A stretch of DNA of 64,000 bases from Limnobacter alexandrii (GTDB lineage: Bacteria; Pseudomonadota; Gammaproteobacteria; Burkholderiales; Burkholderiaceae_B): positions 62,001-126,000 of the forward strand of contig NZ_SWKN01000010.1 of the NCBI RefSeq assembly GCF_005871185.1, written 5' to 3'. Below the pieces are notes generated by a model. That model searched no databases. It had not been told where the DNA came from and saw only the letters and a program-made list of their open reading frames with translations. The translations under genes and the position numbers were made by a program. Below are positions 1-64,000 of this stretch, piece by piece (positions within the stretch are counted from its first letter, which is position 1; every line of letters starts with the position of its first letter).

Positions 1-226
1 TTTCACCCAACAAATTCAGCTTCAGGGGCGCACCTTCAGGTGGGTTCACTTTCAGGTTCAGAATTTGAAGCTGCAAGTCCATGTTGCGATTCATTTCGGA
101 ATTTTCCATGCCGCGCAATTCGATTTTCTCAAAATCGAAGTTGTACTGGCCACGCAACTGAAAGCCGCAAGCGGTCAATGCCAGTGTAGTAGCCAGCAGG
201 GCAATGGTTTGAATGAACCGTTTCAT
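1..226 (-). CDS. lptE: LPS-assembly lipoprotein LptE (partial, N-terminal part)
   Basis: Runs off the left edge of the window; about 75 N-terminal residues are visible. Translating the minus strand from the ATG at 226 gives a positively charged start, a hydrophobic stretch and a lipobox-like LTAC, with the Cys expected to be lipidated, followed by GFQLRG, a hallmark of LptE just after the lipobox. LptE plugs the LptD barrel in the outer membrane and helps deliver LPS to the surface. The gene starts 28 bases after the leuS stop on the same strand, the usual leuS-lptE arrangement in betaproteobacteria, so the two are probably cotranscribed. The C-terminal part cannot be judged. Confidence 0.85.
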   Translation of the reverse strand, partial: MKRFIQTIALLATTLALTACGFQLRGQYNFDFEKIELRGMENSEMNRNMDLQLQILNLKVNPPEGAPLKLNLLGE

Positions 227-254
227 AAAGACTCGCTTGTAGTTGAGGTCGATC

Positions 255-2969
<2,715 letters not shown>

Positions 2970-3064
2970 TCATTATATCGGGCTTTTTCGTTTTTTACGG
3001 GCAGGGCAGGTGGGGCAATCACTGTTAAAATCAACAGCAAAACCCATTTTTGATGTGAGAAGCC

Positions 3065-5296
3065 GTGTCTTTACTTGATAGCCTGAACCCTGAACAACTG
3101 GCAGCCGTCACCTTGCCCCGTGAATCAGCACTGATTCTGGCTGGGGCCGGCAGCGGTAAAACCAAGGTGCTGACTGCGAGAATTGCATGGTTGATCCAAA
3201 CCGGGCAGGTCGGGCCCAACGGTGTGTTGGCGGTCACGTTTACCAACAAAGCGGCCAAGGAAATGCTTCACCGCATTTCAAGCATGTTGCCTATCAACAC
3301 CCGCAGCATGTGGGTGGGTACTTTCCACGGGCTTTGCAACCGCATGTTGCGGGCTCACTGGAAAGAGGCTGGCTTGCCACAGGCGTTTCAAATTCTGGAC
3401 ATGCAAGACCAGCTGTCGGCCATCAAGCGCATGTACAAAGTGTTGGGCATTGATGCTGAGAAATTTCCACCCAAGCAACTAAGCTACTTTATCGGCTCTG
3501 CGAAAGACCAGGGCTTGCGTCCCAAAGACGTTGATGCGCATGACGAATACCACCGAATGATGGTGCGCCTGTATGAAGCCTACGAGGCCCAGTGCCAGCG
3601 CGAAGGTGTCGTGGATTTCGCAGAGCTGTTGTTGCGTTCATTTGAGTTGCTGGGTGCCAACCCGGCGCTGCGGGAACATTACCAGGCTCGCTTCAAATAC
3701 ATTCTGGTCGACGAGTTTCAAGACACCAACAGTTTGCAATACAACTGGTTGAAGCGTTTGGCTGGGCCACAAGGCTGCATTTTCGCGGTGGGTGATGATG
3801 ACCAGTCCATTTACGCATTTCGCGGCGCACGCGTGGCGAACATGGTGCAGTTTGAAAATGATTTTGCTGTACAAAACCGCATCAAGCTTGAACAAAACTA
3901 CCGTTCAGTTGGCAATGTACTGAAAGCCGCCAACGTGCTGATTGCGCACAACAAGGCCCGTTTGGGCAAGGAGTTGTGGACCGAAGCTGGCGAGGGTGAA
4001 GCAATCCGGGTGTATGAAGCCACCAGTGATCAGGATGAAGCGGCTTTCATCATCGACCGAATCAAAAAGCTGGTGCTGGAAGAGGGTTACAGTCGTTCGG
4101 ACATCGCAATTCTGTACCGTTCCAATGCGCAATCACGCGTGGTGGAACAGGCTTTGTTCAATGCCGGCATGCCGTATCGTGTGTATGGTGGTTTGCGATT
4201 CTTCGAGCGCGCGGAAATCAAGCATGCACTGGCTTACTTGCGTTTGATGGACAATGCGGACGACGACAATTCTTTTTCACGTGTTGTGAACTTTCCTGCA
4301 CGGGGAATCGGTGCTCGCAGCGTAGAGCAACTTCAGGACATTTCCACAGCACAGGGTACTTCGCTGTACCGCGCCATTCATCGTATGGAAGGTAGGGCAC
4401 AAGCCGGTTTGAAAAAATTCGCAGATTTGATTGAGCGTATGCGGTTTGAGACCCGAGGGCTAAGCCTTGCTGATTTGGTGGACAAGGTAATCAATGAATC
4501 GGGTTTGGTGGCGCATTTTCAGGCCGACAAAGACGGTGAAGACCGTGTAGAAAACCTGAAAGAATTGGTGAACGCGGCAGCCTCTTTTGCCATTGCAGAA
4601 GGGTATTACCAGGATGCCGCAGCCACCATGGTGGATGAGGAAAAGCTGATTACGCCGCTGGCCGATTTTCTGTCTCATGCCTCGCTTGAGGCGGGCGACA
4701 ACGCGGCAGCGGCAGGTCAGGAAGCCATTCAATTGATGACAGCCCACTCTGCCAAAGGGCTTGAATTCAAGTGCGTGTTTGTGACTGGCCTGGAAGAAGG
4801 ACTTTTTCCACATGAAAACAGCATTGGCAATTCTGTAGAAGGTGGCGACGGCACCAGTGTGGAAGCCGTGGAAGAAGAGCGCCGCTTGATGTATGTGGCC
4901 ATTACCCGCGCACGGGAGCAGCTGTTTTTAAGCCATGCACAACAACGCATGCTGCATGGGCAAATTCGGTACCACCTGCGCTCACGCTTTCTGGACGAAT
5001 TGCCCGAGGAAGTGTTGAAGTGGTTAACACCCAAGCGCGCGCACATTGCCAGCCAGGGTTGGGACGCACTTGATTCCAAAGTGTGGGGGCAGAACAAAAC
5101 CCTGAATATGGGCTACAGCAACAAGGTTGCCAAACGCCCTTACGACATTGGCACTGGCGTGGCGCATGCCAAGTTCGGTAGCGGTGTGGTGGTGGCTTAT
5201 GAGGGTGAGGGTGATGACCAAAGAATTCAAATCAACTTTGGTCGCCAGGGCATGAAGTGGCTGATGCTGAGTTTGGCGAAGCTTGAGCGGAATTGA
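3065..5296 (+). CDS. uvrD: UvrD-type DNA helicase II
   Basis: Superfamily 1A 3'-5' helicase of nucleotide excision and mismatch repair, 743 residues (E. coli UvrD has 720). Walker A is AGAGSGKT at residues 26-33, followed by the TFTNKAA motif Ia, the DEFQDTN Walker B (motif II), GDDDQSIYAFRGA (motif III), and VTRAR/YVAITRAREQL near the end. The N-terminus (LLDSLNPEQLAAV) resembles UvrD. The C-terminal segment VAHAKFGSGVVVAYEGEG...INFG matches the Tudor-like tail of UvrD/PcrA that contacts RNA polymerase, which argues against Rep. It begins with GTG. It ends facing a minus-strand gene across a 535-base noncoding stretch. Confidence 0.93.
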   Translation: MSLLDSLNPEQLAAVTLPRESALILAGAGSGKTKVLTARIAWLIQTGQVGPNGVLAVTFTNKAAKEMLHRISSMLPINTRSMWVGTFHGLCNRMLRAHWKEAGLPQAFQILDMQDQLSAIKRMYKVLGIDAEKFPPKQLSYFIGSAKDQGLRPKDVDAHDEYHRMMVRLYEAYEAQCQREGVVDFAELLLRSFELLGANPALREHYQARFKYILVDEFQDTNSLQYNWLKRLAGPQGCIFAVGDDDQSIYAFRGARVANMVQFENDFAVQNRIKLEQNYRSVGNVLKAANVLIAHNKARLGKELWTEAGEGEAIRVYEATSDQDEAAFIIDRIKKLVLEEGYSRSDIAILYRSNAQSRVVEQALFNAGMPYRVYGGLRFFERAEIKHALAYLRLMDNADDDNSFSRVVNFPARGIGARSVEQLQDISTAQGTSLYRAIHRMEGRAQAGLKKFADLIERMRFETRGLSLADLVDKVINESGLVAHFQADKDGEDRVENLKELVNAAASFAIAEGYYQDAAATMVDEEKLITPLADFLSHASLEAGDNAAAAGQEAIQLMTAHSAKGLEFKCVFVTGLEEGLFPHENSIGNSVEGGDGTSVEAVEEERRLMYVAITRAREQLFLSHAQQRMLHGQIRYHLRSRFLDELPEEVLKWLTPKRAHIASQGWDALDSKVWGQNKTLNMGYSNKVAKRPYDIGTGVAHAKFGSGVVVAYEGEGDDQRIQINFGRQGMKWLMLSLAKLERN

Positions 5297-5324
5297 TGAG
5301 TTGAACGCGGAGAGGCACCGCCGT

Positions 5325-5531
5325 GGTTTCTTGCCAACTCGGCATGGGTTACTTGTGCCGCACTGAAAACCGCTTGATCCCTTTTTGACTTTATTCTTGC
5401 TCACCTCGCTCGGCAAAAGGGCGGGCCGAGTCTCGGTGTCGGCGTAACGCCGAACGCTGCGACTAAACTCAAACGGGGCGGTTTTCTTGAAGTGCGTCCC
5501 AAGCAATCCCACTGCCGAGTTGGCTTAAACC
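5325..5531. repeat. Large branched inverted-repeat element C
   Basis: Nested complementary arms: GGTTT (5325-5329) with AAACC (5527-5531); the 12-base perfect arm GCCAACTCGGCA (5333-5344) with TGCCGAGTTGGC (5513-5524); TGGG with CCCA just inside; GCACT with AGTGC and AAAACCGC (5366-5373) with GCGGTTTT (5478-5485). At the tip are two side-by-side hairpins, CTCGGC/GCCGAG (5409-5430) and TCGGCG-TAA-CGCCGA (5439-5453). The architecture (long interrupted outer stem, two adjacent tip hairpins) resembles the elements at 44782 and 55431, although I see no clear sequence homology. Function is unknown. Confidence 0.65.
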
Positions 5532-5611
5532 TCGCGTGCGCGACCCATTGCAAGTTCAGCTCTGCATCACCGCTGGGTTCAACGCCCAATCGGCGGCGGT
5601 GTTTCGATCGC

Positions 5612-5760
5612 CTCGCCTTCAAGAAAACCTGCCCTTGCGTGCCGAGCAGGGCCGGTGTCGCCCGGCATGGGCGACAGAGAACGTGCCCGACCCGCTTTTT
5701 AGGAGGGTCGTTCTCAGGCATCGTGAGGTTCAGCAAGGGATAGACAGGTTTTCAGGCGAG
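5612..5760. repeat. Large branched inverted-repeat element D
   Basis: Outer arms CTCGCC (5612-5617) with GGCGAG (5755-5760); AAAACCTG (5624-5631) with CAGGTTTT (5745-5752); CCCTTGC (5632-5638) with GCAAGGG (5733-5739). Inside are two adjacent hairpins: GTCGCCC/GGGCGAC around 5657-5674, and a compound one in which GAGAA/TTCTC encloses CGACCC/GGGTCG (about 5677-5715). It again shows an interrupted long stem capped by two hairpins, like element C only 80 bases upstream. No T-run follows, so it is not an ordinary intrinsic terminator. Confidence 0.6.
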
Positions 5761-5831
5761 AGATTGAAATCCAAGCCGATTGGGCATTTAACCAGCAGTT
5801 GAGAAAGCGGAACCCAAACCGAATGAGCTCA

Positions 5832-6635
5832 TCACACCGCTGGACCGTGCTCAAACACAGCTTGGTAGGTGGGGTAGAACGTGCAAAGTGTGACAGCCAT
5901 TACCAAAGCCACACACATCATGTTCAGGGCACTCACGAATGCTGCTGGCAAACCCATCATCGTGAAAATAACCACGAATACCGATGAAAAACCCAGGCCC
6001 AAAACCAACCAGCCCATGCCATAAATGAAGAAGCTGGCCTTGTTGCGCCAAACCGCAACCCAGCTTGAAAACAAGGCCTGCATGGGTTTCATGTTGTGCC
6101 AAATGACCAGCACCGGTGCAAACCAGAATGCAAGCAAGACAGGAATACTGGCCAGACCGACAAACATCATGTAGAGAACCATGTATTCCATGAAAGCCGC
6201 GTTAGCAGCAGGATCAGCTTTCTGCAGGTCTTCCATTGACACTGTTGGCTGAGCTCCCAATACCAAGTGTGCAAACAGTTTGATCAAGGCAAATGCCGCG
6301 GTGTAAATAGCGCCCAGCATAATCAGGGAGTTCAGGTGACGTCTGTGTTCCTGCGTGAATGCGTTGAACAACACGCTGGGGCTGACCCGAAGACCCTTTT
6401 GCCCCATTTTGCCAGCCAGCATGATGCCGAAACCCAGTGCAGGCGATGCCATCGCGACAATTGCAGCACCCAGAAACGGAATCAGAATGCCCACAAACAG
6501 GATGATGAACAGGTAGGTGTTCCCGAACAAAAACATCTCTCCTGGCTTGCTGCGAAAAAGCTGAGTGCCTTGCATCAGCCAATTCCAGCCGGCGCTGGGC
6601 GGGCAAGTGTGAACGTAGTTGGCCAATTTATGCAC
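5832..6635 (-). CDS. BPSS1780-type multi-pass membrane protein
   Basis: A 267-residue inner-membrane protein of unknown function. It has about six hydrophobic segments, including a stretch around residues 38-60 and others near 105-120, 155-180, 205-225 and 230-255. The opening residues (about 10-22, PPSAGWNWLMQGT) resemble the conserved start of the betaproteobacterial BPSS1780 family. It overlaps the 3' end of the homoserine kinase gene by 8 bases (6628-6635), so the two are translationally coupled, an arrangement I recall from other Burkholderiales. The family assignment is from memory; no catalytic motif is visible. Confidence 0.75.
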   Translation of the reverse strand: MHKLANYVHTCPPSAGWNWLMQGTQLFRSKPGEMFLFGNTYLFIILFVGILIPFLGAAIVAMASPALGFGIMLAGKMGQKGLRVSPSVLFNAFTQEHRRHLNSLIMLGAIYTAAFALIKLFAHLVLGAQPTVSMEDLQKADPAANAAFMEYMVLYMMFVGLASIPVLLAFWFAPVLVIWHNMKPMQALFSSWVAVWRNKASFFIYGMGWLVLGLGFSSVFVVIFTMMGLPAAFVSALNMMCVALVMAVTLCTFYPTYQAVFEHGPAV

Positions 6636-7617
6636 TTCCTAGATTAAGGTGTTGTATCGCGGGAATTCCCGAGCGTCGAGCCACAAGTATCCTCTCAAAA
6701 TGTTTGGGGTCTTTGACATTCAACACTTCAGCATCACGCGGCATGTAATAGTCATAAAGGCGTGAAGTCCAGAAGCGCAGCCCGGCGGCTCGAAGCATGT
6801 CCTGCCACAAATCGCATTCGTGGTTGTTCAATGGGCGTATGTCCTGATAACCCTTTAACAGGGCTGCAAGCGAGTCAAGCTGAAGTTCTCCCTGGCTTTG
6901 GCCGTCGTTGGACACATCGATACACCAATCGTTCGCAGTCACCGCCAGGTCAAACAGGAAGGTGTCTACGCCTGCAAAATAGAAATCGATTACCCCACCC
7001 AGCGCATCACCCTTCATCAGTGCGTTGTCCCGAAAAAGGTCAGCATGAACTGCGCCTTTGGGCAGCATTTTGTAAGCGTGGCGTTCGGCAACAGCCTTTT
7101 GGTGGTTGACCTCGTTGTGCAACAGCGCTCGAACCTGGTCAGGTAAATGGGATTCCAGCTCGTGCATGGCACTTTCGATCCAGGCCAGTCCACGTGGGTT
7201 TGGGGTGTTGCCCTTAAAGTCAGCTACAGCCAAATGGGCTTGCGCGCAAAAACGGCCTATTTGTTCGCATTGTGCAGTGTTGGGGCGGTCCACTGATTTT
7301 CCGCTCAGGCAATTCACCAGTGTGGCAGGTTTGCCGTTCAGCGGGTTAAACAGCTCGCCTTTGGCGTTTGGGATGGGCCCTGGCACTGCGAGGCCTTTTT
7401 TCGCCAGGTGTTGCATCAGGCCCAGGTAAAACGGCAAGTCTTCAGCCTTGAGCTTTTCAAACAAGGTGAGTACAAACCGCCCTGTGCTCGTGTTCACAAA
7501 ATAATTGGTGTTTTCAATGCCCGACTCAATGCCTTCGAAGGAAAGCAATTCACCACAATCGCGGCCGTGGAGCCATTCTTGCAGTTCAGTTTGGGTAATG
7601 CGTGTAAAAACAGCCAT
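6628..7617 (-). CDS. thrB: Homoserine kinase, choline-kinase-like type
   Basis: 329 residues. It phosphorylates homoserine to O-phosphohomoserine in threonine synthesis. This is the ThrB form with an aminoglycoside/choline-kinase fold, not the GHMP form of E. coli: the Brenner-type catalytic loop HADLFRDN is at residues 191-198, followed by GVIDFYFAG (the metal-binding DFG equivalent). The N-terminus (VFTRITQTEL...GIESGIENTNYFV) matches this family closely. It lies 57 bases after the LOG-type gene on the same strand and overlaps the membrane-protein gene downstream. No threonine attenuator was seen. Confidence 0.9.
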   Translation of the reverse strand: MAVFTRITQTELQEWLHGRDCGELLSFEGIESGIENTNYFVNTSTGRFVLTLFEKLKAEDLPFYLGLMQHLAKKGLAVPGPIPNAKGELFNPLNGKPATLVNCLSGKSVDRPNTAQCEQIGRFCAQAHLAVADFKGNTPNPRGLAWIESAMHELESHLPDQVRALLHNEVNHQKAVAERHAYKMLPKGAVHADLFRDNALMKGDALGGVIDFYFAGVDTFLFDLAVTANDWCIDVSNDGQSQGELQLDSLAALLKGYQDIRPLNNHECDLWQDMLRAAGLRFWTSRLYDYYMPRDAEVLNVKDPKHFERILVARRSGIPAIQHLNLGSA

Positions 7618-7674
7618 TCAAAGTCCTGAGTAGGGTCGTGAGCACCCCGGATTTTACCTGTGTTTAACCCTGCT

Positions 7675-8412
7675 TTATAAGTCCAGCAGCTTCTCTGTTT
7701 CACTGTCTGAGGGGTTGAAGGTGCGTTTTTCGTAGAAGTGGAATATGCACTTCAGAACTTCTTCCGGGGTTTCGACGATTTCAAACAGGTCCATGTCGCC
7801 CGGGCTGATCATGCCTTCGCCCAACAAATGGCTTTTAACCCAGTCAATCAGGCCTGCCCAAAACTTTGAGCCCACCAAAATGATCGGAATACGTCGCCCC
7901 TTGTTGGTTTGAATCAGCGTGAGCGCTTCAAACATCTCGTCGAGCGTTCCAAAGCCACCCGGCATCACCACATAGGCACTGGCGTATTTTGCAAAAGCCA
8001 CCTTGCGGGCAAAAAAGTGGCGAAACGTGAGCGAGATGTCTTGATAGGCGTTACCGCTTTGTTCAAAGGGCAGTTCAATATTCAACCCGACGCTGGGCGA
8101 TTCGCCCGCATAGGCCCCTTTGTTGGCAGCTTCCATAATGCCGGGGCCACCGCCGCTAATCACCGCGAAGCCTGAATCAGACAATGCGCGGGCAATGTTC
8201 TCGGTAAGCGCGTAGTAGGGGTGGTCCGCAGGTGTTCGGGCGCTGCCAAAAATGGACACCGAAGGGCGAATTGCCGACAGCTTCTCGGTCGCCTCAATGA
8301 ACTCTGCCATAATTCCCAACACATGCCACGACTCTCGGGCCTTCACTGCGGTGGATTGCTCTTTGGAGGGAAGGTGGCGCAATGTCGGAATATTCTTATT
8401 TTTGGTTGTCAT
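7675..8412 (-). CDS. LOG family protein (putative nucleotide 5'-monophosphate phosphoribohydrolase)
   Basis: A 245-residue Rossmann-like protein with the two family signatures SGGGPGIMEA (residues 86-95) and PGGFGTLDE (151-159). Members of the LOG/TIGR00730 family cleave nucleoside monophosphates to base and ribose phosphate, including cytokinin activation; the larger proteobacterial members are often AMP/pyrimidine nucleosidases, so the substrate is not certain here. The start chosen at 8412 directly abuts the polA start (CAT|ATG). An internal Met at residue 35 is an alternative start that would leave room for a polA promoter; AGGAG lies about 12 bases upstream of the outer ATG. Confidence 0.85.
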   Translation of the reverse strand: MTTKNKNIPTLRHLPSKEQSTAVKARESWHVLGIMAEFIEATEKLSAIRPSVSIFGSARTPADHPYYALTENIARALSDSGFAVISGGGPGIMEAANKGAYAGESPSVGLNIELPFEQSGNAYQDISLTFRHFFARKVAFAKYASAYVVMPGGFGTLDEMFEALTLIQTNKGRRIPIILVGSKFWAGLIDWVKSHLLGEGMISPGDMDLFEIVETPEEVLKCIFHFYEKRTFNPSDSETEKLLDL

Positions 8413-11196
8413 ATGAAGCGATTACTCCTGGTTGATGGGTCGAGCTACCTGTACCGTGCCTTTCATGCCATGCCCGATTTGCGCAACCGCGCTGGCGAGC
8501 CCACTGGTGCCATTTATGGCATGGTCAACATGCTTCGACGCCTGCGTGCAGATTACAACACTGACGATATCACTTCCAATTGTATCGCCTGTGTGTTCGA
8601 TGCGCCGGGCAAAACCTTTCGCGACGACATTTACCCCGAATACAAAGCGAACAGGGCCAGCATGCCGGAAGACCTCGCTGCCCAGATTCCCCACATACAT
8701 GACGTGACCCGCGCCATGGGTTGGCCCATTGTGATGGAGCCGGGAATTGAGGCTGACGATGTGATCGGCACCCTGGCACAAGTTGCGCTGGAGCAGGGTT
8801 TCGATGAGGTGATTGTGTCCACAGGCGACAAAGACATGGCGCAGTTGGTGAACGACAAAGTTCGCCTGGTCGACACCATGAAAAATGCGGTGATGACCCG
8901 TGATGCTGTATTTGAAAAGTTCGGCGTGTATCCCGAGCAAATTGTGGATTACCTGACCTTGGTGGGCGACACCGTGGACAATGTGCCTGGTGTGGAAAAA
9001 GTGGGGCCAAAAACTGCAGCAAAGTGGCTGGCAGAATACAAAACGCTGGATGGCGTGGTGGCCAATGCCGACAAAATTGGCGGCAAGGTGGGCGAGAACT
9101 TGCAAAAAGCGCTGGAGTGGTTACCCACCGGCAAAAGTCTGGTCACCATCAAAACTGACTGTGAATTCGAGTTACGCCGCCACATCGAGGAGCAACTGAA
9201 AGCAAATCCTGAAAACAAGGATATGTTGAAGCAGTTGTTCCAACGTTTTGAGTTCAAAACCTGGTTTCGAGCGCTGGGCGGTGTTGCTGAAGATGAAGTG
9301 GCCGCTAAACCGAAAGTCGAAGGTCCGCCCGATGGCAGTTCCATGAGTCTGTTTGATGCGCCCACACAGGCGGTTGATTCAATTGAGACAGTGTGTGTGC
9401 AAACGCAGGCACAGCTGGATTCTTTGCTCGCAGAATTAAAGGCCGCTGCGGCCAGCAAAACGCCGGTTGCTTTTGACACTGAAACCGATTCGCTGGAGCC
9501 CATGAACGCGCGCATTGTGGGTCTTTCCTTTTCAGTGAAGCCGGGCGTGGGCTATTACGTGCCATTGACGCACCAAGACTTGACCGCTGAGCCGCAATTG
9601 CCGTTGGCCGATGTGTTGGCGTTTTTGAAACCCTGGTTTGAAGATGATGCTTCACCCAAAATTGCCCAAAATGCCAAATACGATTTGCATGTGCTAGCCA
9701 ATCATGATGTGTGGGTGAAAGGCCTGTTCGAGGACACCATGCTGGCCAGTTACATTCTGGAAGCACACAAGCCGCATGGCATGGACGCCTTGGCCCTGCG
9801 CTGGTTGAACTACAACACCATCAAGTACGAAGAAGTGGCGGGCAAGGGCGCAAGCCAAATTACATTTGACCAGGTGCCCATTGACACCGCCACGAAATAC
9901 GCTGCTGAAGACGCCGAAGTAACGCTTCGTCTGGCCCACACCTTAAGGGCTGAACTGGACAAAGTGCCAGAGCTCGCCAAGTTGTATCGCGATGTTGAAC
10001 TGCCTTTCGGACAAGTGTTGTTTGAAGTAGAGCGCAATGGCGTGTTGATCGATTCCGACAAGCTTGAGGCCCAAAGCGCGGAAATTGCCGACAAGTTGAA
10101 GCTGATCGAGGAACAGGCGTTTGAACTCGCGGGCGGCAGTTTCAACCTGAACTCACCCAAACAAATTGGAGAGTTGTTGTTCGACAAACTCGGTTTGCCC
10201 GTGGTGAAAAAAACAGCCAGTGGTGCGCCTTCTACGGATGAAGAAGTGCTCAGCAAACTCGCTGACGATTATCCCTTGCCTGCCAAACTGCTTGAACACC
10301 GGTCACTGGCCAAATTGAAAAGCACGTACACCGACAAACTGCCCCGCATGGTGAATGCACGCACAGGGCGCGTGCACACCAATTACGCGCAGGCGGTGGC
10401 TGTTACAGGCCGTTTGGCCAGCAATGATCCCAACTTGCAAAACATTCCCGTGCGCACCGCTGAGGGGCGTCGGGTTCGAGAAGCATTCATTGCCGCGCCC
10501 GGTTGTGTGTTGGTGTCTGCTGACTATTCTCAAATTGAGTTGCGCATCATGGCGCACATTTCAGGCGATGAGGCGCTGATTCACGCCTTCAACGAGGGGC
10601 TGGATATTCACAGTGCCACCGCGTCTGAAATTTTTGGTGTGGGTTTGAACGAGGTGACATCCGACCATCGCAGAACTGCCAAGGTAATCAACTTTGGCCT
10701 TATTTATGGCATGAGTGCATTCGGTTTGGCTGGCAACCTGGGCATTACCCGCGAGGCGGCCAAGCTGTACATCGACCGCTACTTTGCCCGATATCCCGGT
10801 GTGGCGAAGTTCATGGACAATGTCCGTGCACAGGCCAAAGAAGACGGTTTTGTGCAAACCGTGTTTGGCCGCAGGTTGTGGCTGCCTGAAATCAAAAGCC
10901 CGAATGGCCCGCGCAGGGCAGGTGCCGAGCGGGCTGCGATTAATGCGCCCATGCAGGGTACCTCTGCGGACCTGATCAAAATGGCCATGGTTGAATTGTC
11001 GGCATGGTTGAAGGCAGAAAAATTGCAAACGAAGATGATCATGCAGGTACACGATGAAGTTATTTTTGAAGTACCCAAGGGTGAACTCGAATTGATCCAG
11101 AAACGTGTTCCTGAAATCATGACTCAGGTAGCCAAGTTGCGAGTCCCGCTGGAAGTGGGTTGTGGCGTTGGCAACAATTGGGAAGAAGCCCACTAA
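8413..11196 (+). CDS. polA: DNA polymerase I
   Basis: 927 residues with all three domains: 5' nuclease (MKRLLLVDGSSYLYRAFHA at the start, EADDVIGTLA, STGDKDMAQLV), 3'-5' proofreading exonuclease with the Exo I motif FDTETDSLEP, and family A polymerase with DYSQIELRIMAHIS (motif A), the O-helix region RRTAKVINFGLIYGMS (motif B), and VHDEVIFEV (motif C). It fills gaps and removes primers in repair and lagging-strand synthesis. The open frame reaches back to 8221 but the conserved N-terminus fixes the start at 8413. No good Shine-Dalgarno precedes it, and the upstream sequence is coding on the other strand. Confidence 0.97.
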   Translation: MKRLLLVDGSSYLYRAFHAMPDLRNRAGEPTGAIYGMVNMLRRLRADYNTDDITSNCIACVFDAPGKTFRDDIYPEYKANRASMPEDLAAQIPHIHDVTRAMGWPIVMEPGIEADDVIGTLAQVALEQGFDEVIVSTGDKDMAQLVNDKVRLVDTMKNAVMTRDAVFEKFGVYPEQIVDYLTLVGDTVDNVPGVEKVGPKTAAKWLAEYKTLDGVVANADKIGGKVGENLQKALEWLPTGKSLVTIKTDCEFELRRHIEEQLKANPENKDMLKQLFQRFEFKTWFRALGGVAEDEVAAKPKVEGPPDGSSMSLFDAPTQAVDSIETVCVQTQAQLDSLLAELKAAAASKTPVAFDTETDSLEPMNARIVGLSFSVKPGVGYYVPLTHQDLTAEPQLPLADVLAFLKPWFEDDASPKIAQNAKYDLHVLANHDVWVKGLFEDTMLASYILEAHKPHGMDALALRWLNYNTIKYEEVAGKGASQITFDQVPIDTATKYAAEDAEVTLRLAHTLRAELDKVPELAKLYRDVELPFGQVLFEVERNGVLIDSDKLEAQSAEIADKLKLIEEQAFELAGGSFNLNSPKQIGELLFDKLGLPVVKKTASGAPSTDEEVLSKLADDYPLPAKLLEHRSLAKLKSTYTDKLPRMVNARTGRVHTNYAQAVAVTGRLASNDPNLQNIPVRTAEGRRVREAFIAAPGCVLVSADYSQIELRIMAHISGDEALIHAFNEGLDIHSATASEIFGVGLNEVTSDHRRTAKVINFGLIYGMSAFGLAGNLGITREAAKLYIDRYFARYPGVAKFMDNVRAQAKEDGFVQTVFGRRLWLPEIKSPNGPRRAGAERAAINAPMQGTSADLIKMAMVELSAWLKAEKLQTKMIMQVHDEVIFEVPKGELELIQKRVPEIMTQVAKLRVPLEVGCGVGNNWEEAH

Positions 11197-11214
11197 AACA
11201 GCAGGAGAGAAGGC

Positions 11215-12120
11215 ATGAGCGACACCAAAAAAACAGAACATCAGGAACATCTTGAAGCATTGACTGGCGGCGGAAAGTTGCCCATGAGCCGTCGCATGCT
11301 TCTGAAGGGGTTTACGGTGGGAGGTTTCGCCGTTGCGGCTTCTCCGGTGTTGGCCCAAGCCATCACCACATCAAGTGACGGTCTTGAAGAAGGCCGTGTG
11401 TTCGTGGATGTGGGCGATGACGACATGTTTGCTTACCGCGCTTACCCGAAGGGCAAAAAAAACGCACCTTTAATTTTGGTGGTGCCCGAAATTTTTGGAG
11501 TGCATGCATACATTGAGGACGTTTGCAGGCGCTTTGCGCAAGCCGGGTTCTATGCTTTGTCGCCTGAAATCTTCTTTCGACATTCCGAGCCCGGGCAATA
11601 TGCCACGGTGGCCGCCATTCTGGAAAACGTCATTTCAAAAATGGACGACAAACAGGTGATGGCTGATCTGGACAAGTGTGTGGAATTCGCAGGCACTGAG
11701 GGTGCGGATATCGAGAAGCTCGCAGTGACTGGCTTTTGCTGGGGTGGGCGAATCACCTGGTTGTACGCGGCTCACCAGCCAGCCGTGAAAGCAGGCGTGG
11801 CCTGGTACGGCCGCCTGGTGGGGGCAAAAACAGAATTAACGCCCACACACCCGGTGGATGTGGCGGCCCAATTGAAGGCCCCTGTATTGGGTTTGTATGG
11901 TTCAGAGGACAGCTCCATTCCGCTGGACACGGTTGAACAAATGCGAAACGCCCTGGCTGCGGCCCAGGCCAATCCGTTCGCCAAGGCCAGCAGCATCACT
12001 GTGTTTGACAAGGTTCAGCATGGTTTCCACGCCGATTATCGCCCCACCTACAATTCCACTGCGGCGAAACAGGCGTACAATCAGGCGCTTGAGTTCTTGC
12101 GGGGCAAGAACCTGATCTAA
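11215..12120 (+). CDS. Dienelactone hydrolase-family protein with Tat signal
   Basis: 301 residues. A twin-arginine signal (SRRMLLKG at about residues 24-31, then a hydrophobic run ending AQA) points to folded export to the periplasm. The mature part has the alpha/beta-hydrolase fold of dienelactone hydrolases: GFCWGG with the Cys nucleophile, YGSEDSSIP with the likely acidic residue, and QHGFHADYRP with the catalytic His. The natural substrate is unknown; periplasmic members are common in proteobacteria and need not act on chloroaromatic intermediates. It lies 18 bases after polA with GGAGAG upstream of ATG, so readthrough from polA is likely. Confidence 0.88.
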   Translation: MSDTKKTEHQEHLEALTGGGKLPMSRRMLLKGFTVGGFAVAASPVLAQAITTSSDGLEEGRVFVDVGDDDMFAYRAYPKGKKNAPLILVVPEIFGVHAYIEDVCRRFAQAGFYALSPEIFFRHSEPGQYATVAAILENVISKMDDKQVMADLDKCVEFAGTEGADIEKLAVTGFCWGGRITWLYAAHQPAVKAGVAWYGRLVGAKTELTPTHPVDVAAQLKAPVLGLYGSEDSSIPLDTVEQMRNALAAAQANPFAKASSITVFDKVQHGFHADYRPTYNSTAAKQAYNQALEFLRGKNLI

Positions 12121-12138
12121 TCTCGGACCCAATCAATC

Positions 12139-12924
12139 GTGCAATCCAGTTTACCGCTTGTTCTCCTGGCCGCTGCCTTGGGCACGGCCTTGGCCATTTT
12201 TGCATCCGCCCTGTTAACTGCCCGACACATCGCCCGCTCACTCGAGCCCATGGTGAGTGTGTCGGCAGGCGTGTTGCTTGGTGCATCGCTTTTGCATTTG
12301 CTGCCAGAGGCGCTGGACAAGGGGATGGATCATCACAACCTGTTTGCCCTGTTGTTGGCGGGTTTGCTGTTTTTCTTTGTGCTGGAAAAGTTTTCGATTT
12401 TTCGCCACAGCCACCACCATGAGCATGATGGGCATGACCACCACCACGGTTTCGACAAACGGGAGGCAAGGCGAGGTGGATTGTTGATTGTGGTGGGTGA
12501 TTCAATACACAACTTCGCCGATGGTTTGTTGGTAGCCAGTGCGTTTTTGGTTGATTTTGAGTTGGGTTTGGTCACCACGCTGAGTGTGGTGTTGCATGAA
12601 ATTCCTCAGCAAACCGGCGATTACCTGGTGTTGGTGAATGCGGGTATCGCGCGCAAAAAGGCTTTGCAACTCATGTCGGTGGCTGGTTTGGCCGCTGTGC
12701 TGGGCGCCGGTCTGGGCTACACCCTGTTTACAGAACTGCAAGCCTTGTTGCCTTACGCCTTGGTGTTTGCCGCAGCCAGCTTCATTTATGTTGCGGTTGC
12801 CGACCTTATTCCCCAAATGCAGCAGCGCGTGAAAATCAAGGAAAGCCTTGTGCAATTAATGTGCATTGGTGGTGGCGTTACCTTGGTTGCTTTGCTGGCT
12901 GAAATACTGCATCACCATCACTGA
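12139..12924 (+). CDS. ZIP-family divalent metal transporter
   Basis: A 261-residue inner-membrane protein with a GTG start, 18 bases after the hydrolase stop. Eight or so hydrophobic segments are visible, with a His/Asp-rich cytoplasmic loop around residues 94-110 (HSHHHEHDGHDHHHG) between TM3 and TM4, as in ZIP proteins. The metal-site motifs HNFADG and HEIPQQ are present. It probably brings in zinc or a similar divalent cation. The protein ends with HHHH. Its stop is only 5 bases from that of the convergent DMT transporter, so the two transcripts must overlap. Confidence 0.9.
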   Translation: MQSSLPLVLLAAALGTALAIFASALLTARHIARSLEPMVSVSAGVLLGASLLHLLPEALDKGMDHHNLFALLLAGLLFFFVLEKFSIFRHSHHHEHDGHDHHHGFDKREARRGGLLIVVGDSIHNFADGLLVASAFLVDFELGLVTTLSVVLHEIPQQTGDYLVLVNAGIARKKALQLMSVAGLAAVLGAGLGYTLFTELQALLPYALVFAAASFIYVAVADLIPQMQQRVKIKESLVQLMCIGGGVTLVALLAEILHHHH

Positions 12925-12929
12925 GCAGG

Positions 12930-13799
12930 CTAAACCTTGCTCAGCTTGCGCTTGTGGGTTGCATAAGAGGAAATTCCTCCGCAGGCAATAATCAACAGCA
13001 CACCAATCCAGGTGGTGCTGCTCGGAATGTCGCCCAGCACCGTGATGCCATAAAACGTGGAAACCAGGATGGTGCAGTATTGCAACGCTGCTGAAAGCCA
13101 TGTTGAGCCACTTCCAAATGAGCGTGTCAGCGCCAGATTGCCAGCGCCACCAAAAAATCCCAAGGCCAATAACCACAAAAGTGGCCACCCGGAACCGGTC
13201 GAGCTGAACACAGCAAATTCGCCAAAACCCAATAAATACAGCAAGGAAGTGACTGTAGCGGTGCCCGCGAAATACAGCACGGTACGCCACTCGGGTTCTT
13301 TCGCTTGGCCCAGACTTTTTAGCTGCAAGTATGCGATCGCTGACACAGCGCCGGCACCCAAGCCAATCAGTGCTGTTGAAAGCTGGTCACTTGCAATCAC
13401 GGGTTGAAGTACGGCAACAACCCCACCGAATCCAATGGCAATGGCCAGTTGTTCCAGCCAGTTTCTGGATTGTCCAAACCAAAGCCACAATATCAGGGCG
13501 ATAAACAGGGGTGAGGTGTACATCAGTGTGGTGGCTGTAGCCAGGGGCAATTGCGTGGTGGCATAAAAGCCGCACCACATGGCAATAATGCCCGCGATGT
13601 TTCGCCTTAAGTGCAGCATGGCCACCGGGCTTTTGAGGCTAAGGCCTTGAATCAGTGCCCATATGGTGATTCCAACCACTGGTACTGCACCGCGAAACAG
13701 CACAATTTCTCCCAGTGTGACATGGGTTCCGGCGAGTTTGATCATCAGGCCCATGGTGCCGAAACACAGACAGGCCATTAACATCCAGAGTGCTTGCAT
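12930..13799 (-). CDS. EamA/DMT-superfamily permease
   Basis: A 289-residue inner-membrane protein with about ten predicted membrane segments arranged as two EamA repeats; the N-terminal repeat begins CLCFGTMGLMIKLAG. The family exports small metabolites or amino acids, and the substrate cannot be read from sequence. It is 41 bases downstream of a GntR regulator on the same strand and is probably cotranscribed with it. The C-terminus is a short basic tail (THKRKLSKV). Confidence 0.85.
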   Translation of the reverse strand: MQALWMLMACLCFGTMGLMIKLAGTHVTLGEIVLFRGAVPVVGITIWALIQGLSLKSPVAMLHLRRNIAGIIAMWCGFYATTQLPLATATTLMYTSPLFIALILWLWFGQSRNWLEQLAIAIGFGGVVAVLQPVIASDQLSTALIGLGAGAVSAIAYLQLKSLGQAKEPEWRTVLYFAGTATVTSLLYLLGFGEFAVFSSTGSGWPLLWLLALGFFGGAGNLALTRSFGSGSTWLSAALQYCTILVSTFYGITVLGDIPSSTTWIGVLLIIACGGISSYATHKRKLSKV

Positions 13800-13840
13800 G
13801 GGGGCTGATTGTAGCTCGGCTTGCAGGCTTAAGCGGATGC

Positions 13841-14617
13841 TCAGGACAATTCAGGCGTTGCTTTGTAGTGTGCAAAGCTGGGGTCAAGCCACACCTCGCG
13901 CTTCTCCAAGGGCGTGTTGTCCATCGAATGGGTAATGCGAAATACACGCAAACTGGGCGCATCCGGAATTTTGTTGAACAAGCTGGCGATTCTCGGTTCC
14001 ATCGACGTTACCGAGACTTCATCGGTCATTTGACCAATTCGCATTTGAAAAACCTCGGACGCCAAACGGTACAGGTTGCCCGCTGATTTCTGCAGCATTT
14101 CAATGCTCAGTTTGGGAAAAACTTTCTTTGAAAGGCACAACTGCTCATAGGCAATCAGTTGTGTATGCAGCATGTGTCGAACTTCAATCAACCAGATCGC
14201 ATCGCCCAAGGCAACGCCCAACGCTCGAGATTCTTCGGTGTTGGCCTGAATGCTTTCCAGGCTGATTAACTCGGTTTTTACCTCAGTGCCTGCATATTCA
14301 GTGGCCCAATGGTCGTTCAGCTTGAAGGGATCTGCACGATCGTACACCGGGGAGGGAAGGGCCTTTTGGGTGACAAAAGTACCCAGGCCCTGCATTTTTG
14401 TGACCAGTCCTGATCTCTCCAAGGCTTCGATTGCACGGCGAATGGTGCCAATTGACACCTTGAAGCGATCTGAAAGTTTTTTTTCATTGGGCAACGGCTC
14501 ACCCACTTTCCAGATTTGTCTGAAAATTTCCAGGGTGAGCACTTCACTGATTTGCTGGTAGGCGGGGCCGCCACTACGTACAACGGGCCCGTCCAAAGAA
14601 TTGGAGCCACGCATCAT
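13841..14617 (-). CDS. GntR-family transcriptional regulator (HutC-like)
   Basis: 258 residues. An N-terminal winged helix (residues about 18-85, with GEPLPNEKKLSDRFKVS and IRRAIEALERSGLV...GLGTFV) is characteristic of GntR. The C-terminal part resembles the UTRA ligand-binding domain of the HutC subgroup. The effector is unknown. It sits between a Rieske oxygenase gene upstream (same strand, 105-base gap) and a DMT permease downstream, so either may be its target; its own upstream gap is AT-rich and a plausible operator region. Confidence 0.87.
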   Translation of the reverse strand: MMRGSNSLDGPVVRSGGPAYQQISEVLTLEIFRQIWKVGEPLPNEKKLSDRFKVSIGTIRRAIEALERSGLVTKMQGLGTFVTQKALPSPVYDRADPFKLNDHWATEYAGTEVKTELISLESIQANTEESRALGVALGDAIWLIEVRHMLHTQLIAYEQLCLSKKVFPKLSIEMLQKSAGNLYRLASEVFQMRIGQMTDEVSVTSMEPRIASLFNKIPDAPSLRVFRITHSMDNTPLEKREVWLDPSFAHYKATPELS

Positions 14618-14722
14618 TTAAATATATCCAGAGTTTTATTTTTGTCCAATCAATGTACCAGAAAAAGATTAAACAAAAATAGAAATCGCGATATTGATTT
14701 TGACGATGCGCGGTTTTGCCTG

Positions 14723-15868
14723 TCAGAAGGTTTTTTTCAGTTTCCCCGATTGTTGGTGGGTAGGGTTCATTTGCGCGCCATACCAGGCGTGAAAATGCGC
14801 CATACCGTCTTCCATCGGGCTTTGGTAGGGGCCGGCGTCATGTTCCCCACGTTCCATCAACACTTTGCGGCCTTCGTCCATCCGTTCAGCAATTTCGTCG
14901 TCTTCAACAGCGGTCTCCATGTAGGCGGCCTGTTCTGCCTCTACAAATTCCCGTTCAAACAGACGAATTTCCTCGGGGTAGTAAAACTCAACCACGTTCA
15001 GCGTTTCCTGAGAACCTTTTGGGTGCAGTGTTGAAACAACCAGCACATGCGGGTACCACTCCACCATGATGTTGGGGTACATGCAAAACCAGATTGCGCC
15101 GTACTTGGGTTCAACGCCGTTGCTGAACTTCTTCACAGCGTCGTGCCACTGGCGATAAACCGGCGTGCCAGGGCGACGCAGGCCCGCTTTCACACCAACG
15201 GATTGCACGCTCCAGTTGTCCCCGTAATACCACTGCAAATCGGAGCAGCTGACAAATTGGCCCAGGCCAGGGTGAAAGGGTTCAACGTGGTAGTCCTCCA
15301 GATAAACCTCAATGAAGGTTTTCCAGTTGTAAGGCAACACATTGGTTTTTACGGAATCAAGCTGAAAATTTGAAAAATCGATTTCCTCAAGAAAGGGCAC
15401 GTTTTTCAATTCATCCAGCACATTGCGACCGGAATTAAACAGCAGGCCACGCCAGTTTTGAAGCGGGTAGGACTGCAGCTTGGTGCAAGGTTGCTGCGCA
15501 AAATGGGGCGCGCCCAGCAACTCGCCTTTCAAATCATAGGTCCAGCGGTGAAGCGGACAAACAATATTGCTGGAATTGCCATGGCCTTTGAGCATGATGG
15601 CTTGACGGTGGCGACATACATTGGACAAAAGCTCGATTTCAGAGCCATTGTTCACCAGAATGCGACCATCGCCTTCCCACGGAAGTGACCTCCAGTCGCC
15701 GCGCTCGGGCACCCAATTGGCGTGGCCGACGTAACCCGGTCCGTCTCGATAGAGTAGTTGGATTTCATCCTTCAAAACATGTTCATCGAAATACGCTGAA
15801 ACATGGGGCTGCAAACTTGACTGTGTCACAGCATGTGACACTTTGGACAAATCACTCAAATCGGACAT
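14723..15868 (-). CDS. Rieske [2Fe-2S] aromatic-ring-hydroxylating oxygenase alpha-type subunit
   Basis: 381 residues from the preferred start at 15868, where MSDLSDLSK follows a strong GGAGGAGG; the open frame itself extends to 16033. The Rieske cluster motif is CRHRQ...CPLHRW. The catalytic domain has the mononuclear iron pattern EVYLEDYHVEPFHPG (Glu/Asp and two His). Such proteins hydroxylate or demethylate small organic substrates, but no ferredoxin or reductase gene lies nearby and the substrate is unknown. It is divergent from xseB with 174 bases between the starts. I recall a similar gene next to xseB-ispA-dxs in other Burkholderiales. Confidence 0.88.
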   Translation of the reverse strand: MSDLSDLSKVSHAVTQSSLQPHVSAYFDEHVLKDEIQLLYRDGPGYVGHANWVPERGDWRSLPWEGDGRILVNNGSEIELLSNVCRHRQAIMLKGHGNSSNIVCPLHRWTYDLKGELLGAPHFAQQPCTKLQSYPLQNWRGLLFNSGRNVLDELKNVPFLEEIDFSNFQLDSVKTNVLPYNWKTFIEVYLEDYHVEPFHPGLGQFVSCSDLQWYYGDNWSVQSVGVKAGLRRPGTPVYRQWHDAVKKFSNGVEPKYGAIWFCMYPNIMVEWYPHVLVVSTLHPKGSQETLNVVEFYYPEEIRLFEREFVEAEQAAYMETAVEDDEIAERMDEGRKVLMERGEHDAGPYQSPMEDGMAHFHAWYGAQMNPTHQQSGKLKKTF

Positions 15869-16042
15869 GATCCCGGGGACCTCCTCCAGCAGTGTCCCTG
15901 ATCGACACTGATGCAAATTAACCTGTTGAACAAAAAGAGAAAGTGGGATTGTACCCTTTAGTCTGCATTCCGGCCAAAGACTTTTCGCCTTTGGGCAAAC
16001 TCGCAGTAAAATGGAGGACTTTGCATCACGCACAGCAGCACA

Positions 16043-16303
16043 ATGAGCCCAAGCAAATCAAAAACAGCAACTGCACAATCCGACCACGCCGTGCCGGCCT
16101 CTTTCGAAGAAGCGGTGGCCGAACTGGAGGCATTGGTCGATACCATGGATTCCCAGAATCTGGGCTTGGATCAATTGTTGACCGATTACAAACGGGGTGC
16201 TTACCTGGTGAAGTATTGTAGGGACCGCTTGAGCCAGGTTCGCAAAGAGGTGACCGAGATTGAACAAACCTTGAACAAACCCGCGGAAGAAGGTGAGCAG
16301 TGA
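16043..16303 (+). CDS. xseB: Exodeoxyribonuclease VII small subunit
   Basis: 86 residues. The core FEEAVAELEALVDTM...LGLDQLLTDYKRG...CRDRL is characteristic of XseB, a small helical subunit that binds the XseA large subunit encoded separately at 26626. The complex degrades single-stranded DNA to oligonucleotides. The gene begins the xseB-ispA-dxs-folE2 operon and overlaps ispA by 4 bases (GTGA). Confidence 0.93.
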   Translation: MSPSKSKTATAQSDHAVPASFEEAVAELEALVDTMDSQNLGLDQLLTDYKRGAYLVKYCRDRLSQVRKEVTEIEQTLNKPAEEGEQ

Positions 16304-17202
16304 ATTTCGCCCAACCCATTCATTTGAACTGGTTTGATGAGACCCGCGCGGGTTTCGAGGCGGTATTGTCTGAGAAACTCAATCAGTCCAAAGGTCCCTC
16401 CAGCGAGCTGAATGACGCGATGGAGTATGCCTTGCTGGATGGCGGCAAACGCTTGCGCGCCATGCTGGTGTTTGCAGTGGGCCATGCGGTGCAAACTGCC
16501 ACCAGTCAGTTAAGCGATGCGGCCTGTGCCATCGAGGCCATGCATGCCTATTCCCTGGTGCACGACGATTTGCCCAGCATGGACAACGATGTGCTTCGCC
16601 GTGGCAAACCGACCTGTCACGTGAAATTTGGCGAGGCTTTTGCCTTGCTAGCAGGTGACGCGCTGCAAACTGCCGCGTTTCAGTGGCTGGCTGAATCAAG
16701 CCAGGGCAGTGTGCAGGTTCGCATGCAGCAAATTGCGGCCTTGGCCAGCGCAGCTGGTTTGCAAGGCATGGCTGCCGGGCAGGCCATCGACCTGGCGCAT
16801 GTGGGCAAACCCATGGATTTGCAGTCGCTTGCCAATATGCATGCGCGAAAAACAGGCGATTTGATCAAAGCCTCGGTTCGCATGGGGTATGTCAGCAATC
16901 CCGGCATTACAGCCGTTGAAAAGAATGGATTAGAGGCCTATGCCCATTGTTTGGGCTTGGCATATCAGGTAATAGACGACATATTAGACGTGGAGTCCAC
17001 CAGCGAGGTGCTCGGTAAAACATCGGGCAAAGATGCACTGAACAACAAGCCCACCATGGTGAGTTTGATGGGCTTGGGCGAAGCAAAAGCGCTTTTGGCC
17101 CAGCTTCGGGATCAGGCCTTCACCGCCTGTGAGGTGATTGCTGCGCCACACCGTGCTCCGCTGGAAACCCTTGTAGAACTGATTACAAACCGGAAATCAT
17201 GA
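16300..17202 (+). CDS. ispA: Farnesyl diphosphate synthase
   Basis: A 300-residue trans-prenyltransferase condensing IPP with DMAPP and GPP to give farnesyl diphosphate for ubiquinone and undecaprenyl phosphate. The first Asp-rich motif is in [11 protein letters not shown] and the second is DDILD, with [11 protein letters not shown] near the N-terminus. Two residues between the Asp pairs in the first motif (DDxxxxD) mark a bacterial short-chain (type II) FPP synthase. It starts with GTG inside the xseB stop, and its TGA overlaps the dxs ATG; both junctions suggest translational coupling. Confidence 0.93.
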
Positions 17203-19118
17203 CCGATCTGCTGAAAAAAATTGATTGCCCCGCAGACTTGCGGCGACTGTCCGAAAACCAGCTCCCGAAGCTGGCCGACGAGTTGCGCAATTACATTGTC
17301 GAGCAAGTCGCCAAAACCGGCGGGCATTTGTCATCCAACCTGGGCACAGTCGAATTAACCGTGGCCTTGCATTATGTGTTCAACACGCCAAACGACCGGG
17401 TGGTGTGGGACGTAGGCCACCAAACTTACCCGCACAAAATTTTGACTGGGCGGCGCGAAGCCATGCCTGGTTTGCGCCAATACGGCGGAATCTCTGGCTT
17501 CCCGAAGCGTTCGGAATCTGAATACGATGCTTTTGGTACGGCGCACTCCAGCACTTCCATCTCGGCCGCCTTGGGCATGGCGGTGGCCTCCCGTAACTTG
17601 GGTGTGAACCGCAAGCACATCGCTGTGATCGGCGACGGCTCCATGACCGCAGGCATGGCCTTCGAGGCCCTGAACAACGCGGGTGTTACCCCAGACATCG
17701 ATTTGCTGGTCATCCTGAACGACAACGACATGTCGATTTCCCCGCCCGTGGGTGCACTGAACAAGTACCTGGCCAAGTTGTTGTCGGGTCGCATGTTGAA
17801 CAACGTGAAAGAAGTGGGCAAGGGCATTTTGGGCGTGGCCCCACCCTTGTATGAACTGGCGCACCGGCTTGAAGAACACGTGAAGGGCATGATGAGCCCG
17901 GCCACCCTGTTCGAAGAGTTTGGTTTTAACTACTACGGCCCGATTGACGGTCATGATCTGGACGCCTTGGTGCCAACCTTGCAGAACCTGCGCGCCATGA
18001 AAGGCCCGATTTTCCTGCATGTCATTACCAAGAAGGGCGCAGGCTACAAGCTGGCCGAGCAAGACCCAGTGCTTTACCACGGCCCCGGCAAATTTGATCC
18101 CAGCATTGGCATTCAAAAATCGACCACGCCCAAGCCACCCACCTACACCCAAGTTTTTGGCAAATGGCTGTGCGACATGGCGCAATCCGATCGCAAACTG
18201 GTGGGCATTACCCCGGCCATGCGTGAAGGTTCCGGCATGGTTGAGTTCGAGCGCCGTTTCCCGTCGCGATATTTTGACGTGGGCATTGCCGAGCAACACG
18301 CAGTCACCTTTGCGGCTGGTTTGGCCTGCGAAGGCATGAAGCCCGTGGTGGCCATTTATTCCACCTTCTTGCAGCGTGCCTACGACCAACTGATTCACGA
18401 CGTGGCCTTGCAAAACCTGGATGTCACCTTTGCGCTGGATCGCGCTGGTCTGGTGGGTGCCGATGGTGCCACGCATGCCGGTAATTACGACATTGCTTAC
18501 CTGCGCTGTATTCCCAATATGGTGATCGCAGCGCCCTCGAACGAAGATGAATGCCGCAAACTGCTGACAACGGCTTACCATTACCCCGGTTGCGCCTCGG
18601 TACGCTACCCGCGCGGCATGGGGCCTGGTGTTGTGGCCGACGAATCTCTCGATGCGCTCGAAATTGGCAAGGCAATTGTGCGTTATTCGCCCGATGAATC
18701 TGAACATAAACTTGTAATTTTGGCATTTGGCTCCATGTGTGAACCAAGCCTTGAGGCTGGCCGCGCGCTGGGTGCCACCGTGGTAGACATGCGCTGGGTC
18801 AAGCCAATTGATGCAGAATTGTTACAACGGTTTGCTGAGCAGCGCTACAGCTTTGTGACTGTCGAAGAGGGCTGTATCATGGGTGGCGCCGGTTCGGCAG
18901 TGACTGAACATTTGCACGCCCAAGGCTTTAACAACGCAGTTTTGCAACTCGGCTTGCCCGATGAATTCATCGACCACGGAGACCCCGCTCTCCTGCTCAA
19001 GAATCTTGGACTGGACGCCCAAGGCATAGAAACGTCCATCAAGCAGCACTATGGCGAGCTCTTTGATCGCCACACCAATGTGGTGCGCCATGTAGCAGGG
19101 CGCGCCGCGAACACATGA
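17199..19118 (+). CDS. dxs: 1-deoxy-D-xylulose-5-phosphate synthase
   Basis: 639 residues. The thiamine-diphosphate enzyme that commits pyruvate and glyceraldehyde 3-phosphate to the MEP isoprenoid pathway. The diphosphate/Mg-binding motif is [18 protein letters not shown], and the transketolase-like central region contains [15 protein letters not shown] and [15 protein letters not shown]. The ATG overlaps the ispA stop by 4 bases. Together with ispH at 47530 it gives the first and last steps of the pathway in this window. Confidence 0.97.
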
Positions 19119-19125
19119 GGAAGTT

Positions 19126-19956
19126 ATGAATACACGTGACAAAGGCTTGGAGAATGCCGTGGCCACCAACTCAATTGACCAGGCCATTCCCGATGTCCAA
19201 AGCACCATCGACACCCGCCACATTGCAATCCAATCGGTGGGTATTCGTTCTGTCAAATATCCAGTTCTGATTGAGCTTCAAGGCCAAAAGCCGATGCCCT
19301 CCGTGGCCGAGTTCGAAATGACCGTGTTTCTGCCTGCCGATCAAAAAGGCACGCACATGTCTCGTTTCATCGCCCTGCTTGAAGAAGCCCAAGGCAATGT
19401 GCTGACAGTCAGCGGTTTCCGCGCCATGCTGGTGGAAATGCTGCAGCGCCTGGATGCACCCTCGGGTCGCATTAAAATGGAACTGCCTTACTTTTTGTCC
19501 AAGGTGGCCCCAATCAGCGGTGTTTCCAGCCTGATGGATTACCAGTTGACCCTTGAGGGCTCTGCCACTGAGGCAGGGCAAGACATCTATTTGACAGTCG
19601 TTGTGCCTGTGACCAGCCTGTGCCCCTGTTCCAAGAAAATTTCGGAATACGGCGCGCACAACCAGCGTTCACATGTGACTGCCCGCGTACAGTTGAAGGA
19701 AGACGTTGACATTGCGCAGTTCATTTCCGCAATCGAGCAGCAGGCTTCTTGTGAACTGTATGGTTTGCTCAAGCGCCCAGATGAAAAGTACGTGACAGAG
19801 CGTGCTTATGACAACCCCAAGTTTGTTGAAGATTTGGTGCGTGATGTGGCCATTGCCATGAACAAGTTCTCGCAAGTGGGTCAGTACACAGTGGAAGCTG
19901 AAAACTTCGAATCCATTCACAACCACTCAGCCTACGCTCGTATCGATCGAGCTTAA
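19126..19956 (+). CDS. folE2: GTP cyclohydrolase FolE2 (type IB)
   Basis: 276 residues. Converts GTP to 7,8-dihydroneopterin triphosphate, the first step of folate synthesis, using the metal-flexible FolE2 fold instead of the zinc-dependent FolE. The family motif SLCPCSKKISEYGAHNQRSH is intact, including the catalytic Cys and His residues. It starts 7 bases after the dxs stop with GAGGAAGTT upstream, so it is the fourth gene of the operon and not a stand-alone zinc-starvation gene; whether a FolE also exists cannot be seen here. Confidence 0.95.
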   Translation: MNTRDKGLENAVATNSIDQAIPDVQSTIDTRHIAIQSVGIRSVKYPVLIELQGQKPMPSVAEFEMTVFLPADQKGTHMSRFIALLEEAQGNVLTVSGFRAMLVEMLQRLDAPSGRIKMELPYFLSKVAPISGVSSLMDYQLTLEGSATEAGQDIYLTVVVPVTSLCPCSKKISEYGAHNQRSHVTARVQLKEDVDIAQFISAIEQQASCELYGLLKRPDEKYVTERAYDNPKFVEDLVRDVAIAMNKFSQVGQYTVEAENFESIHNHSAYARIDRA

Positions 19957-19995
19957 GTCAGCACCCGCCGGTTCTTCAGCACGCTGTAAGAATCA

Positions 19996-20030
19996 ACCCC
20001 GACAATACACACAAAATTACATGTCGGGGT
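19996..20030. promoter_or_regulatory. Hairpin in the leader of the DUF3579 gene
   Basis: A perfect 9-base inverted repeat, ACCCCGACA (19996-20004) and TGTCGGGGT (20022-20030), with a 17-base AT-rich loop, 29 bases before the downstream ATG. There is no T-run, so it is not a canonical terminator. It could still stop or process folE2 operon mRNA, or be an operator. Confidence 0.4.
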
Positions 20031-20058
20031 GCGAGTACACCTCAGGAGCTATTCGGTT

Positions 20059-20382
20059 ATGGCTGAACCACCCAAGGTCAAGCCCAAGGAATTCTTTATT
20101 CTAGGCCTCACGTCAGGCGGACGGCCTTTTCGTCCTTCAGACTGGGCAGAGCGCCTTTGTGGCGTGTTGTCCTGTTACCGCCCGCCCGGTCGCCAGCAAA
20201 GCCAGCAACACCTGGCCTACAGCCCCTACGCCAAACCCATTTTGATGAACAACGTGAAGTGCGTGGTGATCGATGAGCGCTTGCGCGACATTGAACCCAT
20301 GGCCATGACGTTTGTATTGAATTTTGCAAGAGACAACGATTTGCAATTACTCGATGCCTGTTTGCTACCCGATCCAGAGTAG
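20059..20382 (+). CDS. DUF3579 domain protein
   Basis: A 107-residue cytoplasmic protein of unknown function. The middle part (DWAERLCGVLSCY...LAYSPYAKPI, then CVVIDERLRDIEPMAMTFVLNFA) matches what I remember of DUF3579, found in Burkholderiales near rpsT and arginine genes. The start at 20059 (MAEPPK) follows CAGGAG by about 11 bases; a GTG at 20029 would add ten residues but falls in the leader hairpin. A bidirectional terminator separates it from rpsT. Confidence 0.75.
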   Translation: MAEPPKVKPKEFFILGLTSGGRPFRPSDWAERLCGVLSCYRPPGRQQSQQHLAYSPYAKPILMNNVKCVVIDERLRDIEPMAMTFVLNFARDNDLQLLDACLLPDPE

Positions 20383-20400
20383 TTTGGCGAAGACAACACA

Positions 20401-20430
20401 AAAAGCCCCTTTCAATCAAGGGGCTTTTTC
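20401..20430. terminator. Bidirectional terminator between the DUF3579 gene and rpsT
   Basis: AGCCCCTT (20404-20411) pairs with AAGGGGCT (20418-20425) around a 6-base loop, with a T-run on the right and an A-run on the left, so it can end transcripts from both convergent genes. Confidence 0.85.
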
Positions 20431-20487
20431 ATGTGAAGCGTACTGGTCGTGAAGCAAAAAGCCGGTGTGGCTTTCGCGGTCGCAAAT

Positions 20488-20754
20488 TTAAGCGGCCATG
20501 CCTTTTACAAGTGCTGACAAGCGTGACTTGTTGCGTGAAGCTTTGTTCTTGTGGATCAGGTCTTTGTCTGCCACGCGGTCCAGAATGCTTGTTGTTTCGC
20601 GATAAACTGCCTGTGCGGCTGCTTTGTCGCCTGCTTCAACAGCAGCGCGTACTTTTTTCACTGCGGTTCTCATCGCTGAGCGAATGGCTGAATTGTGCGC
20701 ATTCGCTTTGGCGGCTTGTTTTGCGCGCTTGCGCGCCTGTGCTGAGTTGGCCAT
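20488..20754 (-). CDS. rpsT: 30S ribosomal protein bS20
   Basis: 88 residues, very basic and helical. The start [16 protein letters not shown] is the conserved bS20 N-terminus, so 20754 is chosen over the upstream Met at 20805. GGAG lies about 10 bases before the ATG. bS20 binds 16S rRNA in the small subunit. It is transcribed divergently from murJ with 77 bases between the starts. Confidence 0.96.
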
Positions 20755-20831
20755 ATTGCTGAGGCTCCAAGGGGTGTAGAATTCGAAAACCCGCAATTTT
20801 AACAAAATACTAGCCCTTTCACAATCACTAT

Positions 20832-22391
20832 ATGAATTTATTGAAATCGGCCGCTGCGGTCAGTGCAATGACCATGCTTTCCCGGATAACAGGACTTATC
20901 CGAGAGACAATCACCGCGCGCCTCTTGGGGGCGGGGGCTGAATCGGACGCTTTTTTTATCGCCTTTCGAATTCCCAACCTCTTGCGTCGCCTTTTTGCAG
21001 AAGGCGCTTTTTCGCAGGCCTTCATTCCCATTTTGTCCCAGACCAATGCCACCGAGGGCAAGTCAGCGGCTGTTGATCTGGCCCGGCGAGTCAGTTCTCT
21101 CTTGTTTCTTGCCCTGTTGCTCATTGTTGTAGCGGGCGTGCTGGGCGGCAGTTGGGTCGTCGTGGGCATGGCCAGCGGGCTTGAGCGGGGCAGTGAGCAG
21201 TTTGAGTTGACTGTGCTGCTCACGCAGTGGATGTTTCCCTACATTCTTCTCATATCCATGGTGGCCCTGGCCTCGGGCTTGTTGAATACCTTTCGCTCAT
21301 TTGCATTACCCGCTTTTGCCCCTGTGCTGCTGAACATCAGTTTTATTGCTGGTGCATTGCTTTTGGCACCTTATTTTGATCAGGCTGTGAAAGCGTTTGC
21401 CATTGCCGTGATGGTGGGTGGTTTGCTGCAGGTTGCTGTGCTTTGGTACGGCCTGGCCCGAACCGATTGCTGGATCAATCCGTTTGCAGGTCTGGGTGCA
21501 ATCAAAGCCGCTTGGGCGGATGAAAGGGTTCGTCGCGTGTTGAAGAACATGGTGCCAGCAACGCTTGCTGTGTCGGTGGCGCAGATCAGCTTGATCATCA
21601 ACACCAATATTGCGTCGCACTTGGAGCAGGGCAGTGTGTCCTGGATCTCGTATGGGGATCGCTTGATGGAATTTCCCACCGCTTTGCTCGGCGTGGCCTT
21701 GGGTACTGTGTTGCTGCCCTCACTTTCTGCTGCGGCCACACGCAGCCATGAAGAGTATTCACGTTTGATGGACTGGGGCTTGCGTTTGACGGTGGTGCTG
21801 GTTTTGCCTGCTGCCGTGGGCATGGGTTTGTTTTCGGATGCCTTGGTGGCCTTGCTGTTTCACTATGGGCGCTTTGATGCCAATGACGTCGCGATGACCA
21901 GCCAGGCCGTGATTGCCTACAGCCTGGGGCTGGCGGGCTTGGTCTTGGTCAAAATTCTGGCCCCCGGTTTTTATGCCAAGCAAGACATTCGTACCCCAGT
22001 GAAAATCGGGATACTGGTTGTGTTGGCTACTCAGTTGATGAACGTGTTTACGGTGCCTTGGTTGGGCCATGCCGGTTTGCCGCTGAGCATCAGTGCAGGC
22101 GCAGTGCTCAACGCCACTGTGTTGTATTGGGGCCTTCGCAGGCGTGGCTTGTACACGCCTTCAAGCGGGTGGGGGCTTTATTTCGTCAAGGTGTCGGTGG
22201 CTGCAATGGCCATGGGCATCGCCCTGTGGTTCATGAATCAGCAGTTTGACTGGCTGGGTATGGCTTCCACCCCGCTTGTGCGTGTGGGTGCTGTGCTTGG
22301 CGTAATTGGGGTGTGTGGTGTGCTTTACTTTGCAGTGCTCGCTGCAATGGGATTAAACCCGAAACGCTTGATTCGCAAGCCTGCTGCGTGA
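20832..22391 (+). CDS. murJ: Lipid II flippase MurJ
   Basis: 519 residues with about 14 membrane segments; moves undecaprenyl-linked peptidoglycan precursor across the inner membrane. The N-terminus [23 protein letters not shown] and the following [32 protein letters not shown] are strongly characteristic of MurJ, including the Arg residues needed for transport. No clear Shine-Dalgarno precedes the ATG. It converges on adk with a hairpin between the stops. Confidence 0.95.
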
Positions 22392-22410
22392 GCGGTGTGT
22401 TGTGCAAGCT

Positions 22411-22435
22411 TGCAGCACCTTTGAACGGTGCTGCA
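22411..22435. terminator. Hairpin between convergent murJ and adk
   Basis: TGCAGCACC (22411-22419) and GGTGCTGCA (22427-22435) form a perfect 9-base stem with a 7-base loop between the two convergent stops. There is no clear T-run on either side, so termination is likely only by position. Confidence 0.45.
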
Positions 22436-22449
22436 GCCGTGCATTACTT

Positions 22450-23165
<716 letters not shown>

Positions 23166-23276
23166 AATATTTTTGGCCGTTTTTTCTTATTCGAGGCCTT
23201 TGCGATTATGGGTGCGTCAACTTGCAGCAAACTTACCCACGGGCAGGCTCGAATATTTCTTCATGGTCGTTCAGCC

Positions 23277-24038
23277 TTAACGAGACCCGAACAATGCCCT
23301 GACTTTTTCCAGGTCTTGTACAGTGTCTACCCCGGGAAGCGGGGCATCCTGAATCATACACACTTTTATACGAAAGCCATTGGCCAGCGCCCTGAGTTGT
23401 TCAAGTGATTCAAGCACTTCAATTCGGGCTGGGGGCAGTGTTTGATAGACCTTGAGAAAGCGGGCGCGGTAGGCGTACAGGCCAATGTGGCGAATGCCCA
23501 GTTGGCCCACTGGCGCACCGGTGGGCCAGGATTCATTAGCGTAAGCATCCCGCGGGTAAGGAATGGGTGCCCGGGAGAAGTAAAGCGCTTCACCGTCTTC
23601 ACGCATGGCAATTTTGACCACATTCGGGTTTTTGAATTCTTCCCAGTTGTCAATTGAATGCCCGCAAGTCGCAATGTCTTGCGCATCGTCCAGCAAGGCT
23701 TTGGCCACCAGGTCAATCAATGCGGGGTCAATCAGGGGTTCATCGCCCTGTACATTCACCACCACCGTGTCGTCGGTCCAGCCTCTGATTTGTGCCACTT
23801 CTGCAATCCGGTCGGTGCCCGTTGGCCAGTCACCGCGGGTCATTACGACCTGCAAACCATGGGTTTTGCACACCGATTCAATGTCCGGGTGGTCAGTGGC
23901 CACCAAGACTTCGTCGGCACCCGACTTCAAGGCCTGTTCGGCCACGCGAACAACCATGGGTTTGCCTGCAATGTCGAGCAAAGGCTTGCCGGGCAGGCGA
24001 GTCGACGCGTGGCGGGCCGGGATCACGGCTTTGAACAT
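23277..24038 (-). CDS. kdsB: CMP-KDO synthetase (3-deoxy-manno-octulosonate cytidylyltransferase)
   Basis: 253 residues. Activates KDO with CTP for lipid A/LPS inner-core synthesis. The N-terminus PARHASTRLPGKPLLDIAGKPM is the CTP-binding signature; VVNVQGDEPLIDP and the later RIEVLESLEQLRAL segment are conserved. It follows the small Trm112-like gene by 6 bases, within the exbB-exbD-lpxK-trm112-kdsB operon. Confidence 0.96.
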   Translation of the reverse strand: MFKAVIPARHASTRLPGKPLLDIAGKPMVVRVAEQALKSGADEVLVATDHPDIESVCKTHGLQVVMTRGDWPTGTDRIAEVAQIRGWTDDTVVVNVQGDEPLIDPALIDLVAKALLDDAQDIATCGHSIDNWEEFKNPNVVKIAMREDGEALYFSRAPIPYPRDAYANESWPTGAPVGQLGIRHIGLYAYRARFLKVYQTLPPARIEVLESLEQLRALANGFRIKVCMIQDAPLPGVDTVQDLEKVRALFGSR

Positions 24039-24044
24039 GGAAGC

Positions 24045-24221
24045 TTAGCTGTTGGAGGTTGAAATGGGTTCAGCCTGGTCCACCAGCATGATGGGAATAC
24101 CATCCCGCACGGGAAACGCAAGTTTGTCTGCCTTGCACACCAGATAGCCGTCGCTTGGGCGCTTTTCAAGTGGCCCTTTGCAAATGGGGCAAACCAGAAT
24201 GTCAATCAATTGTGGGTCCAA
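24045..24221 (-). CDS. ycaR: Trm112/YcaR-like small zinc-ribbon-type protein
   Basis: 58 residues, begun with TTG: translation gives MDPQLIDILVCPICKGPLE, then a YLVCKADKLAFPVRDGIPIML segment, which is the Trm112-like signature (CPxCKG, then AFPVRDGIPIML). Proteobacterial members usually keep CP.CKG and one more Cys. An in-frame TAG four codons upstream rules out a longer protein, and AGGA sits 5 bases before the TTG. The start lies inside the end of lpxK (17-base further overlap), and the stop is 6 bases from kdsB. Order lpxK-ycaR-kdsB is the standard one. Function is probably as a small partner protein; not established here. Confidence 0.85.
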   Translation of the reverse strand: MDPQLIDILVCPICKGPLEKRPSDGYLVCKADKLAFPVRDGIPIMLVDQAEPISTSNS

Positions 24222-25275
24222 TGCAATCCTCTAGGGCTTGTGTCAGGGCAGGGGGCAATTTAACGCTGATCTCGGCCACCCACACTTTGGGGTTTGAATC
24301 ATTCAATTTTACGGCATCTTTGCCGCTTGTGATCAGCACCTGTTGGTTGAACTGCGTGCAAAAGTCGTCCGGGTAGTTGAAATGGTCCGGAAGGCCCCGG
24401 CTTGCATCAAGATTCAGGCCTGCAGATTGAATTGCATCAAATAGTTTGTTTGGGTCAGCAATGCCGGTGAAGGCTGCCAAGGTCAGTGATTTCCATTGTT
24501 CCCTGGCTTGTTCAATGGTCAGGACATGTTCGGAGCTCAGTTGCCTGAAGCCGACCAATTGCACTTCTATGGCGTGCCAGTCGTCTCCGCATGGCCAGTT
24601 CAGGGCCTTGCTCAGGGCTTCGGGAGAAATATTGGAGCACAACACAGCTTCGACCGTGTTGAGCCTGGAAAGTGGTTCGCGCAGCGGCCCCGCAGGCAAC
24701 ATGCGGCCGTTGCCATGGGCGCGTCGATCAAACACAACCCATTCAATTTGCCGGGCAAGGCGGTGGTGTTGCAGACCGTCGTCAGAAACAATCAGATCCA
24801 AATCCGGATAGTGCGTCAAGAGAAGTTGCACTGCCTGGTTTCGGTCTGCACAAACCGCCACCGGGCAACCGGTTTCACGGCTTAAAAAAAGGGGCTCGTC
24901 GCCTGCATCGCCAGCGTCTGGCGAACTGTGGGCCGGATCAATCAATATCGGGGTGTTTGTTGATCGTCGTCCATAACCACGGCTGACGATGCCTACCTTG
25001 CCTGCTCGTGCCGCCACATGTTGGCAAACTGCCATCACGATGGGCGTTTTTCCTGCACCCCCGGCAATCAGGTTGCCGACGACCAACACAGGTGGCAGGC
25101 ATGTCTTTTTTGCAGCACGCGTCTTGCGGTTTTGCCCCGAGGCCCAACGCAGGCCCTTGTAAACAGCCTCAAGTGCCTTCAGAGTCAAGCCTGTGAAAAG
25201 CCCCGGCGTTTGCCCGCCGTACCAAATTTGAAGCAAGGCCGATTCGATTCGCGCTTTGCGATCTCTGGTAGTCAT
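24202..25275 (-). CDS. lpxK: Tetraacyldisaccharide 4'-kinase
   Basis: 357 residues. Phosphorylates the lipid A disaccharide at the 4' position on the cytoplasmic face of the inner membrane. The P-loop-like region is VVGNLIAGGAGKTPIVMAV, and SRGYGRR, GDEPLFLSR and SDDGLQHHRLARQIE are typical LpxK motifs. The N-terminus carries a short amphipathic helix. The ATG overlaps the exbD stop by 4 bases, and the 3' end overlaps the small ycaR gene. Confidence 0.96.
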   Translation of the reverse strand: MTTRDRKARIESALLQIWYGGQTPGLFTGLTLKALEAVYKGLRWASGQNRKTRAAKKTCLPPVLVVGNLIAGGAGKTPIVMAVCQHVAARAGKVGIVSRGYGRRSTNTPILIDPAHSSPDAGDAGDEPLFLSRETGCPVAVCADRNQAVQLLLTHYPDLDLIVSDDGLQHHRLARQIEWVVFDRRAHGNGRMLPAGPLREPLSRLNTVEAVLCSNISPEALSKALNWPCGDDWHAIEVQLVGFRQLSSEHVLTIEQAREQWKSLTLAAFTGIADPNKLFDAIQSAGLNLDASRGLPDHFNYPDDFCTQFNQQVLITSGKDAVKLNDSNPKVWVAEISVKLPPALTQALEDCIGPTID

Positions 25276-25700
25276 GGGGCCTTGCCACCTGCGGTGGCAA
25301 TTGACACCCTGGCAACGCCCAGGGAGGCCAGCATGTCCATCACCAGTACCACAGACTGGTGTGTGGCGGCTGCGTCGGCTTCAACAACAGCTCTGCGTTC
25401 TTCGCCTGCGGGTTTGGTTAACAAAACCTTGCTCAGTTCGGTGCGCAGCTGGGTTTCGGTCAATACACTTTGCGAGCCCAGTGCGTAGTTCCCATCTCGC
25501 CCCACCCGAATTCGAAGTGCCTCCGGTGGCGTGGTGTCTTCGCTGGCGCTTTGCGTGCCCGGCAGGTCAACTTCCAACTGGCTGGGTTGCATGAATGTCG
25601 TGGACACCACCAAAAAGATGACAATGACCAAAAGCACATCAATCAGCGGAATAAGATTGATGTCGGGTGCTTCAATGCTTGTTGTTCGCTTGATTCTCAA
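25272..25700 (-). CDS. exbD: ExbD/TolR-family protein
   Basis: 142 residues with a cytoplasmic N-terminus, one membrane helix at about residues 15-37 (INLIPLIDVLLVIVIFLVVSTTF, with the proton-carrying Asp in LIDVLL) and a periplasmic domain. It works with the ExbB-like neighbour as a proton-driven stator. There is no tonB or tolA in the window; in Burkholderiales this pair is commonly found next to lpxK. It lies 11 bases after exbB and overlaps lpxK by 4 bases. Confidence 0.9.
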   Translation of the reverse strand: MRIKRTTSIEAPDINLIPLIDVLLVIVIFLVVSTTFMQPSQLEVDLPGTQSASEDTTPPEALRIRVGRDGNYALGSQSVLTETQLRTELSKVLLTKPAGEERRAVVEADAAATHQSVVLVMDMLASLGVARVSIATAGGKAP

Positions 25701-25711
25701 TGCCCCGCCCC

Positions 25712-26326
25712 TTAGCCTGCTTTGCGCGAGTTGGCGTGTTGTTTCAGCAGGTCTTCAAAAGGTTTCAGTGAGTTTCCCATGTCTTCGAGCAGGCTGTTGA
25801 TCCGGATCCGGAACAGTCGATAGGCGACCAGGGCTGGAATGGCCACGATCAGGCCGAAGGCTGTGTTGTACAGGGCAACCGCAATACCGGCCGCAATGGC
25901 TTCTGGCGTTTGGGCCCCAGAGCCTTGAACGGCAAAAATCTCGATCATCCCGATCACGGTGCCCAACAATCCCATCAAAGGCGCTGCGCTGGCAATCATG
26001 GATAACACGTCCAGGTGTTTTTCAAGCGTGTTTTGAATCCCGACTGATTTGTCCTGCATTGCGGTTTCAATGTCCTCGTTTTTGTAGAACGCGGAAAGCC
26101 CAGCAGCCATAAGGCTGCCGAGCGCGCTATGAGCTTCCAGTCGAGCAATGTTTTGCCGGTCTTTGAATTGGGGCAGGGTTTTGCAAACGTCGGTCACCAG
26201 GTTCTCGGGGATCAATTCTTTTTTACGCAGGGCCCAAACGCGCTCCAACACGATTGCCAATGCGACCACCGAGCCAAAAATCAAAGGCCAAATTGGCCAG
26301 CCCGCCGCAGAAATGATTGACCACAC
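25712..26326 (-). CDS. exbB: ExbB/TolQ/MotA-family proton channel protein
   Basis: 204 residues from a GTG at 26326, preceded by GGAGT; the open frame reaches 26392 but the family N-terminus (WSIISAAGWPIWPL) fits the GTG. Three membrane helices: about residues 10-30, one near 105-130 (ASAAPLMGLLGTVIGMIEIF), and one near 145-170 (GIAVALYNTAFGLIVAIPALVAY). These last two carry the conserved residues that form the proton path with the ExbD Asp. First gene of the operon running to kdsB. Confidence 0.9.
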   Translation of the reverse strand: MWSIISAAGWPIWPLIFGSVVALAIVLERVWALRKKELIPENLVTDVCKTLPQFKDRQNIARLEAHSALGSLMAAGLSAFYKNEDIETAMQDKSVGIQNTLEKHLDVLSMIASAAPLMGLLGTVIGMIEIFAVQGSGAQTPEAIAAGIAVALYNTAFGLIVAIPALVAYRLFRIRINSLLEDMGNSLKPFEDLLKQHANSRKAG

Positions 26327-26625
26327 AAGTAGACTCCTATTCAGTAAGACAGCGACTCTAGCGAAAAAACCAACATTACACAAATTACGCAAAAGCCGAC
26401 ATATTTGTTCATTGTGGATAACTTTGGGGAAAAGCCTCTCAAAATTCCGAATAATCAGTTGCTTGTGAGAAAAATGAACTTTTTGTGTACCGTATTTTGT
26501 TGTTTTTTCCTTTTTATATCAGTGGCTTGTGTTTATTTTCTTGTATTTCAGGCATGTTGCACAGAAAGTAGCTTTTTGTTAGCGCCTGTGGAAATGTTCC
26601 GGTTTTTTGCCAATTTGGTCGATAA
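26327..26625. promoter_or_regulatory. AT-rich divergent exbB/xseA promoter region with a DnaA-box-like site
   Basis: This 299-base gap between the divergent starts is noticeably richer in A and T than the surrounding genes, with long T-tracts around 26500-26520. It holds a perfect DnaA-box 9-mer TTATCCACA on the minus strand (26413-26421), and looser TGTG-A words follow near 26464 and 26585. An open frame at 26405-26629 has no family resemblance and is not called. The promoters were not placed. Confidence 0.5.
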
Positions 26626-27993
26626 ATGATTGACTTAAAAACAGTTTTCTCGGTCAGCCAGCTTGCGCGGCACCTCAATGATCACCTGCGAAATGAATTT
26701 GGTTCAATCCGGATTCAGGGCGAGGTGGCGTCCTTTACCCGCGCTTCTTCCGGGCATTGGTATTTGGCCCTGAAAGACGAGGCTGCACAAATGAAGGCCG
26801 TGATGTTTCGTCAACGCAATGTTCTTGCAGGATTTTTTCCCGCAGTGGGTGACAAAGTCGAGGTGCTTGCCCAACTGGCCATGTATGAACAACGGGGCGA
26901 GTTGCAGTTGATCGTTGATGTGATCAAGAAGGCCGGGCAGGGCAATTTGCATGAGCAGTATTTGCAACTGAAAAACAAATTGACCCAGGAAGGTTTGTTC
27001 GACTCCGCACGCAAGCGCCCACTTCCCTCTGTGGTATTCAATCTTGGGGTGATTACATCCCTGCAGGCTGCAGCACTTGCCGATGTCAAACAGGCCTTGG
27101 CCAGGCGTGCACCCCATGTGCAGTACGCTGTTTACCACACGGCGGTTCAGGGCGAGCAGGCCGCAGCCCAAATTATTGAGGCCGTGCGAAAAGCCGATGC
27201 CGCTGGCCATGAAGCGTTGGTGCTGTGCCGCGGGGGCGGCAGCCTGGAGGATCTTTGGAGTTTCAACGTTGAGGCGGTTGTTCGCGCCGTGGCAACTTGT
27301 AAAACACCGATCGTGGTTGGTGTCGGCCATGAAACCGATGTGACCTTGGCCGAGTTTGCCGCAGACCTGCGCGCAGCAACGCCAACTGCGGCTGCTGAGT
27401 TGATCAGCAGGCCCACGCGTGAATTGCTGGCCGAGATCCAAGGTTTGCACACAGGCTTGCGCAAGGCCCTGCGCCACCGTGCCCAAATGTGGGTTCAACG
27501 TGTGGATCGAGCAGAACTTGGTTTGCTGACACCCACGGCCTACCTGAATTCACTTGAATCACGTTTGGGCGCGGCTGCTGGCCGCCTGCCGAGGCTGGTT
27601 GAGCGCGGCCTTGCGCAACAAACCAATTCTGTTCAGGCCTTGTGGGACGCCATGTCGCTTGAAATGGGCGCAGCTCAAAGTTCTGCGAACCGAGGCGCCC
27701 AGTTTCTTGAAAACGCACTTCTTTCAGCACAGCGAAAGAATATTGCCGCATTCGATTCCCGCCTGGGTCGTCTCGGCTCGGTGGTTGAGGCAGTTTCCCC
27801 TCAACGAACCCTTGAGCGTGGTTACGCATTCTTGCAGCCGCAGCACGGAAGCACGGTGGTTCGCTCCGTGACGGATGTGAAAACAGGCGATGCCTTGCGC
27901 GCCACGCTGGCAGACGGTGAAATTTTAGTGAATGTGCGCGAGAAAACGGAGCTGCGCGGACCCTTCAATGAGGACGTCAAAAATTCAAGATAG
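26626..27993 (+). CDS. xseA: Exodeoxyribonuclease VII large subunit
   Basis: 455 residues. The N-terminal OB-fold ([34 protein letters not shown]) is followed by the catalytic domain with [31 protein letters not shown] and [28 protein letters not shown], all characteristic of XseA, then a coiled-coil region and a C-terminal tail (ERGYAFLQ). Together with XseB (16043) it forms the single-strand-specific exonuclease VII. Expressed divergently from exbB. Confidence 0.97.
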
Positions 27994-28070
27994 AATCAAA
28001 GGGGTTGAAATGCTGGGTTTTGCCCCAAGCTGAAGTTTTCGTATTGATTGAAGTGAGAGAGGATACTGAT

Positions 28071-28652
28071 ATGCAACACACACTGCCCGAATTGCCCTAC
28101 GCGATGGACGCGCTTGCTCCCCATATTTCCAAAGAAACACTGGAATACCACTACGGCAAGCACCACGCTGCTTATGTGACCAACCTGAACAACCTGGTCA
28201 AAGGCACCGAGTTTGAAAACTCCAGCCTGGAAGACATCGTCAAGAAGTCGACAGGCGGCGTGTTCAACAATGCGGCGCAAATCTGGAACCACACGTTCTA
28301 TTGGCACTGCCTGTCACCCAATGGTGGCGGTGCGCCCACAGGCAAGTTGGCGGATGCCATCAATGCCAAATTTGGCAGCTTTGATGCATTCAAGGAAGCT
28401 TTTACCAAAAGCGCCATCGGTAACTTCGGTTCCAGCTGGACATGGTTGGTGAAAAAAGCCGACGGTTCAGTCGACATTGTAAACACCAGCAATGCGGCAA
28501 CACCCTTGACTACCCAGGACAAGCCGCTGTTGACCTGCGACCTGTGGGAGCACGCTTACTACATCGACTATCGCAATGCCCGCCCCAAGTACATTGAAAC
28601 ATTCTGGAACCTAGTGAACTGGGAATTTGCATCCAAGAATTTTGAAGGCTGA
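28071..28652 (+). CDS. sodB: Superoxide dismutase (Fe/Mn family, Fe-like)
   Basis: 193 residues. Converts superoxide to peroxide and oxygen. The metal ligands are visible in [10 protein letters not shown] (first His), [10 protein letters not shown] (second His) and [13 protein letters not shown] (Asp and His). The GGAPTGKL and the Gly/Ala pattern around [11 protein letters not shown] fit the iron form better than the manganese form. [15 protein letters not shown] fixes the start at 28071, with GAGAGGA upstream, instead of the longer frame from 28005. A terminator follows. Confidence 0.95.
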
Positions 28653-28675
28653 TCTGTTCGAAATCTGAATGCGAC

Positions 28676-28723
28676 AACCGGCCCTGGCTTGTGCAGATTG
28701 CGCAACTCAGGGCCGGTTTTTTG
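28676..28723. terminator. Terminator between convergent sodB and the DUF192 gene
   Basis: AACCGGCCCTG (28676-28686) pairs with CAGGGCCGGTT around a 19-base loop and is followed by a T-run; the left arm begins with no A-run, so it serves sodB mainly. Confidence 0.8.
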
Positions 28724-28727
28724 TTTG

Positions 28728-29219
28728 CTATTCCAGGGTTTCCATGGCCTGTTGGGGTATGTGCAGCTGTTCACCTGCCTTAATGCCCAGTGTCGAAAAC
28801 CAGTCCCGGTTCATTTCCAGCGCCAGTTTGGCATCGCCAGCCGAGCAGTGAATGTCGGCAGTTCCTGCTTTCATGTGTTCGATATTCAGAATTGTGCCGT
28901 TGACGTCAGCAAAGGCGACATCCAGATCAATCAGTGTGTTCTTCATCCACATGCACTGTGTTTCACTGCGTTTGAATACAAACAACATACCCGAGTTCTT
29001 GCCCAGTTCTTTTCGGTTCATCAGCCCGATTTGACGGCTTAGAACGGTGTTGGCCAGCTCCGCTTTCACGGCATGTTCACCCACTCGAATTTGCACAGTT
29101 GGCAATCGCGCTTGCGCCGGTCCGGCTGCATTGCTTGCGCAGGCAGCCAAGCCCAGCGCCGCTGTCGCCACAGCCATAACAAAAGCGCTGCGGTATTTCT
29201 TGATGAGATCAAAGTGCAT
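28728..29219 (-). CDS. DUF192-family exported lipoprotein-like protein
   Basis: 163 residues. An N-terminal signal with lipobox-like LAACAS at about residues 24-29 suggests a lipoprotein or exported protein. The rest is a DUF192 domain: SRQIGLMNRKELGKNSGMLFVF, CMWMKNTLIDLDVAF, and GTADIHCSAGDAKLALEM, with the MWMKNT core intact. The family is of unknown function; members are often secreted. It is convergent with sodB and divergent from icd. Confidence 0.8.
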   Translation of the reverse strand: MHFDLIKKYRSAFVMAVATAALGLAACASNAAGPAQARLPTVQIRVGEHAVKAELANTVLSRQIGLMNRKELGKNSGMLFVFKRSETQCMWMKNTLIDLDVAFADVNGTILNIEHMKAGTADIHCSAGDAKLALEMNRDWFSTLGIKAGEQLHIPQQAMETLE

Positions 29220-29380
29220 GAAAACTGGTTCCTGTCAGAGAACTGAAAGAAGATGGCGTTATTATACGTCTTGGCGCAATAAGGAATGCAATTTCATATT
29301 GCGAAATAATTGTGATTTTCGTAGTGAAGGGATACACTAGAGTGTTCCCTCTAACACACCAGAGAAGCAGCGGAGAGACC

Positions 29381-30628
29381 ATGTACCAACATATTAAAGT
29401 CCCATCAGTCGGCGAAAAAATCACGGTCAATAGTGATTACTCGTTGAGCGTACCCGATCAACCCATCATTCCATACATCGAAGGCGATGGCACTGGCTTT
29501 GACATTACACCAGTGATGATCGACGTGGTCGACGCTGCTGTGGCCAAGGCATATGGCGGCAAGCGCAAGATCAGCTGGATGGAAATTTACGCGGGTGAGA
29601 AGTCCACCAAGGTGTACGGCCCCGACGTGTGGCTGCCCGAAGAAACCCTGGAAGTGTTGAAAGAATATGTGGTGTCTGTCAAAGGCCCTTTGACCACGCC
29701 AGTGGGCGGCGGTATTCGTTCCATCAACGTGGCTTTGCGTCAGCAACTGGACTTGTATGTTTGCCTGCGCCCTGTGCGTTACTTTGCCGGCGTGCCAAGC
29801 CCGGTCAAAGAGCCCCACAAAACCGACATGGTGATTTTCCGTGAAAACTCGGAAGACATCTATGCGGGTATTGAATACGAAGCAGAAACTGACAAAGCCA
29901 AAAAGCTGATCAAGTTTTTGCGTGAGGAAATGGGCGTGAGCAAGATTCGCTTCCCCGAAACTTCCGGTATTGGCATCAAGCCTATTTCCAAAGAGGGCAC
30001 CGAGCGCCTGTTCCGCAAGGCCATTCAGTACGCCATCGACAACAAAAAGCCTTCAGTGACTATTGTTCACAAAGGCAACATCATGAAGTACACCGAGGGC
30101 GCATTTGCAGCTTGGTCGTATGCTTTGGCCAAGAACGAATTTGGTGCCGAATTGCTCGACGGCGGCCCCTGGATGAAGATCAAGGCTGCGCACGGCGACA
30201 TCGTGATCAAAGATGTAATCGCTGATGCCTTCCTGCAGCAGATTCTGCTGCGTCCAGCTGAATACAGTGTGATTGCCACCATGAATTTGAACGGCGACTA
30301 CATTTCTGATGCATTGGCAGCCCAGGTGGGCGGTATTGGTATTGCGCCAGGCGCAAACCTGTCCGATTCAATCGCGATGTTTGAAGCCACTCATGGCACT
30401 GCACCCAAGTACGCTGGCAAAGACTACGTGAACCCAGGTTCACAAATTCTGTCGGCGGAAATGATGCTGCGTCACATGGGTTGGGTTGAAGCGGCCGATC
30501 TCATCATCACTTCCATGGAGAAATCCATTTCTTCCAAGAAAGTGACCTATGACTTTGCGCGTCTGATGGACGGTGCCACACAGGTGAGCTGCTCCGGTTT
30601 CGGTCAAGTGATGATCGACCACATGTAA
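29381..30628 (+). CDS. icd: Isocitrate dehydrogenase (NADP-dependent)
   Basis: 415 residues, the homodimeric E. coli-type enzyme of the citric acid cycle. The substrate-binding serine motif [18 protein letters not shown] is intact, including the Ser that AceK phosphorylates in E. coli. The start [14 protein letters not shown] at 29381 follows GGAGAG; the longer frame from 29312 is rejected. [24 protein letters not shown] and [17 protein letters not shown] are also typical. Followed by a strong terminator. Confidence 0.97.
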
Positions 30629-30649
30629 GGCAATATTTGTTTGCCCCAA

Positions 30650-30680
30650 GAAAAAAGCCGGCTTGGGGCCGGCTTTTTTC
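30650..30680. terminator. Bidirectional terminator between icd and the csp gene
   Basis: AAAAAAGCCGGC and GCCGGCTTTTTT with a 5-base loop: a near-perfect bidirectional intrinsic terminator serving both convergent genes. Confidence 0.9.
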
Positions 30681-30708
30681 TTAATCGGTGGTTTGATTAT
30701 TTTACTTA

Positions 30709-30930
30709 TCAGGCGGCGCTGGTTGCGTCCATCACAGAGATGTTCTGAGCCTGCTTACCTTTTGGTCCATCCACCACTTCAAAAGTCACTTTCTGACCTT
30801 CTTTGAGTGTGCGGAATCCAGATGCCTGGATTGCTGAAAAGTGGGCGAACAGTTCATCGCTCCCTTGATCTGGAGTGATAAAACCAAAACCCTTTGCATC
30901 ATTGAACCATTTTACGGTGCCGGTCGCCAT
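30709..30930 (-). CDS. Cold-shock protein (CspA family)
   Basis: 73 residues. A single cold-shock domain with the RNP1 motif KGFGFI and the RNP2-like ELFAHFSAI (the usual Val/Phe before HFSAI is Phe-Ala here). Binds RNA and single-stranded DNA. The start [17 protein letters not shown] at 30930 has GGAGG just upstream; the longer frame to 31044 belongs to the leader. The leader is long, as is usual for csp genes. Confidence 0.92.
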
Positions 30931-31293
30931 CGCGAAACCTCCTTCAAAAAACAATACTTCGATCGGAACGCACGAACTTTCCGACAACTCGCCAGTCTGA
31001 ACCAGCTTGCCTTCTATTCTTTGACGTGTTTGATCCGTGGTCAACCATACAATAGATACATTTTTTAAGGGTTTACCCCTTGTAATAGACAGGGGTTGTC
31101 TACATTTAAATAATTCAGGCTTTTCGGGTGATTGACCCCAAGGGGATTCGATTGCAAATTTGAGAGCGGGTTTGCATAATTTTTGAGATGTTCCCGATTG
31201 AATTTTCAGGAAAAATTTCTAGCCTTGAATAAAGGCAGTGTATTGCTCTCTAATCCTTGTTGCGTGCCCCTTAGAAGTGATTACAATGAAGTT
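30931..31293. promoter_or_regulatory. Divergent csp/clpS leader region with two small palindromes
   Basis: 363 bases separate the divergent csp and clpS starts. Around the middle are AAGGG-tttac-CCCTT (31068-31082) and a perfect TAGACA/TGTCTA with a 5-base loop (31086-31102), both in an AT-rich setting. They may be operator sites or part of the csp leader. The remaining sequence holds no supported gene. Confidence 0.5.
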
Positions 31294-31602
31294 ATGAGTT
31301 CGCAAAACAATCCATCAACAGTACTGGAATCGCAGACGCAAAAAGCGAAGCTGCCCCCGATGTATCAAGTCGTGCTCTTGAACGATGACTACACCCCCAT
31401 GGAGTTCGTCGTGATTGTTTTGCAGAAGTTTTTTGGAAAGGGAAGGGAACAGGCCACCCAGATCATGCTGAAAGTGCATCGAGAGGGAAAAGGGGTCTGT
31501 GGGGTATATCCCAAGGACATCGCCTCGACAAAGGTCGAAATGGTATGCGGATTCGCAAAGCAGCATCAACACCCGCTGCAGTGCGTGATGGAGGAAACAT
31601 GA
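31294..31602 (+). CDS. clpS: ATP-dependent Clp protease adaptor ClpS
   Basis: 102 residues. Delivers N-degron substrates to ClpAP. The core [21 protein letters not shown] with the binding-pocket Asp-Asp, followed by [15 protein letters not shown], matches ClpS. The start MSSQNNPS at 31294 is preferred to the longer frame from 31183. The stop overlaps the clpA ATG (ATGA). Confidence 0.95.
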
Positions 31603-33923
31603 TTGCGCAAGAGTTGGAAGTAAGTTTGCACATGGCATTTGTTGACGCGCGTCAGCAAAAGCATGAATTCATCACGGTAGAGCACCTGCTATTGGCCTTG
31701 CTGGACAATCCTTCAGCGGCCGAGGTGCTACGTTCATGCTCCGCCGATGTTGAGGAAATTCGCAAGAACCTGCAGAACTTCATCAAGGACAACACCCCGG
31801 TGGTGTCTGGCCAGGATGAAGTTGATACGCAGCCCACCCTGGGTTTTCAGCGGGTCATTCAGCGCGCCATCATGCATGTTCAAAGCACATCAAATGGCAA
31901 GAAAGAAGTGACGGGCGCCAATGTGTTGGTGGCCATTTTTGGTGAAAAAGACTCCCATGCGGTTTACTACCTGCACCAGCAGGGCATTACCCGCCTGGAT
32001 GTGGTGAATTACATTTCACACGGGATCACCAAAACACCGCAGGCACCAGCACCGAAGCCCGAGAATTCTCAAAACGAGAATCAGGAACAGGAAGCAGAGT
32101 CCACTCAAACCGTGGGCGACAAACAGTCACCACTTGACCAGTACACCCAGAATTTGAACGCACTGGCCAAGGAAGGAAAAATTGATCCGCTGATTGGTCG
32201 AGAGCAAGAGGTAGAGCGTGTAATTCAAGTACTTTGCCGTCGCCGGAAAAACAATCCCCTGTTGGTGGGTGAAGCAGGTGTGGGCAAAACGGCGATTGCC
32301 GAGGGTTTGGCCTGGAGAATTGTGCAAGGCGATGTGCCTGAAATTCTTGGCTCAGCCCAGGTGCATTCCCTGGACATGGGGGCGTTGTTGGCCGGTACCA
32401 AGTATCGCGGCGATTTCGAACAGCGCTTGAAAGCGGTGTTGAAGCAGCTCAAAGCCAATCCGGATTCGGTGTTGTTCATTGACGAAATTCACACCCTGAT
32501 TGGCGCTGGCTCTGCCTCGGGCGGCACACTGGATGCATCCAACCTGCTCAAGCCTGCCTTGTCTTCAGGGCAGCTTAAGTGTATCGGCGCAACCACCTTT
32601 ACCGAGTACCGTGGCATTTTCGAGAAAGACCATGCGCTTTCTCGTCGTTTCCAGAAAATTGATGTGTCTGAACCCACTGTGGAACAAACCATTGAAATTC
32701 TGCGTGGTTTGAAAAGCAGATTCGAAGATCACCATGGTGTGAAATACTCCAGCGCTGCTATTTCGGCTGCTGCTGAGTTGTCGGCCAAGTTCATCAATGA
32801 TCGCCATTTGCCCGACAAGGCCATTGACGTGATCGATGAAGCAGGTGCTGCGCAGCGCATTTTGCCAAAAAGCAAACAGCGCAAAACAATTACCAAAGGC
32901 GATATTGAAGACATCGTCTCAAAAATTGCCCGCATTCCGCCGCAGTCCGTCAACACTGACGACCGCAATAAGCTGGCCACGCTTGATCGCGATTTGAAGG
33001 CCACTGTGTTTGGTCAAGACCCGGCCATTGAAGCACTGGCCAATGCGATCAAAATGTCGCGCGCGGGATTGGGTAAGGCAGACAAGCCAATTGGTTCATT
33101 CCTGTTCAGCGGCCCCACCGGTGTGGGCAAAACCGAGGTGGCCAAGCAGTTGGCCTTTATTCTCGGCATTGAAATGCTGCGTTTTGACATGTCGGAATAC
33201 ATGGAACGCCACGCGGTTTCCCGCTTGATTGGTGCGCCCCCCGGTTATGTTGGGTTTGATCAGGGCGGTCTGTTGACCGAAGCCATCACCAAGAAGCCGC
33301 ATTGCGTGTTGCTGCTCGACGAAATTGAAAAAGCGCATCCCGATGTATTCAATATCCTGCTTCAGGTGATGGACAACGGCACGCTGACCGACAACAACGG
33401 TCGCAAGGCAGATTTCCGCAATGTAATCATCATTATGACCACCAATGCGGGGGCAGAGGCTTTGACCAAGCGTGGTATTGGCTTCATGGAATCGAAGGTG
33501 CAGGGCGACGAGATGGAAGACATCAAGCGCATGTTCAGCCCGGAATTCCGCAACCGTCTCGATTCAGTGATTTCCTTCCGTGCGCTGGACGAAGAAATTA
33601 TTCTTCGCGTGGTCGACAAGTTCCTGATGGAGCTTGAAGAGCAACTGCATCAGAAGAAAGTGGATGCGGTGTTCACCGATGAGTTGCGCAAGCACCTGGC
33701 CAAGAAAGGCTTCGATCCCTTGATGGGTGCTCGCCCCATGCAACGCCTGATTCAAGACACCATCCGCAAAGCCTTGGCTGACGAGTTGTTGTTCGGCAAA
33801 CTGGTGAGCGGCGGCAAGGTAACAGTAGATCACGATGTAGAAAACGACCAGGTGTCACTGACTTTCGATGAGGGTTCTTCCGGTCAGGAGTCAGAAAGCG
33901 GCACTGAGGTTGCGATCGATTAA
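31599..33923 (+). CDS. clpA: ATP-dependent Clp protease ATPase ClpA
   Basis: 774 residues. Hexameric AAA+ unfoldase feeding ClpP. The N-domain (about residues 1-140) binds ClpS; Walker A of the first AAA domain is [12 protein letters not shown] and that of the second is [12 protein letters not shown]. The start at 31599 follows GGAGGAAAC and overlaps clpS, giving translational coupling. A linker between N-domain and AAA1 (about residues 145-175) is rich in Gln and Glu. Ends 28 bases before a terminator shared with the convergent cyclase. Confidence 0.97.
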
Positions 33924-33953
33924 TCGTTAACGATTGGCAGTAAGCCAGACCCG

Positions 33954-33991
33954 AGCCTGAGTATTTCCTTCGTGGATACTCAGGCTTTTTT
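33954..33991. terminator. Terminator after clpA
   Basis: AGCCTGAGTAT (33954-33964) and ATACTCAGGCT (33976-33986), a perfect 11-base stem with an 11-base loop, followed by T6. It lies between convergent clpA and the cyclase gene. Confidence 0.9.
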
Positions 33992-34011
33992 GCATTTGGT
34001 GGCTTGGGATT

Positions 34012-35163
34012 TTATGCGTTTACCTTGCCAAGGCAACTTCGATTTCTGCCCTTGTTCTTGGCTTGGTACAGTGCATGGTCGGCTTGCGCCATGGTGCGCT
34101 CAATGCTTCCAGTGTGGGCGATGTCGCAAATTCCAGCTGAAAACCCTACTTTGCAATTGCCGTTAAGCCGAATTCTGTCCACAATTCTTTGCGTGTCGTC
34201 GGCAGTGCAGTGGGGTAGAAGTACTGCGAATTCTTCGCCTCCGATACGGGCAATCAGATCGCCTGGCCTGAAGTTGGTTCGAAGCGTTTCAGCAAACTCG
34301 CGAAGACGAATATCGCCCGCCTCGTGACCATAGGTGTCGTTGTATTGCTTGAAGTAATCAATGTCAATGATGGCCACACTGCCGTGCAACTGATTTTCTC
34401 TTTTCATTTTTCTCAAGTATGCGTCACTCAGTTCTTGCCAGCCACGGCGGTTGAGTAAACCCGTGAGCGCGTCGCTGCGAGCCTGGTTGCCAAGGTGTAG
34501 CAACTCCACCGCAAACCGCCTGCGCAAGGTGGATTGCCGCCACAATGTCAGGCCAACAAAACCCACAGAGTGAATCAGTACGAGCAATGTGAGTATTAAG
34601 TTGTTGCGTTGTAATTCATTGATTTTTTGATCGCTGTCTTGAGCGTTTTGTTTCAACGTGGCATTGAATATTCCAAGCTCGACAAACCAGAGTTCGATGC
34701 TTTGGGCGTTGGGTTTGCCAAGTGTTGCGAGTTGTTGATCCATCGCGATTAAATGTTCGCGCAGGCTTGCTGCTGATTCAGTCAGCTTGTTGTGGGTGTT
34801 GATGGCTTCGATCACCGCCAACCTGGCGGCGAGTTGATTGAGCAACTCTTGCGGCGAGCCATAGCCACGCGTTTCCAGGCCAAGTTTGGTTTCGTAGGTG
34901 TGCTGGTTGCCCAGGTGATGCAAGGCTGTGCTTTGCACGATCAGGTCTTGAAAGGACACTTCAAGCAATCTTCGTTTGGCCAGATCACCTTGAATTTGAT
35001 GGACTTTGCTGTAGTTGAATACAGCCACAATGGCCAGAATGGCGCAGAGTATCAACCAAAAATATCGGAGGGTTTTTTCAGAGCAGGGACGCAGGTATTT
35101 GATTGAATGAACCCACCATGTGTTGCCTTTATTCGCGGCTGGCCTGCTGCCTCCTGAGTCCAT
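34012..35163 (-). CDS. Membrane-bound diguanylate cyclase (GGDEF)
   Basis: 383 residues. Makes cyclic di-GMP from two GTP. An N-terminal membrane helix (about residues 35-52) and a second (about 200-220) bracket a periplasmic sensor region of unknown ligand. The C-terminal GGDEF domain has GGEEF in RIGGEEFAVLLPH with an inhibitory-site RxxD (RPGD) five residues upstream, so product inhibition is expected. It is 72 bases downstream of dut on the same strand and probably the last gene of, or separate from, that group. No EAL domain. Confidence 0.9.
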   Translation of the reverse strand: MDSGGSRPAANKGNTWWVHSIKYLRPCSEKTLRYFWLILCAILAIVAVFNYSKVHQIQGDLAKRRLLEVSFQDLIVQSTALHHLGNQHTYETKLGLETRGYGSPQELLNQLAARLAVIEAINTHNKLTESAASLREHLIAMDQQLATLGKPNAQSIELWFVELGIFNATLKQNAQDSDQKINELQRNNLILTLLVLIHSVGFVGLTLWRQSTLRRRFAVELLHLGNQARSDALTGLLNRRGWQELSDAYLRKMKRENQLHGSVAIIDIDYFKQYNDTYGHEAGDIRLREFAETLRTNFRPGDLIARIGGEEFAVLLPHCTADDTQRIVDRIRLNGNCKVGFSAGICDIAHTGSIERTMAQADHALYQAKNKGRNRSCLGKVNA

Positions 35164-35235
35164 TGTTTTCCTGAGAATTCACAATGACACTCAGTGGCAC
35201 AACCGCATGAATAGGTTCCTTCGGTGCAGATAACC

Positions 35236-35688
35236 TTAGCGGGTTCCGGTGCTGCCGAAACCACCTTCACCACGCTCACTGGGTGTGAAGTCGCTGACCA
35301 CTTTGAAGTCAGCATGTGCGACAGGCAATATGACCAACTGAGCAATTCGTTCCATCGGCTCAATGGTCACGGGCACTTGGCTGCGGTTCCAGGCTGAGAC
35401 CATCAGCGGGCCTTGATAGTCTGAATCGATCAGCCCCACGAGGTTGCCGAGCACCAGGCCTTTTTTATGTCCTAAACCTGAGCGGGGCAAAATGGTGGCA
35501 CAGTAATTGGGGTCGCCAATGTACATGGAAAGCCCAGTGGGCACGAGTTCGGCCTGGCCTGGTTGCAGGGTCAAGGCCTCATTTAGGCAGGCACGCAGGT
35601 CAATGCCCGCGCTGCCGGGCGTGCCATAGGCTGGCAGTTGTTCTTGCATTCGTGGGTCGAGTACTTTCAGTTCAACTTGAATTTTCAT
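35236..35688 (-). CDS. dut: dUTP diphosphatase
   Basis: 150 residues, the homotrimeric dUTPase. All five conserved motifs are present: [38 protein letters not shown] and the C-terminal [12 protein letters not shown] that closes over the active site. It keeps dUTP low and supplies dUMP. It lies 13 bases downstream of coaBC, the conserved order. Confidence 0.97.
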
Positions 35689-35701
35689 GGCTTGTGTGGG
35701 T

Positions 35702-36949
35702 TCAGGAATGTTTGGAAATAAAAGCCAGCGCGGCCTGTGCAGCTTGTAGCTTGTCCATGCTGCCCAAGTGTTCGGGTGTCAGTTTCTTGCTGTAAATGGT
35801 CAGTTCGGTGTGGTCGGCACCCAGTGCATGCTGTGCAAGATTGCCAACAATGAATTGGGCTTTTTTGCTGTCCAGCTTGCGGCTCGCGTATTCATCAAGA
35901 TTTTCGGTTTCCGCGGCGAAGCCCACTACGGTCAGCGGCTTTGTGCGTGTGCTTGCAAACTCACCAACGTCAGCCAGTATGTCTGGGTTCAATTCGAATT
36001 CCATGTGCAAACCCGCAGCTTGATCTTGCTGTTTTTTCTGCTTTTGCGCACTGGGGTTTTTGATCCCGTAGTCAGCCACGGCGGCGACACCAATGAACAG
36101 GTCTTGTTGTTCAATTTGGCTGAACACAGCGGCATGCATCTGTTTGGCCGATTGAACAGACAATATGCGCACGCCATAGGGGGCGGGCAGGGCGGTGGGG
36201 CCGCTGACCAAATTGACTTCAGCACCCATGAACCAGGCAGCCTGTGCAAGGGCGTATCCCATTTTTCCGCTGGAGCGGTTGGTGATGCCGCGCACCGGGT
36301 CGATGGCTTCAAATGTGGGCCCAGCCGTTAACAATACTTTCTTGCCAGCCAATGGTTTGGGGTTGACTGCACGGGCCAGCTCAAGCACTACTTCAAAGGG
36401 TTCCAGCATGCGGCCACTGCCCACTTCGCCACAGGCTTGTTCGCCTGCCGCTGGACCAAATACATGCACACCATCATTTTCTAACCGGCTAACATTGCGC
36501 TGTGTGGCTGGGTTGTTCCACATTTCAACATTCATGGCTGGCGCTATGGCCATGGGGCAGTTGCGGGCCAACACCAGGTTGTCCAGCAGGTTGTCAGCGA
36601 ACCCGTGTGCGTATTTGGCCAGTGAATTGGCAGTGCAGGGCGCGATCAACAAAAAATCGGCGTTACGACTGATGTCGATGTGCGGCATGCCGCGGTCGGC
36701 GTTGCCTTGAGCACTGTATTCTGAAGGCCATTGCGACACGTGCACTGATTTGCCTGAAAGTGCTTGAAAGGTGAGCGGGGCGATGAACTGGGTTGCCGAT
36801 TCAGTCATGACCACCTGCACTGTGCAGCCCTGTTTCATCAACAGGCGCACCAGTTCTGCAGACTTGTAGGCCGCAATGCCGCCACACACGCCCAACACCA
36901 CACGCAGTTGGTTTAAACCGGGAAGCTGTGGCAATTCGACTGGGCGCAT
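35702..36949 (-). CDS. coaBC: Bifunctional phosphopantothenoylcysteine decarboxylase/synthetase
   Basis: 415 residues. The N-terminal CoaC flavoprotein part ([49 protein letters not shown] with the catalytic PxMNxxMW motif, then [13 protein letters not shown]) decarboxylates PPC. The C-terminal CoaB part ([27 protein letters not shown]) joins phosphopantothenate to cysteine. Coenzyme A synthesis, cytoplasmic. Twelve bases after lspA. Confidence 0.96.
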
Positions 36950-36961
36950 GGGCTATAAACC

Positions 36962-37516
36962 TTATTGGCTTTTTTCGGGTTTGGCGGCTTTGTGTTCTTT
37001 GTTGAAGAACAGCTCATCAATAATCAGACCGATTGCCCCCATGGTAATTGCAATGTCGGCCACGTTGAATGCTGGCCAGTGGTAATTGCCAACATAAAAA
37101 TCGAGGAAGTCGATGACTGCACCGTGTGCAACGCGGTCAATCAAGTTACCAATTGCCCCGCCCAAAATGCATGCCAGGCAGAACATCGCGAATTTGCGAT
37201 GGCTCGATGACCGCATCATGAACAGAATGACAATCGACGCAATAACCGCGACAGCGGAAAGAAAGTGCTTTTGCCAACCCGCCTGGTCGGCCAGAAAGCT
37301 GAATGCAGCGCCAGGGTTGAGCACATAAACCAGATTGAAGAAGCTGGTCACTTCAACGACTGCGCCCAAATCAAGGCGAGATTGAACCCACAGCTTGGTA
37401 ATTTGATCGATCAAGATGAGCAGCAATGAAAAACCGATCCAGGGAAGAATGGATTTTCGTGGAGGCTTCAATGCTGTGGTTGCCTTCGCTGGTTTTCTGG
37501 GCATGGGTTTAGACAT
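36962..37516 (-). CDS. lspA: Prolipoprotein signal peptidase
   Basis: 184 residues from the start at 37516. Four membrane helices; the catalytic Asp residues are in GNLIDR and FNVADIAI, as in all LspA proteins. It removes lipoprotein signal peptides after lipidation and would act on LptE and the DUF192 protein in this window. The start overlaps the ileS stop by 8 bases; the longer frame from 37540 would overlap more and is less likely. N-terminal basic extension before the first helix. Confidence 0.93.
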
Positions 37517-40304
37517 GATTGCGCACCTCGCCTTCGCCAAACAGATTGCTTACACAGCGACCACAAATGCCGGGGTGTTCGGGGTTGGCACCTGTGTCGG
37601 GCCGCACATGCCAGCAACGTTCGCACTTCTCGCCTACTGCAATACCCACTTCAATTTTCTCCTCGGCCGCTTGGGCAATTTCTATGTTGGAAACAATGAA
37701 CAGAAACTTCAGATCGTCGCCCAGACTGGCGGCCGCAGTGTAAAGGTTGGCTGGCAAATGAAGTGTGGCTGTGCCTTGCAAGGATGAGCCAATTTTGCCA
37801 TCGGTGCGCAGGTTTTCCAGTTCTTTCACCACGCGTGCGCGCAGCGCCAACAGTTCGGCCCATTTGGTGCCCAGTTCGTCTGCCTTGGCCACGGCGGGTA
37901 CTTTGTAAAACTCATTGCAGAAAATGGATGGCTCCACATTGCCCATCACTTCACGAGCCTCTTCGGCTGTGAAGCTGAGAATAGGCGCCATGAGGCGCAG
38001 TAGCGAATGTGTAATGTGATACAGCGCTGTTTGCGCGCTGCGGCGTGCCTTGGAATTCTCGCCAGTGGTGTACAAGCGGTCTTTCAACACGTCGAGGTAA
38101 AACGCGCCCAAATCTTCCGAACAGAAAATTTGCAGTTTGCTGACGATGGGGTGGAACTCGTACTTTGCGTAATGCGCTTCGCACTCGCTTTGTAATTTCG
38201 CAAGCAGCGTGAGTGCGTACTGGTCTACTTCGGCCAGTTCCTCGGTGGGAACCGCTTCAGTGGCGAAGTCGAAATCTGAAATATTGGCCAGCAAAAAGCG
38301 CAGGGTGTTGCGAATGCGACGGTAGCTTTCAACAACACGCTTTAAGATTTCGTCGGAAATGGTCAGTTCGCCAGAGTAATCAGTGCTGGCCACCCAAAGG
38401 CGCAAAATCTCGGCACCCATTTTGTCGGACACCTGTTGTGGCGCAATCACGTTGCCCACGGATTTGCTCATTTTGCGACCCTGGCCATCCACCACAAAAC
38501 CGTGGGTGAGCAGGGCTTTGTAAGGTGGTACGCCGTTGATCATGCAACTGGTCAGCAGTGAAGAATGGAACCAGCCACGGTGTTGGTCAGAGCCTTCCAG
38601 GTACAGGTCGGCAGGGAAGTGGCTTTCATCGGCATGGCTGCCACGCAGCACGGTTTCGTGCGTGGTACCCGAGTCGAACCACACATCGAGTGTATCCGGG
38701 TTCTTGATGTAGTCCTTGGCTTCCTCACCGATCAATTCTTCAACGGTGACGTGCTGCCAGGCTTCAATGCCTTGCTTTTCGATCAGTTGCGCAATGGTCT
38801 CGATCAGCTCGGGTGTGCGCGGGTGCAGTTCGCCAGTTTCGCGGTGCACAAGAAAGGCCATGGGCACGCCCCATTGGCGTTGACGTGACAGGGTCCAGTC
38901 TGGTCGGTTGGCGATCATCGCATGCAGGCGCGCTTTGCCCCAGGCCGGAAAAAATTCGGTGGCCTCAACGCCAGCCAGTGCTTTTTCCCGCAAGCTTCCG
39001 CTGCCATCGTTGGCTTGCACATCCATGCCCGCAAACCACTGAGAAGTGGCGCGGTAGATGATGGGGGTTTTGTGGCGCCAGCAGTGCATGTAGCTGTGAC
39101 CGAATTTCACCTGTTTAACCAGCGTTCCCGTTTCAATCATTTTTTCAACGATCAGCGGGTTGGCTTTCCAAATGTGCAATCCGCCGAAAAAGGGCAAAGA
39201 GTCGGCATACACACCATTGCCCGTCACCGGGTTGATGATGTCAGCGTCTTTCAGGCCATAAGCTTTGCTGGTCAAGAAGTCGTCTACACCGTAAGCCGGC
39301 GAACAATGCACAATGCCGGTGCCTGTTTCGGTGCTCACATAGTCGGCCAAATACACGGGGCTTAAGCGGTCGTAGAAGGGGTGCTTAAAGGCAATGCCTT
39401 CAAGCGCCGCACCCTTGGCGGTGGCGATTTCAGAGCCTTCCAGTTCATAACTTTCAAGGCAGGGCTTCACACGTTCTTGGGCCAGCAGCAAATATTTGCT
39501 GCCTACGTCCACGAGGCTGTACACCAGTTCTGGGTGCATGTTCAGCGCCTGGTTGGCAGGCAAAGTCCACGGGGTTGTGGTCCAGATCACCAATTGGCCA
39601 GGCTTGGCTTGCAGGGTGGCCAGTGGCACATTGAAAGCGGCTGCAAGTTTTTCGAGGCTCTCTGCATTGAAAGCAAAACCCACATCCACTGCGATGTCTT
39701 GTTTGTCCTTGTATTCAACCTCGGCTTCAGCCAGGGCTGAGCCACAATCAAAGCACCAGTTCACGGGCTTCAGGCCACGGAACACATAGCCCTTTTCCAT
39801 GATTTTGCCCAAGGCTCGCAACTCGTCTGCCTCGTTGCCAAAATTCATGGTTTTGTAAGGGTTGTCCCAATCGGCCAACACGCCCAAGCGAATAAAGTCT
39901 TTTTTCTGACGTTCAATTTGTTCAGCGGCGTACGCCCGGCTTTTTTCTTGTACTTCCAGGGTGGGTTTGCCTTTGCCGATGGTTTTTTCAATTTGAATTT
40001 CAATCGGCATGCCGTGGCAGTCCCAGCCCGGTACATAGCGCGCATCGTAACCAGCCAGGCAGCGGCATTTCACAATGATGTCTTTAAGGATTTTATTCAC
40101 CGCATGGCCAATGTGAATATCGCCGTTGGCATAGGGTGGGCCGTCGTGCAGTACAAACTTGGGTTTGCCTGCTTTGGATTGGCGAATCGCCTTGTACAAG
40201 TCTTCCTTGCACCATTGTTCAACCCAGTTTGGTTCCCGCGCTGGCAGGTTGCCGCGCATGGGGAAGGGGGTGTCGGGCAGGTTCAGTGTATTTTTGTAAT
40301 CCAT
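37509..40304 (-). CDS. ileS: Isoleucyl-tRNA synthetase
   Basis: 931 residues, bacterial type. The HIGH motif is [11 protein letters not shown] near residue 62, the KMSKS motif is [11 protein letters not shown], the editing domain has [14 protein letters not shown], and a C-terminal zinc finger has CERCWH ... CGRC. Begins [20 protein letters not shown], the usual IleRS start. It lies 6 bases after ribF. Confidence 0.97.
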
Positions 40305-40310
40305 CTTGGG

Positions 40311-41267
40311 TTAACAGCCTGTATATGAAATCTGGGGTTGGTTGGTGGCCAGCAAAGTCATGGCCTGCGCCGTGTCTTTGTGCATTTGCTCAACCATCGT
40401 ATCGAGTGAATCGAAGTGTTGTTCCGGGCGAATGTGCGCCAACACCTCGATGCGCAGCAGCTTGCCGTAGGCATTGCCTTGCCAGTCTGGAATGAATGTT
40501 TCCAGCAAAATTTGATCGGATTGTTCAACTGTGGGGCGCACACCCATGCTGGCCACTGCGGGCAGCGGGTGTTTCTCCAAACCATGCACCCAAACGGCCA
40601 GAATACCGGTGAGTGCGCTGGCTCGCCCTGCAATGCGCAGGTTCATGGTGGGAAAGCCCAGCGTGCGGCCCAGTTTTTTGCCGTGAACAATGTGCCCGGA
40701 ATAAACCAGTGGGTGCCCAAGCATGTGCGTGGCTTTTGCAATGTCGCCAGCCTTCAGGGCTTCACGAATATTGGAACTGGAAACCCGGCTGCCATTGCTT
40801 TGAACTTCGGCCAAGTCGTTGACTGTGAATCCGTGTGTTTCACCCAAGCCTTTCAGGGAGGTGAAGTCGCCGGCGCGTTTGGCACCGAAGCGAAAGTCGT
40901 CGCCCACCCACACTTGTTTGGCATTCAACTGATTCAGCAATACTTCCTGAACAAAAGCCTCGGGGCTTAAGCTGGCCATGTGCTTGTCAAACGGCAAAAT
41001 GCACACTTGCTCAATGCCGCAGCGCTTCATCTCGATAATTCGGTCGCGCAGCGTTGAAATGCGGTCAAGCTTGAAAGCCGGGTTGAAAAATTCCTTCGGG
41101 TGAGGTTGCAGTGTAACCACAGTGGGCACCAACCCTTGTGCGCGTGCCGCAGACACAACCCGGCGGAACAACTCGGCATGGCCGGAGTGAACGCCGTCGA
41201 AGTTTCCAATGGTGAGCGCAGTGCCCTTGGCAAATGTATGTGGCCGGGGGCGGCGAATGATTTTCAT
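40311..41267 (-). CDS. ribF: Bifunctional riboflavin kinase/FMN adenylyltransferase
   Basis: 318 residues. N-terminal adenylyltransferase (TIGNFDGVHSGHAELFRRV, with the HxGH-type motif, and SSSNIREAL) and C-terminal flavokinase (GKKLGRTLGFPTMNL, then ETFIPDWQGNAYGKLLRIEVL). Makes FMN and FAD. First gene of the ribF-ileS-lspA-coaBC-dut group, divergent from purN. No FMN riboswitch was seen upstream. Confidence 0.96.
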   Translation of the reverse strand: MKIIRRPRPHTFAKGTALTIGNFDGVHSGHAELFRRVVSAARAQGLVPTVVTLQPHPKEFFNPAFKLDRISTLRDRIIEMKRCGIEQVCILPFDKHMASLSPEAFVQEVLLNQLNAKQVWVGDDFRFGAKRAGDFTSLKGLGETHGFTVNDLAEVQSNGSRVSSSNIREALKAGDIAKATHMLGHPLVYSGHIVHGKKLGRTLGFPTMNLRIAGRASALTGILAVWVHGLEKHPLPAVASMGVRPTVEQSDQILLETFIPDWQGNAYGKLLRIEVLAHIRPEQHFDSLDTMVEQMHKDTAQAMTLLATNQPQISYTGC

Positions 41268-41371
41268 ACCGAGTGTGTCGGCTCTTTAGTGGTTGCAAAA
41301 CAACCGGTCATTATAAGGCCAGTATGGTGAAAAATAGGGCTTTTTCGCCCGCACAGTGATAAACTCGCGCC

Positions 41372-42013
41372 ATGCAAAATTCCACACCTTCCGTCGTCAT
41401 TTTGATCTCGGGGCGAGGTTCAAACTTGAATGCCCTGATCGATCACGCCAAACAGACCGGGGCCTACCAAATTCGTGCAGTCATTTCCAACCGCCCAGCC
41501 GCGGCTGGTTTGGCTTTGGCGCAATCAGCAGGGCTTGATACGGCCATTCTGGACCACACTGAATATGCGAGTCGCGAGGACTTTGATGCGGCCTTGGCTG
41601 GTTTGATCGATCAATATCAGCCGGAATGGGTGGTGCTGGCTGGTTTCATGCGCGTACTGACCGAGGGGTTTGTGAATCGGTACTTGGGGCGTTTGGTGAA
41701 TATTCACCCCTCGCTGTTGCCAGCATTCCCGGGCCTGAAAACCCACCAGCAGGCTTTGGATGCCGGTGTGCGGGTGCACGGGGTCACTGTTCACTTGGTA
41801 ACGCCTGAGCTGGACCATGGCCCAATTGTGGATCAGGCGCTGCTGAAGGTGATGCCCGAAGACACGGCAGACAGCCTGGCGACTCGCGTGTTGGGCCTTG
41901 AGCATCAAATCTATCCCCGCGCTGTGGCGGCGCTGGCCAGCGGGCAAATTAAAATGGTGGACGGGAAACTGCAAGGCACTTTGGCCTCAGCCCTGGTTCA
42001 CGCAATTCAATAA
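41372..42013 (+). CDS. purN: Phosphoribosylglycinamide formyltransferase
   Basis: 213 residues. Third step of purine synthesis, transferring formyl from 10-formyl-THF. ISGRGSNLNALID at the N-terminus, then the catalytic NIHPSLLPAFPGLKTHQQALDAGVRVHGVTVHLVTPELDHGPI with Asn, His and Asp. It is 17 bases upstream of the methyltransferase gene and probably cotranscribed. Confidence 0.96.
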   Translation: MQNSTPSVVILISGRGSNLNALIDHAKQTGAYQIRAVISNRPAAAGLALAQSAGLDTAILDHTEYASREDFDAALAGLIDQYQPEWVVLAGFMRVLTEGFVNRYLGRLVNIHPSLLPAFPGLKTHQQALDAGVRVHGVTVHLVTPELDHGPIVDQALLKVMPEDTADSLATRVLGLEHQIYPRAVAALASGQIKMVDGKLQGTLASALVHAIQ

Positions 42014-42030
42014 TCAGGAAATACAAGAAT

Positions 42031-43377
42031 ATGGTCGGCTCCACTAAAAACACGCCCTTTAGAAAACCAGTAAAACGGCGCGAAACCAAGGTAGAGCGCC
42101 AGGGCGCCCAATCGCGTTATGGCCTGGTGAGCACTGTGGCTCAGCTGATTGATTTGCTGGCCCAGTTTGAAGGCCCGGCAGATGCGGCGATTTCCCGTTT
42201 TTTCAAAGACCATCCCGAGCTGGGTGGGCGAGACCGCCCCATGGTGGCAGAGGCCGTGTATTGCTGGTTGCGCTATCGCTACCGGATCAACCACCTGGCA
42301 CAGTCTGGTGAAGGCCCCTCAGTGGTTCGCCAAGCCAAGCTGGCTTTGCTGTGGTCAGGGGCGCCCGAGCAAATCTGGTCCGCTGGCAAACAGGCTGACA
42401 ATGAATGGCTTAGCCGGGTGATCAATATATCTGCAGATGACCTGGGTGTGGAAGCACGCACTTGTTTGCCAGAGTGGTTTTACACCAAGCTGGCCGAACA
42501 GTTCGGGCAGGCGCGCGCCGAGTCGTTTTCGCAAGCAGTACTCAGTGCGGCACCACTGGATTTGCGCGTGAATACCGTAAAGGCCAGCACCACTGATTTG
42601 CTGGCTGCACTCACCAATATGGGTATTCAAGTGAACCCCATTGAGGGCTTGCCAGAAGGTTTGCGCGCAGTGGGCAAGCCAATCGTGGGCAAAACGGAAG
42701 TGTTCCAAGAGGGTTATTTCGAAGTACAAGACGCTGGTAGCCAGTGGGTTAGCCGCCTTGTGGCGCCGCGCCGCGGCGACCTGGTGATCGACTTTTGTGC
42801 TGGTGCCGGTGGAAAAACCCTGGCGATCGGTGCACAGATGAAAAACACGGGCCGCATTGTTGCACTGGATACTTCCGAGAAGCGTTTGGTGAAGTTCAAG
42901 CCCCGTGCAGCACGCTCGGGTTTGAGCAACTTTTACACCATGGTGATCAACGACGAAGCCGACCCGCGCCTGAACAAATACTTCGGCAAGGCCGACCGTG
43001 TGGTGACCGATGTGCCTTGCAGCGGCATGGGAACCTTAAGGCGTAACCCGGATCTTAAATTTAGACAGAACTTGCAGAGTCTGGCAGAATTGACCGCGAA
43101 GCAAAAATCCATCATCGAGCATGCAGCCAAGTTGGTAAAGCCCGATGGTCGGCTTGTTTACATCACATGCAGTGTTCTTCGTGATGAAAATGAAGACATT
43201 GTCAATGCGTTCTTGGAAAGTCACCCGGAATTCCGGCTTCGCCGCTGGACTGAAGTGTTGAACCCCGGAGAACGGCCTGCCAAGGCGAACACGACTGACG
43301 ACATGCTTCGATTGTGGCCTGAGGATGGTGAATCCGATGGCTTCTTTGCAGCAGTGTTACAACGTTCCAAAGCCTGA
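42031..43377 (+). CDS. RsmB/NOP2-family rRNA (cytosine-5) methyltransferase
   Basis: 448 residues. The SAM-binding motif is DFCAGAGGKTLAIGAQM; the PCSGMGTLRRNPD and ITCS motifs carry the two catalytic cysteines, in the order of the RsmB type. An N-terminal helical domain (residues about 35-150) resembles the NusB-like RNA-binding domain of RsmB. It probably methylates 16S rRNA (C967 in E. coli), but family members vary and I have not fixed the site. Downstream of purN. Confidence 0.88.
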   Translation: MVGSTKNTPFRKPVKRRETKVERQGAQSRYGLVSTVAQLIDLLAQFEGPADAAISRFFKDHPELGGRDRPMVAEAVYCWLRYRYRINHLAQSGEGPSVVRQAKLALLWSGAPEQIWSAGKQADNEWLSRVINISADDLGVEARTCLPEWFYTKLAEQFGQARAESFSQAVLSAAPLDLRVNTVKASTTDLLAALTNMGIQVNPIEGLPEGLRAVGKPIVGKTEVFQEGYFEVQDAGSQWVSRLVAPRRGDLVIDFCAGAGGKTLAIGAQMKNTGRIVALDTSEKRLVKFKPRAARSGLSNFYTMVINDEADPRLNKYFGKADRVVTDVPCSGMGTLRRNPDLKFRQNLQSLAELTAKQKSIIEHAAKLVKPDGRLVYITCSVLRDENEDIVNAFLESHPEFRLRRWTEVLNPGERPAKANTTDDMLRLWPEDGESDGFFAAVLQRSKA

Positions 43378-43509
43378 ACTGAATATAAATTCCAAATGTG
43401 TTCCGGCTTTAAAAGTACACTTGTACACTGAAAATATGATACGGCTCCTTCAGAAGCAAATTGAGATGGCCGTAACCTTTGAAATACGACCTGTTGAGAG
43501 TTAGTGAAT

Positions 43510-44703
43510 ATGATTGAATTTTTGACCTCGGGCATTACCGGTGCCAGCATTGGCCAAATGGTGATTTACACCCTGATTGTGACCCACATCACCATTGTGG
43601 CGGTCACCGTGTACCTGCACCGCTGCCAGGCCCACCGTGCCCTGGAAGTGCACCCAGCGTTGGCGCATTTTTTCCGCGCCTGGTTGTGGTTGACCACCGG
43701 CATGAGCACCCGCGCCTGGGCTGCCATCCACCGCAAGCACCACGCCAAATGTGAAACACCCGATGATCCCCACAGCCCGCAAACCCGTGGCCTGAAAACC
43801 GTATTCTGGCGTGGTGCCGAGTTGTACCGTGCTGAATCTAAGAACAAGGAAACGCTAGCCAAGTACAGCCATGGCACACCCAGTGACTGGCTGGAGTTTC
43901 AGGTGTACGAGCGTTTCCCATGGCAAGGCGTGGGTTTCACCTTGGTTCTTAGTTTCATTTTGTTTGGATTCCCCGGTGTGAGCATTTGGGCCATTCAAAT
44001 GTTGTGGATCCCTGTATTGGCCGCTGGTGTGATCAACGGCATTGGTCACTACTGGGGGTACCGCAATTTTGATTGCCCCGACGCCAGCCGCAATATTTCA
44101 CCCCTCGGTATCCTGATTGGCGGTGAAGAGCTGCACAACAACCACCACACGCACGCCACGTCGGCCAAGTTGAGCAACAAGTGGTATGAGTTCGACATTG
44201 GCTGGATGTACATCAAGATTTTCAGTTTCCTTGGCCTGGCCAAGGTGAAAAAAGTGGCTGAATCGCCGAAGTTTTCCTCTGAAAGCAAGCCAGTACTTAG
44301 CTTGACGACTGTGCAGGCTGTTGTGAACCACCGTTACGACGTGATGGCGCGCTATGCCAGTTCCATGCGCAAGGCTTTCCGTTCTGAAGTGGCTGCTTTG
44401 AAGCAAAAAGCGGCGAATGCTCAAGAGCGCAAGGTGTTGTCCAAGGGCACCAAGCTTCTGTCGATCGACGAGAGCAAGCTGTGCGATGTGCAGCGTGCCG
44501 AGTTGGCCCAATTGTGTGCCCAGTCCAAGATGATCAACACTTTGGTTGAAATGCGCACTGAGCTTCGCCAGATTTGGGAAAAAACCAATTTGAGCCGCGA
44601 GCAAATGCTGGTTCAGCTGCAAGCCTGGTGCGAGCGTGCTGAGCAAAGCGGTATTCGCTGGCTGGAAGACATGTCGATCCGGATTCGTCGTTACGCGGCG
44701 TAA
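43510..44703 (+). CDS. Membrane fatty-acid desaturase (DesA-type, acyl-CoA/acyl-lipid delta-9-like)
   Basis: 397 residues. Three histidine boxes: HRCQAH, HRKHH and HNNHH, binding two irons, separated by membrane segments (about residues 12-35, 145-180). An extra region after residue about 250 (some 145 residues) has no membrane segment and is rich in charged helices; I have not identified it. The ATG at 43510 is preferred over the GTG at 43504 because GAGAG at 43496-43500 is at normal spacing for it. It introduces double bonds into saturated acyl chains. Strong terminator follows. Confidence 0.87.
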   Translation: MIEFLTSGITGASIGQMVIYTLIVTHITIVAVTVYLHRCQAHRALEVHPALAHFFRAWLWLTTGMSTRAWAAIHRKHHAKCETPDDPHSPQTRGLKTVFWRGAELYRAESKNKETLAKYSHGTPSDWLEFQVYERFPWQGVGFTLVLSFILFGFPGVSIWAIQMLWIPVLAAGVINGIGHYWGYRNFDCPDASRNISPLGILIGGEELHNNHHTHATSAKLSNKWYEFDIGWMYIKIFSFLGLAKVKKVAESPKFSSESKPVLSLTTVQAVVNHRYDVMARYASSMRKAFRSEVAALKQKAANAQERKVLSKGTKLLSIDESKLCDVQRAELAQLCAQSKMINTLVEMRTELRQIWEKTNLSREQMLVQLQAWCERAEQSGIRWLEDMSIRIRRYAA

Positions 44704-44730
44704 TTTGAAACTTGGTTCAATTTGTGAAAG

Positions 44731-44758
44731 CCGCTGATGAGAATCAGCGGCTTTTTTT
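44731..44758 (+). terminator. Terminator after the desaturase gene
   Basis: CCGCTGAT and ATCAGCGG with a GAGA tetraloop, followed by T7 (44731-44758). The structured element A begins only 24 bases later. Confidence 0.92.
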
Positions 44759-44781
44759 GTGGGTAGCTTGCAGGTGGTGTT

Positions 44782-44959
44782 TTGCAGCAGCGTTACCCAT
44801 CCTGCCAAGATCCAAGTCGAATTCCCCGCTTTTGATTCTGGCTTAGGGCATGCGAAACGCCAAAGCGTCTTCGCATCGCTTGCTTCGCAATCGCCCCTCG
44901 CTGCGAATCAAGCGGGCGACTTGATCTTGAATCGGCAGGATGATGCAACGCTGCCGCAA
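44782..44959. repeat. Structured intergenic repeat, copy A
   Basis: 178 bases forming a long interrupted stem with a branched tip. Arms: TTGC and GCAGCGTT with AACGCTGC and GCAA (outermost); CATCCTGCC (44798-44806) with GGCAGGATG (44934-44942); AAGATC and AAGTCG (44807-44819) with CGACTT and GATCTT (44917-44928). Within are two adjacent hairpins at 44850-44876 (ATGCGAA/TTCGCAT, inner ACGC/GCGT) and 44877-44893. It is homologous to copy B at 55431, and the differences between copies are largely paired. No T-run follows it. It lies in the convergent gap between the desaturase and rpmG. Confidence 0.85.
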
Positions 44960-45013
44960 ATCACCCAAGCCACATCTACATCAACTATTAAGCCTCGCCG
45001 AAGCACTGGCCAA

Positions 45014-45046
45014 CAAAAAACCCGCTCTGAATTTCAGTAGCGGGTT
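45014..45046 (-). terminator. Terminator of rpmB-rpmG
   Basis: Read on the minus strand, AACCCGCT with a CTGA/TCAG extension forms a stem with AGCGGGTT and is followed by a T-run (the A-run at 45014-45020 on the plus strand). It ends transcripts from the ribosomal genes. Confidence 0.85.
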
Positions 45047-45073
45047 TCTGTAGAAACAGCGAAGTAGTTTGAA

Positions 45074-45241
45074 TTACTTCAACTTGGTTTCTTTGTATGA
45101 CACATGCTTACGAACCACTGGATCGTATTTCATGATTTCAATTTTCTCGGGCTTCGTGCGCTTGTTCTTGGTCGTGGTGTAGAAGTGACCAGTACCAGCA
45201 GAAGATTCGAGTTTGATTTTTTCGCGACCACCTTTAGCCAT
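45074..45241 (-). CDS. rpmG: 50S ribosomal protein bL33
   Basis: 55 residues: [20 protein letters not shown] and then [21 protein letters not shown], a standard bL33. It lacks the four Cys of zinc-binding forms. Fourteen bases or so after rpmB; the pair is the usual rpmB-rpmG operon. Confidence 0.95.
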
Positions 45242-45254
45242 GATTTACTCCTGC

Positions 45255-45488
45255 TTAGATTTCGCCACGTGCACGAAGATCGGCCAAAACGGCATCAATG
45301 CCATTCTTGTCGATTGTGCGCAGGGCGTTGTTTGTTAGACGCAGGCGAACCCAGCGGTTTTCGCTTTCAACCCAGAACTTGCGTGACTGCAAGTTAGGCA
45401 GGAAACGACGTTTTGTTTTGTTGTTGGCGTGGGAAACTTTGTTTCCAACCATCGGGCGCTTACCCGTTACTTGACATACGCGAGCCAT
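45255..45488 (-). CDS. rpmB: 50S ribosomal protein bL28
   Basis: 77 residues. [20 protein letters not shown] followed by the basic [18 protein letters not shown] segment is typical bL28 of the Cys-poor type. Promoter of rpmB should lie in the 136 bases between it and the radC stop. Confidence 0.96.
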
Positions 45489-45624
45489 GATGACCCCAAA
45501 AAATTCAGCAAATTAGTGTATCTGCAAAACCACACGGCATAAATTGAAAAGCCATGGATTTGCGGCGAAGTCCAAGATTGTAACCAATTACGATTGTTTT
45601 GCCCAGCCTTTTTTGCGGAAAAAA

Positions 45625-46308
45625 TCAAAAAGGTGGGCGATTGTTGAGTCTGTACGAATACCCACAGGTGGGACCAACAACCAAATGGTCGACCAAGTCT
45701 ATATCAACAAGGGCCAAGGCGGCTGAAAGCTCGCGTGTCAGGCGGTCGTCCGCGCTGCTGGGGGTGCAGCAGTCGCTGGGATGATTGTGGGCCACCATGA
45801 GGCGTGGCGCATTGGTTTGTATGGCGAATTTAAGCACTTCACGCGGGAAAACAGCGGTTTTGTTGACCGTTCCACTGGACAGTATTTTGTGGTCAAGCAC
45901 TTTAAGTTGGCTGTCCAGGGCAATGACCAAAAAGTTTTCAACGTCGCTTAGGCCTATTTGAGCCCGCACAAATTGTTCAAACTGGTCAGGCGTGCTCAGC
46001 GAGTTGGGTGTCTCGCGTAATTCATGATTCAGGCAGCGTTTCGCCATTTCAAGGCAGGCACGAAGTTGCGCATATTTGGCTTCGCCAAGGCCACGAATTT
46101 GAACCCATTCCGCCAGCGAAACACGATTCAGGTTTTGTAAGCCACCGAACTGCGTGATCATTTCACGGGCCAAGTCGACTGCACTTTTGCCAGGCAGGCC
46201 TGTGCGAAGGAATATGGCAAGTAACTCGGCATCGGAAAGCGCTTGTGCCCCCTGCTTGATCAGCCGCTCGCGTGGGCGGTCGTGTTTGGGCCAGCTTTGT
46301 ATGCTCAT
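45625..46308 (-). CDS. radC: RadC-family JAB-domain protein
   Basis: 227 residues. N-terminal helix-hairpin-helix-like part (about residues 1-75, GLGEAKYAQLRA) and C-terminal JAMM-type domain with metal motif HNHPSDCCTPSSADD. The His, His and Asp ligands remain but the usual HNHPSGxxxPS pattern has Asp in place of Gly. Function is unproven; the original link to DNA repair was later withdrawn. It follows gloA by 42 bases on the same strand. Confidence 0.85.
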   Translation of the reverse strand: MSIQSWPKHDRPRERLIKQGAQALSDAELLAIFLRTGLPGKSAVDLAREMITQFGGLQNLNRVSLAEWVQIRGLGEAKYAQLRACLEMAKRCLNHELRETPNSLSTPDQFEQFVRAQIGLSDVENFLVIALDSQLKVLDHKILSSGTVNKTAVFPREVLKFAIQTNAPRLMVAHNHPSDCCTPSSADDRLTRELSAALALVDIDLVDHLVVGPTCGYSYRLNNRPPF

Positions 46309-46350
46309 GAAGAATTGAGTTGGAAAGCCACTAAGTGGCCTTCAGCCAGT

Positions 46351-46896
46351 TCAAGTTCCCAATTTGTGCAACAAGGAGGGCTGCACAATCTCGATCCAGT
46401 AACCATCAGGGTCTTTGATGAAGGCGACATCCTTCATCTTGCCTTGCTCAGGGCGTTTCACATACGAAACCTGGTTTTCGTCAAACCAGCGCACTGCGGC
46501 TGCCAGATCGGGGACCGAAAAACAAATGTGTCCGAACCCTTGTGGTTGCTGGTTTCCATCGTGGTACTTGAATTCGGGATCGTTTTCTGTGCCCCAGTTG
46601 TGGGTCAATTCCAGAATGCCCGCCTGGCTGAATGTCCAGGCCGTACGGGCGCCTTCATCTTCGGGGATTGCATCAGTTTCATTGACTCTGGCCAGAAAAT
46701 AGAGCGAGAACTTCATTTCGGGAAAGTCCAGTTTCCGGAGCACCCGCATGCCCAACACACGGGTATAAAAATCAAGTGATACTGCGGGGTCTTTCACCCG
46801 CAACATGCTGTGGTTCAAGACAAACCCTTGCGTGGCCGCAGGTGCCGTGGGGCTGACCCCGGGATGGTTCTCTGTGTTGAAGGTCATGGCGTTCAA
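46351..46896 (-). CDS. gloA: Lactoylglutathione lyase (glyoxalase I)
   Basis: 181 residues, longer than E. coli GloA (135) and resembling the long form of Pseudomonas and eukaryotes. Two glyoxalase motifs with metal ligands: NHSMLRVKD (His/Gln position), LELTHNWG (Glu), GFGHICFSV (His) and YWIEIVQP (Glu). Detoxifies methylglyoxal with glutathione. The extra N-terminal 25 residues are low complexity. Divergent from fkpB. Confidence 0.92.
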   Translation of the reverse strand: MNAMTFNTENHPGVSPTAPAATQGFVLNHSMLRVKDPAVSLDFYTRVLGMRVLRKLDFPEMKFSLYFLARVNETDAIPEDEGARTAWTFSQAGILELTHNWGTENDPEFKYHDGNQQPQGFGHICFSVPDLAAAVRWFDENQVSYVKRPEQGKMKDVAFIKDPDGYWIEIVQPSLLHKLGT

Positions 46897-47057
46897 ACTC
46901 CTTGGTTCGTTTTTGAATGCGAATATTTAGTAATCACATGAATGTTATTACCACAATGTGAGCTTGAACTCGAACCATTCGCGCCCGTGTCGGGCTGCCT
47001 GAGTGCTTCCAAAGGCGTAGAATAGAGCCGTTTTTGAAATGAATTCAGGATGTTGAA

Positions 47058-47522
47058 ATGACTGACGCAGTACAGCCCAAGCCCGTGGTGAACGAATCTT
47101 CGTTTGTGACCCTGCATTACCGCATTCGCTTGGCTGACAGCCAGCAGGTGATTGTGTCCACTTTCGAGGACAAACCCGCAACCTTGAGCATTGGTGCAGG
47201 CCAATTGGCTGAGGGGCTTGAGCGTTGCCTGTTCGGCATGCAGGCCGGGCAGCGTGACATATTTACTTTGCCTGCCGGTAGCGGTTACGGCGACACCAAT
47301 CCCGATTTGTACCGCCCCGTGAGCAAGGCATTGTTGTCGAAGTACGCTGAAGAAGGCACCACGTTTGAGCCTGGTGAGTTTGTGCATTTTCCCGCACCCG
47401 ATGGTGGCCAGTTTGCTGGCACCGTGGTGGAAGAGCGTGAAGATGACATTTTGTTCGACTTTAACCACCCCTTGGCAGGCAAGGCACTGACCTTTGAAGT
47501 GCAGTTGATTGGGGTGCTGTGA
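47058..47522 (+). CDS. fkpB: FKBP-type peptidyl-prolyl isomerase (FkpB/SlyD-like)
   Basis: 154 residues. [36 protein letters not shown] and [13 protein letters not shown] match SlpA/FkpB, including the insert domain in the middle. It isomerises prolyl bonds in the cytoplasm. Seven bases upstream of ispH, the standard fkpB-ispH pair. Confidence 0.93.
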
Positions 47523-47529
47523 GGTGAGT

Positions 47530-48459
47530 ATGGAAATTAGCCTGGCCCAACCGCGCGGTTTTTGTGCCGGTGTAGACCGCGCCATTGAAATTGTGGAACG
47601 CGCGCTTCAGCAGTTCGGTTCGCCCATTTACGTGAAGCATGAAATTGTGCACAACAAAACGGTGGTCGAGGACCTGCGTGGCAAGGGTGCAATTTTTGTG
47701 GATGAACTGGAAGATGTACCCACTGGCTCCACAGTTGTTTTTTCTGCCCATGGTGTGTCGCAAGACGTTCGCACCCAAGCGGAAAGCCTGGGCTTGAAGG
47801 TCTTTGATGCCACTTGCCCGTTGGTGACCAAGGTGCATGTGGAAGTGAGCAAAATGCGTGCGCAGGGTTGTGAAATCATCATGATTGGCCATGAAGGCCA
47901 CCCTGAGGTAGAAGGCACCATGGGGCAGGTGAAGGACGGTATTTATCTGGTTGAAACCGAGGACGATGTGGCCAAACTGGACATTGCAGCGGGTACGCAA
48001 CTGGCGTTCGTTACTCAAACCACTTTGAGTGTGGATGATGCCTCCAAAGTGATCGCGGCGCTGAAAGCGAAGTATCCCGACATTCGCGAGCCCAAGAAGG
48101 CGGACATTTGTTATGCCACGCAAAATCGCCAGGATGCCGTGAAATTCATGGCTCGCCAGGTTGATTTGGTTTTGGTGGTGGGTAGCCCCAGCAGCTCCAA
48201 TTCCAATCGCTTGCGCGAGGTGGCAGAGAAACTGGGCGTGCCAGCCAAGTTGATTGAGAATGCCGACAGCCTGGAGAAAAGCTGGTTTGAGGGTGTGAAA
48301 CACATTGGCTTGACAGCAGGTGCCTCAGCCCCGGAGCACTTGGTTCAGGGTGTGGTGAAGCGCTTGAAAGAGTGGGGTGCTTTGTCGGTTCGTAACATGG
48401 AAGGCGTGGAGGAAAACATTGCTTTTCCAATGCCTAAAGGTTTGAACCCCAGGGCTTGA
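47530..48459 (+). CDS. ispH: 4-hydroxy-3-methylbut-2-enyl diphosphate reductase
   Basis: 309 residues. Last step of the MEP pathway, making IPP and DMAPP. The three cluster cysteines are visible in GFCAGVDRA (residue 12), [11 protein letters not shown] (near 96) and [10 protein letters not shown] (near 197); the catalytic Glu is in [13 protein letters not shown]. The ATG at 47530 has GAGGTGAG upstream; the frame extends to 47509 but the family start is [10 protein letters not shown]. Its last codons lie within a short direct repeat. Confidence 0.96.
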
Positions 48460-48474
48460 ACCCCAGGGTTTGAA
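48440..48474 (+). repeat. Short tandem repeat at the ispH stop
   Basis: The 13-base unit TTGAACCCCAGGG occurs twice (about 48442 and 48457), separated by a CT, across the end of ispH; the second copy supplies the TGA stop. The third unit is degenerate (TTTGAATTT). Probably slippage. Confidence 0.6.
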
Positions 48475-48488
48475 TTTCTGGTGTTGAA

Positions 48489-49784
48489 TTAGCCCGGCTG
48501 TTTGGGAGTGGCCAGTACCTGGTCCACCCTGTTTCGGTCGACGTCGACCACCTCAAAACGCCAGTTGTTCCAGTCGAATTTCTCGGTTTTCTTCGGAATT
48601 CGACCCAGGGAAGCCAACACGAAGCCACCCACCGTATGAAAGTTGCCCAAATCTTCTTGGGGCAAGTCGCGTATGCCCAATTTGATTTTCATTTCATCGA
48701 TGGGCAGCAAACCATCGAGTAACCAGGAACCATCTTCGCGTTTTACGGCCAGTGCTTCTTCGGGGGTGTCCATCATGGGCATCATATCGCCTACCACGCT
48801 TGATAAAACATCGTCGATGGTCACAATGCCCTCGGTCATGCCGAATTCGCTGACCACAAATGCAAATGTTTTTTTCTGCTGACGGAATGTGCGCAGCAAA
48901 TCAACCAGCGTGAGCGAAGCTGGCACAAACAGCGCGTTTTGTAGCGGAATTTCCGCGAAGTCGATGTCGCCTTCCATGGCGGCTTGAAGAATGTCGTGGC
49001 TTTCTGCCACGCCGATGACTTGCTGCAAACTGCCTTTGCAAATGGGCAGCATGGAGTGGGGCGCTTCGCGCAGCAAGCGCAGGTTGTCCTCGCGCGGCGC
49101 GTGCAGATCAAGATAGGCGATGTCGCTGACCGGTGTCATGACCGAGGCCAGGCGTCGGTCTTCCAAGCGCAGCACATTGCTCATGAGGTGGCGTTCTTCG
49201 GGGGCCAGCATGCCTGTTTTTGCGCCTTCGTCCAGAAAAGCCTGTATTTCTTCGATAGTGCTGACGGCCGGTGCGGCTTTGAACGGGATGAAACTGAGCA
49301 CCAAATCAGAGCCCTTGGACAACAAGGCGATGGCGGGGCTGAGCAGCTTCAGGAATACCGACATGAAGGGGGCGCAGAATGCAGCAACTTGTTCCGGGTT
49401 GGCAATCGCCAGACGCTTGGGAACAATTTCACCAAAAATAATTGAAAAACCGGTAACCAAGGCAATGGTCACGGTGAATGAAATGACATTGGCCCAATCG
49501 GTCAGCGCGGGGACATATTGATCGATGACCTGCTGAAAGGTGGCTGTGAGCGCGGATTCTCCATAAATACCCATGAGAAGTGCGGCAGCCGTAATGCCGG
49601 TTTGTGTGGCGGCCAGAAGGCGGCTTGGGTTGTCCATGATTTGCAGGGCAATTCGGGCTTTTGGGTTGCCTGCATTGGCCATGGCTTGTAGTTTGGAGCG
49701 GCGGCTGGAGGCCAGCGCCATTTCTGACAAGGCAAAAAAGCCAGAGATCAAAATCAAAAGGACCAAAATCCAGAAGGCATTCAT
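48489..49784 (-). CDS. CNNM/CorC-family membrane protein (DUF21 and CBS domains)
   Basis: 431 residues. Four membrane helices in an N-terminal DUF21 domain (about residues 1-165), a paired CBS domain (about 190-330) and a C-terminal CorC_HlyC transporter-associated domain (LLDGLLPIDEMKIKLG...FHTVGGFVLASLGRIP). Often annotated hemolysin; more likely linked to Mg2+ or Co2+ efflux or homeostasis, as for CorB/CorC. Convergent with ispH and divergent from trhO. Confidence 0.88.
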   Translation of the reverse strand: MNAFWILVLLILISGFFALSEMALASSRRSKLQAMANAGNPKARIALQIMDNPSRLLAATQTGITAAALLMGIYGESALTATFQQVIDQYVPALTDWANVISFTVTIALVTGFSIIFGEIVPKRLAIANPEQVAAFCAPFMSVFLKLLSPAIALLSKGSDLVLSFIPFKAAPAVSTIEEIQAFLDEGAKTGMLAPEERHLMSNVLRLEDRRLASVMTPVSDIAYLDLHAPREDNLRLLREAPHSMLPICKGSLQQVIGVAESHDILQAAMEGDIDFAEIPLQNALFVPASLTLVDLLRTFRQQKKTFAFVVSEFGMTEGIVTIDDVLSSVVGDMMPMMDTPEEALAVKREDGSWLLDGLLPIDEMKIKLGIRDLPQEDLGNFHTVGGFVLASLGRIPKKTEKFDWNNWRFEVVDVDRNRVDQVLATPKQPG

Positions 49785-49875
49785 GTTGTGTGTTCTTTTT
49801 GTGGGTATTGCTGCCGCAAATCGCGGTGCTGCAAGCAGTTTACCAAAGCCCGTGTCGCTTTGGCTTTTTGCTTGA

Positions 49876-49904
49876 TTGGGTAAAACCCGGGGCTCGGTTA
49901 CAAT
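49876..49904 (+). promoter_or_regulatory. Probable sigma-70 promoter of trhO
   Basis: TTGGGT (49876-49881) and TACAAT (49899-49904) with a 17-base spacer, about 35 bases before the trhO start; a reasonable -35/-10 pair for transcription rightward. Confidence 0.45.
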
Positions 49905-49938
49905 AGCGGGCTAAGTTAAATCAACAGAAAGAATTGCC

Positions 49939-50934
49939 ATGGCGATGACTGAAGACACCATTCCACAATCTGACCAAATCGTAGTCGCTGCCTTGTACAA
50001 GTTTGTCAGCCTGCCCGATTTTGAAGAGATCAAGCCAAGTCTTGAAGCGGTGTGCACGAGCAACGGCGTGCTGGGTACTTTGTTGTTGGCCAAAGAGGGG
50101 ATCAACGGCACTGTGAGTGCGCCACGTGAAGGCATTGTTGCATTGATGAATTACTTGTGGAGCGACGCCCGGTTTGCCGATTTGGCACCCAAGTATTCGA
50201 TTGCACCCGAACAGGCCTTCACGCGGATGAAAGTGAAGTTGAAGCGCGAGATTGTCACCATGGGCAAAGACGGTATCGACCCCAAGCGCCTGGTGGGCCG
50301 TTATGTAAAACCTGCCGACTGGAATGCCCTGATTCAAGACCCGGACACCTTGGTGATTGATACCCGCAACAATTACGAGTACGCAATTGGTACTTTTGAG
50401 GGCGCAGTCGACCCAGCCACCACCACATTCCGTGAATTCCCGGAATGGGTTGAAAAGAATTTGAAAAGCCTGCCTGCCGAGCAGCGACCCAAGAAAATTG
50501 CCATGTTTTGTACGGGTGGTATTCGCTGCGAGAAGTCGACTGCGTACATGCTGGAACAGGGTTTCGACGAGGTTTACCACCTTGAAGGCGGCATTTTGAA
50601 ATACCTGGAAGAAATTCCGGAAGAACAAAGCTTGTGGAAAGGCGAGTGTTTTGTGTTTGACCAGCGGGTGTCAGTGACCCACGGTTTGCAGGTGGGGCAT
50701 TACGACCTGTGCCACGCTTGCCGCATGCCGATCACGGATGAAGAAAAGCAAAGCGAAAAATACATTCAGGGCGTGGGTTGTCCGCATTGCTATGATTCAT
50801 TGACGGATGATCAAAAGCAGCGTTTTGGCGAGCGCCAAAAGCAAATTCAGTTGGCCAAAATGCGCAATGAAAAGCACATTGGCCGCAAGATGCCACCCAA
50901 AGAAATGCCCACCAAAGAAACGCATGCGGAGTAA
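49939..50934 (+). CDS. trhO: tRNA uridine(34) hydroxylase TrhO
   Basis: 331 residues. Oxygen-dependent 5-hydroxylation of uridine 34 in tRNA, the first step of cmo5U-type modification. N-terminal part ([17 protein letters not shown]...[13 protein letters not shown]), rhodanese domain with the active Cys in [12 protein letters not shown], and C-terminal CHACRMPIT...CPHCYD Cys pairs with a tail. An in-frame ATG two codons later is an alternative start. The GST gene follows by 5 bases. Confidence 0.93.
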
Positions 50935-50939
50935 ATAGG

Positions 50940-51617
50940 GTGGAGCACCAACTGGGTTTGCCTGTGCTGTACACCTTTCGCCGCTGCCCCTATGCCATGC
51001 GCGCAAGGTTGGCCATCGTGGCTGCTGGTTTGAAGGTCGAAGTACGCGAACTGGTGTTGCGTGCAAAACCTGCTCACATGCTTGAAATTTCACCGAAGGG
51101 CACGGTGCCGGTGCTTTGGTTGCAAGACGGTACAGTGATTGATGAAAGCCTGGATGTAATGTGCTGGGCAGTGGGTCAGAATTTTCCAGCAAGCTGGTTG
51201 GTGTTGACAGCCGAACAGCAGCAACAGTGCGATGAATGGATCGCGTTGCTCGACGGCGAGTTCAAACGCAACCTTGACCGCTACAAGTACCCGCACAGAT
51301 ACCACACGGACACCGACACCTGCGATCCTCTCGAGCACCGCGCGGCGTGTGAGAAAATTCTGACCCTGTGGGATGAAGCACTGGCGCAACAAGGCCCATG
51401 GCTATTTGGCAACAGGCCCAGCTTCGCAGACTATGCAATTTTGCCTTTCGTGCGCCAGTTTCGAATTGCCGACGAGGCCTGGTTTGATGCTGTAGCGGGC
51501 TACGATGCGCTCAAGTTGTGGCTCAGCGCTTTTTTGGCATCGCCTGTGCTGGAACAAGCCATGGTGAAGTACACCCCTTGGCAACCCGGCGACACACCTT
51601 TAACCTTTCCGGGTTAG
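50940..51617 (+). CDS. Glutathione S-transferase family protein
   Basis: 225 residues, begun with GTG five bases after the trhO stop. Thioredoxin-like N-terminus with the CPYA motif in FRRCPYAMRARLAI, then GTVPVLWLQDGTVIDESLDVM (glutathione-binding cis-Pro and SES-like loop), and an all-helical C-domain with GNRPSFADYAILPFVRQF. The Cys in place of Ser/Tyr suggests a glutaredoxin-like or omega/beta-type GST; the substrate is unknown. Confidence 0.85.
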   Translation: MEHQLGLPVLYTFRRCPYAMRARLAIVAAGLKVEVRELVLRAKPAHMLEISPKGTVPVLWLQDGTVIDESLDVMCWAVGQNFPASWLVLTAEQQQQCDEWIALLDGEFKRNLDRYKYPHRYHTDTDTCDPLEHRAACEKILTLWDEALAQQGPWLFGNRPSFADYAILPFVRQFRIADEAWFDAVAGYDALKLWLSAFLASPVLEQAMVKYTPWQPGDTPLTFPG

Positions 51618-51663
51618 AGACGACCCTCTACGATTTTCTGGTCAAGTTTCTATACACTCGCAA

Positions 51664-51679
51664 GTTACGCAACAGTAAC
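51664..51679. promoter_or_regulatory. Inverted repeat upstream of the FabG-type gene
   Basis: GTTAC and GTAAC around GCAACA, about 66 bases before the start codon, within the promoter region. A related GTTACA/TGTAAC palindrome lies upstream of the neighbouring TetR gene at 56390-56415, so this is a candidate TetR-family operator. Confidence 0.35.
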
Positions 51680-51744
51680 ATTGTCTTGCTGGGCTATGCT
51701 AAGCCCTGAAAAAAGACATTCCCCCTATAAGAAGGACGAGACTC

Positions 51745-53184
51745 ATGGCCGACAAAATTCTTGAATTTGTTCACACCTCCACAGGTAAACAAATTGCCGC
51801 CGCACTGGGCCTGCCCGTGCCCCCACAGTTGAAGCGCGCCAAAGCTGGCTATGCTGAAAAATCGTTGGCCAGTGCCAATGCTTTGGTGGGTGCCAGCGCA
51901 TTTGGCCCGGTTGCCACCGCGGTGGTGAAGGGTTTGAATGCCATGGGCGCGTCCATTAAAGTGTCAGCCGATTTGGCGGGTCTGGATGGCATTAAGCAAG
52001 CTGCTGCAAAAGCCAAAGTGGAAGTGAGCATTTCTCAGGCCGACAACGGCGTGCCCGAGAACGTGTATGTGCTTGATGTAACAGCCGCTGCCAATGTGGC
52101 TGACCTGCGTTTGTTGTACGACTTCTTCAACCCACGCCTGCGCAAAGTGCCATCGAACAGCCGCATTGTGGTGATTGGTCGCACACGCGGTGATTGCAAA
52201 GACGCCTTGGCTGAAACAGCCCAATCGTCATTGCCCGGTTTCATTCGCAGCCTTGCAAAAGAAAGCGGCAAGAATGGCACAACCGCCAATTTGATTCAGG
52301 TAAAAACCGGCGCAGAAAATGGCATTGAAGGTGCATTGCGCTTTTTCCTGAGTCCCCATTCAGCATTCGTAACCGGCCAGGTGTTGCCCGTGGTTGGCGC
52401 ACCCAAGGGTGTGAAAGTTGCTGCGTTTTCCGAAAAGCCATTGACCGGCAAGCTGGCCGTGGTCACCGGCGCTGCACGCGGCATTGGTGCGGCCATTGCC
52501 GAAGTGTTGGCCCGTGAAGGTGCAACCGTGATTGGTGTGGACCGCCCCGCGGACGAGAGCGTGTTGGGTACCACCATGAGCAGCATTGGCGGTATTGCCT
52601 GCCCCTTGGACATTACCGATGCAGACGCCGGCAAGAAGCTGGCTGCAGTTGCGGCTGACGCAGTGGCCAATAAGGGCGGCAAGATCGACATCATCGTTCA
52701 CAACGCTGGTATTACCCGAGACAAAATGATGCGCAACATGGCCGCCCACCTGTGGGACATGGTGCTGGATGTGAACCTGGGTGCGATTGTTCGTTGTAAC
52801 GACCAATTGTTGGCAGGCGATGCCTTCGGTGCGAATGCCCGCATTGTGTGTATTTCATCGATTGGTGGCATTGCCGGCAACGCAGGCCAAACCAACTACG
52901 CCGCTACAAAGAGCGCCGTGATTGGTTATGTGGATGCCATGGCCAAGCAACTGGAAGGCAAGGGCATTTCAATTAACGCGATTGCGCCTGGCTTTATCGA
53001 AACTCAAATGACAGCGGCTATTCCTGTGGTAACCCGCGAAGTGGCACGTCGTTTGTCCAGCCTGTCGCAGGGCGGTTTGCCAGTGGACATTGCTGAAGCA
53101 GTGACCTTCATGGCCAGCCCCTTGGCTGCGGGTGTAAACGGCGCCACGCTGCGTGTGTGCGGACAAAACCTGGTGGGTGCGTAA
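51745..53184 (+). CDS. 3-oxoacyl-ACP/CoA reductase, high-molecular-weight FabG type
   Basis: 479 residues, about twice normal FabG length. The C-terminal half (residues about 230-479) is a complete SDR: GAARGIGAAIAEVLA for NAD(P), HNAGITRDKMM, SSIGGIAGNAGQTNYAATK with catalytic Ser, Tyr and Lys. The N-terminal half (about 1-220) has a related Rossmann-like core without the catalytic motif. This is the layout of mycobacterial FabG4. First gene of an operon with a thiolase and a MaoC hydratase. Confidence 0.9.
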   Translation: MADKILEFVHTSTGKQIAAALGLPVPPQLKRAKAGYAEKSLASANALVGASAFGPVATAVVKGLNAMGASIKVSADLAGLDGIKQAAAKAKVEVSISQADNGVPENVYVLDVTAAANVADLRLLYDFFNPRLRKVPSNSRIVVIGRTRGDCKDALAETAQSSLPGFIRSLAKESGKNGTTANLIQVKTGAENGIEGALRFFLSPHSAFVTGQVLPVVGAPKGVKVAAFSEKPLTGKLAVVTGAARGIGAAIAEVLAREGATVIGVDRPADESVLGTTMSSIGGIACPLDITDADAGKKLAAVAADAVANKGGKIDIIVHNAGITRDKMMRNMAAHLWDMVLDVNLGAIVRCNDQLLAGDAFGANARIVCISSIGGIAGNAGQTNYAATKSAVIGYVDAMAKQLEGKGISINAIAPGFIETQMTAAIPVVTREVARRLSSLSQGGLPVDIAEAVTFMASPLAAGVNGATLRVCGQNLVGA

Positions 53185-53239
53185 TTTATTTATCAATTGA
53201 ATACGCTGCCCGCAATTAAAAAATTATCTGGAGAAAACT

Positions 53240-54520
53240 ATGAAACACGGTCGTCGCGTTGCCATTATTGGCGGTTCACGCATTCCATTTGCACGTTCAA
53301 ACACAGCCTACATTGGTAAATCCAACCAGGACATGCTGACTGCAGCATTCCGTGGCGTGGTCGACAAATTCCAGTTGCACGGTGAAGAACTGGGCGATGT
53401 GGTTGCTGGTGCTGTAGTGAAGCACAGCCGCGATTTTTCCCTGTGCCGTGAATCTGTATTGAGTTCAGGCCTGAGCCCAATGACACCTGCATTTGATATT
53501 CAGCAGGCGTGTGGCACTGGTTTGGAAGCTGCAATCGTTGTGGCCAACAAAATTGCCTTGGGTCAAATTGAAGTGGGCATGGCTGGTGGTGTAGACACCA
53601 CCACCGATGCACCAATCGCAGTGAGCGAAGGCCTGCGCAAAATTTTGCTGGAAGCCAACCGCGCCCGCGACACCAAAGGCAAATTGGCTGCCCTGCTGAA
53701 AATTCGCCCGAAGCACCTGGCACCACTGCCACCTGCCAACGCTGAACCCCGTACAAAAATGAGCATGGGTGCGCACTGTGAAGTGATGGCGCAAACCTGG
53801 GGCATTACCCGCGAAGAGCAGGATGAGTTGGCTGTAAGCAGCCACTTGAAAGCCGCCAAGGCCTACGAAGAAGGTTTCTTTGATGACCTGGTGGTACCTT
53901 TCAATGGTTTGACCCGCGACAACAACTTGCGCGCCGATTCTTCAGTAGAACGCCTGCAAGGGTTGAAGCCCGCGTTTGACCGCAAGAGCGGCAAGGGCAC
54001 CATGACTGCCGGTAACTCCACACCGTTGACCGACGGCGCGTCTGCCGTGTTGTTGGCTTCTGAAGACTGGGCAAAGGCACGTGGCATTCAGCCATTGGCT
54101 TACCTCACATTCAGCGAAACGATTGGTGTTGATTTCGTGTCGGGCAAAGAAGGTTTGTTGATGGCCCCGGCCTACGCGGTGCCACGCATGTTGAAGAAAG
54201 CCAACATGAAGCTGCAAGACTTCGATTTTTATGAAATTCATGAAGCGTTTGCCGCGCAGGTTTTGTGTACATTGAAGTCTTGGGAAGATCCCAAGTTCTG
54301 CAAGGAAAAACTGGGTCTGGATGCCGCGCTGGGTTCAATTGACCGCAGCAAGCTGAACGTGAAAGGTGGTTCCTTGGCGGTGGGTCATCCATTCGCAGCC
54401 ACAGGCGGCCGCATTATTGCGACACTGGCCAAACTGCTGAATGAGAAAGGCAGCGGCAAAGGCTTGATCTCCATTTGTGCAGCCGGTGGTATCGGTGTAA
54501 CTGCAATTATCGAGAAGTGA
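53240..54520 (+). CDS. Acetyl-CoA C-acyltransferase (FadI/FadA-like thiolase)
   Basis: 426 residues. Catalytic Cys in DIQQACGTGLEAA, His in LAVGHPFAATGGR and second Cys in ISICAAGGIGV; also EIHEAFAAQVL. The length and the insertion after residue 140 are like FadI. It either cleaves 3-ketoacyl-CoA or runs in the condensing direction. Located between the reductase (55-base gap) and the hydratase (4-base gap), so a complete reduction/hydration/thiolysis set is encoded together. Confidence 0.92.
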   Translation: MKHGRRVAIIGGSRIPFARSNTAYIGKSNQDMLTAAFRGVVDKFQLHGEELGDVVAGAVVKHSRDFSLCRESVLSSGLSPMTPAFDIQQACGTGLEAAIVVANKIALGQIEVGMAGGVDTTTDAPIAVSEGLRKILLEANRARDTKGKLAALLKIRPKHLAPLPPANAEPRTKMSMGAHCEVMAQTWGITREEQDELAVSSHLKAAKAYEEGFFDDLVVPFNGLTRDNNLRADSSVERLQGLKPAFDRKSGKGTMTAGNSTPLTDGASAVLLASEDWAKARGIQPLAYLTFSETIGVDFVSGKEGLLMAPAYAVPRMLKKANMKLQDFDFYEIHEAFAAQVLCTLKSWEDPKFCKEKLGLDAALGSIDRSKLNVKGGSLAVGHPFAATGGRIIATLAKLLNEKGSGKGLISICAAGGIGVTAIIEK

Positions 54521-54524
54521 AATC

Positions 54525-55415
54525 ATGAGCGTGAATGACACCCTGAAAGCAGCGGCGAAATTTTTCGAGCTGTCTGAATTTCCAAATGGCAAGGCGCTGC
54601 TGCTGAAGGCTGCCACCACGTCCAACAAAAAACCAAAACCCGACACGCAGGCGGCCCGCCTGGGTGCACGGGTGAAGAAAGTGTTTATCGACCGTGAGTG
54701 GGTGCGCCAGTACAACGCGGTGTGTGGTTTCAAGGAAGATGAAATTTCCTTGACAGCACCGCAGGTGGTGGCTTCCCCATTGCACATGTATTTGCTCAGC
54801 CGTCCAGAGCACCCCATGCCGATGTTGGGCATGGTTCACTTGCACAATTCAATTGAATGTAGCAAGCCGCTGGAATACGGTGTGCCCTACGATGTGGTGG
54901 TGACTGTGGGTGAAACCCGCAGCATTTCACTGGGCCTGGAATTTGATGTGCACACGCAGTTTTTGGTGGGTGAAGAAGTGCACTGGAGCAGCGTGATGAC
55001 CATTTTGTGCCGTGTGAAAGGAATGCCAAAGCCGGCAACCAAGCCAGCACCTGTTGAGCCATTGAGTGCGGTTGGTGCGCAATATGCTGCTGTGACAGTA
55101 CCCGAGAACCAAGGCCGTAAATACGCCAAGGTGTCGAACGATTACAACCCGATTCACTTGTACGCGCAAACCGCGAAAATGTTTGGTTTCAAGCAAGCGA
55201 TTGTGCATGGCATGTGGACTGCTGCAAAAACTTTGAGCATTGTTGAAGCTGCTTTGGGTGTGCACGCAAGCAAGTTTGATTTGTCGTTTAAGCAGCCGGT
55301 GTTTTTGCCGTCTGGCATTTCGGTGAAGCACGTAACAGCGGATGGTGCTTCGAAGTTTGAGGTGCTGGCTGAGCGTGATTCGAAAGTGCTGATGGTGGGA
55401 AGTATTGTAAGTTGA
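54525..55415 (+). CDS. MaoC-family (R)-specific enoyl-CoA hydratase-like protein
   Basis: 296 residues. The C-terminal hotdog (about residues 185-285) carries the catalytic Asp and His in VSNDYNPIHLYAQTAKMFGFKQAIVHGMW. The N-terminal part is a second, degenerate hotdog, so the protein forms a double-hotdog hydratase like mycobacterial HtdX. It probably hydrates trans-2-enoyl-CoA to the (R)-3-hydroxy form used by the SDR gene upstream. Last gene of the operon, converging on the TetR gene. Confidence 0.87.
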   Translation: MSVNDTLKAAAKFFELSEFPNGKALLLKAATTSNKKPKPDTQAARLGARVKKVFIDREWVRQYNAVCGFKEDEISLTAPQVVASPLHMYLLSRPEHPMPMLGMVHLHNSIECSKPLEYGVPYDVVVTVGETRSISLGLEFDVHTQFLVGEEVHWSSVMTILCRVKGMPKPATKPAPVEPLSAVGAQYAAVTVPENQGRKYAKVSNDYNPIHLYAQTAKMFGFKQAIVHGMWTAAKTLSIVEAALGVHASKFDLSFKQPVFLPSGISVKHVTADGASKFEVLAERDSKVLMVGSIVS

Positions 55416-55430
55416 TTGGTGCGGTGTGTC

Positions 55431-55615
55431 GGCTTCGCATCGCGTTACTCATTGCGCCTTAATCAAGTCGAATTCCCCTTCTTGACTCTGGCTTGGGGCA
55501 TGCGAAACACAAAAGTGTGTTCGCATCGGATCCTCGCGGATCCGCCCCTCGCTGCGAATCAAACCGGGCGACTTGATCTTGAATCGGCGCAATGATGCAA
55601 CGCTGCTGCAAAGCC
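55431..55615. repeat. Structured intergenic repeat, copy B
   Basis: Homologous to copy A at 44782. Arms: GGCTT/AAGCC and GCGTT/AACGC (outermost); CATTGCGCC (55450-55458) with GGCGCAATG (55586-55594); ATCAAGTCG (55462-55470) with CGACTTGAT (55569-55577). Tip hairpins at 55500-55526 (ATGCGAA/TTCGCAT, inner ACAC/GTGT) and 55527-55544 (CGGATCC/GGATCCG). At least six stem positions differ from copy A as paired changes. It fills most of the convergent gap between the MaoC gene and tetR, with no intrinsic terminator visible. Confidence 0.85.
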
Positions 55616-55715
55616 TTGGCACTCCACTAACTACGGGCAGGCTTTCAGGCGGGGGAGGGCATGCGACTTGGCAGATGCCATTAAGCAATCGACAAATCCA
55701 ACTTTGAAACAACCG

Positions 55716-56378
55716 CTATCGCGCGGAAAGTCCCGGCATCAAACTGGTTTCGATCATTTTCTGCATGTCCCGAATCGGAATTTCCGGGTGTTGAATCCAC
55801 CACCTGGCACCCGCTTCAACCGCCCCTACCATGATGTTGGCCAGGGCAACGGCCTGAATGCCTGCCTTGTCACCATTCTTGCCTTTGGGTGGGTCGTTGA
55901 GTTCTTCGATGGTTTTGGCCGAGGCTTCAATAAAGCTGTTTCGGAAAAAGGCCACCTTCTCGCCAACCGGACCCACACTGGTCAATGCTTCGTTGTACAA
56001 CACCGACCAACCATCCCTGTGGCGTTCTACAAACGTCAAGAAGCTGAGCATGATCAGTTTCAGTCGCTCTTTTGGATTGGGGTTGGCCATCAGCAAGCTT
56101 AAACCTGACATGAGGTGATTGCCGACCTGTGTAATGGTGGCGAGGTAAAGCGCGTCTTTGGAGCCAAAGTAGCGGTAGAGCAGCGGCTTGGTGACACCTG
56201 CGCCTTCGGCGATTTGCTCCATGCTGGTGGAGTGGAATCCGTGGCGAGAAAACACTGAGCCAGCAACATCCAGAATTTGACTCATTCGTTGTTCTTTGGG
56301 CACCTTTCGTGTGCCCAGGCGTTTGGTCTCGAGGGTAGGCGCTGCGTTTTTATTGTTGTCGTTCGCTTTTTTCACCAA
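55716..56378 (-). CDS. TetR-family transcriptional regulator
   Basis: 220 residues. The N-terminal HTH is VFSRHGFHSTSMEQIAEGAGVTKPLLYRYFGSK (recognition helix region about residues 45-75). The long C-terminal helical domain would bind an acyl-CoA or fatty-acid ligand if it regulates the neighbouring lipid operon, but the ligand is unknown. It is convergent with that operon and has its own terminator-less gap, which is filled by copy B. A GTTACA palindrome lies 12 bases upstream of its start. Confidence 0.9.
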   Translation of the reverse strand: MVKKANDNNKNAAPTLETKRLGTRKVPKEQRMSQILDVAGSVFSRHGFHSTSMEQIAEGAGVTKPLLYRYFGSKDALYLATITQVGNHLMSGLSLLMANPNPKERLKLIMLSFLTFVERHRDGWSVLYNEALTSVGPVGEKVAFFRNSFIEASAKTIEELNDPPKGKNGDKAGIQAVALANIMVGAVEAGARWWIQHPEIPIRDMQKMIETSLMPGLSAR

Positions 56379-56389
56379 TTTACTAGCCG

Positions 56390-56415
56390 GTTACATTGAC
56401 GTTTTGAAGTGTAAC
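56390..56415. promoter_or_regulatory. Inverted repeat upstream of tetR
   Basis: GTTACA and TGTAAC, perfect 6-base arms with 14 bases between, ending 12 bases from the tetR start codon on its upstream side. It shares GTTAC/GTAAC with the site at 51664. It is a good candidate for autoregulation. Confidence 0.4.
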
Positions 56416-56439
56416 AAGCTTCTTTCAGTTTTGTGAACA

Positions 56440-56473
56440 AAAAAAGCCCCACAAAAAGTGTGGGGCTTTTTTA
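56440..56473. terminator. Terminator after the iron-binding protein gene
   Basis: AAAAAGCCCCACA and TGTGGGGCTTTTTT with a five-base loop (about 56440-56473), strong in both directions; it ends the fbpA-like transcript 34 bases beyond its stop. Confidence 0.9.
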
Positions 56474-56505
56474 CAGAGGGACTGTAGGTAAGTTGCAGAT
56501 TTGCC

Positions 56506-57540
56506 TTACTTGTAGCCCACGCGGTCCATGATTTGCTGTGACAAGGCTGTGTTGGCAGCCAAGGTTTTGGCAGGTGTAACGTCTTGCTTGAAGGGGCCCA
56601 AGGACTCCAAAGCAGGGTTGTCTACCTTCACGCCGGGAACTGTGGGCCATTCATTGTTGCCGTTGGCGAAGTACTTCTGGGCCGAGTCGCTGGCCAGGTA
56701 TTCCAGAAACTTGATGGCGCCTTCGCGATTGGGGGCATTTTTGGCCACAGCGCCGCCAGACACGTTCATGTGAACGCCATAGCTGCTTTGGTTTGGCCAA
56801 ATGAAACCAACCTTGGACACCACTTCCTTGTCTTCGGGTTTGGAGGAGTTCAGCAGGCGAACCCAGTAGTAGCTGTTGCTCAAGGCCACGCCACATTCAC
56901 CGGAGGCCACTGCGCGAATTTGGTCAGTATCGCCACCCTTGGGGCTGCGTGCCATATTGGCCACAACGCCTTGTGCCCAGGTTTCAGCGCCTTTCTCGCC
57001 CAAGTGGCTGATCATGCTGCTCATCAATGAAAGCATGTAGGGGTGCGAGCCGGTGCGGGTGCATACTTTGCCTTTCAAGGCTGGTTTGGCCAAGTCTTCG
57101 TAGTTCTGGGCCAATTTGGGGTCAACGTTGGCCTTGTTGTACACAATGACGCGGCTGCGAGCTGAGAATGCGTACCACAGGCCGTTTTCACCGGTGAATT
57201 GAGCGGGGATTCTGTCGCCAAGTACCTTGGATTTCACGGGTTGAAACAGACCATCTTGTTGCGCAGTGGCGAGGCGGGCTGCATCCACCAGCAAGACCAC
57301 GTCGGCAGGGCTGCGCGCACCTTCACTGCGCATGCGCTCCAGCAGGGCCTCATCACCCAGTTCAAGGCGCTTGATGGCAATGCCGGTTTGCTTGGTGAAG
57401 TCTTCATACATTTTCTCATCGGTTGAGTAATGGCGGGCTGAATACAGGTTGATGACCTTGTCATCGGCCTGGGCCACGGCGCCGAAGCCAATCAAACTGG
57501 CGATGGAAACTGAAATCAGTTTTTTGAAAGTGTTATTCAT
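56506..57540 (-). CDS. Ferric-iron ABC transporter substrate-binding protein
   Basis: 344 residues with a cleavable signal (AVAQA at about residues 21-25). The mature protein matches the FbpA/FutA/AfuA group: VINLYSARHYSTDE at the N-terminus and the iron-coordinating pair of tyrosines in SNSYYWVRL. No membrane permease or ATPase gene is in the window, so it is an orphan here. It would bind Fe3+ in the periplasm. A weak Fur-box-like AATCATT lies about 75 bases upstream. Confidence 0.9.
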   Translation of the reverse strand: MNNTFKKLISVSIASLIGFGAVAQADDKVINLYSARHYSTDEKMYEDFTKQTGIAIKRLELGDEALLERMRSEGARSPADVVLLVDAARLATAQQDGLFQPVKSKVLGDRIPAQFTGENGLWYAFSARSRVIVYNKANVDPKLAQNYEDLAKPALKGKVCTRTGSHPYMLSLMSSMISHLGEKGAETWAQGVVANMARSPKGGDTDQIRAVASGECGVALSNSYYWVRLLNSSKPEDKEVVSKVGFIWPNQSSYGVHMNVSGGAVAKNAPNREGAIKFLEYLASDSAQKYFANGNNEWPTVPGVKVDNPALESLGPFKQDVTPAKTLAANTALSQQIMDRVGYK

Positions 57541-57715
57541 GGTGATAAGGACTTTCCTGAGAGTGGTTGGGTTACTTTTGACTTCAATAGTCTAGCAAAT
57601 AGAAATCATTTATGTAACAAGAAGTGTTCTCGTTTAACAATAAATTTGTTGGTAGTCAGAGTGTCGTAAGCGCGAGTTTCTACATTGAGTGCAACAAGAA
57701 TGAGGAGACAGTGCT

Positions 57716-59629
57716 GTGGTTGAGCAAGCGAAGTACCAGTCCAACGGGACTTATCAGAATTTGTATGATGAATCCATTCGCAATCCCAAGGGTTTTTGGG
57801 CCCGACAGGCGGATTTGATTCATTGGCAAAAGCCGTTTGAGAAGGTGCTGGATGACAGCAAACCGCCTTTCGCTGCCTGGTACGTGGGTGGAGAAACCAA
57901 CCTGTGTTACAACGCTGTAGACCGGCACCTGGACCAGTTGGGCGACAAGCCAGCCCTCATTTACGTGTCCACGGAAGTGGATCAGGAAAAGGTGTACACC
58001 TTTCGCCAATTGCACCAAGAGGTGCAGATAGCAGCCGCGATGCTGCAAAAAATGGGTGTTAAAAAAGGCGACAGGGTGTTGATTTACATGCCAATGATTC
58101 CCGAAGCGACCTTTGCGATACTGGCCTGCGCACGAATTGGTGCCATTCATTCGGTGGTGTTTGGCGGTTTTGCATCGCACAGTTTGGCGTCCCGAATTGA
58201 AGATGCGAAGCCGAAAGTGATTGTGTCAGCCGACGCGGGGTCACGCGCAGGCAAAGCGGTGGCGTACAAACCGCTGTTGGATGAGGCCATTGAGCGTTCA
58301 AGTTACAAGCCAGGCAATGTGCTGATGGTGAACCGAGGCTTGGTGCCTTTCACTTCAGTCGCCGGACGCGATCACGATTACGCCAGCTTGCGAAAGGAAC
58401 TGGCCACGGCGAAAGTGCCCGTGACCTGGCTACAGGCGACTGACACCAGTTACATTTTGTACACCAGTGGCACCACAGGAAAACCCAAAGGTGTGCAGCG
58501 CGACGTGGGTGGATACGCAGTGGCATTGGCTGCGTCCATGAAATACATTTTCATGGGGGAAAAAGGGAAAACGTTTTTTGCCACCAGCGACATAGGCTGG
58601 GTGGTGGGGCACAGCTACATTATTTATGGCCCCTTGATTGCAGGCATGGCCACGGTGATGTACGAGGGCGTGCCCATTCGGCCAGACGCTGGCATTTGGT
58701 GGAAGATTGTTCAAGATCACAAAGTGTCGGTGTTGTTCTCGGCACCTACCGCCGTTCGGGTTCTGAAAAAGCAAGACCCGGCGTACCTGAGCAAATATGA
58801 TTTGAGTTCGCTCAAAGCGTTGTTTTTGGCGGGCGAACCTTTGGATGAAACCACGTCGGACTGGATCTCAAGCGCAATCGGAAAACCGATTGTGGACAAT
58901 TATTGGCAAACCGAAACGGGCTGGCCTATTTTGGCAGTACAGCGTGGCGTGGAAGAAATGCCGGGCAAGCTGGGTAGCCCGGGTGTGCCCGTGTTCGGTT
59001 TCAATGTGAATGTGTTGAATGAAGACACAGCGCAGCCTTGCAAAGCCAATGAAAAGGGTGTGGTTGCCATTGAGGGGCCACTGCCACCCGGTTGTATGCA
59101 AACGGTGTGGGGCGACGATGAGCGCTTTGTGAAAACCTATTGGTCGAGCTTCAAGACACGGCAGGTGTACTCCACATTTGATTGGGGTATTCGCGACGAA
59201 GATGGATATTTCTTCATTCTTGGTCGCACCGACGATGTGATTAACGTGGCTGGTCACCGCTTGGGCACTCGCGAAATCGAGGAAAGTATTTCTTCGCACC
59301 CGGCTGTGGCGGAAGTGGCCGTGGTGGGTGTGGCTGACCAGGTGAAAGGACAGGTTGCAGTGGCGTTTGCCATTTTGAAGTCGGCTGATGCGGTGGATGA
59401 CGCACAAGCCAAAACGCTGGAATCGGAAATCATGAAAGTGGTGGATGGACAGTTGGGTGCAGTGGCCAGGCCAGCAAGGGTTTACTTTGTCAACGTATTG
59501 CCGAAAACCCGTTCAGGCAAACTGTTGCGCCGCTCGATTCAGGCCGTGTGTGAGGGCCGTGATCCTGGCGACATGACCACGATTGAAGACCCCACTGCAC
59601 TTGCACAAATCAAGAGCGCCATGGTTTGA
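57716..59629 (+). CDS. prpE: Propionyl-CoA synthetase
   Basis: 637 residues. Activates propionate (and acetate less well) to the CoA thioester through an acyl-adenylate. Core motif YTSGTTGKPKG, also SDIGWVVGHSYIIYGPLIAGMATVMYEG, and the C-terminal lysine motif PKTRSGKLLRR that is an acetylation site in the family. GTG start with AGGAG nine bases upstream. It differs from the Acs start at 62829 in the region around WARQADLIHW, which favours PrpE. Terminator follows. Confidence 0.9.
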   Translation: MVEQAKYQSNGTYQNLYDESIRNPKGFWARQADLIHWQKPFEKVLDDSKPPFAAWYVGGETNLCYNAVDRHLDQLGDKPALIYVSTEVDQEKVYTFRQLHQEVQIAAAMLQKMGVKKGDRVLIYMPMIPEATFAILACARIGAIHSVVFGGFASHSLASRIEDAKPKVIVSADAGSRAGKAVAYKPLLDEAIERSSYKPGNVLMVNRGLVPFTSVAGRDHDYASLRKELATAKVPVTWLQATDTSYILYTSGTTGKPKGVQRDVGGYAVALAASMKYIFMGEKGKTFFATSDIGWVVGHSYIIYGPLIAGMATVMYEGVPIRPDAGIWWKIVQDHKVSVLFSAPTAVRVLKKQDPAYLSKYDLSSLKALFLAGEPLDETTSDWISSAIGKPIVDNYWQTETGWPILAVQRGVEEMPGKLGSPGVPVFGFNVNVLNEDTAQPCKANEKGVVAIEGPLPPGCMQTVWGDDERFVKTYWSSFKTRQVYSTFDWGIRDEDGYFFILGRTDDVINVAGHRLGTREIEESISSHPAVAEVAVVGVADQVKGQVAVAFAILKSADAVDDAQAKTLESEIMKVVDGQLGAVARPARVYFVNVLPKTRSGKLLRRSIQAVCEGRDPGDMTTIEDPTALAQIKSAMV

Positions 59630-59653
59630 ATAGGGAACAGGTGTGAAGCACTC

Positions 59654-59682
59654 AAACAAGCCCGTAAAATCGGGCTTGTTTC
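59654..59682 (+). terminator. Terminator after prpE
   Basis: AAACAAGCCCG and CGGGCTTGTTT with a 6-base loop (59654-59681), a strong stem with a weak T-tract. Confidence 0.75.
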
Positions 59683-59750
59683 AGTTTTGTGCTGTGTTTT
59701 AAAACATGTTTTAATGGTTTGTCACTGGCCGTTTCAGGGAGGGCTACTGA

Positions 59751-60521
59751 ATGGCAAATCATTCGCTGGAAGTGCTCAAGCTCAGCGTGTTGTTCGACAA
59801 CCATTTTTTCGATGGTGCACCCACGCAAGTCCATTTCATTGAAAACAGCACCATGGTTGGCACCTGGATTGATGAACAGGGCGCTGCGAATTTAACCATC
59901 GGGCTTGATCGAATCCAATTCATGAACAGTGATCAACTGGCTTTTCTGATTGCGCATGAATACGGCCACCTGGTGTTGAAACACCCTCAAAAAACCCTTG
60001 AAATTCAGCAGCAGTATGGCGTGAATTCGACGTTTGACGAGTTCATGTTGTCGTTTGACATGAAGCGCGACTATTCCAAGCTGATGCGTGAAATGGAGTT
60101 GGAGGCTGATTTGTTGGGCGCCCAGCTGGTGTTGGGGCTGGGGCATGACCCTGTGGCCGGGGCTTCGTTTTTGCTAAGTGAAACCAAGAGTATTCAGCAC
60201 CCTGAAGGTACTTTGCGAGTTGCAAAAATAAAGTCTGGAAAAGAGTCGATTCAAGCCGAAGATTTCTCGGGCACTTTCGGTGATTTGGCCACGCAGTTAA
60301 GCGATGCCGAGGTATTGGCAGCCTTGGTGCCTAGCTACACCCAGCCAATTGATTCAATTGATTCTACAGTGAAAGCGGCAGTAGAAAGCTGGCCAGCCTC
60401 TGACACAGAAGGTGGCTATGCGGGCGATACCCTGCACGGATTCGAAGTTTCGGTGTTGTTGACTGTTGCGGTGCTGGTCTGCGCCTTGCCAAGGTGGTGG
60501 CGCAAGACCAGCGGTACTTAG
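59751..60521 (+). CDS. Membrane-anchored M48-like metallopeptidase
   Basis: 256 residues, no signal peptide. Zinc motif HEYGH (about residues 64-68, AHEYGHLVLKHP) and a third ligand region ELEADLLGAQL, which together define gluzincins of the M48 type. A single membrane segment near the C-terminus (about residues 226-245) followed by PRWWRK suggests a tail-anchored protein with a cytoplasmic catalytic domain, unlike HtpX. I do not recognise a closer family. Converges on fumarase with a 10-base gap. Confidence 0.7.
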   Translation: MANHSLEVLKLSVLFDNHFFDGAPTQVHFIENSTMVGTWIDEQGAANLTIGLDRIQFMNSDQLAFLIAHEYGHLVLKHPQKTLEIQQQYGVNSTFDEFMLSFDMKRDYSKLMREMELEADLLGAQLVLGLGHDPVAGASFLLSETKSIQHPEGTLRVAKIKSGKESIQAEDFSGTFGDLATQLSDAEVLAALVPSYTQPIDSIDSTVKAAVESWPASDTEGGYAGDTLHGFEVSVLLTVAVLVCALPRWWRKTSGT

Positions 60522-60531
60522 GTTTGCAGGC

Positions 60532-62052
60532 TTAGGCCACACTGACCGGAATTTTTCCGATCTTGGCTTGCCATTCTTTGGGGCCGGTGTTGTGCACGGA
60601 AATACCGGTGCTGTCCACGGCAACGGTCACTGGCATGTCCTTGATCTCGAACTCGTAAATGGCCTCCATGCCCAGGTCTTCGAAACCCACCACCTTCGCA
60701 TTGGTAATCGCCTTCGAAACCAGGTAAGCAGCACCACCCACGGCCATCAGATACGCTGATTTGTTGTCGCGAATCGCTTCAATGGCGACTGGGCCACGCT
60801 CTGCCTTGCCGATCATGGCAATCAAGCCTGTTTTTTCCAGCATCATGCGGGTGAATTTGTCCATGCGGGTAGCCGTGGTGGGGCCAGCCGGGCCCACGGC
60901 TTCGTCGCGCACGGGGTCGACCGGGCCCACGTAATAAATCACGCGGTTGGTGAAATCCACAGGCAGTTTTTCACCTTTTTGCAGCATGTCAGCAATGCGC
61001 TTGTGGGCGGCATCGCGCCCGGTCAGCATTTTGCCGTTCAGCAGCAGGGTTTGACCAGGCTTCCAGCTTGCAACTTCCTCGGGCGTAAGCGTGTCCAGAT
61101 TCACACGTTTGCTTTTTTCGGTATCGGCTGTCCAGCTGACTTGTGGCCAGTCTGCCAAGTTGGGCACTTCCAGCTTGGCGGGGCCGTCACCATGCAAATG
61201 GAAATGCACGTGACGTGTGGCCGCACAGTTCGGAATCATTGCAATTGGCAATGATGCGGCGTGGGTTGGGTAATCCAGAATTTTCACATCCAGCACAGTG
61301 GTCAGGCCGCCCAGGCCTTGCGCGCCAATGCCCAAGGAGTTCACTTTGTCGTACAGCTCCAGGCGCAGTTCTTCGATGCGGTTGCTGGGGCCACGTTCAA
61401 GCAATTCATGAATATCGCAGGGGGCCATCAGGCTTTCCTTGGCCAGCAACATTGCCTTTTCGGGCGTACCGCCAATACCAATGCCCAAAATACCGGGTGG
61501 GCACCAGCCAGCGCCCATGGTGGGCACGGTTTTCAATACCCAGTCCACAATCGAATCGGAGGGGTTGAGCATCACCATTTTGGATTTGTTCTCGGAACCA
61601 CCACCTTTGGCTGCGCAAATCACTTCAACATCGTCGCCAGGCACAATTTCATAGTGAATCACAGCCGGGGTGTTGTCTTTGCTGTTTTTGCGCGCGCCGG
61701 CGGGGTCAAGCAACACAGAGGCACGCAGCTTGTTGTCAGGGTGCAGGTAAGCGCGGCGTACGCCTTCATTGACCATGTCGGTCACGCTCATGGTGGATTC
61801 CCAGCGCACGTTCATGCCCACTTTCAAGAAAACCACAGAAATTCCAGTGTCCTGGCAAATTGGGCGTTTGCCTTCCGCACACATGCGGCTGTTGGTCAAA
61901 ATTTGAGCAATCGCGTCTTTGGCAGCAGCACTTTCCTCGCGTTCATACGCCTTGCCCAAGGCCTGAATGTAATCAAGCGGGTGGTAATAGGAAATGTACT
62001 GGAAGGCATCAGCGATTGAACTGATGAAGTCTTCTTGCTTGATGGTGGTCAT
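60532..62052 (-). CDS. fumA: Fumarate hydratase, class I ([4Fe-4S])
   Basis: 506 residues. Reversible hydration of fumarate to malate; the cluster Cys residues are in PICQDTG, AGWCPPGILGIGIGG and PNCAATRHVHFHL. The oxygen-sensitive FumA type, with AKGGGSENKS in the middle. It forms a minus-strand pair with the UPF0114 gene upstream (34-base gap). icd and sodB nearby suggest that aerobic control of an FeS enzyme matters here. Confidence 0.93.
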   Translation of the reverse strand: MTTIKQEDFISSIADAFQYISYYHPLDYIQALGKAYEREESAAAKDAIAQILTNSRMCAEGKRPICQDTGISVVFLKVGMNVRWESTMSVTDMVNEGVRRAYLHPDNKLRASVLLDPAGARKNSKDNTPAVIHYEIVPGDDVEVICAAKGGGSENKSKMVMLNPSDSIVDWVLKTVPTMGAGWCPPGILGIGIGGTPEKAMLLAKESLMAPCDIHELLERGPSNRIEELRLELYDKVNSLGIGAQGLGGLTTVLDVKILDYPTHAASLPIAMIPNCAATRHVHFHLHGDGPAKLEVPNLADWPQVSWTADTEKSKRVNLDTLTPEEVASWKPGQTLLLNGKMLTGRDAAHKRIADMLQKGEKLPVDFTNRVIYYVGPVDPVRDEAVGPAGPTTATRMDKFTRMMLEKTGLIAMIGKAERGPVAIEAIRDNKSAYLMAVGGAAYLVSKAITNAKVVGFEDLGMEAIYEFEIKDMPVTVAVDSTGISVHNTGPKEWQAKIGKIPVSVA

Positions 62053-62086
62053 GAACTGCTCCTGATCGGTTGGTGTGCTTGTCTGT

Positions 62087-62626
62087 TTATTTTAGATGGC
62101 TTTTGGGATGTGCTGATTCATTCAGCAGCTTATCGCAGTACGCAATTGCCACAGCAGACAGCAGGAAAATGACGTGAATCGAGGCTTGGGCAATGATGGT
62201 TTTTTCGTCGTACTGCTCAGCGTTGATAAACGTTTTCAGCAGGTGGATGGACGAAATCCCGATAATTGCCATGGCCAGTTTTACTTTTAACACCGACGCG
62301 TTGACGTGGTCCAGCCACTCGGGTTGATCGGGATGGTTTTCCAGGTGCATTCGGCTTATAAATGTCTCATAGCCACCCACGATTACCATGATCAGCAGGT
62401 TGGAAATCATGACCACGTCGATCAGCCCAAGCACGATCAGCATGATGCCGGCTTCCGACAAGGTGTGTTCGATCGCGCCGCCGACCAGGTGCCACAGTTC
62501 AATCAGGAAGTGGTACACATAAACGGCTTGCGCAACGATCAGGCCCAAATACAGGGGTAGTTGCAGCCAGCGGCTCATGAAAATGAGACGCGCCAAAGGA
62601 GGGGGAAGTTTTTTGTGTTGTTCCAT
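62087..62626 (-). CDS. UPF0114 (YqhA-like) membrane protein
   Basis: 179 residues with about four membrane helices: YLGLIVAQAVYVYHFLIEL, EAGIMLIVLGLIDVVMISNLLIMVIVGGYETF, a third near 115-135 (VKLAMAIIGISSIHLLKTFI) and a fourth near 145-165. GGYETFISR is a conserved UPF0114 motif. Function unknown. Upstream of fumarase on the same strand. Confidence 0.85.
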   Translation of the reverse strand: MEQHKKLPPPLARLIFMSRWLQLPLYLGLIVAQAVYVYHFLIELWHLVGGAIEHTLSEAGIMLIVLGLIDVVMISNLLIMVIVGGYETFISRMHLENHPDQPEWLDHVNASVLKVKLAMAIIGISSIHLLKTFINAEQYDEKTIIAQASIHVIFLLSAVAIAYCDKLLNESAHPKSHLK

Positions 62627-62770
62627 TTTGTGACAAGTGTGCAGTGCAACAATGGTTGATCGGATGATGGCGCAAACTATAGCAGAACCAAGTCAGGCTG
62701 GCGCTACTCCCACCAAGCTGGAACGCGAATTGCTGTGGTGCGCCATGGTGTAAGGTGAGAGTAAGAGCTT

Positions 62771-62800
62771 TTGCCTATTGTTTATGCAAATAAATTAATA
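62771..62800 (+). promoter_or_regulatory. Possible acs promoter
   Basis: TTGCCT (62771-62776) and TTAATA (62795-62800), spacer 18 bases, 28 bases before the acs ATG; a weak sigma-70-like pair in an AT-rich stretch. Confidence 0.3.
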
Positions 62801-62828
62801 GAAAACTAAGTAACCCTTGGAGGACAGG

Positions 62829-64000
62829 ATGTCATCGATCGAATCAGTGTCACACGAAACGCGTGTGTTTGAGCCCAGTGCAGACTGGCAGCGCAGTGCT
62901 GCAATTGGCGGCATGGATGCTTACAAGGCCTTGTGCAAGGAAGCTGAAACGGATTTCGAAGGTTTCTGGGCACGTTTGGCCAAAGAGAACCTGCAGTTTG
63001 CCAAAGCCTACAGCCAGGTTTTGGATGAATCCAACCCCCCGTTTTACAAATGGTTCACGGGCGGCGAGCTGAACGTGTCGGCCAACTGCCTGGACAAGAA
63101 TGTGGATGCTGGCTTGGGCGACAAGGTTGCGCTGATTTTCGAAGCCGACGGCGGTGAAGTGACCAAGGTGACTTACAAGGAACTGTTGGGCAAGGTAAGC
63201 CGCATTGCCAATGGCCTGAAAAGCCTGGGTGTGAAAAAAGGCGACCGCGTGGTCATTTACATGCCCATGAGTGTGGAAGGCGTTGCAGCCATGCAGGCTT
63301 GCGCGCGCATTGGCGCCACGCATTCTGTGGTGTTTGGTGGCTTCTCAGCCAAAGCCTTGCAAGACCGTATCGTGGACACCGGCGCAGTGGCCGTATTCAC
63401 CGCCGACCAGCAAGTGCGTGGTGGCAAGCAGTTGCCGCTGAAGGCGATTGTGGATGAGGCGCTGAGCCTGGGCGGCTGCGAGGCCGTGAAAAATGTGATT
63501 GTGTACAAGCGCACCGGTGCCGATGTGGGCATGCAAGCTGGCCGCGATGTGTATTTGCATGAACTGGCTGACAAGCAAAGTGATGTGTGCGCCCCTGAAA
63601 TGGTGGATTCCGAACACCCACTGTTCATCCTTTACACTTCAGGTTCGACAGGCAAGCCCAAGGGCGTGCAGCACAGCTCGGCAGGTTATCTGCTGTGGGC
63701 CATGTTGACCATGAAATGGACCTTCGACATCAAGCCCAATGATGTGTTCTGGTGTACGGCGGACATTGGATGGATTACCGGCCACACCTACATTACCTAT
63801 GGCCCATTGGCAGTAGGCGCGACACAAATTGTGTTTGAGGGTGTGCCCACTTATCCCAACGCTGGCCGTTTCTGGGAAATGATTCAGCGCCACAGCGCCA
63901 CCATTTTCTACACCGCACCCACAGCGATTCGTTCATTGATCAAGGCCTCTGAGGCGGACGAGAAAGTTCATCCCAAGAGCTATGACCTGTCGAGCCTGCG
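62829..64000 (+). CDS. acs: Acetyl-CoA synthetase (partial, N-terminal part)
   Basis: About 390 residues before the window ends. [20 protein letters not shown], then [30 protein letters not shown] and [21 protein letters not shown] match Acs. Strong GGAGGACAGG before the ATG at 62829. It activates acetate with ATP and CoA. It is a paralogue of prpE at 57716. The C-terminal acetylation lysine is beyond the window. Confidence 0.92.

Follow-up and report, generated by a model that had tools for sequence, protein, structure and literature searches.

The window, by which we mean the whole stretch of 64,000 nucleotides of the Limnobacter alexandrii contig NZ_SWKN01000010.1 analysed here, contains two copies (A and B) of a Y-shaped imperfect palindrome that we call E1, both lying between convergent genes (Table 1). 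The first-pass annotation had recognised the two copies and placed them correctly; their extent had to be revised, the elements being longer than it gave. Simple consensus scans found no sigma-70 promoter reading into either copy, the one match (9/12 positions, at copy B) being directed away from E1.

Table 1. Features of the window referred to in the text (positions of the window).
Feature	Position	Strand	Remark
E2-core copy	5365..5490	-	79% identical to the E2 of L007; in a third mosaic of this kind
Second E2-like palindrome	5580..5790	+	another inner module, beside the preceding copy; by eye
Fatty acid desaturase gene	43504..44703	+	Pfam match PF00487; ends before copy A
Putative intrinsic terminator of the desaturase gene	44727..44758	+	upstream of copy A; by eye, absent from the consensus scan list
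E1 copy A	44776..44966 (ends approximate)	-	type 1 arms; strand is the better-folding one; between convergent genes
E1 core, copy A	44822..44924	+	match to covariance model R1, 95.1 bits
Putative intrinsic terminator of rpmG	45014..45047	-	other side of copy A; by eye, absent from the scan list
Ribosomal protein L33 gene	45074..45241	-	Pfam match PF00471; convergent to copy A
MaoC-like dehydratase gene	54525..55415	+	Pfam match PF01575; ends just before copy B
E1 copy B	55425..55620 (ends approximate)	-	type 1 arms; layout as copy A
E1 core, copy B	55472..55576	+	match to model R1, 90.2 bits
E2 3' remnant and one small hairpin	55635..55679	+	downstream of copy B; read by comparison with complete E2 copies
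TetR-type regulator gene	55716..56378	-	Pfam match PF00440; convergent to copy B

Both copies fold better than any of 200 dinucleotide shuffles (z -8.59 for A and -8.05 for B), and in both the minus strand has the lower folding energy, with -114.5 versus -96.2 kcal/mol on the plus strand for copy A and -107.6 versus -89.0 kcal/mol for copy B. The paired differences reported between the copies are present in the sequence: three in the middle stem, where CATCCTGCC/GGCAGGATG of copy A becomes CATTGCGCC/GGCGCAATG in copy B, one in tip 1 (ACGC/GCGT to ACAC/GTGT) and a replacement of tip 2 in which a C.T mismatch is repaired. The description as a large palindromic repeat was right, and a search of Rfam at the gathering threshold gave no match in the window. 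Another inverted repeat, at 51173-51366, was considered as a MITE and rejected, as on reading it looks like coding sequence.

E1 is a Limnobacter-specific family of Y-shaped imperfect palindromes of about 190 nt whose structure is clear and whose outer arms differ among types. A covariance-model search, as proposed in the first-pass annotation, gave 174 matches, which are spread over 12 of the 16 Limnobacter genomes, and none were obtained in 234 other genomes of the same bacterial family. In its own genome copy A gave 14 blastn matches, itself counted. Phage or plasmid origin was rejected, given that copy A had no blastn match in the phage or plasmid collections and that the exact pattern of E1 was absent from viral contigs. 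For the analyses of single copies, 139 of 143 matches to model R1, out of the 174 in total, were kept (two repeat fetches of one place and two weak matches were removed) and merged into 116 distinct copies.

The E1 copies are placed at the 3' ends of genes. After 13 short and 5 unassigned copies had been left out, 98 were classified by context, using a codon-usage filter against spurious ORFs in palindromes, and 70 of these lie between convergent genes, 27 between co-directional and 1 between divergent ones, a few gene boundaries still looking wrong. When each orthologous group of sites is counted once the proportions are 29/36 convergent and 7/36 co-directional. The left gene is directed at E1 in 91 of the 98 copies, and in 21 both neighbours have the orientation of E1. 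By a strict scan, 3/98 copies are separated from the stop codon of the left gene by an intrinsic terminator, fewer than are visible by eye.

Mobility, which had been raised as a possibility, has support only in part. A copy at the orthologous site of another genome exists for 95 of the 106 copies with testable flanks (taken further out to avoid E2 repeats in the right flank), although 35 of these 95 are closer to a paralogue of their own genome than to the orthologue. That most copies occupy shared sites and are not recent insertions was also counted against the single-stranded DNA (ssDNA) reading set out below. The one clean E1-free site is locus A of one genome, where the overlap is 3 bp, and this site could as easily be a deletion; a species tree of the flanking genes, considered for telling gain from loss at this locus, was too short and noisy and was left unused.

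Compensatory change is usually taken as evidence of RNA. The core alignment comprises 67 of the 72 copies found by pattern, the five near contig ends being left out, and 92.7% of its pairing cells can pair, compared with 87.0% when shuffled and 37-43% when slid. Double changes occur in 144 cells, where shuffling yields 47.6 +/- 4.6, and in 13 pairs, where it yields 9.2 and attains 13 in 2/500 cases. Of the five measures, that of further pair types is the one not above the shuffles, at 25 versus 28.9. The statistical check on covariation proposed in the first-pass annotation was made with a home-made, R-scape-like null in which substitutions are re-dealt along a FastTree tree (E < 0.05). With E calculated over the structure's own pairs, 5/37 pairs are significant in the core, all in tip hairpin 2, and 13/54 in the type-2 elements, all in the outer stem, the type-2 structure having been predicted from the same alignment of 42 copies (44 less two near-identical ones). 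Counted over all column pairs the significant ones are 4 and 3, respectively, and none lies outside the structure in either alignment. Covariation of a conserved fold is thus present, and a folded DNA strand predicts it as much as a structured RNA does.

What distinguishes the strands is the kind of mismatch. In the 99 copies that could be used (16 of the 116 were without anchors and one had a short flank) the isolated oppositions read on the plus strand are A.C in 216 cases, G.T in 50 and others in 200, the latter being about as frequent as A.C; therefore most wobbles fall on the minus strand. The bias persists after clustering, with 80 versus 18 in 40 clusters at 90% and 33 versus 6 in 18 clusters at 85%, and shrinks with further merging to 14 versus 3 in 9 clusters at 80% (sign test, p 0.06). 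The minus strand folds better in 86/99 copies with RNA parameters and in 95/99 with DNA parameters. In free predicted folds the G.U pairs are nearly equal (mean 4.2 of 74.8 pairs on the plus strand and 4.5 of 74.4 on the minus strand), so that opposed arm positions and folding energy reveal the polarity and the G.U count does not. A lagging-strand bias was rejected, the replichore orientation (24 of 39 listed copies from two genomes, p 0.20) not being significant.

The tips of the Y carry the same polarity. Among 57 distinct tip hairpins, GNA or GNNA loops occur in 43 on the minus strand and in none on the plus strand, which has no GNRA or UNCG loops either; these come from 188 sequences (numbered genomes and named contigs, partly of the same genomes), hairpin 2 being unparsable in 15 and omitted. 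On the minus strand 14 loops are GNRA, 15 GNYA, 14 GNA (5 of them closed by T-A instead of C-G) and 14 fall outside the rule. In RNA, GNRA loops prefer a purine at the third loop position. Here GNYA is as common as GNRA, and the loops therefore point to the rule of ultra-stable DNA mini-hairpins over the RNA rule; according to PMC4686876, DNA mini-hairpins with a GNA or GNNA loop are extraordinarily stable whatever the N. The selection on the folded form that had been suggested from two copies is in this way supported further than could be seen at the time, since a strand-specific mismatch bias and a loop motif are not expected from sequence conservation or from arm copying alone.

E1 is often followed by E2, a second Y-shaped palindrome of opposite polarity. 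The plus strand of E2 is the more stable one in 42 of 47 copies, and its isolated oppositions are G.T in 36 cases, A.C in 10 and others in 59; being opposite in sign in both tests, E2 indicates that the method does not favour one strand by itself. The tip loops of E2 follow the GNA/GNNA rule in part only. In its own genome the E2 core is matched 40 times, and 15 of these matches are at 94-98% across the same 137 bp. In the window the palindrome beside the E2-core copy has a UvrD-type helicase gene on one side and, on the other, a convergent ORF that matches nothing in Pfam. The best reading places E1 as one module in an intergenic mosaic that is BIME-like, specific to Limnobacter and made of E1, E2 and other long imperfect palindromes, in which the tips are three-way junctions, inner tip modules are common to different outer arms and repeated arm pieces flank the elements.

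The search for proteins that could act on these elements gave few matches. The Y1/RAYT transposase (PF01797) is absent from the own genome and was found in 1/16 Limnobacter genomes (G012, with 6% contamination), and mobilisation by RAYT was rejected on that account. An integron integrase (TIGR02249) is above the cut-off in 2/16 genomes, including the one richest in E1 copies, and in the own genome there is none. These counts leave no candidate protein and were among the points held against the ssDNA reading. A reverse transcriptase was also considered as driver, and one RVT_1 match exists in the own genome. SbcD was found in none of the 16 Limnobacter genomes by a search that matched 13 of 14 control genomes, 8 of them above the cut-off.

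We tentatively suggest, at slightly less than an even chance, that E1 and E2 belong to a BIME-like mosaic whose modules are selected to fold as ssDNA. One strand of each module would fold in gaps left during replication, in extruded cruciforms or in intermediates of transfer or repair, and the folded strand may be bound or cut by a putative hairpin-recognising protein, by which the family would be spread or homogenised. Copies would persist where promoters and coding sequence are unharmed, E1 (minus) and E2 (plus) would form an oppositely polarised pair, and the lack of the palindrome nuclease SbcCD would allow such long palindromes to survive. It is doubtful, with some real chance of being correct, that they represent a new class of ssDNA-selected chromosomal elements, namely hairpins of 140-190 nt that take the shape of a Y (a three-way junction), are capped by GNA/GNNA loops, stand as pairs of opposite polarity at the 3' ends of genes and would be processed, in a lineage lacking SbcCD, by a putative hairpin-recognising protein yet to be described.

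An action at the RNA level is in our judgement unlikely. E1 and E2 would here be part of transcripts that run past the 3' end of a gene, and would protect mRNA 3' ends, terminate transcription or insulate convergent genes; as the strand on which a module folds best is the one transcribed from the far gene, the module would halt the transcript of that gene short of the near gene. The location after stop codons suits such an action, with the left gene toward E1 in 91/98 copies and convergent genes in 70/98, as does the opposite polarity of E1 and E2 on two converging transcripts; tolerance of G.U is a property of RNA too, and with terminators in only 3/98 copies by the strict scan many left-gene transcripts may enter E1. 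An action of this kind has been proposed for REPs. According to PMC3733652, REPs lie for the most part between ORFs that are convergent or unidirectional, and the authors argue that most of them are transcribed and may act as RNA. However, the third loop position has no purine preference (15 GNYA, 14 GNRA), and in the 21/98 copies where both neighbours run with E1 the right-hand one does not feed the minus strand. Moreover both neighbours of copy A appear by eye to have their own terminators, and in the simple scans copy A has no promoter and the match at copy B faces away. The structured RNA once proposed is thus not favoured, given loops that are GNNA-like over GNRA and the lack of a sigma-70 promoter reading into the copies in that scan.

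Homogenisation by mutation without function, in which template switching rewrites one arm from the other, produces compensatory changes without selection and leaves palindromes to persist for lack of SbcCD, seems to us improbable, and as sole cause it is disfavoured. PMC8604942 describes template switching as a process that homogenises the arms of inverted repeats, and PMC7202029 describes quasipalindromes as its hotspots in E. coli; the block-wise change of tip 2, the failure to find SbcD in 16/16 genomes and the 3-bp overlap at locus A would all agree with it. Nevertheless arm copying is blind to the strand and predicts A.C equal to G.T and no fixed loop motif, where we found 216 versus 50 and 43/57 versus 0/57, and the core is still recognisable across 12 genomes. 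Movement by a DDE transposase as a classical non-autonomous transposon (MITE) with its own terminal repeats is very unlikely: the elements are dispersed in several subfamilies, 15/40 E2-core matches of the own genome are at 94-98% over the same 137 bp and an E1-free site exists, but that sole clean site, with an overlap of only 3 bp, is as easily a deletion, 95/106 testable copies are at sites common to different species, and the outer arms differ between types, so that no common terminal repeat was seen. We give almost no credence to integron attC-like recombination sites read as the folded bottom strand. The attC sites are imperfect palindromes of which one strand is folded, with a variable tip, and E1 resembles them in all three respects; the integrase of 2/16 genomes, one with most E1 copies, would agree. 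In contrast, copies A and B read by eye have no pair of R boxes at the stem base, no integrase passes the cut-off in the own genome and the copies are dispersed, not in cassette arrays.

Mitochondrial double-hairpin elements are likewise dispersed, with two hairpins and compensatory changes, as in E1; they differ in belonging to organelle DNA and in being much smaller, and we know of no strand polarity in them. A close likeness to the ssDNA-folding mosaic that we prefer is with REP/BIME/REPIN sequences and their RAYT (TnpA-REP), which are also intergenic, multicopy mosaics of palindromic units at gene 3' ends, E1 lying mostly between convergent or unidirectional genes. PMC8266576 and PMC3733652 give the ssDNA hairpin of one strand as the active form of REP, as is proposed for E1. 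REPs, however, are 20-50 nt long with a GTAG-like tag, whereas E1 is Y-shaped and of about 190 nt, with no GTAG tag at its hairpin bases by reading, and RAYTs accompany REPs, whereas 15/16 Limnobacter genomes have no Y1 transposase. REP dimers inside longer palindromes, GTAG-15 of A. variabilis and CGTC-1 of H. neapolitanus (PMC3733652), are like E1 and E2 in having an inner palindromic module; in E1 and E2 this module is a three-way junction and the same one is found on several outer arms.

Judged from the sequence, one strand of E1 seems to be under selection for folding, probably as ssDNA. Two signs of polarity, the mismatch type and the loop motif, single out the folding strand, and the second of them favours DNA over RNA. 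If this is true, the Limnobacter genomes would hold a natural, genome-wide record of selection on ssDNA hairpins and offer a sequence-only means to separate DNA from RNA selection in palindromic repeats. The movement and upkeep of bacterial palindromic repeats without transposase would then become testable in a culturable genus.

The layout that the first-pass annotation described for the two copies of E1 in the window is common to both when their sequences are read, and copies A and B each fold far better than shuffled sequences. E1 is a real, strongly structured, genus-specific family of imperfect palindromes with a Y shape. In the genome of L. alexandrii (3.49 Mb, 14 contigs) 14 blastn matches to copy A were obtained, copy A counted: three had full-length type-1 outer arms, one was a type-1 remnant and ten (about 75 nt) were core only. 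Reading and folding of the copies showed that outer arms of three or more kinds carry the core in L. alexandrii, and a fourth kind was found in two other Limnobacter genomes, G015 and G012. In five genomes type-3 copies are arranged as inverted pairs with about 0.7-1.2 kb between the partners, and one of the five (G009) has two such pairs (L004, L107-L111); the small ORF between the paired copies of L. alexandrii looks by eye like a lipoprotein gene.

The further copies that the annotation proposed to search for were found with R1, a covariance model built from 67 E1 cores, which gave at least 174 matches in 12 of the 16 Limnobacter genomes. The counts per E1-bearing genome range from 3 to 34 as lower bounds, and 27 of the matches belong to G012, a genome with 6% contamination. 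Outside Limnobacter no R1 match was obtained in 234 genomes (250 drawn from the family), under stricter filters than in the genus search. Moreover, the exact hairpin 1 pattern occurred in 62 stretches of reference genomes, whose titles all give either Limnobacter or a metagenome-assembled member of the Burkholderiales or Gammaproteobacteria, and was absent from viral contigs; copy A had no blastn match among plasmid and phage records. The comparison with Rfam returned no family in the window at the gathering threshold, in keeping with the annotation, which knew of no named family of this kind. Literature on Limnobacter repeats and palindromes, REP and mosaic elements and DNA loops, in a coverage that mostly excludes subscription journals, showed no recognisable account of E1 or E2 in titles and opening lines of abstracts, and the name Limnobacter does not occur in two papers on palindromic repeats that were searched for it.

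Positions of the elements and of a neighbouring gene in the window
Feature	Position	Remark
E1 copy A	44776-44966	
E1 copy B	55425-55620	
E2 core	5365-5490	within region 5300-5830; one core in the window
Desaturase protein	43504-44703	

The paired changes noticed between copies A and B extend to the family: the 67-copy alignment contains 144 double-change cells against 47.6 in shuffles. Pairing cells make up 92.7% of this alignment and 37-43% when the partners are slid; further pair types were not above shuffles, and hairpin 1 is almost invariant partly because the search pattern demanded it. Significance of the covariation, for which the annotation had suggested R-scape, was assessed against our own tree-aware null (60 null alignments for the 67-copy core, 40 for type 2). 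Five of the 37 core pairs were significant within the structure, all of them in tip hairpin 2, four remained so when counted over all column pairs, and none was significant off the structure. The long outer stem, compared across 42 type-2 copies, changes freely in sequence while its pairing is retained (one pair, for example, is A-T in 21, G-C in 14 and T-A in 6); here 13 of 54 pairs were significant within a structure predicted from the same alignment, three over all column pairs and none off the structure.

A second palindrome, E2, is present at most 700 nt downstream in 47 of 116 distinct E1 copies. It shares the Y shape, its inner module comes in two or more alternative versions, and a set of small repeated hairpins comes after it. 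Its core (137 bp) has 40 matches in the L. alexandrii genome, the query counted, on contigs C1, C7, C8, C9, C10, C12, C13 and C14; 15 of them are 94-98% identical over the same 137 bp, seven inverted pairs are spaced by 129-173 bp, and the core family is apparently younger than E1. The five standalone E2 copies examined share a different left neighbour, and one is followed by a 43-nt tandem unit.

The two strands of E1 are not equivalent. When the left arm was aligned to the reverse complement of the right arm under strand-blind scoring and isolated non-Watson-Crick oppositions were tallied, the + strand of 99 copies gave 216 A.C, 50 G.T and 200 other oppositions. With one representative per cluster, A.C to G.T stood at 80 to 18 (90% clusters, n=40), 33 to 6 (85%, n=18) and 14 to 3 (80%, n=9). 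This excess places the G.T wobbles on the minus strand, which is the better folder in 86 of the 99 copies with RNA parameters and in 95 with DNA parameters. In E2 the polarity is reversed: the + strand folds better in 42 of 47, with 36 G.T, 10 A.C and 59 other oppositions. If a transcription-linked mutation bias were the cause, transcription would have to run mainly one way over E1 and mainly the other way over E2.

The minus-strand loops of 57 distinct tip-2 hairpins are GNA in 14 (five with a T-A closing pair), GNRA in 14, GNYA in 15 and other in 14, and the plus strand has no GNA or GNNA loop. In RNA, GNRA loops must have a purine at the third position. Extraordinarily stable DNA mini-hairpins have been described with a GNA or GNNA loop, N being any base, on G-C pairs (PMC4686876). 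Most of the loops fit this DNA rule, without the preference for a purine that RNA would show, and for this reason we prefer selection of E1 as single-stranded DNA, tentatively and at slightly less than even chances, to the rival that E1 may act as RNA. G.U pairs in free predicted folds are nearly equal between the strands (means of 4.2 and 4.5), which takes a little weight from selection of a single DNA strand and adds a little to template switching that homogenises the palindrome arms, a process we regard as improbable here as the sole cause.

Of the 98 E1 copies that could be classified, 70 are flanked by convergent genes; both neighbours point the same way as the copy in 21 and the opposite way in 6, and 1 is divergent. 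The baseline, which is small and biased, consists of 54 further pairs of adjacent genes at these short loci, one of them convergent. Because copies that share an orthologous site do not count as independent, each site group was also counted once (n=36), giving 29 convergent, 5 with and 2 against. Of the 106 copies whose flanks could be tested, 95 have a partner at an orthologous site elsewhere; 35 of these 95, including 14 from G015, are nonetheless closer to a paralogue of their own genome than to the orthologue. Together this points to sites that are shared and whose copies were later homogenised or replaced. At locus A, the site of copy A, G004 lacks E1 and shows a 3-bp overlap where the stem base would be, and other genomes carry different arm types there. 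In G002, which has only three E1 matches (best E 4e-5), locus A (L122) contains what by eye is a different giant palindrome and then tandem repeats; this intergenic site seems to attract such structures. At locus B all nine relatives examined hold E1 (four) or pieces of it (five). At locus B of G004 (L123) E1 is cut at CATGCGA and fused to a small hairpin starting with the same seven bases, as if the stretch between two short repeats had been deleted.

Concerning candidate machinery, a Y1/RAYT transposase was found in one of the 16 Limnobacter genomes and an integron integrase above cut-off in two (G015 and G010). SbcD (TIGR00619) was found in none of the 16, with 13 of 14 controls matched, eight over cut-off; E. 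coli SbcCD is reported to cleave hairpins (PMC6265447). The desaturase protein matches the ISL3-type transposase profile PF01610 (E 4e-8) C-terminal to its desaturase domain.

The function of E1 we can only infer. Strand polarity and DNA-type loops are the surprising features of the family. The organisation of E1 and E2 is like that of BIMEs, although the Limnobacter units are far larger, and we regard the family as a new form of the intergenic palindromic mosaic.
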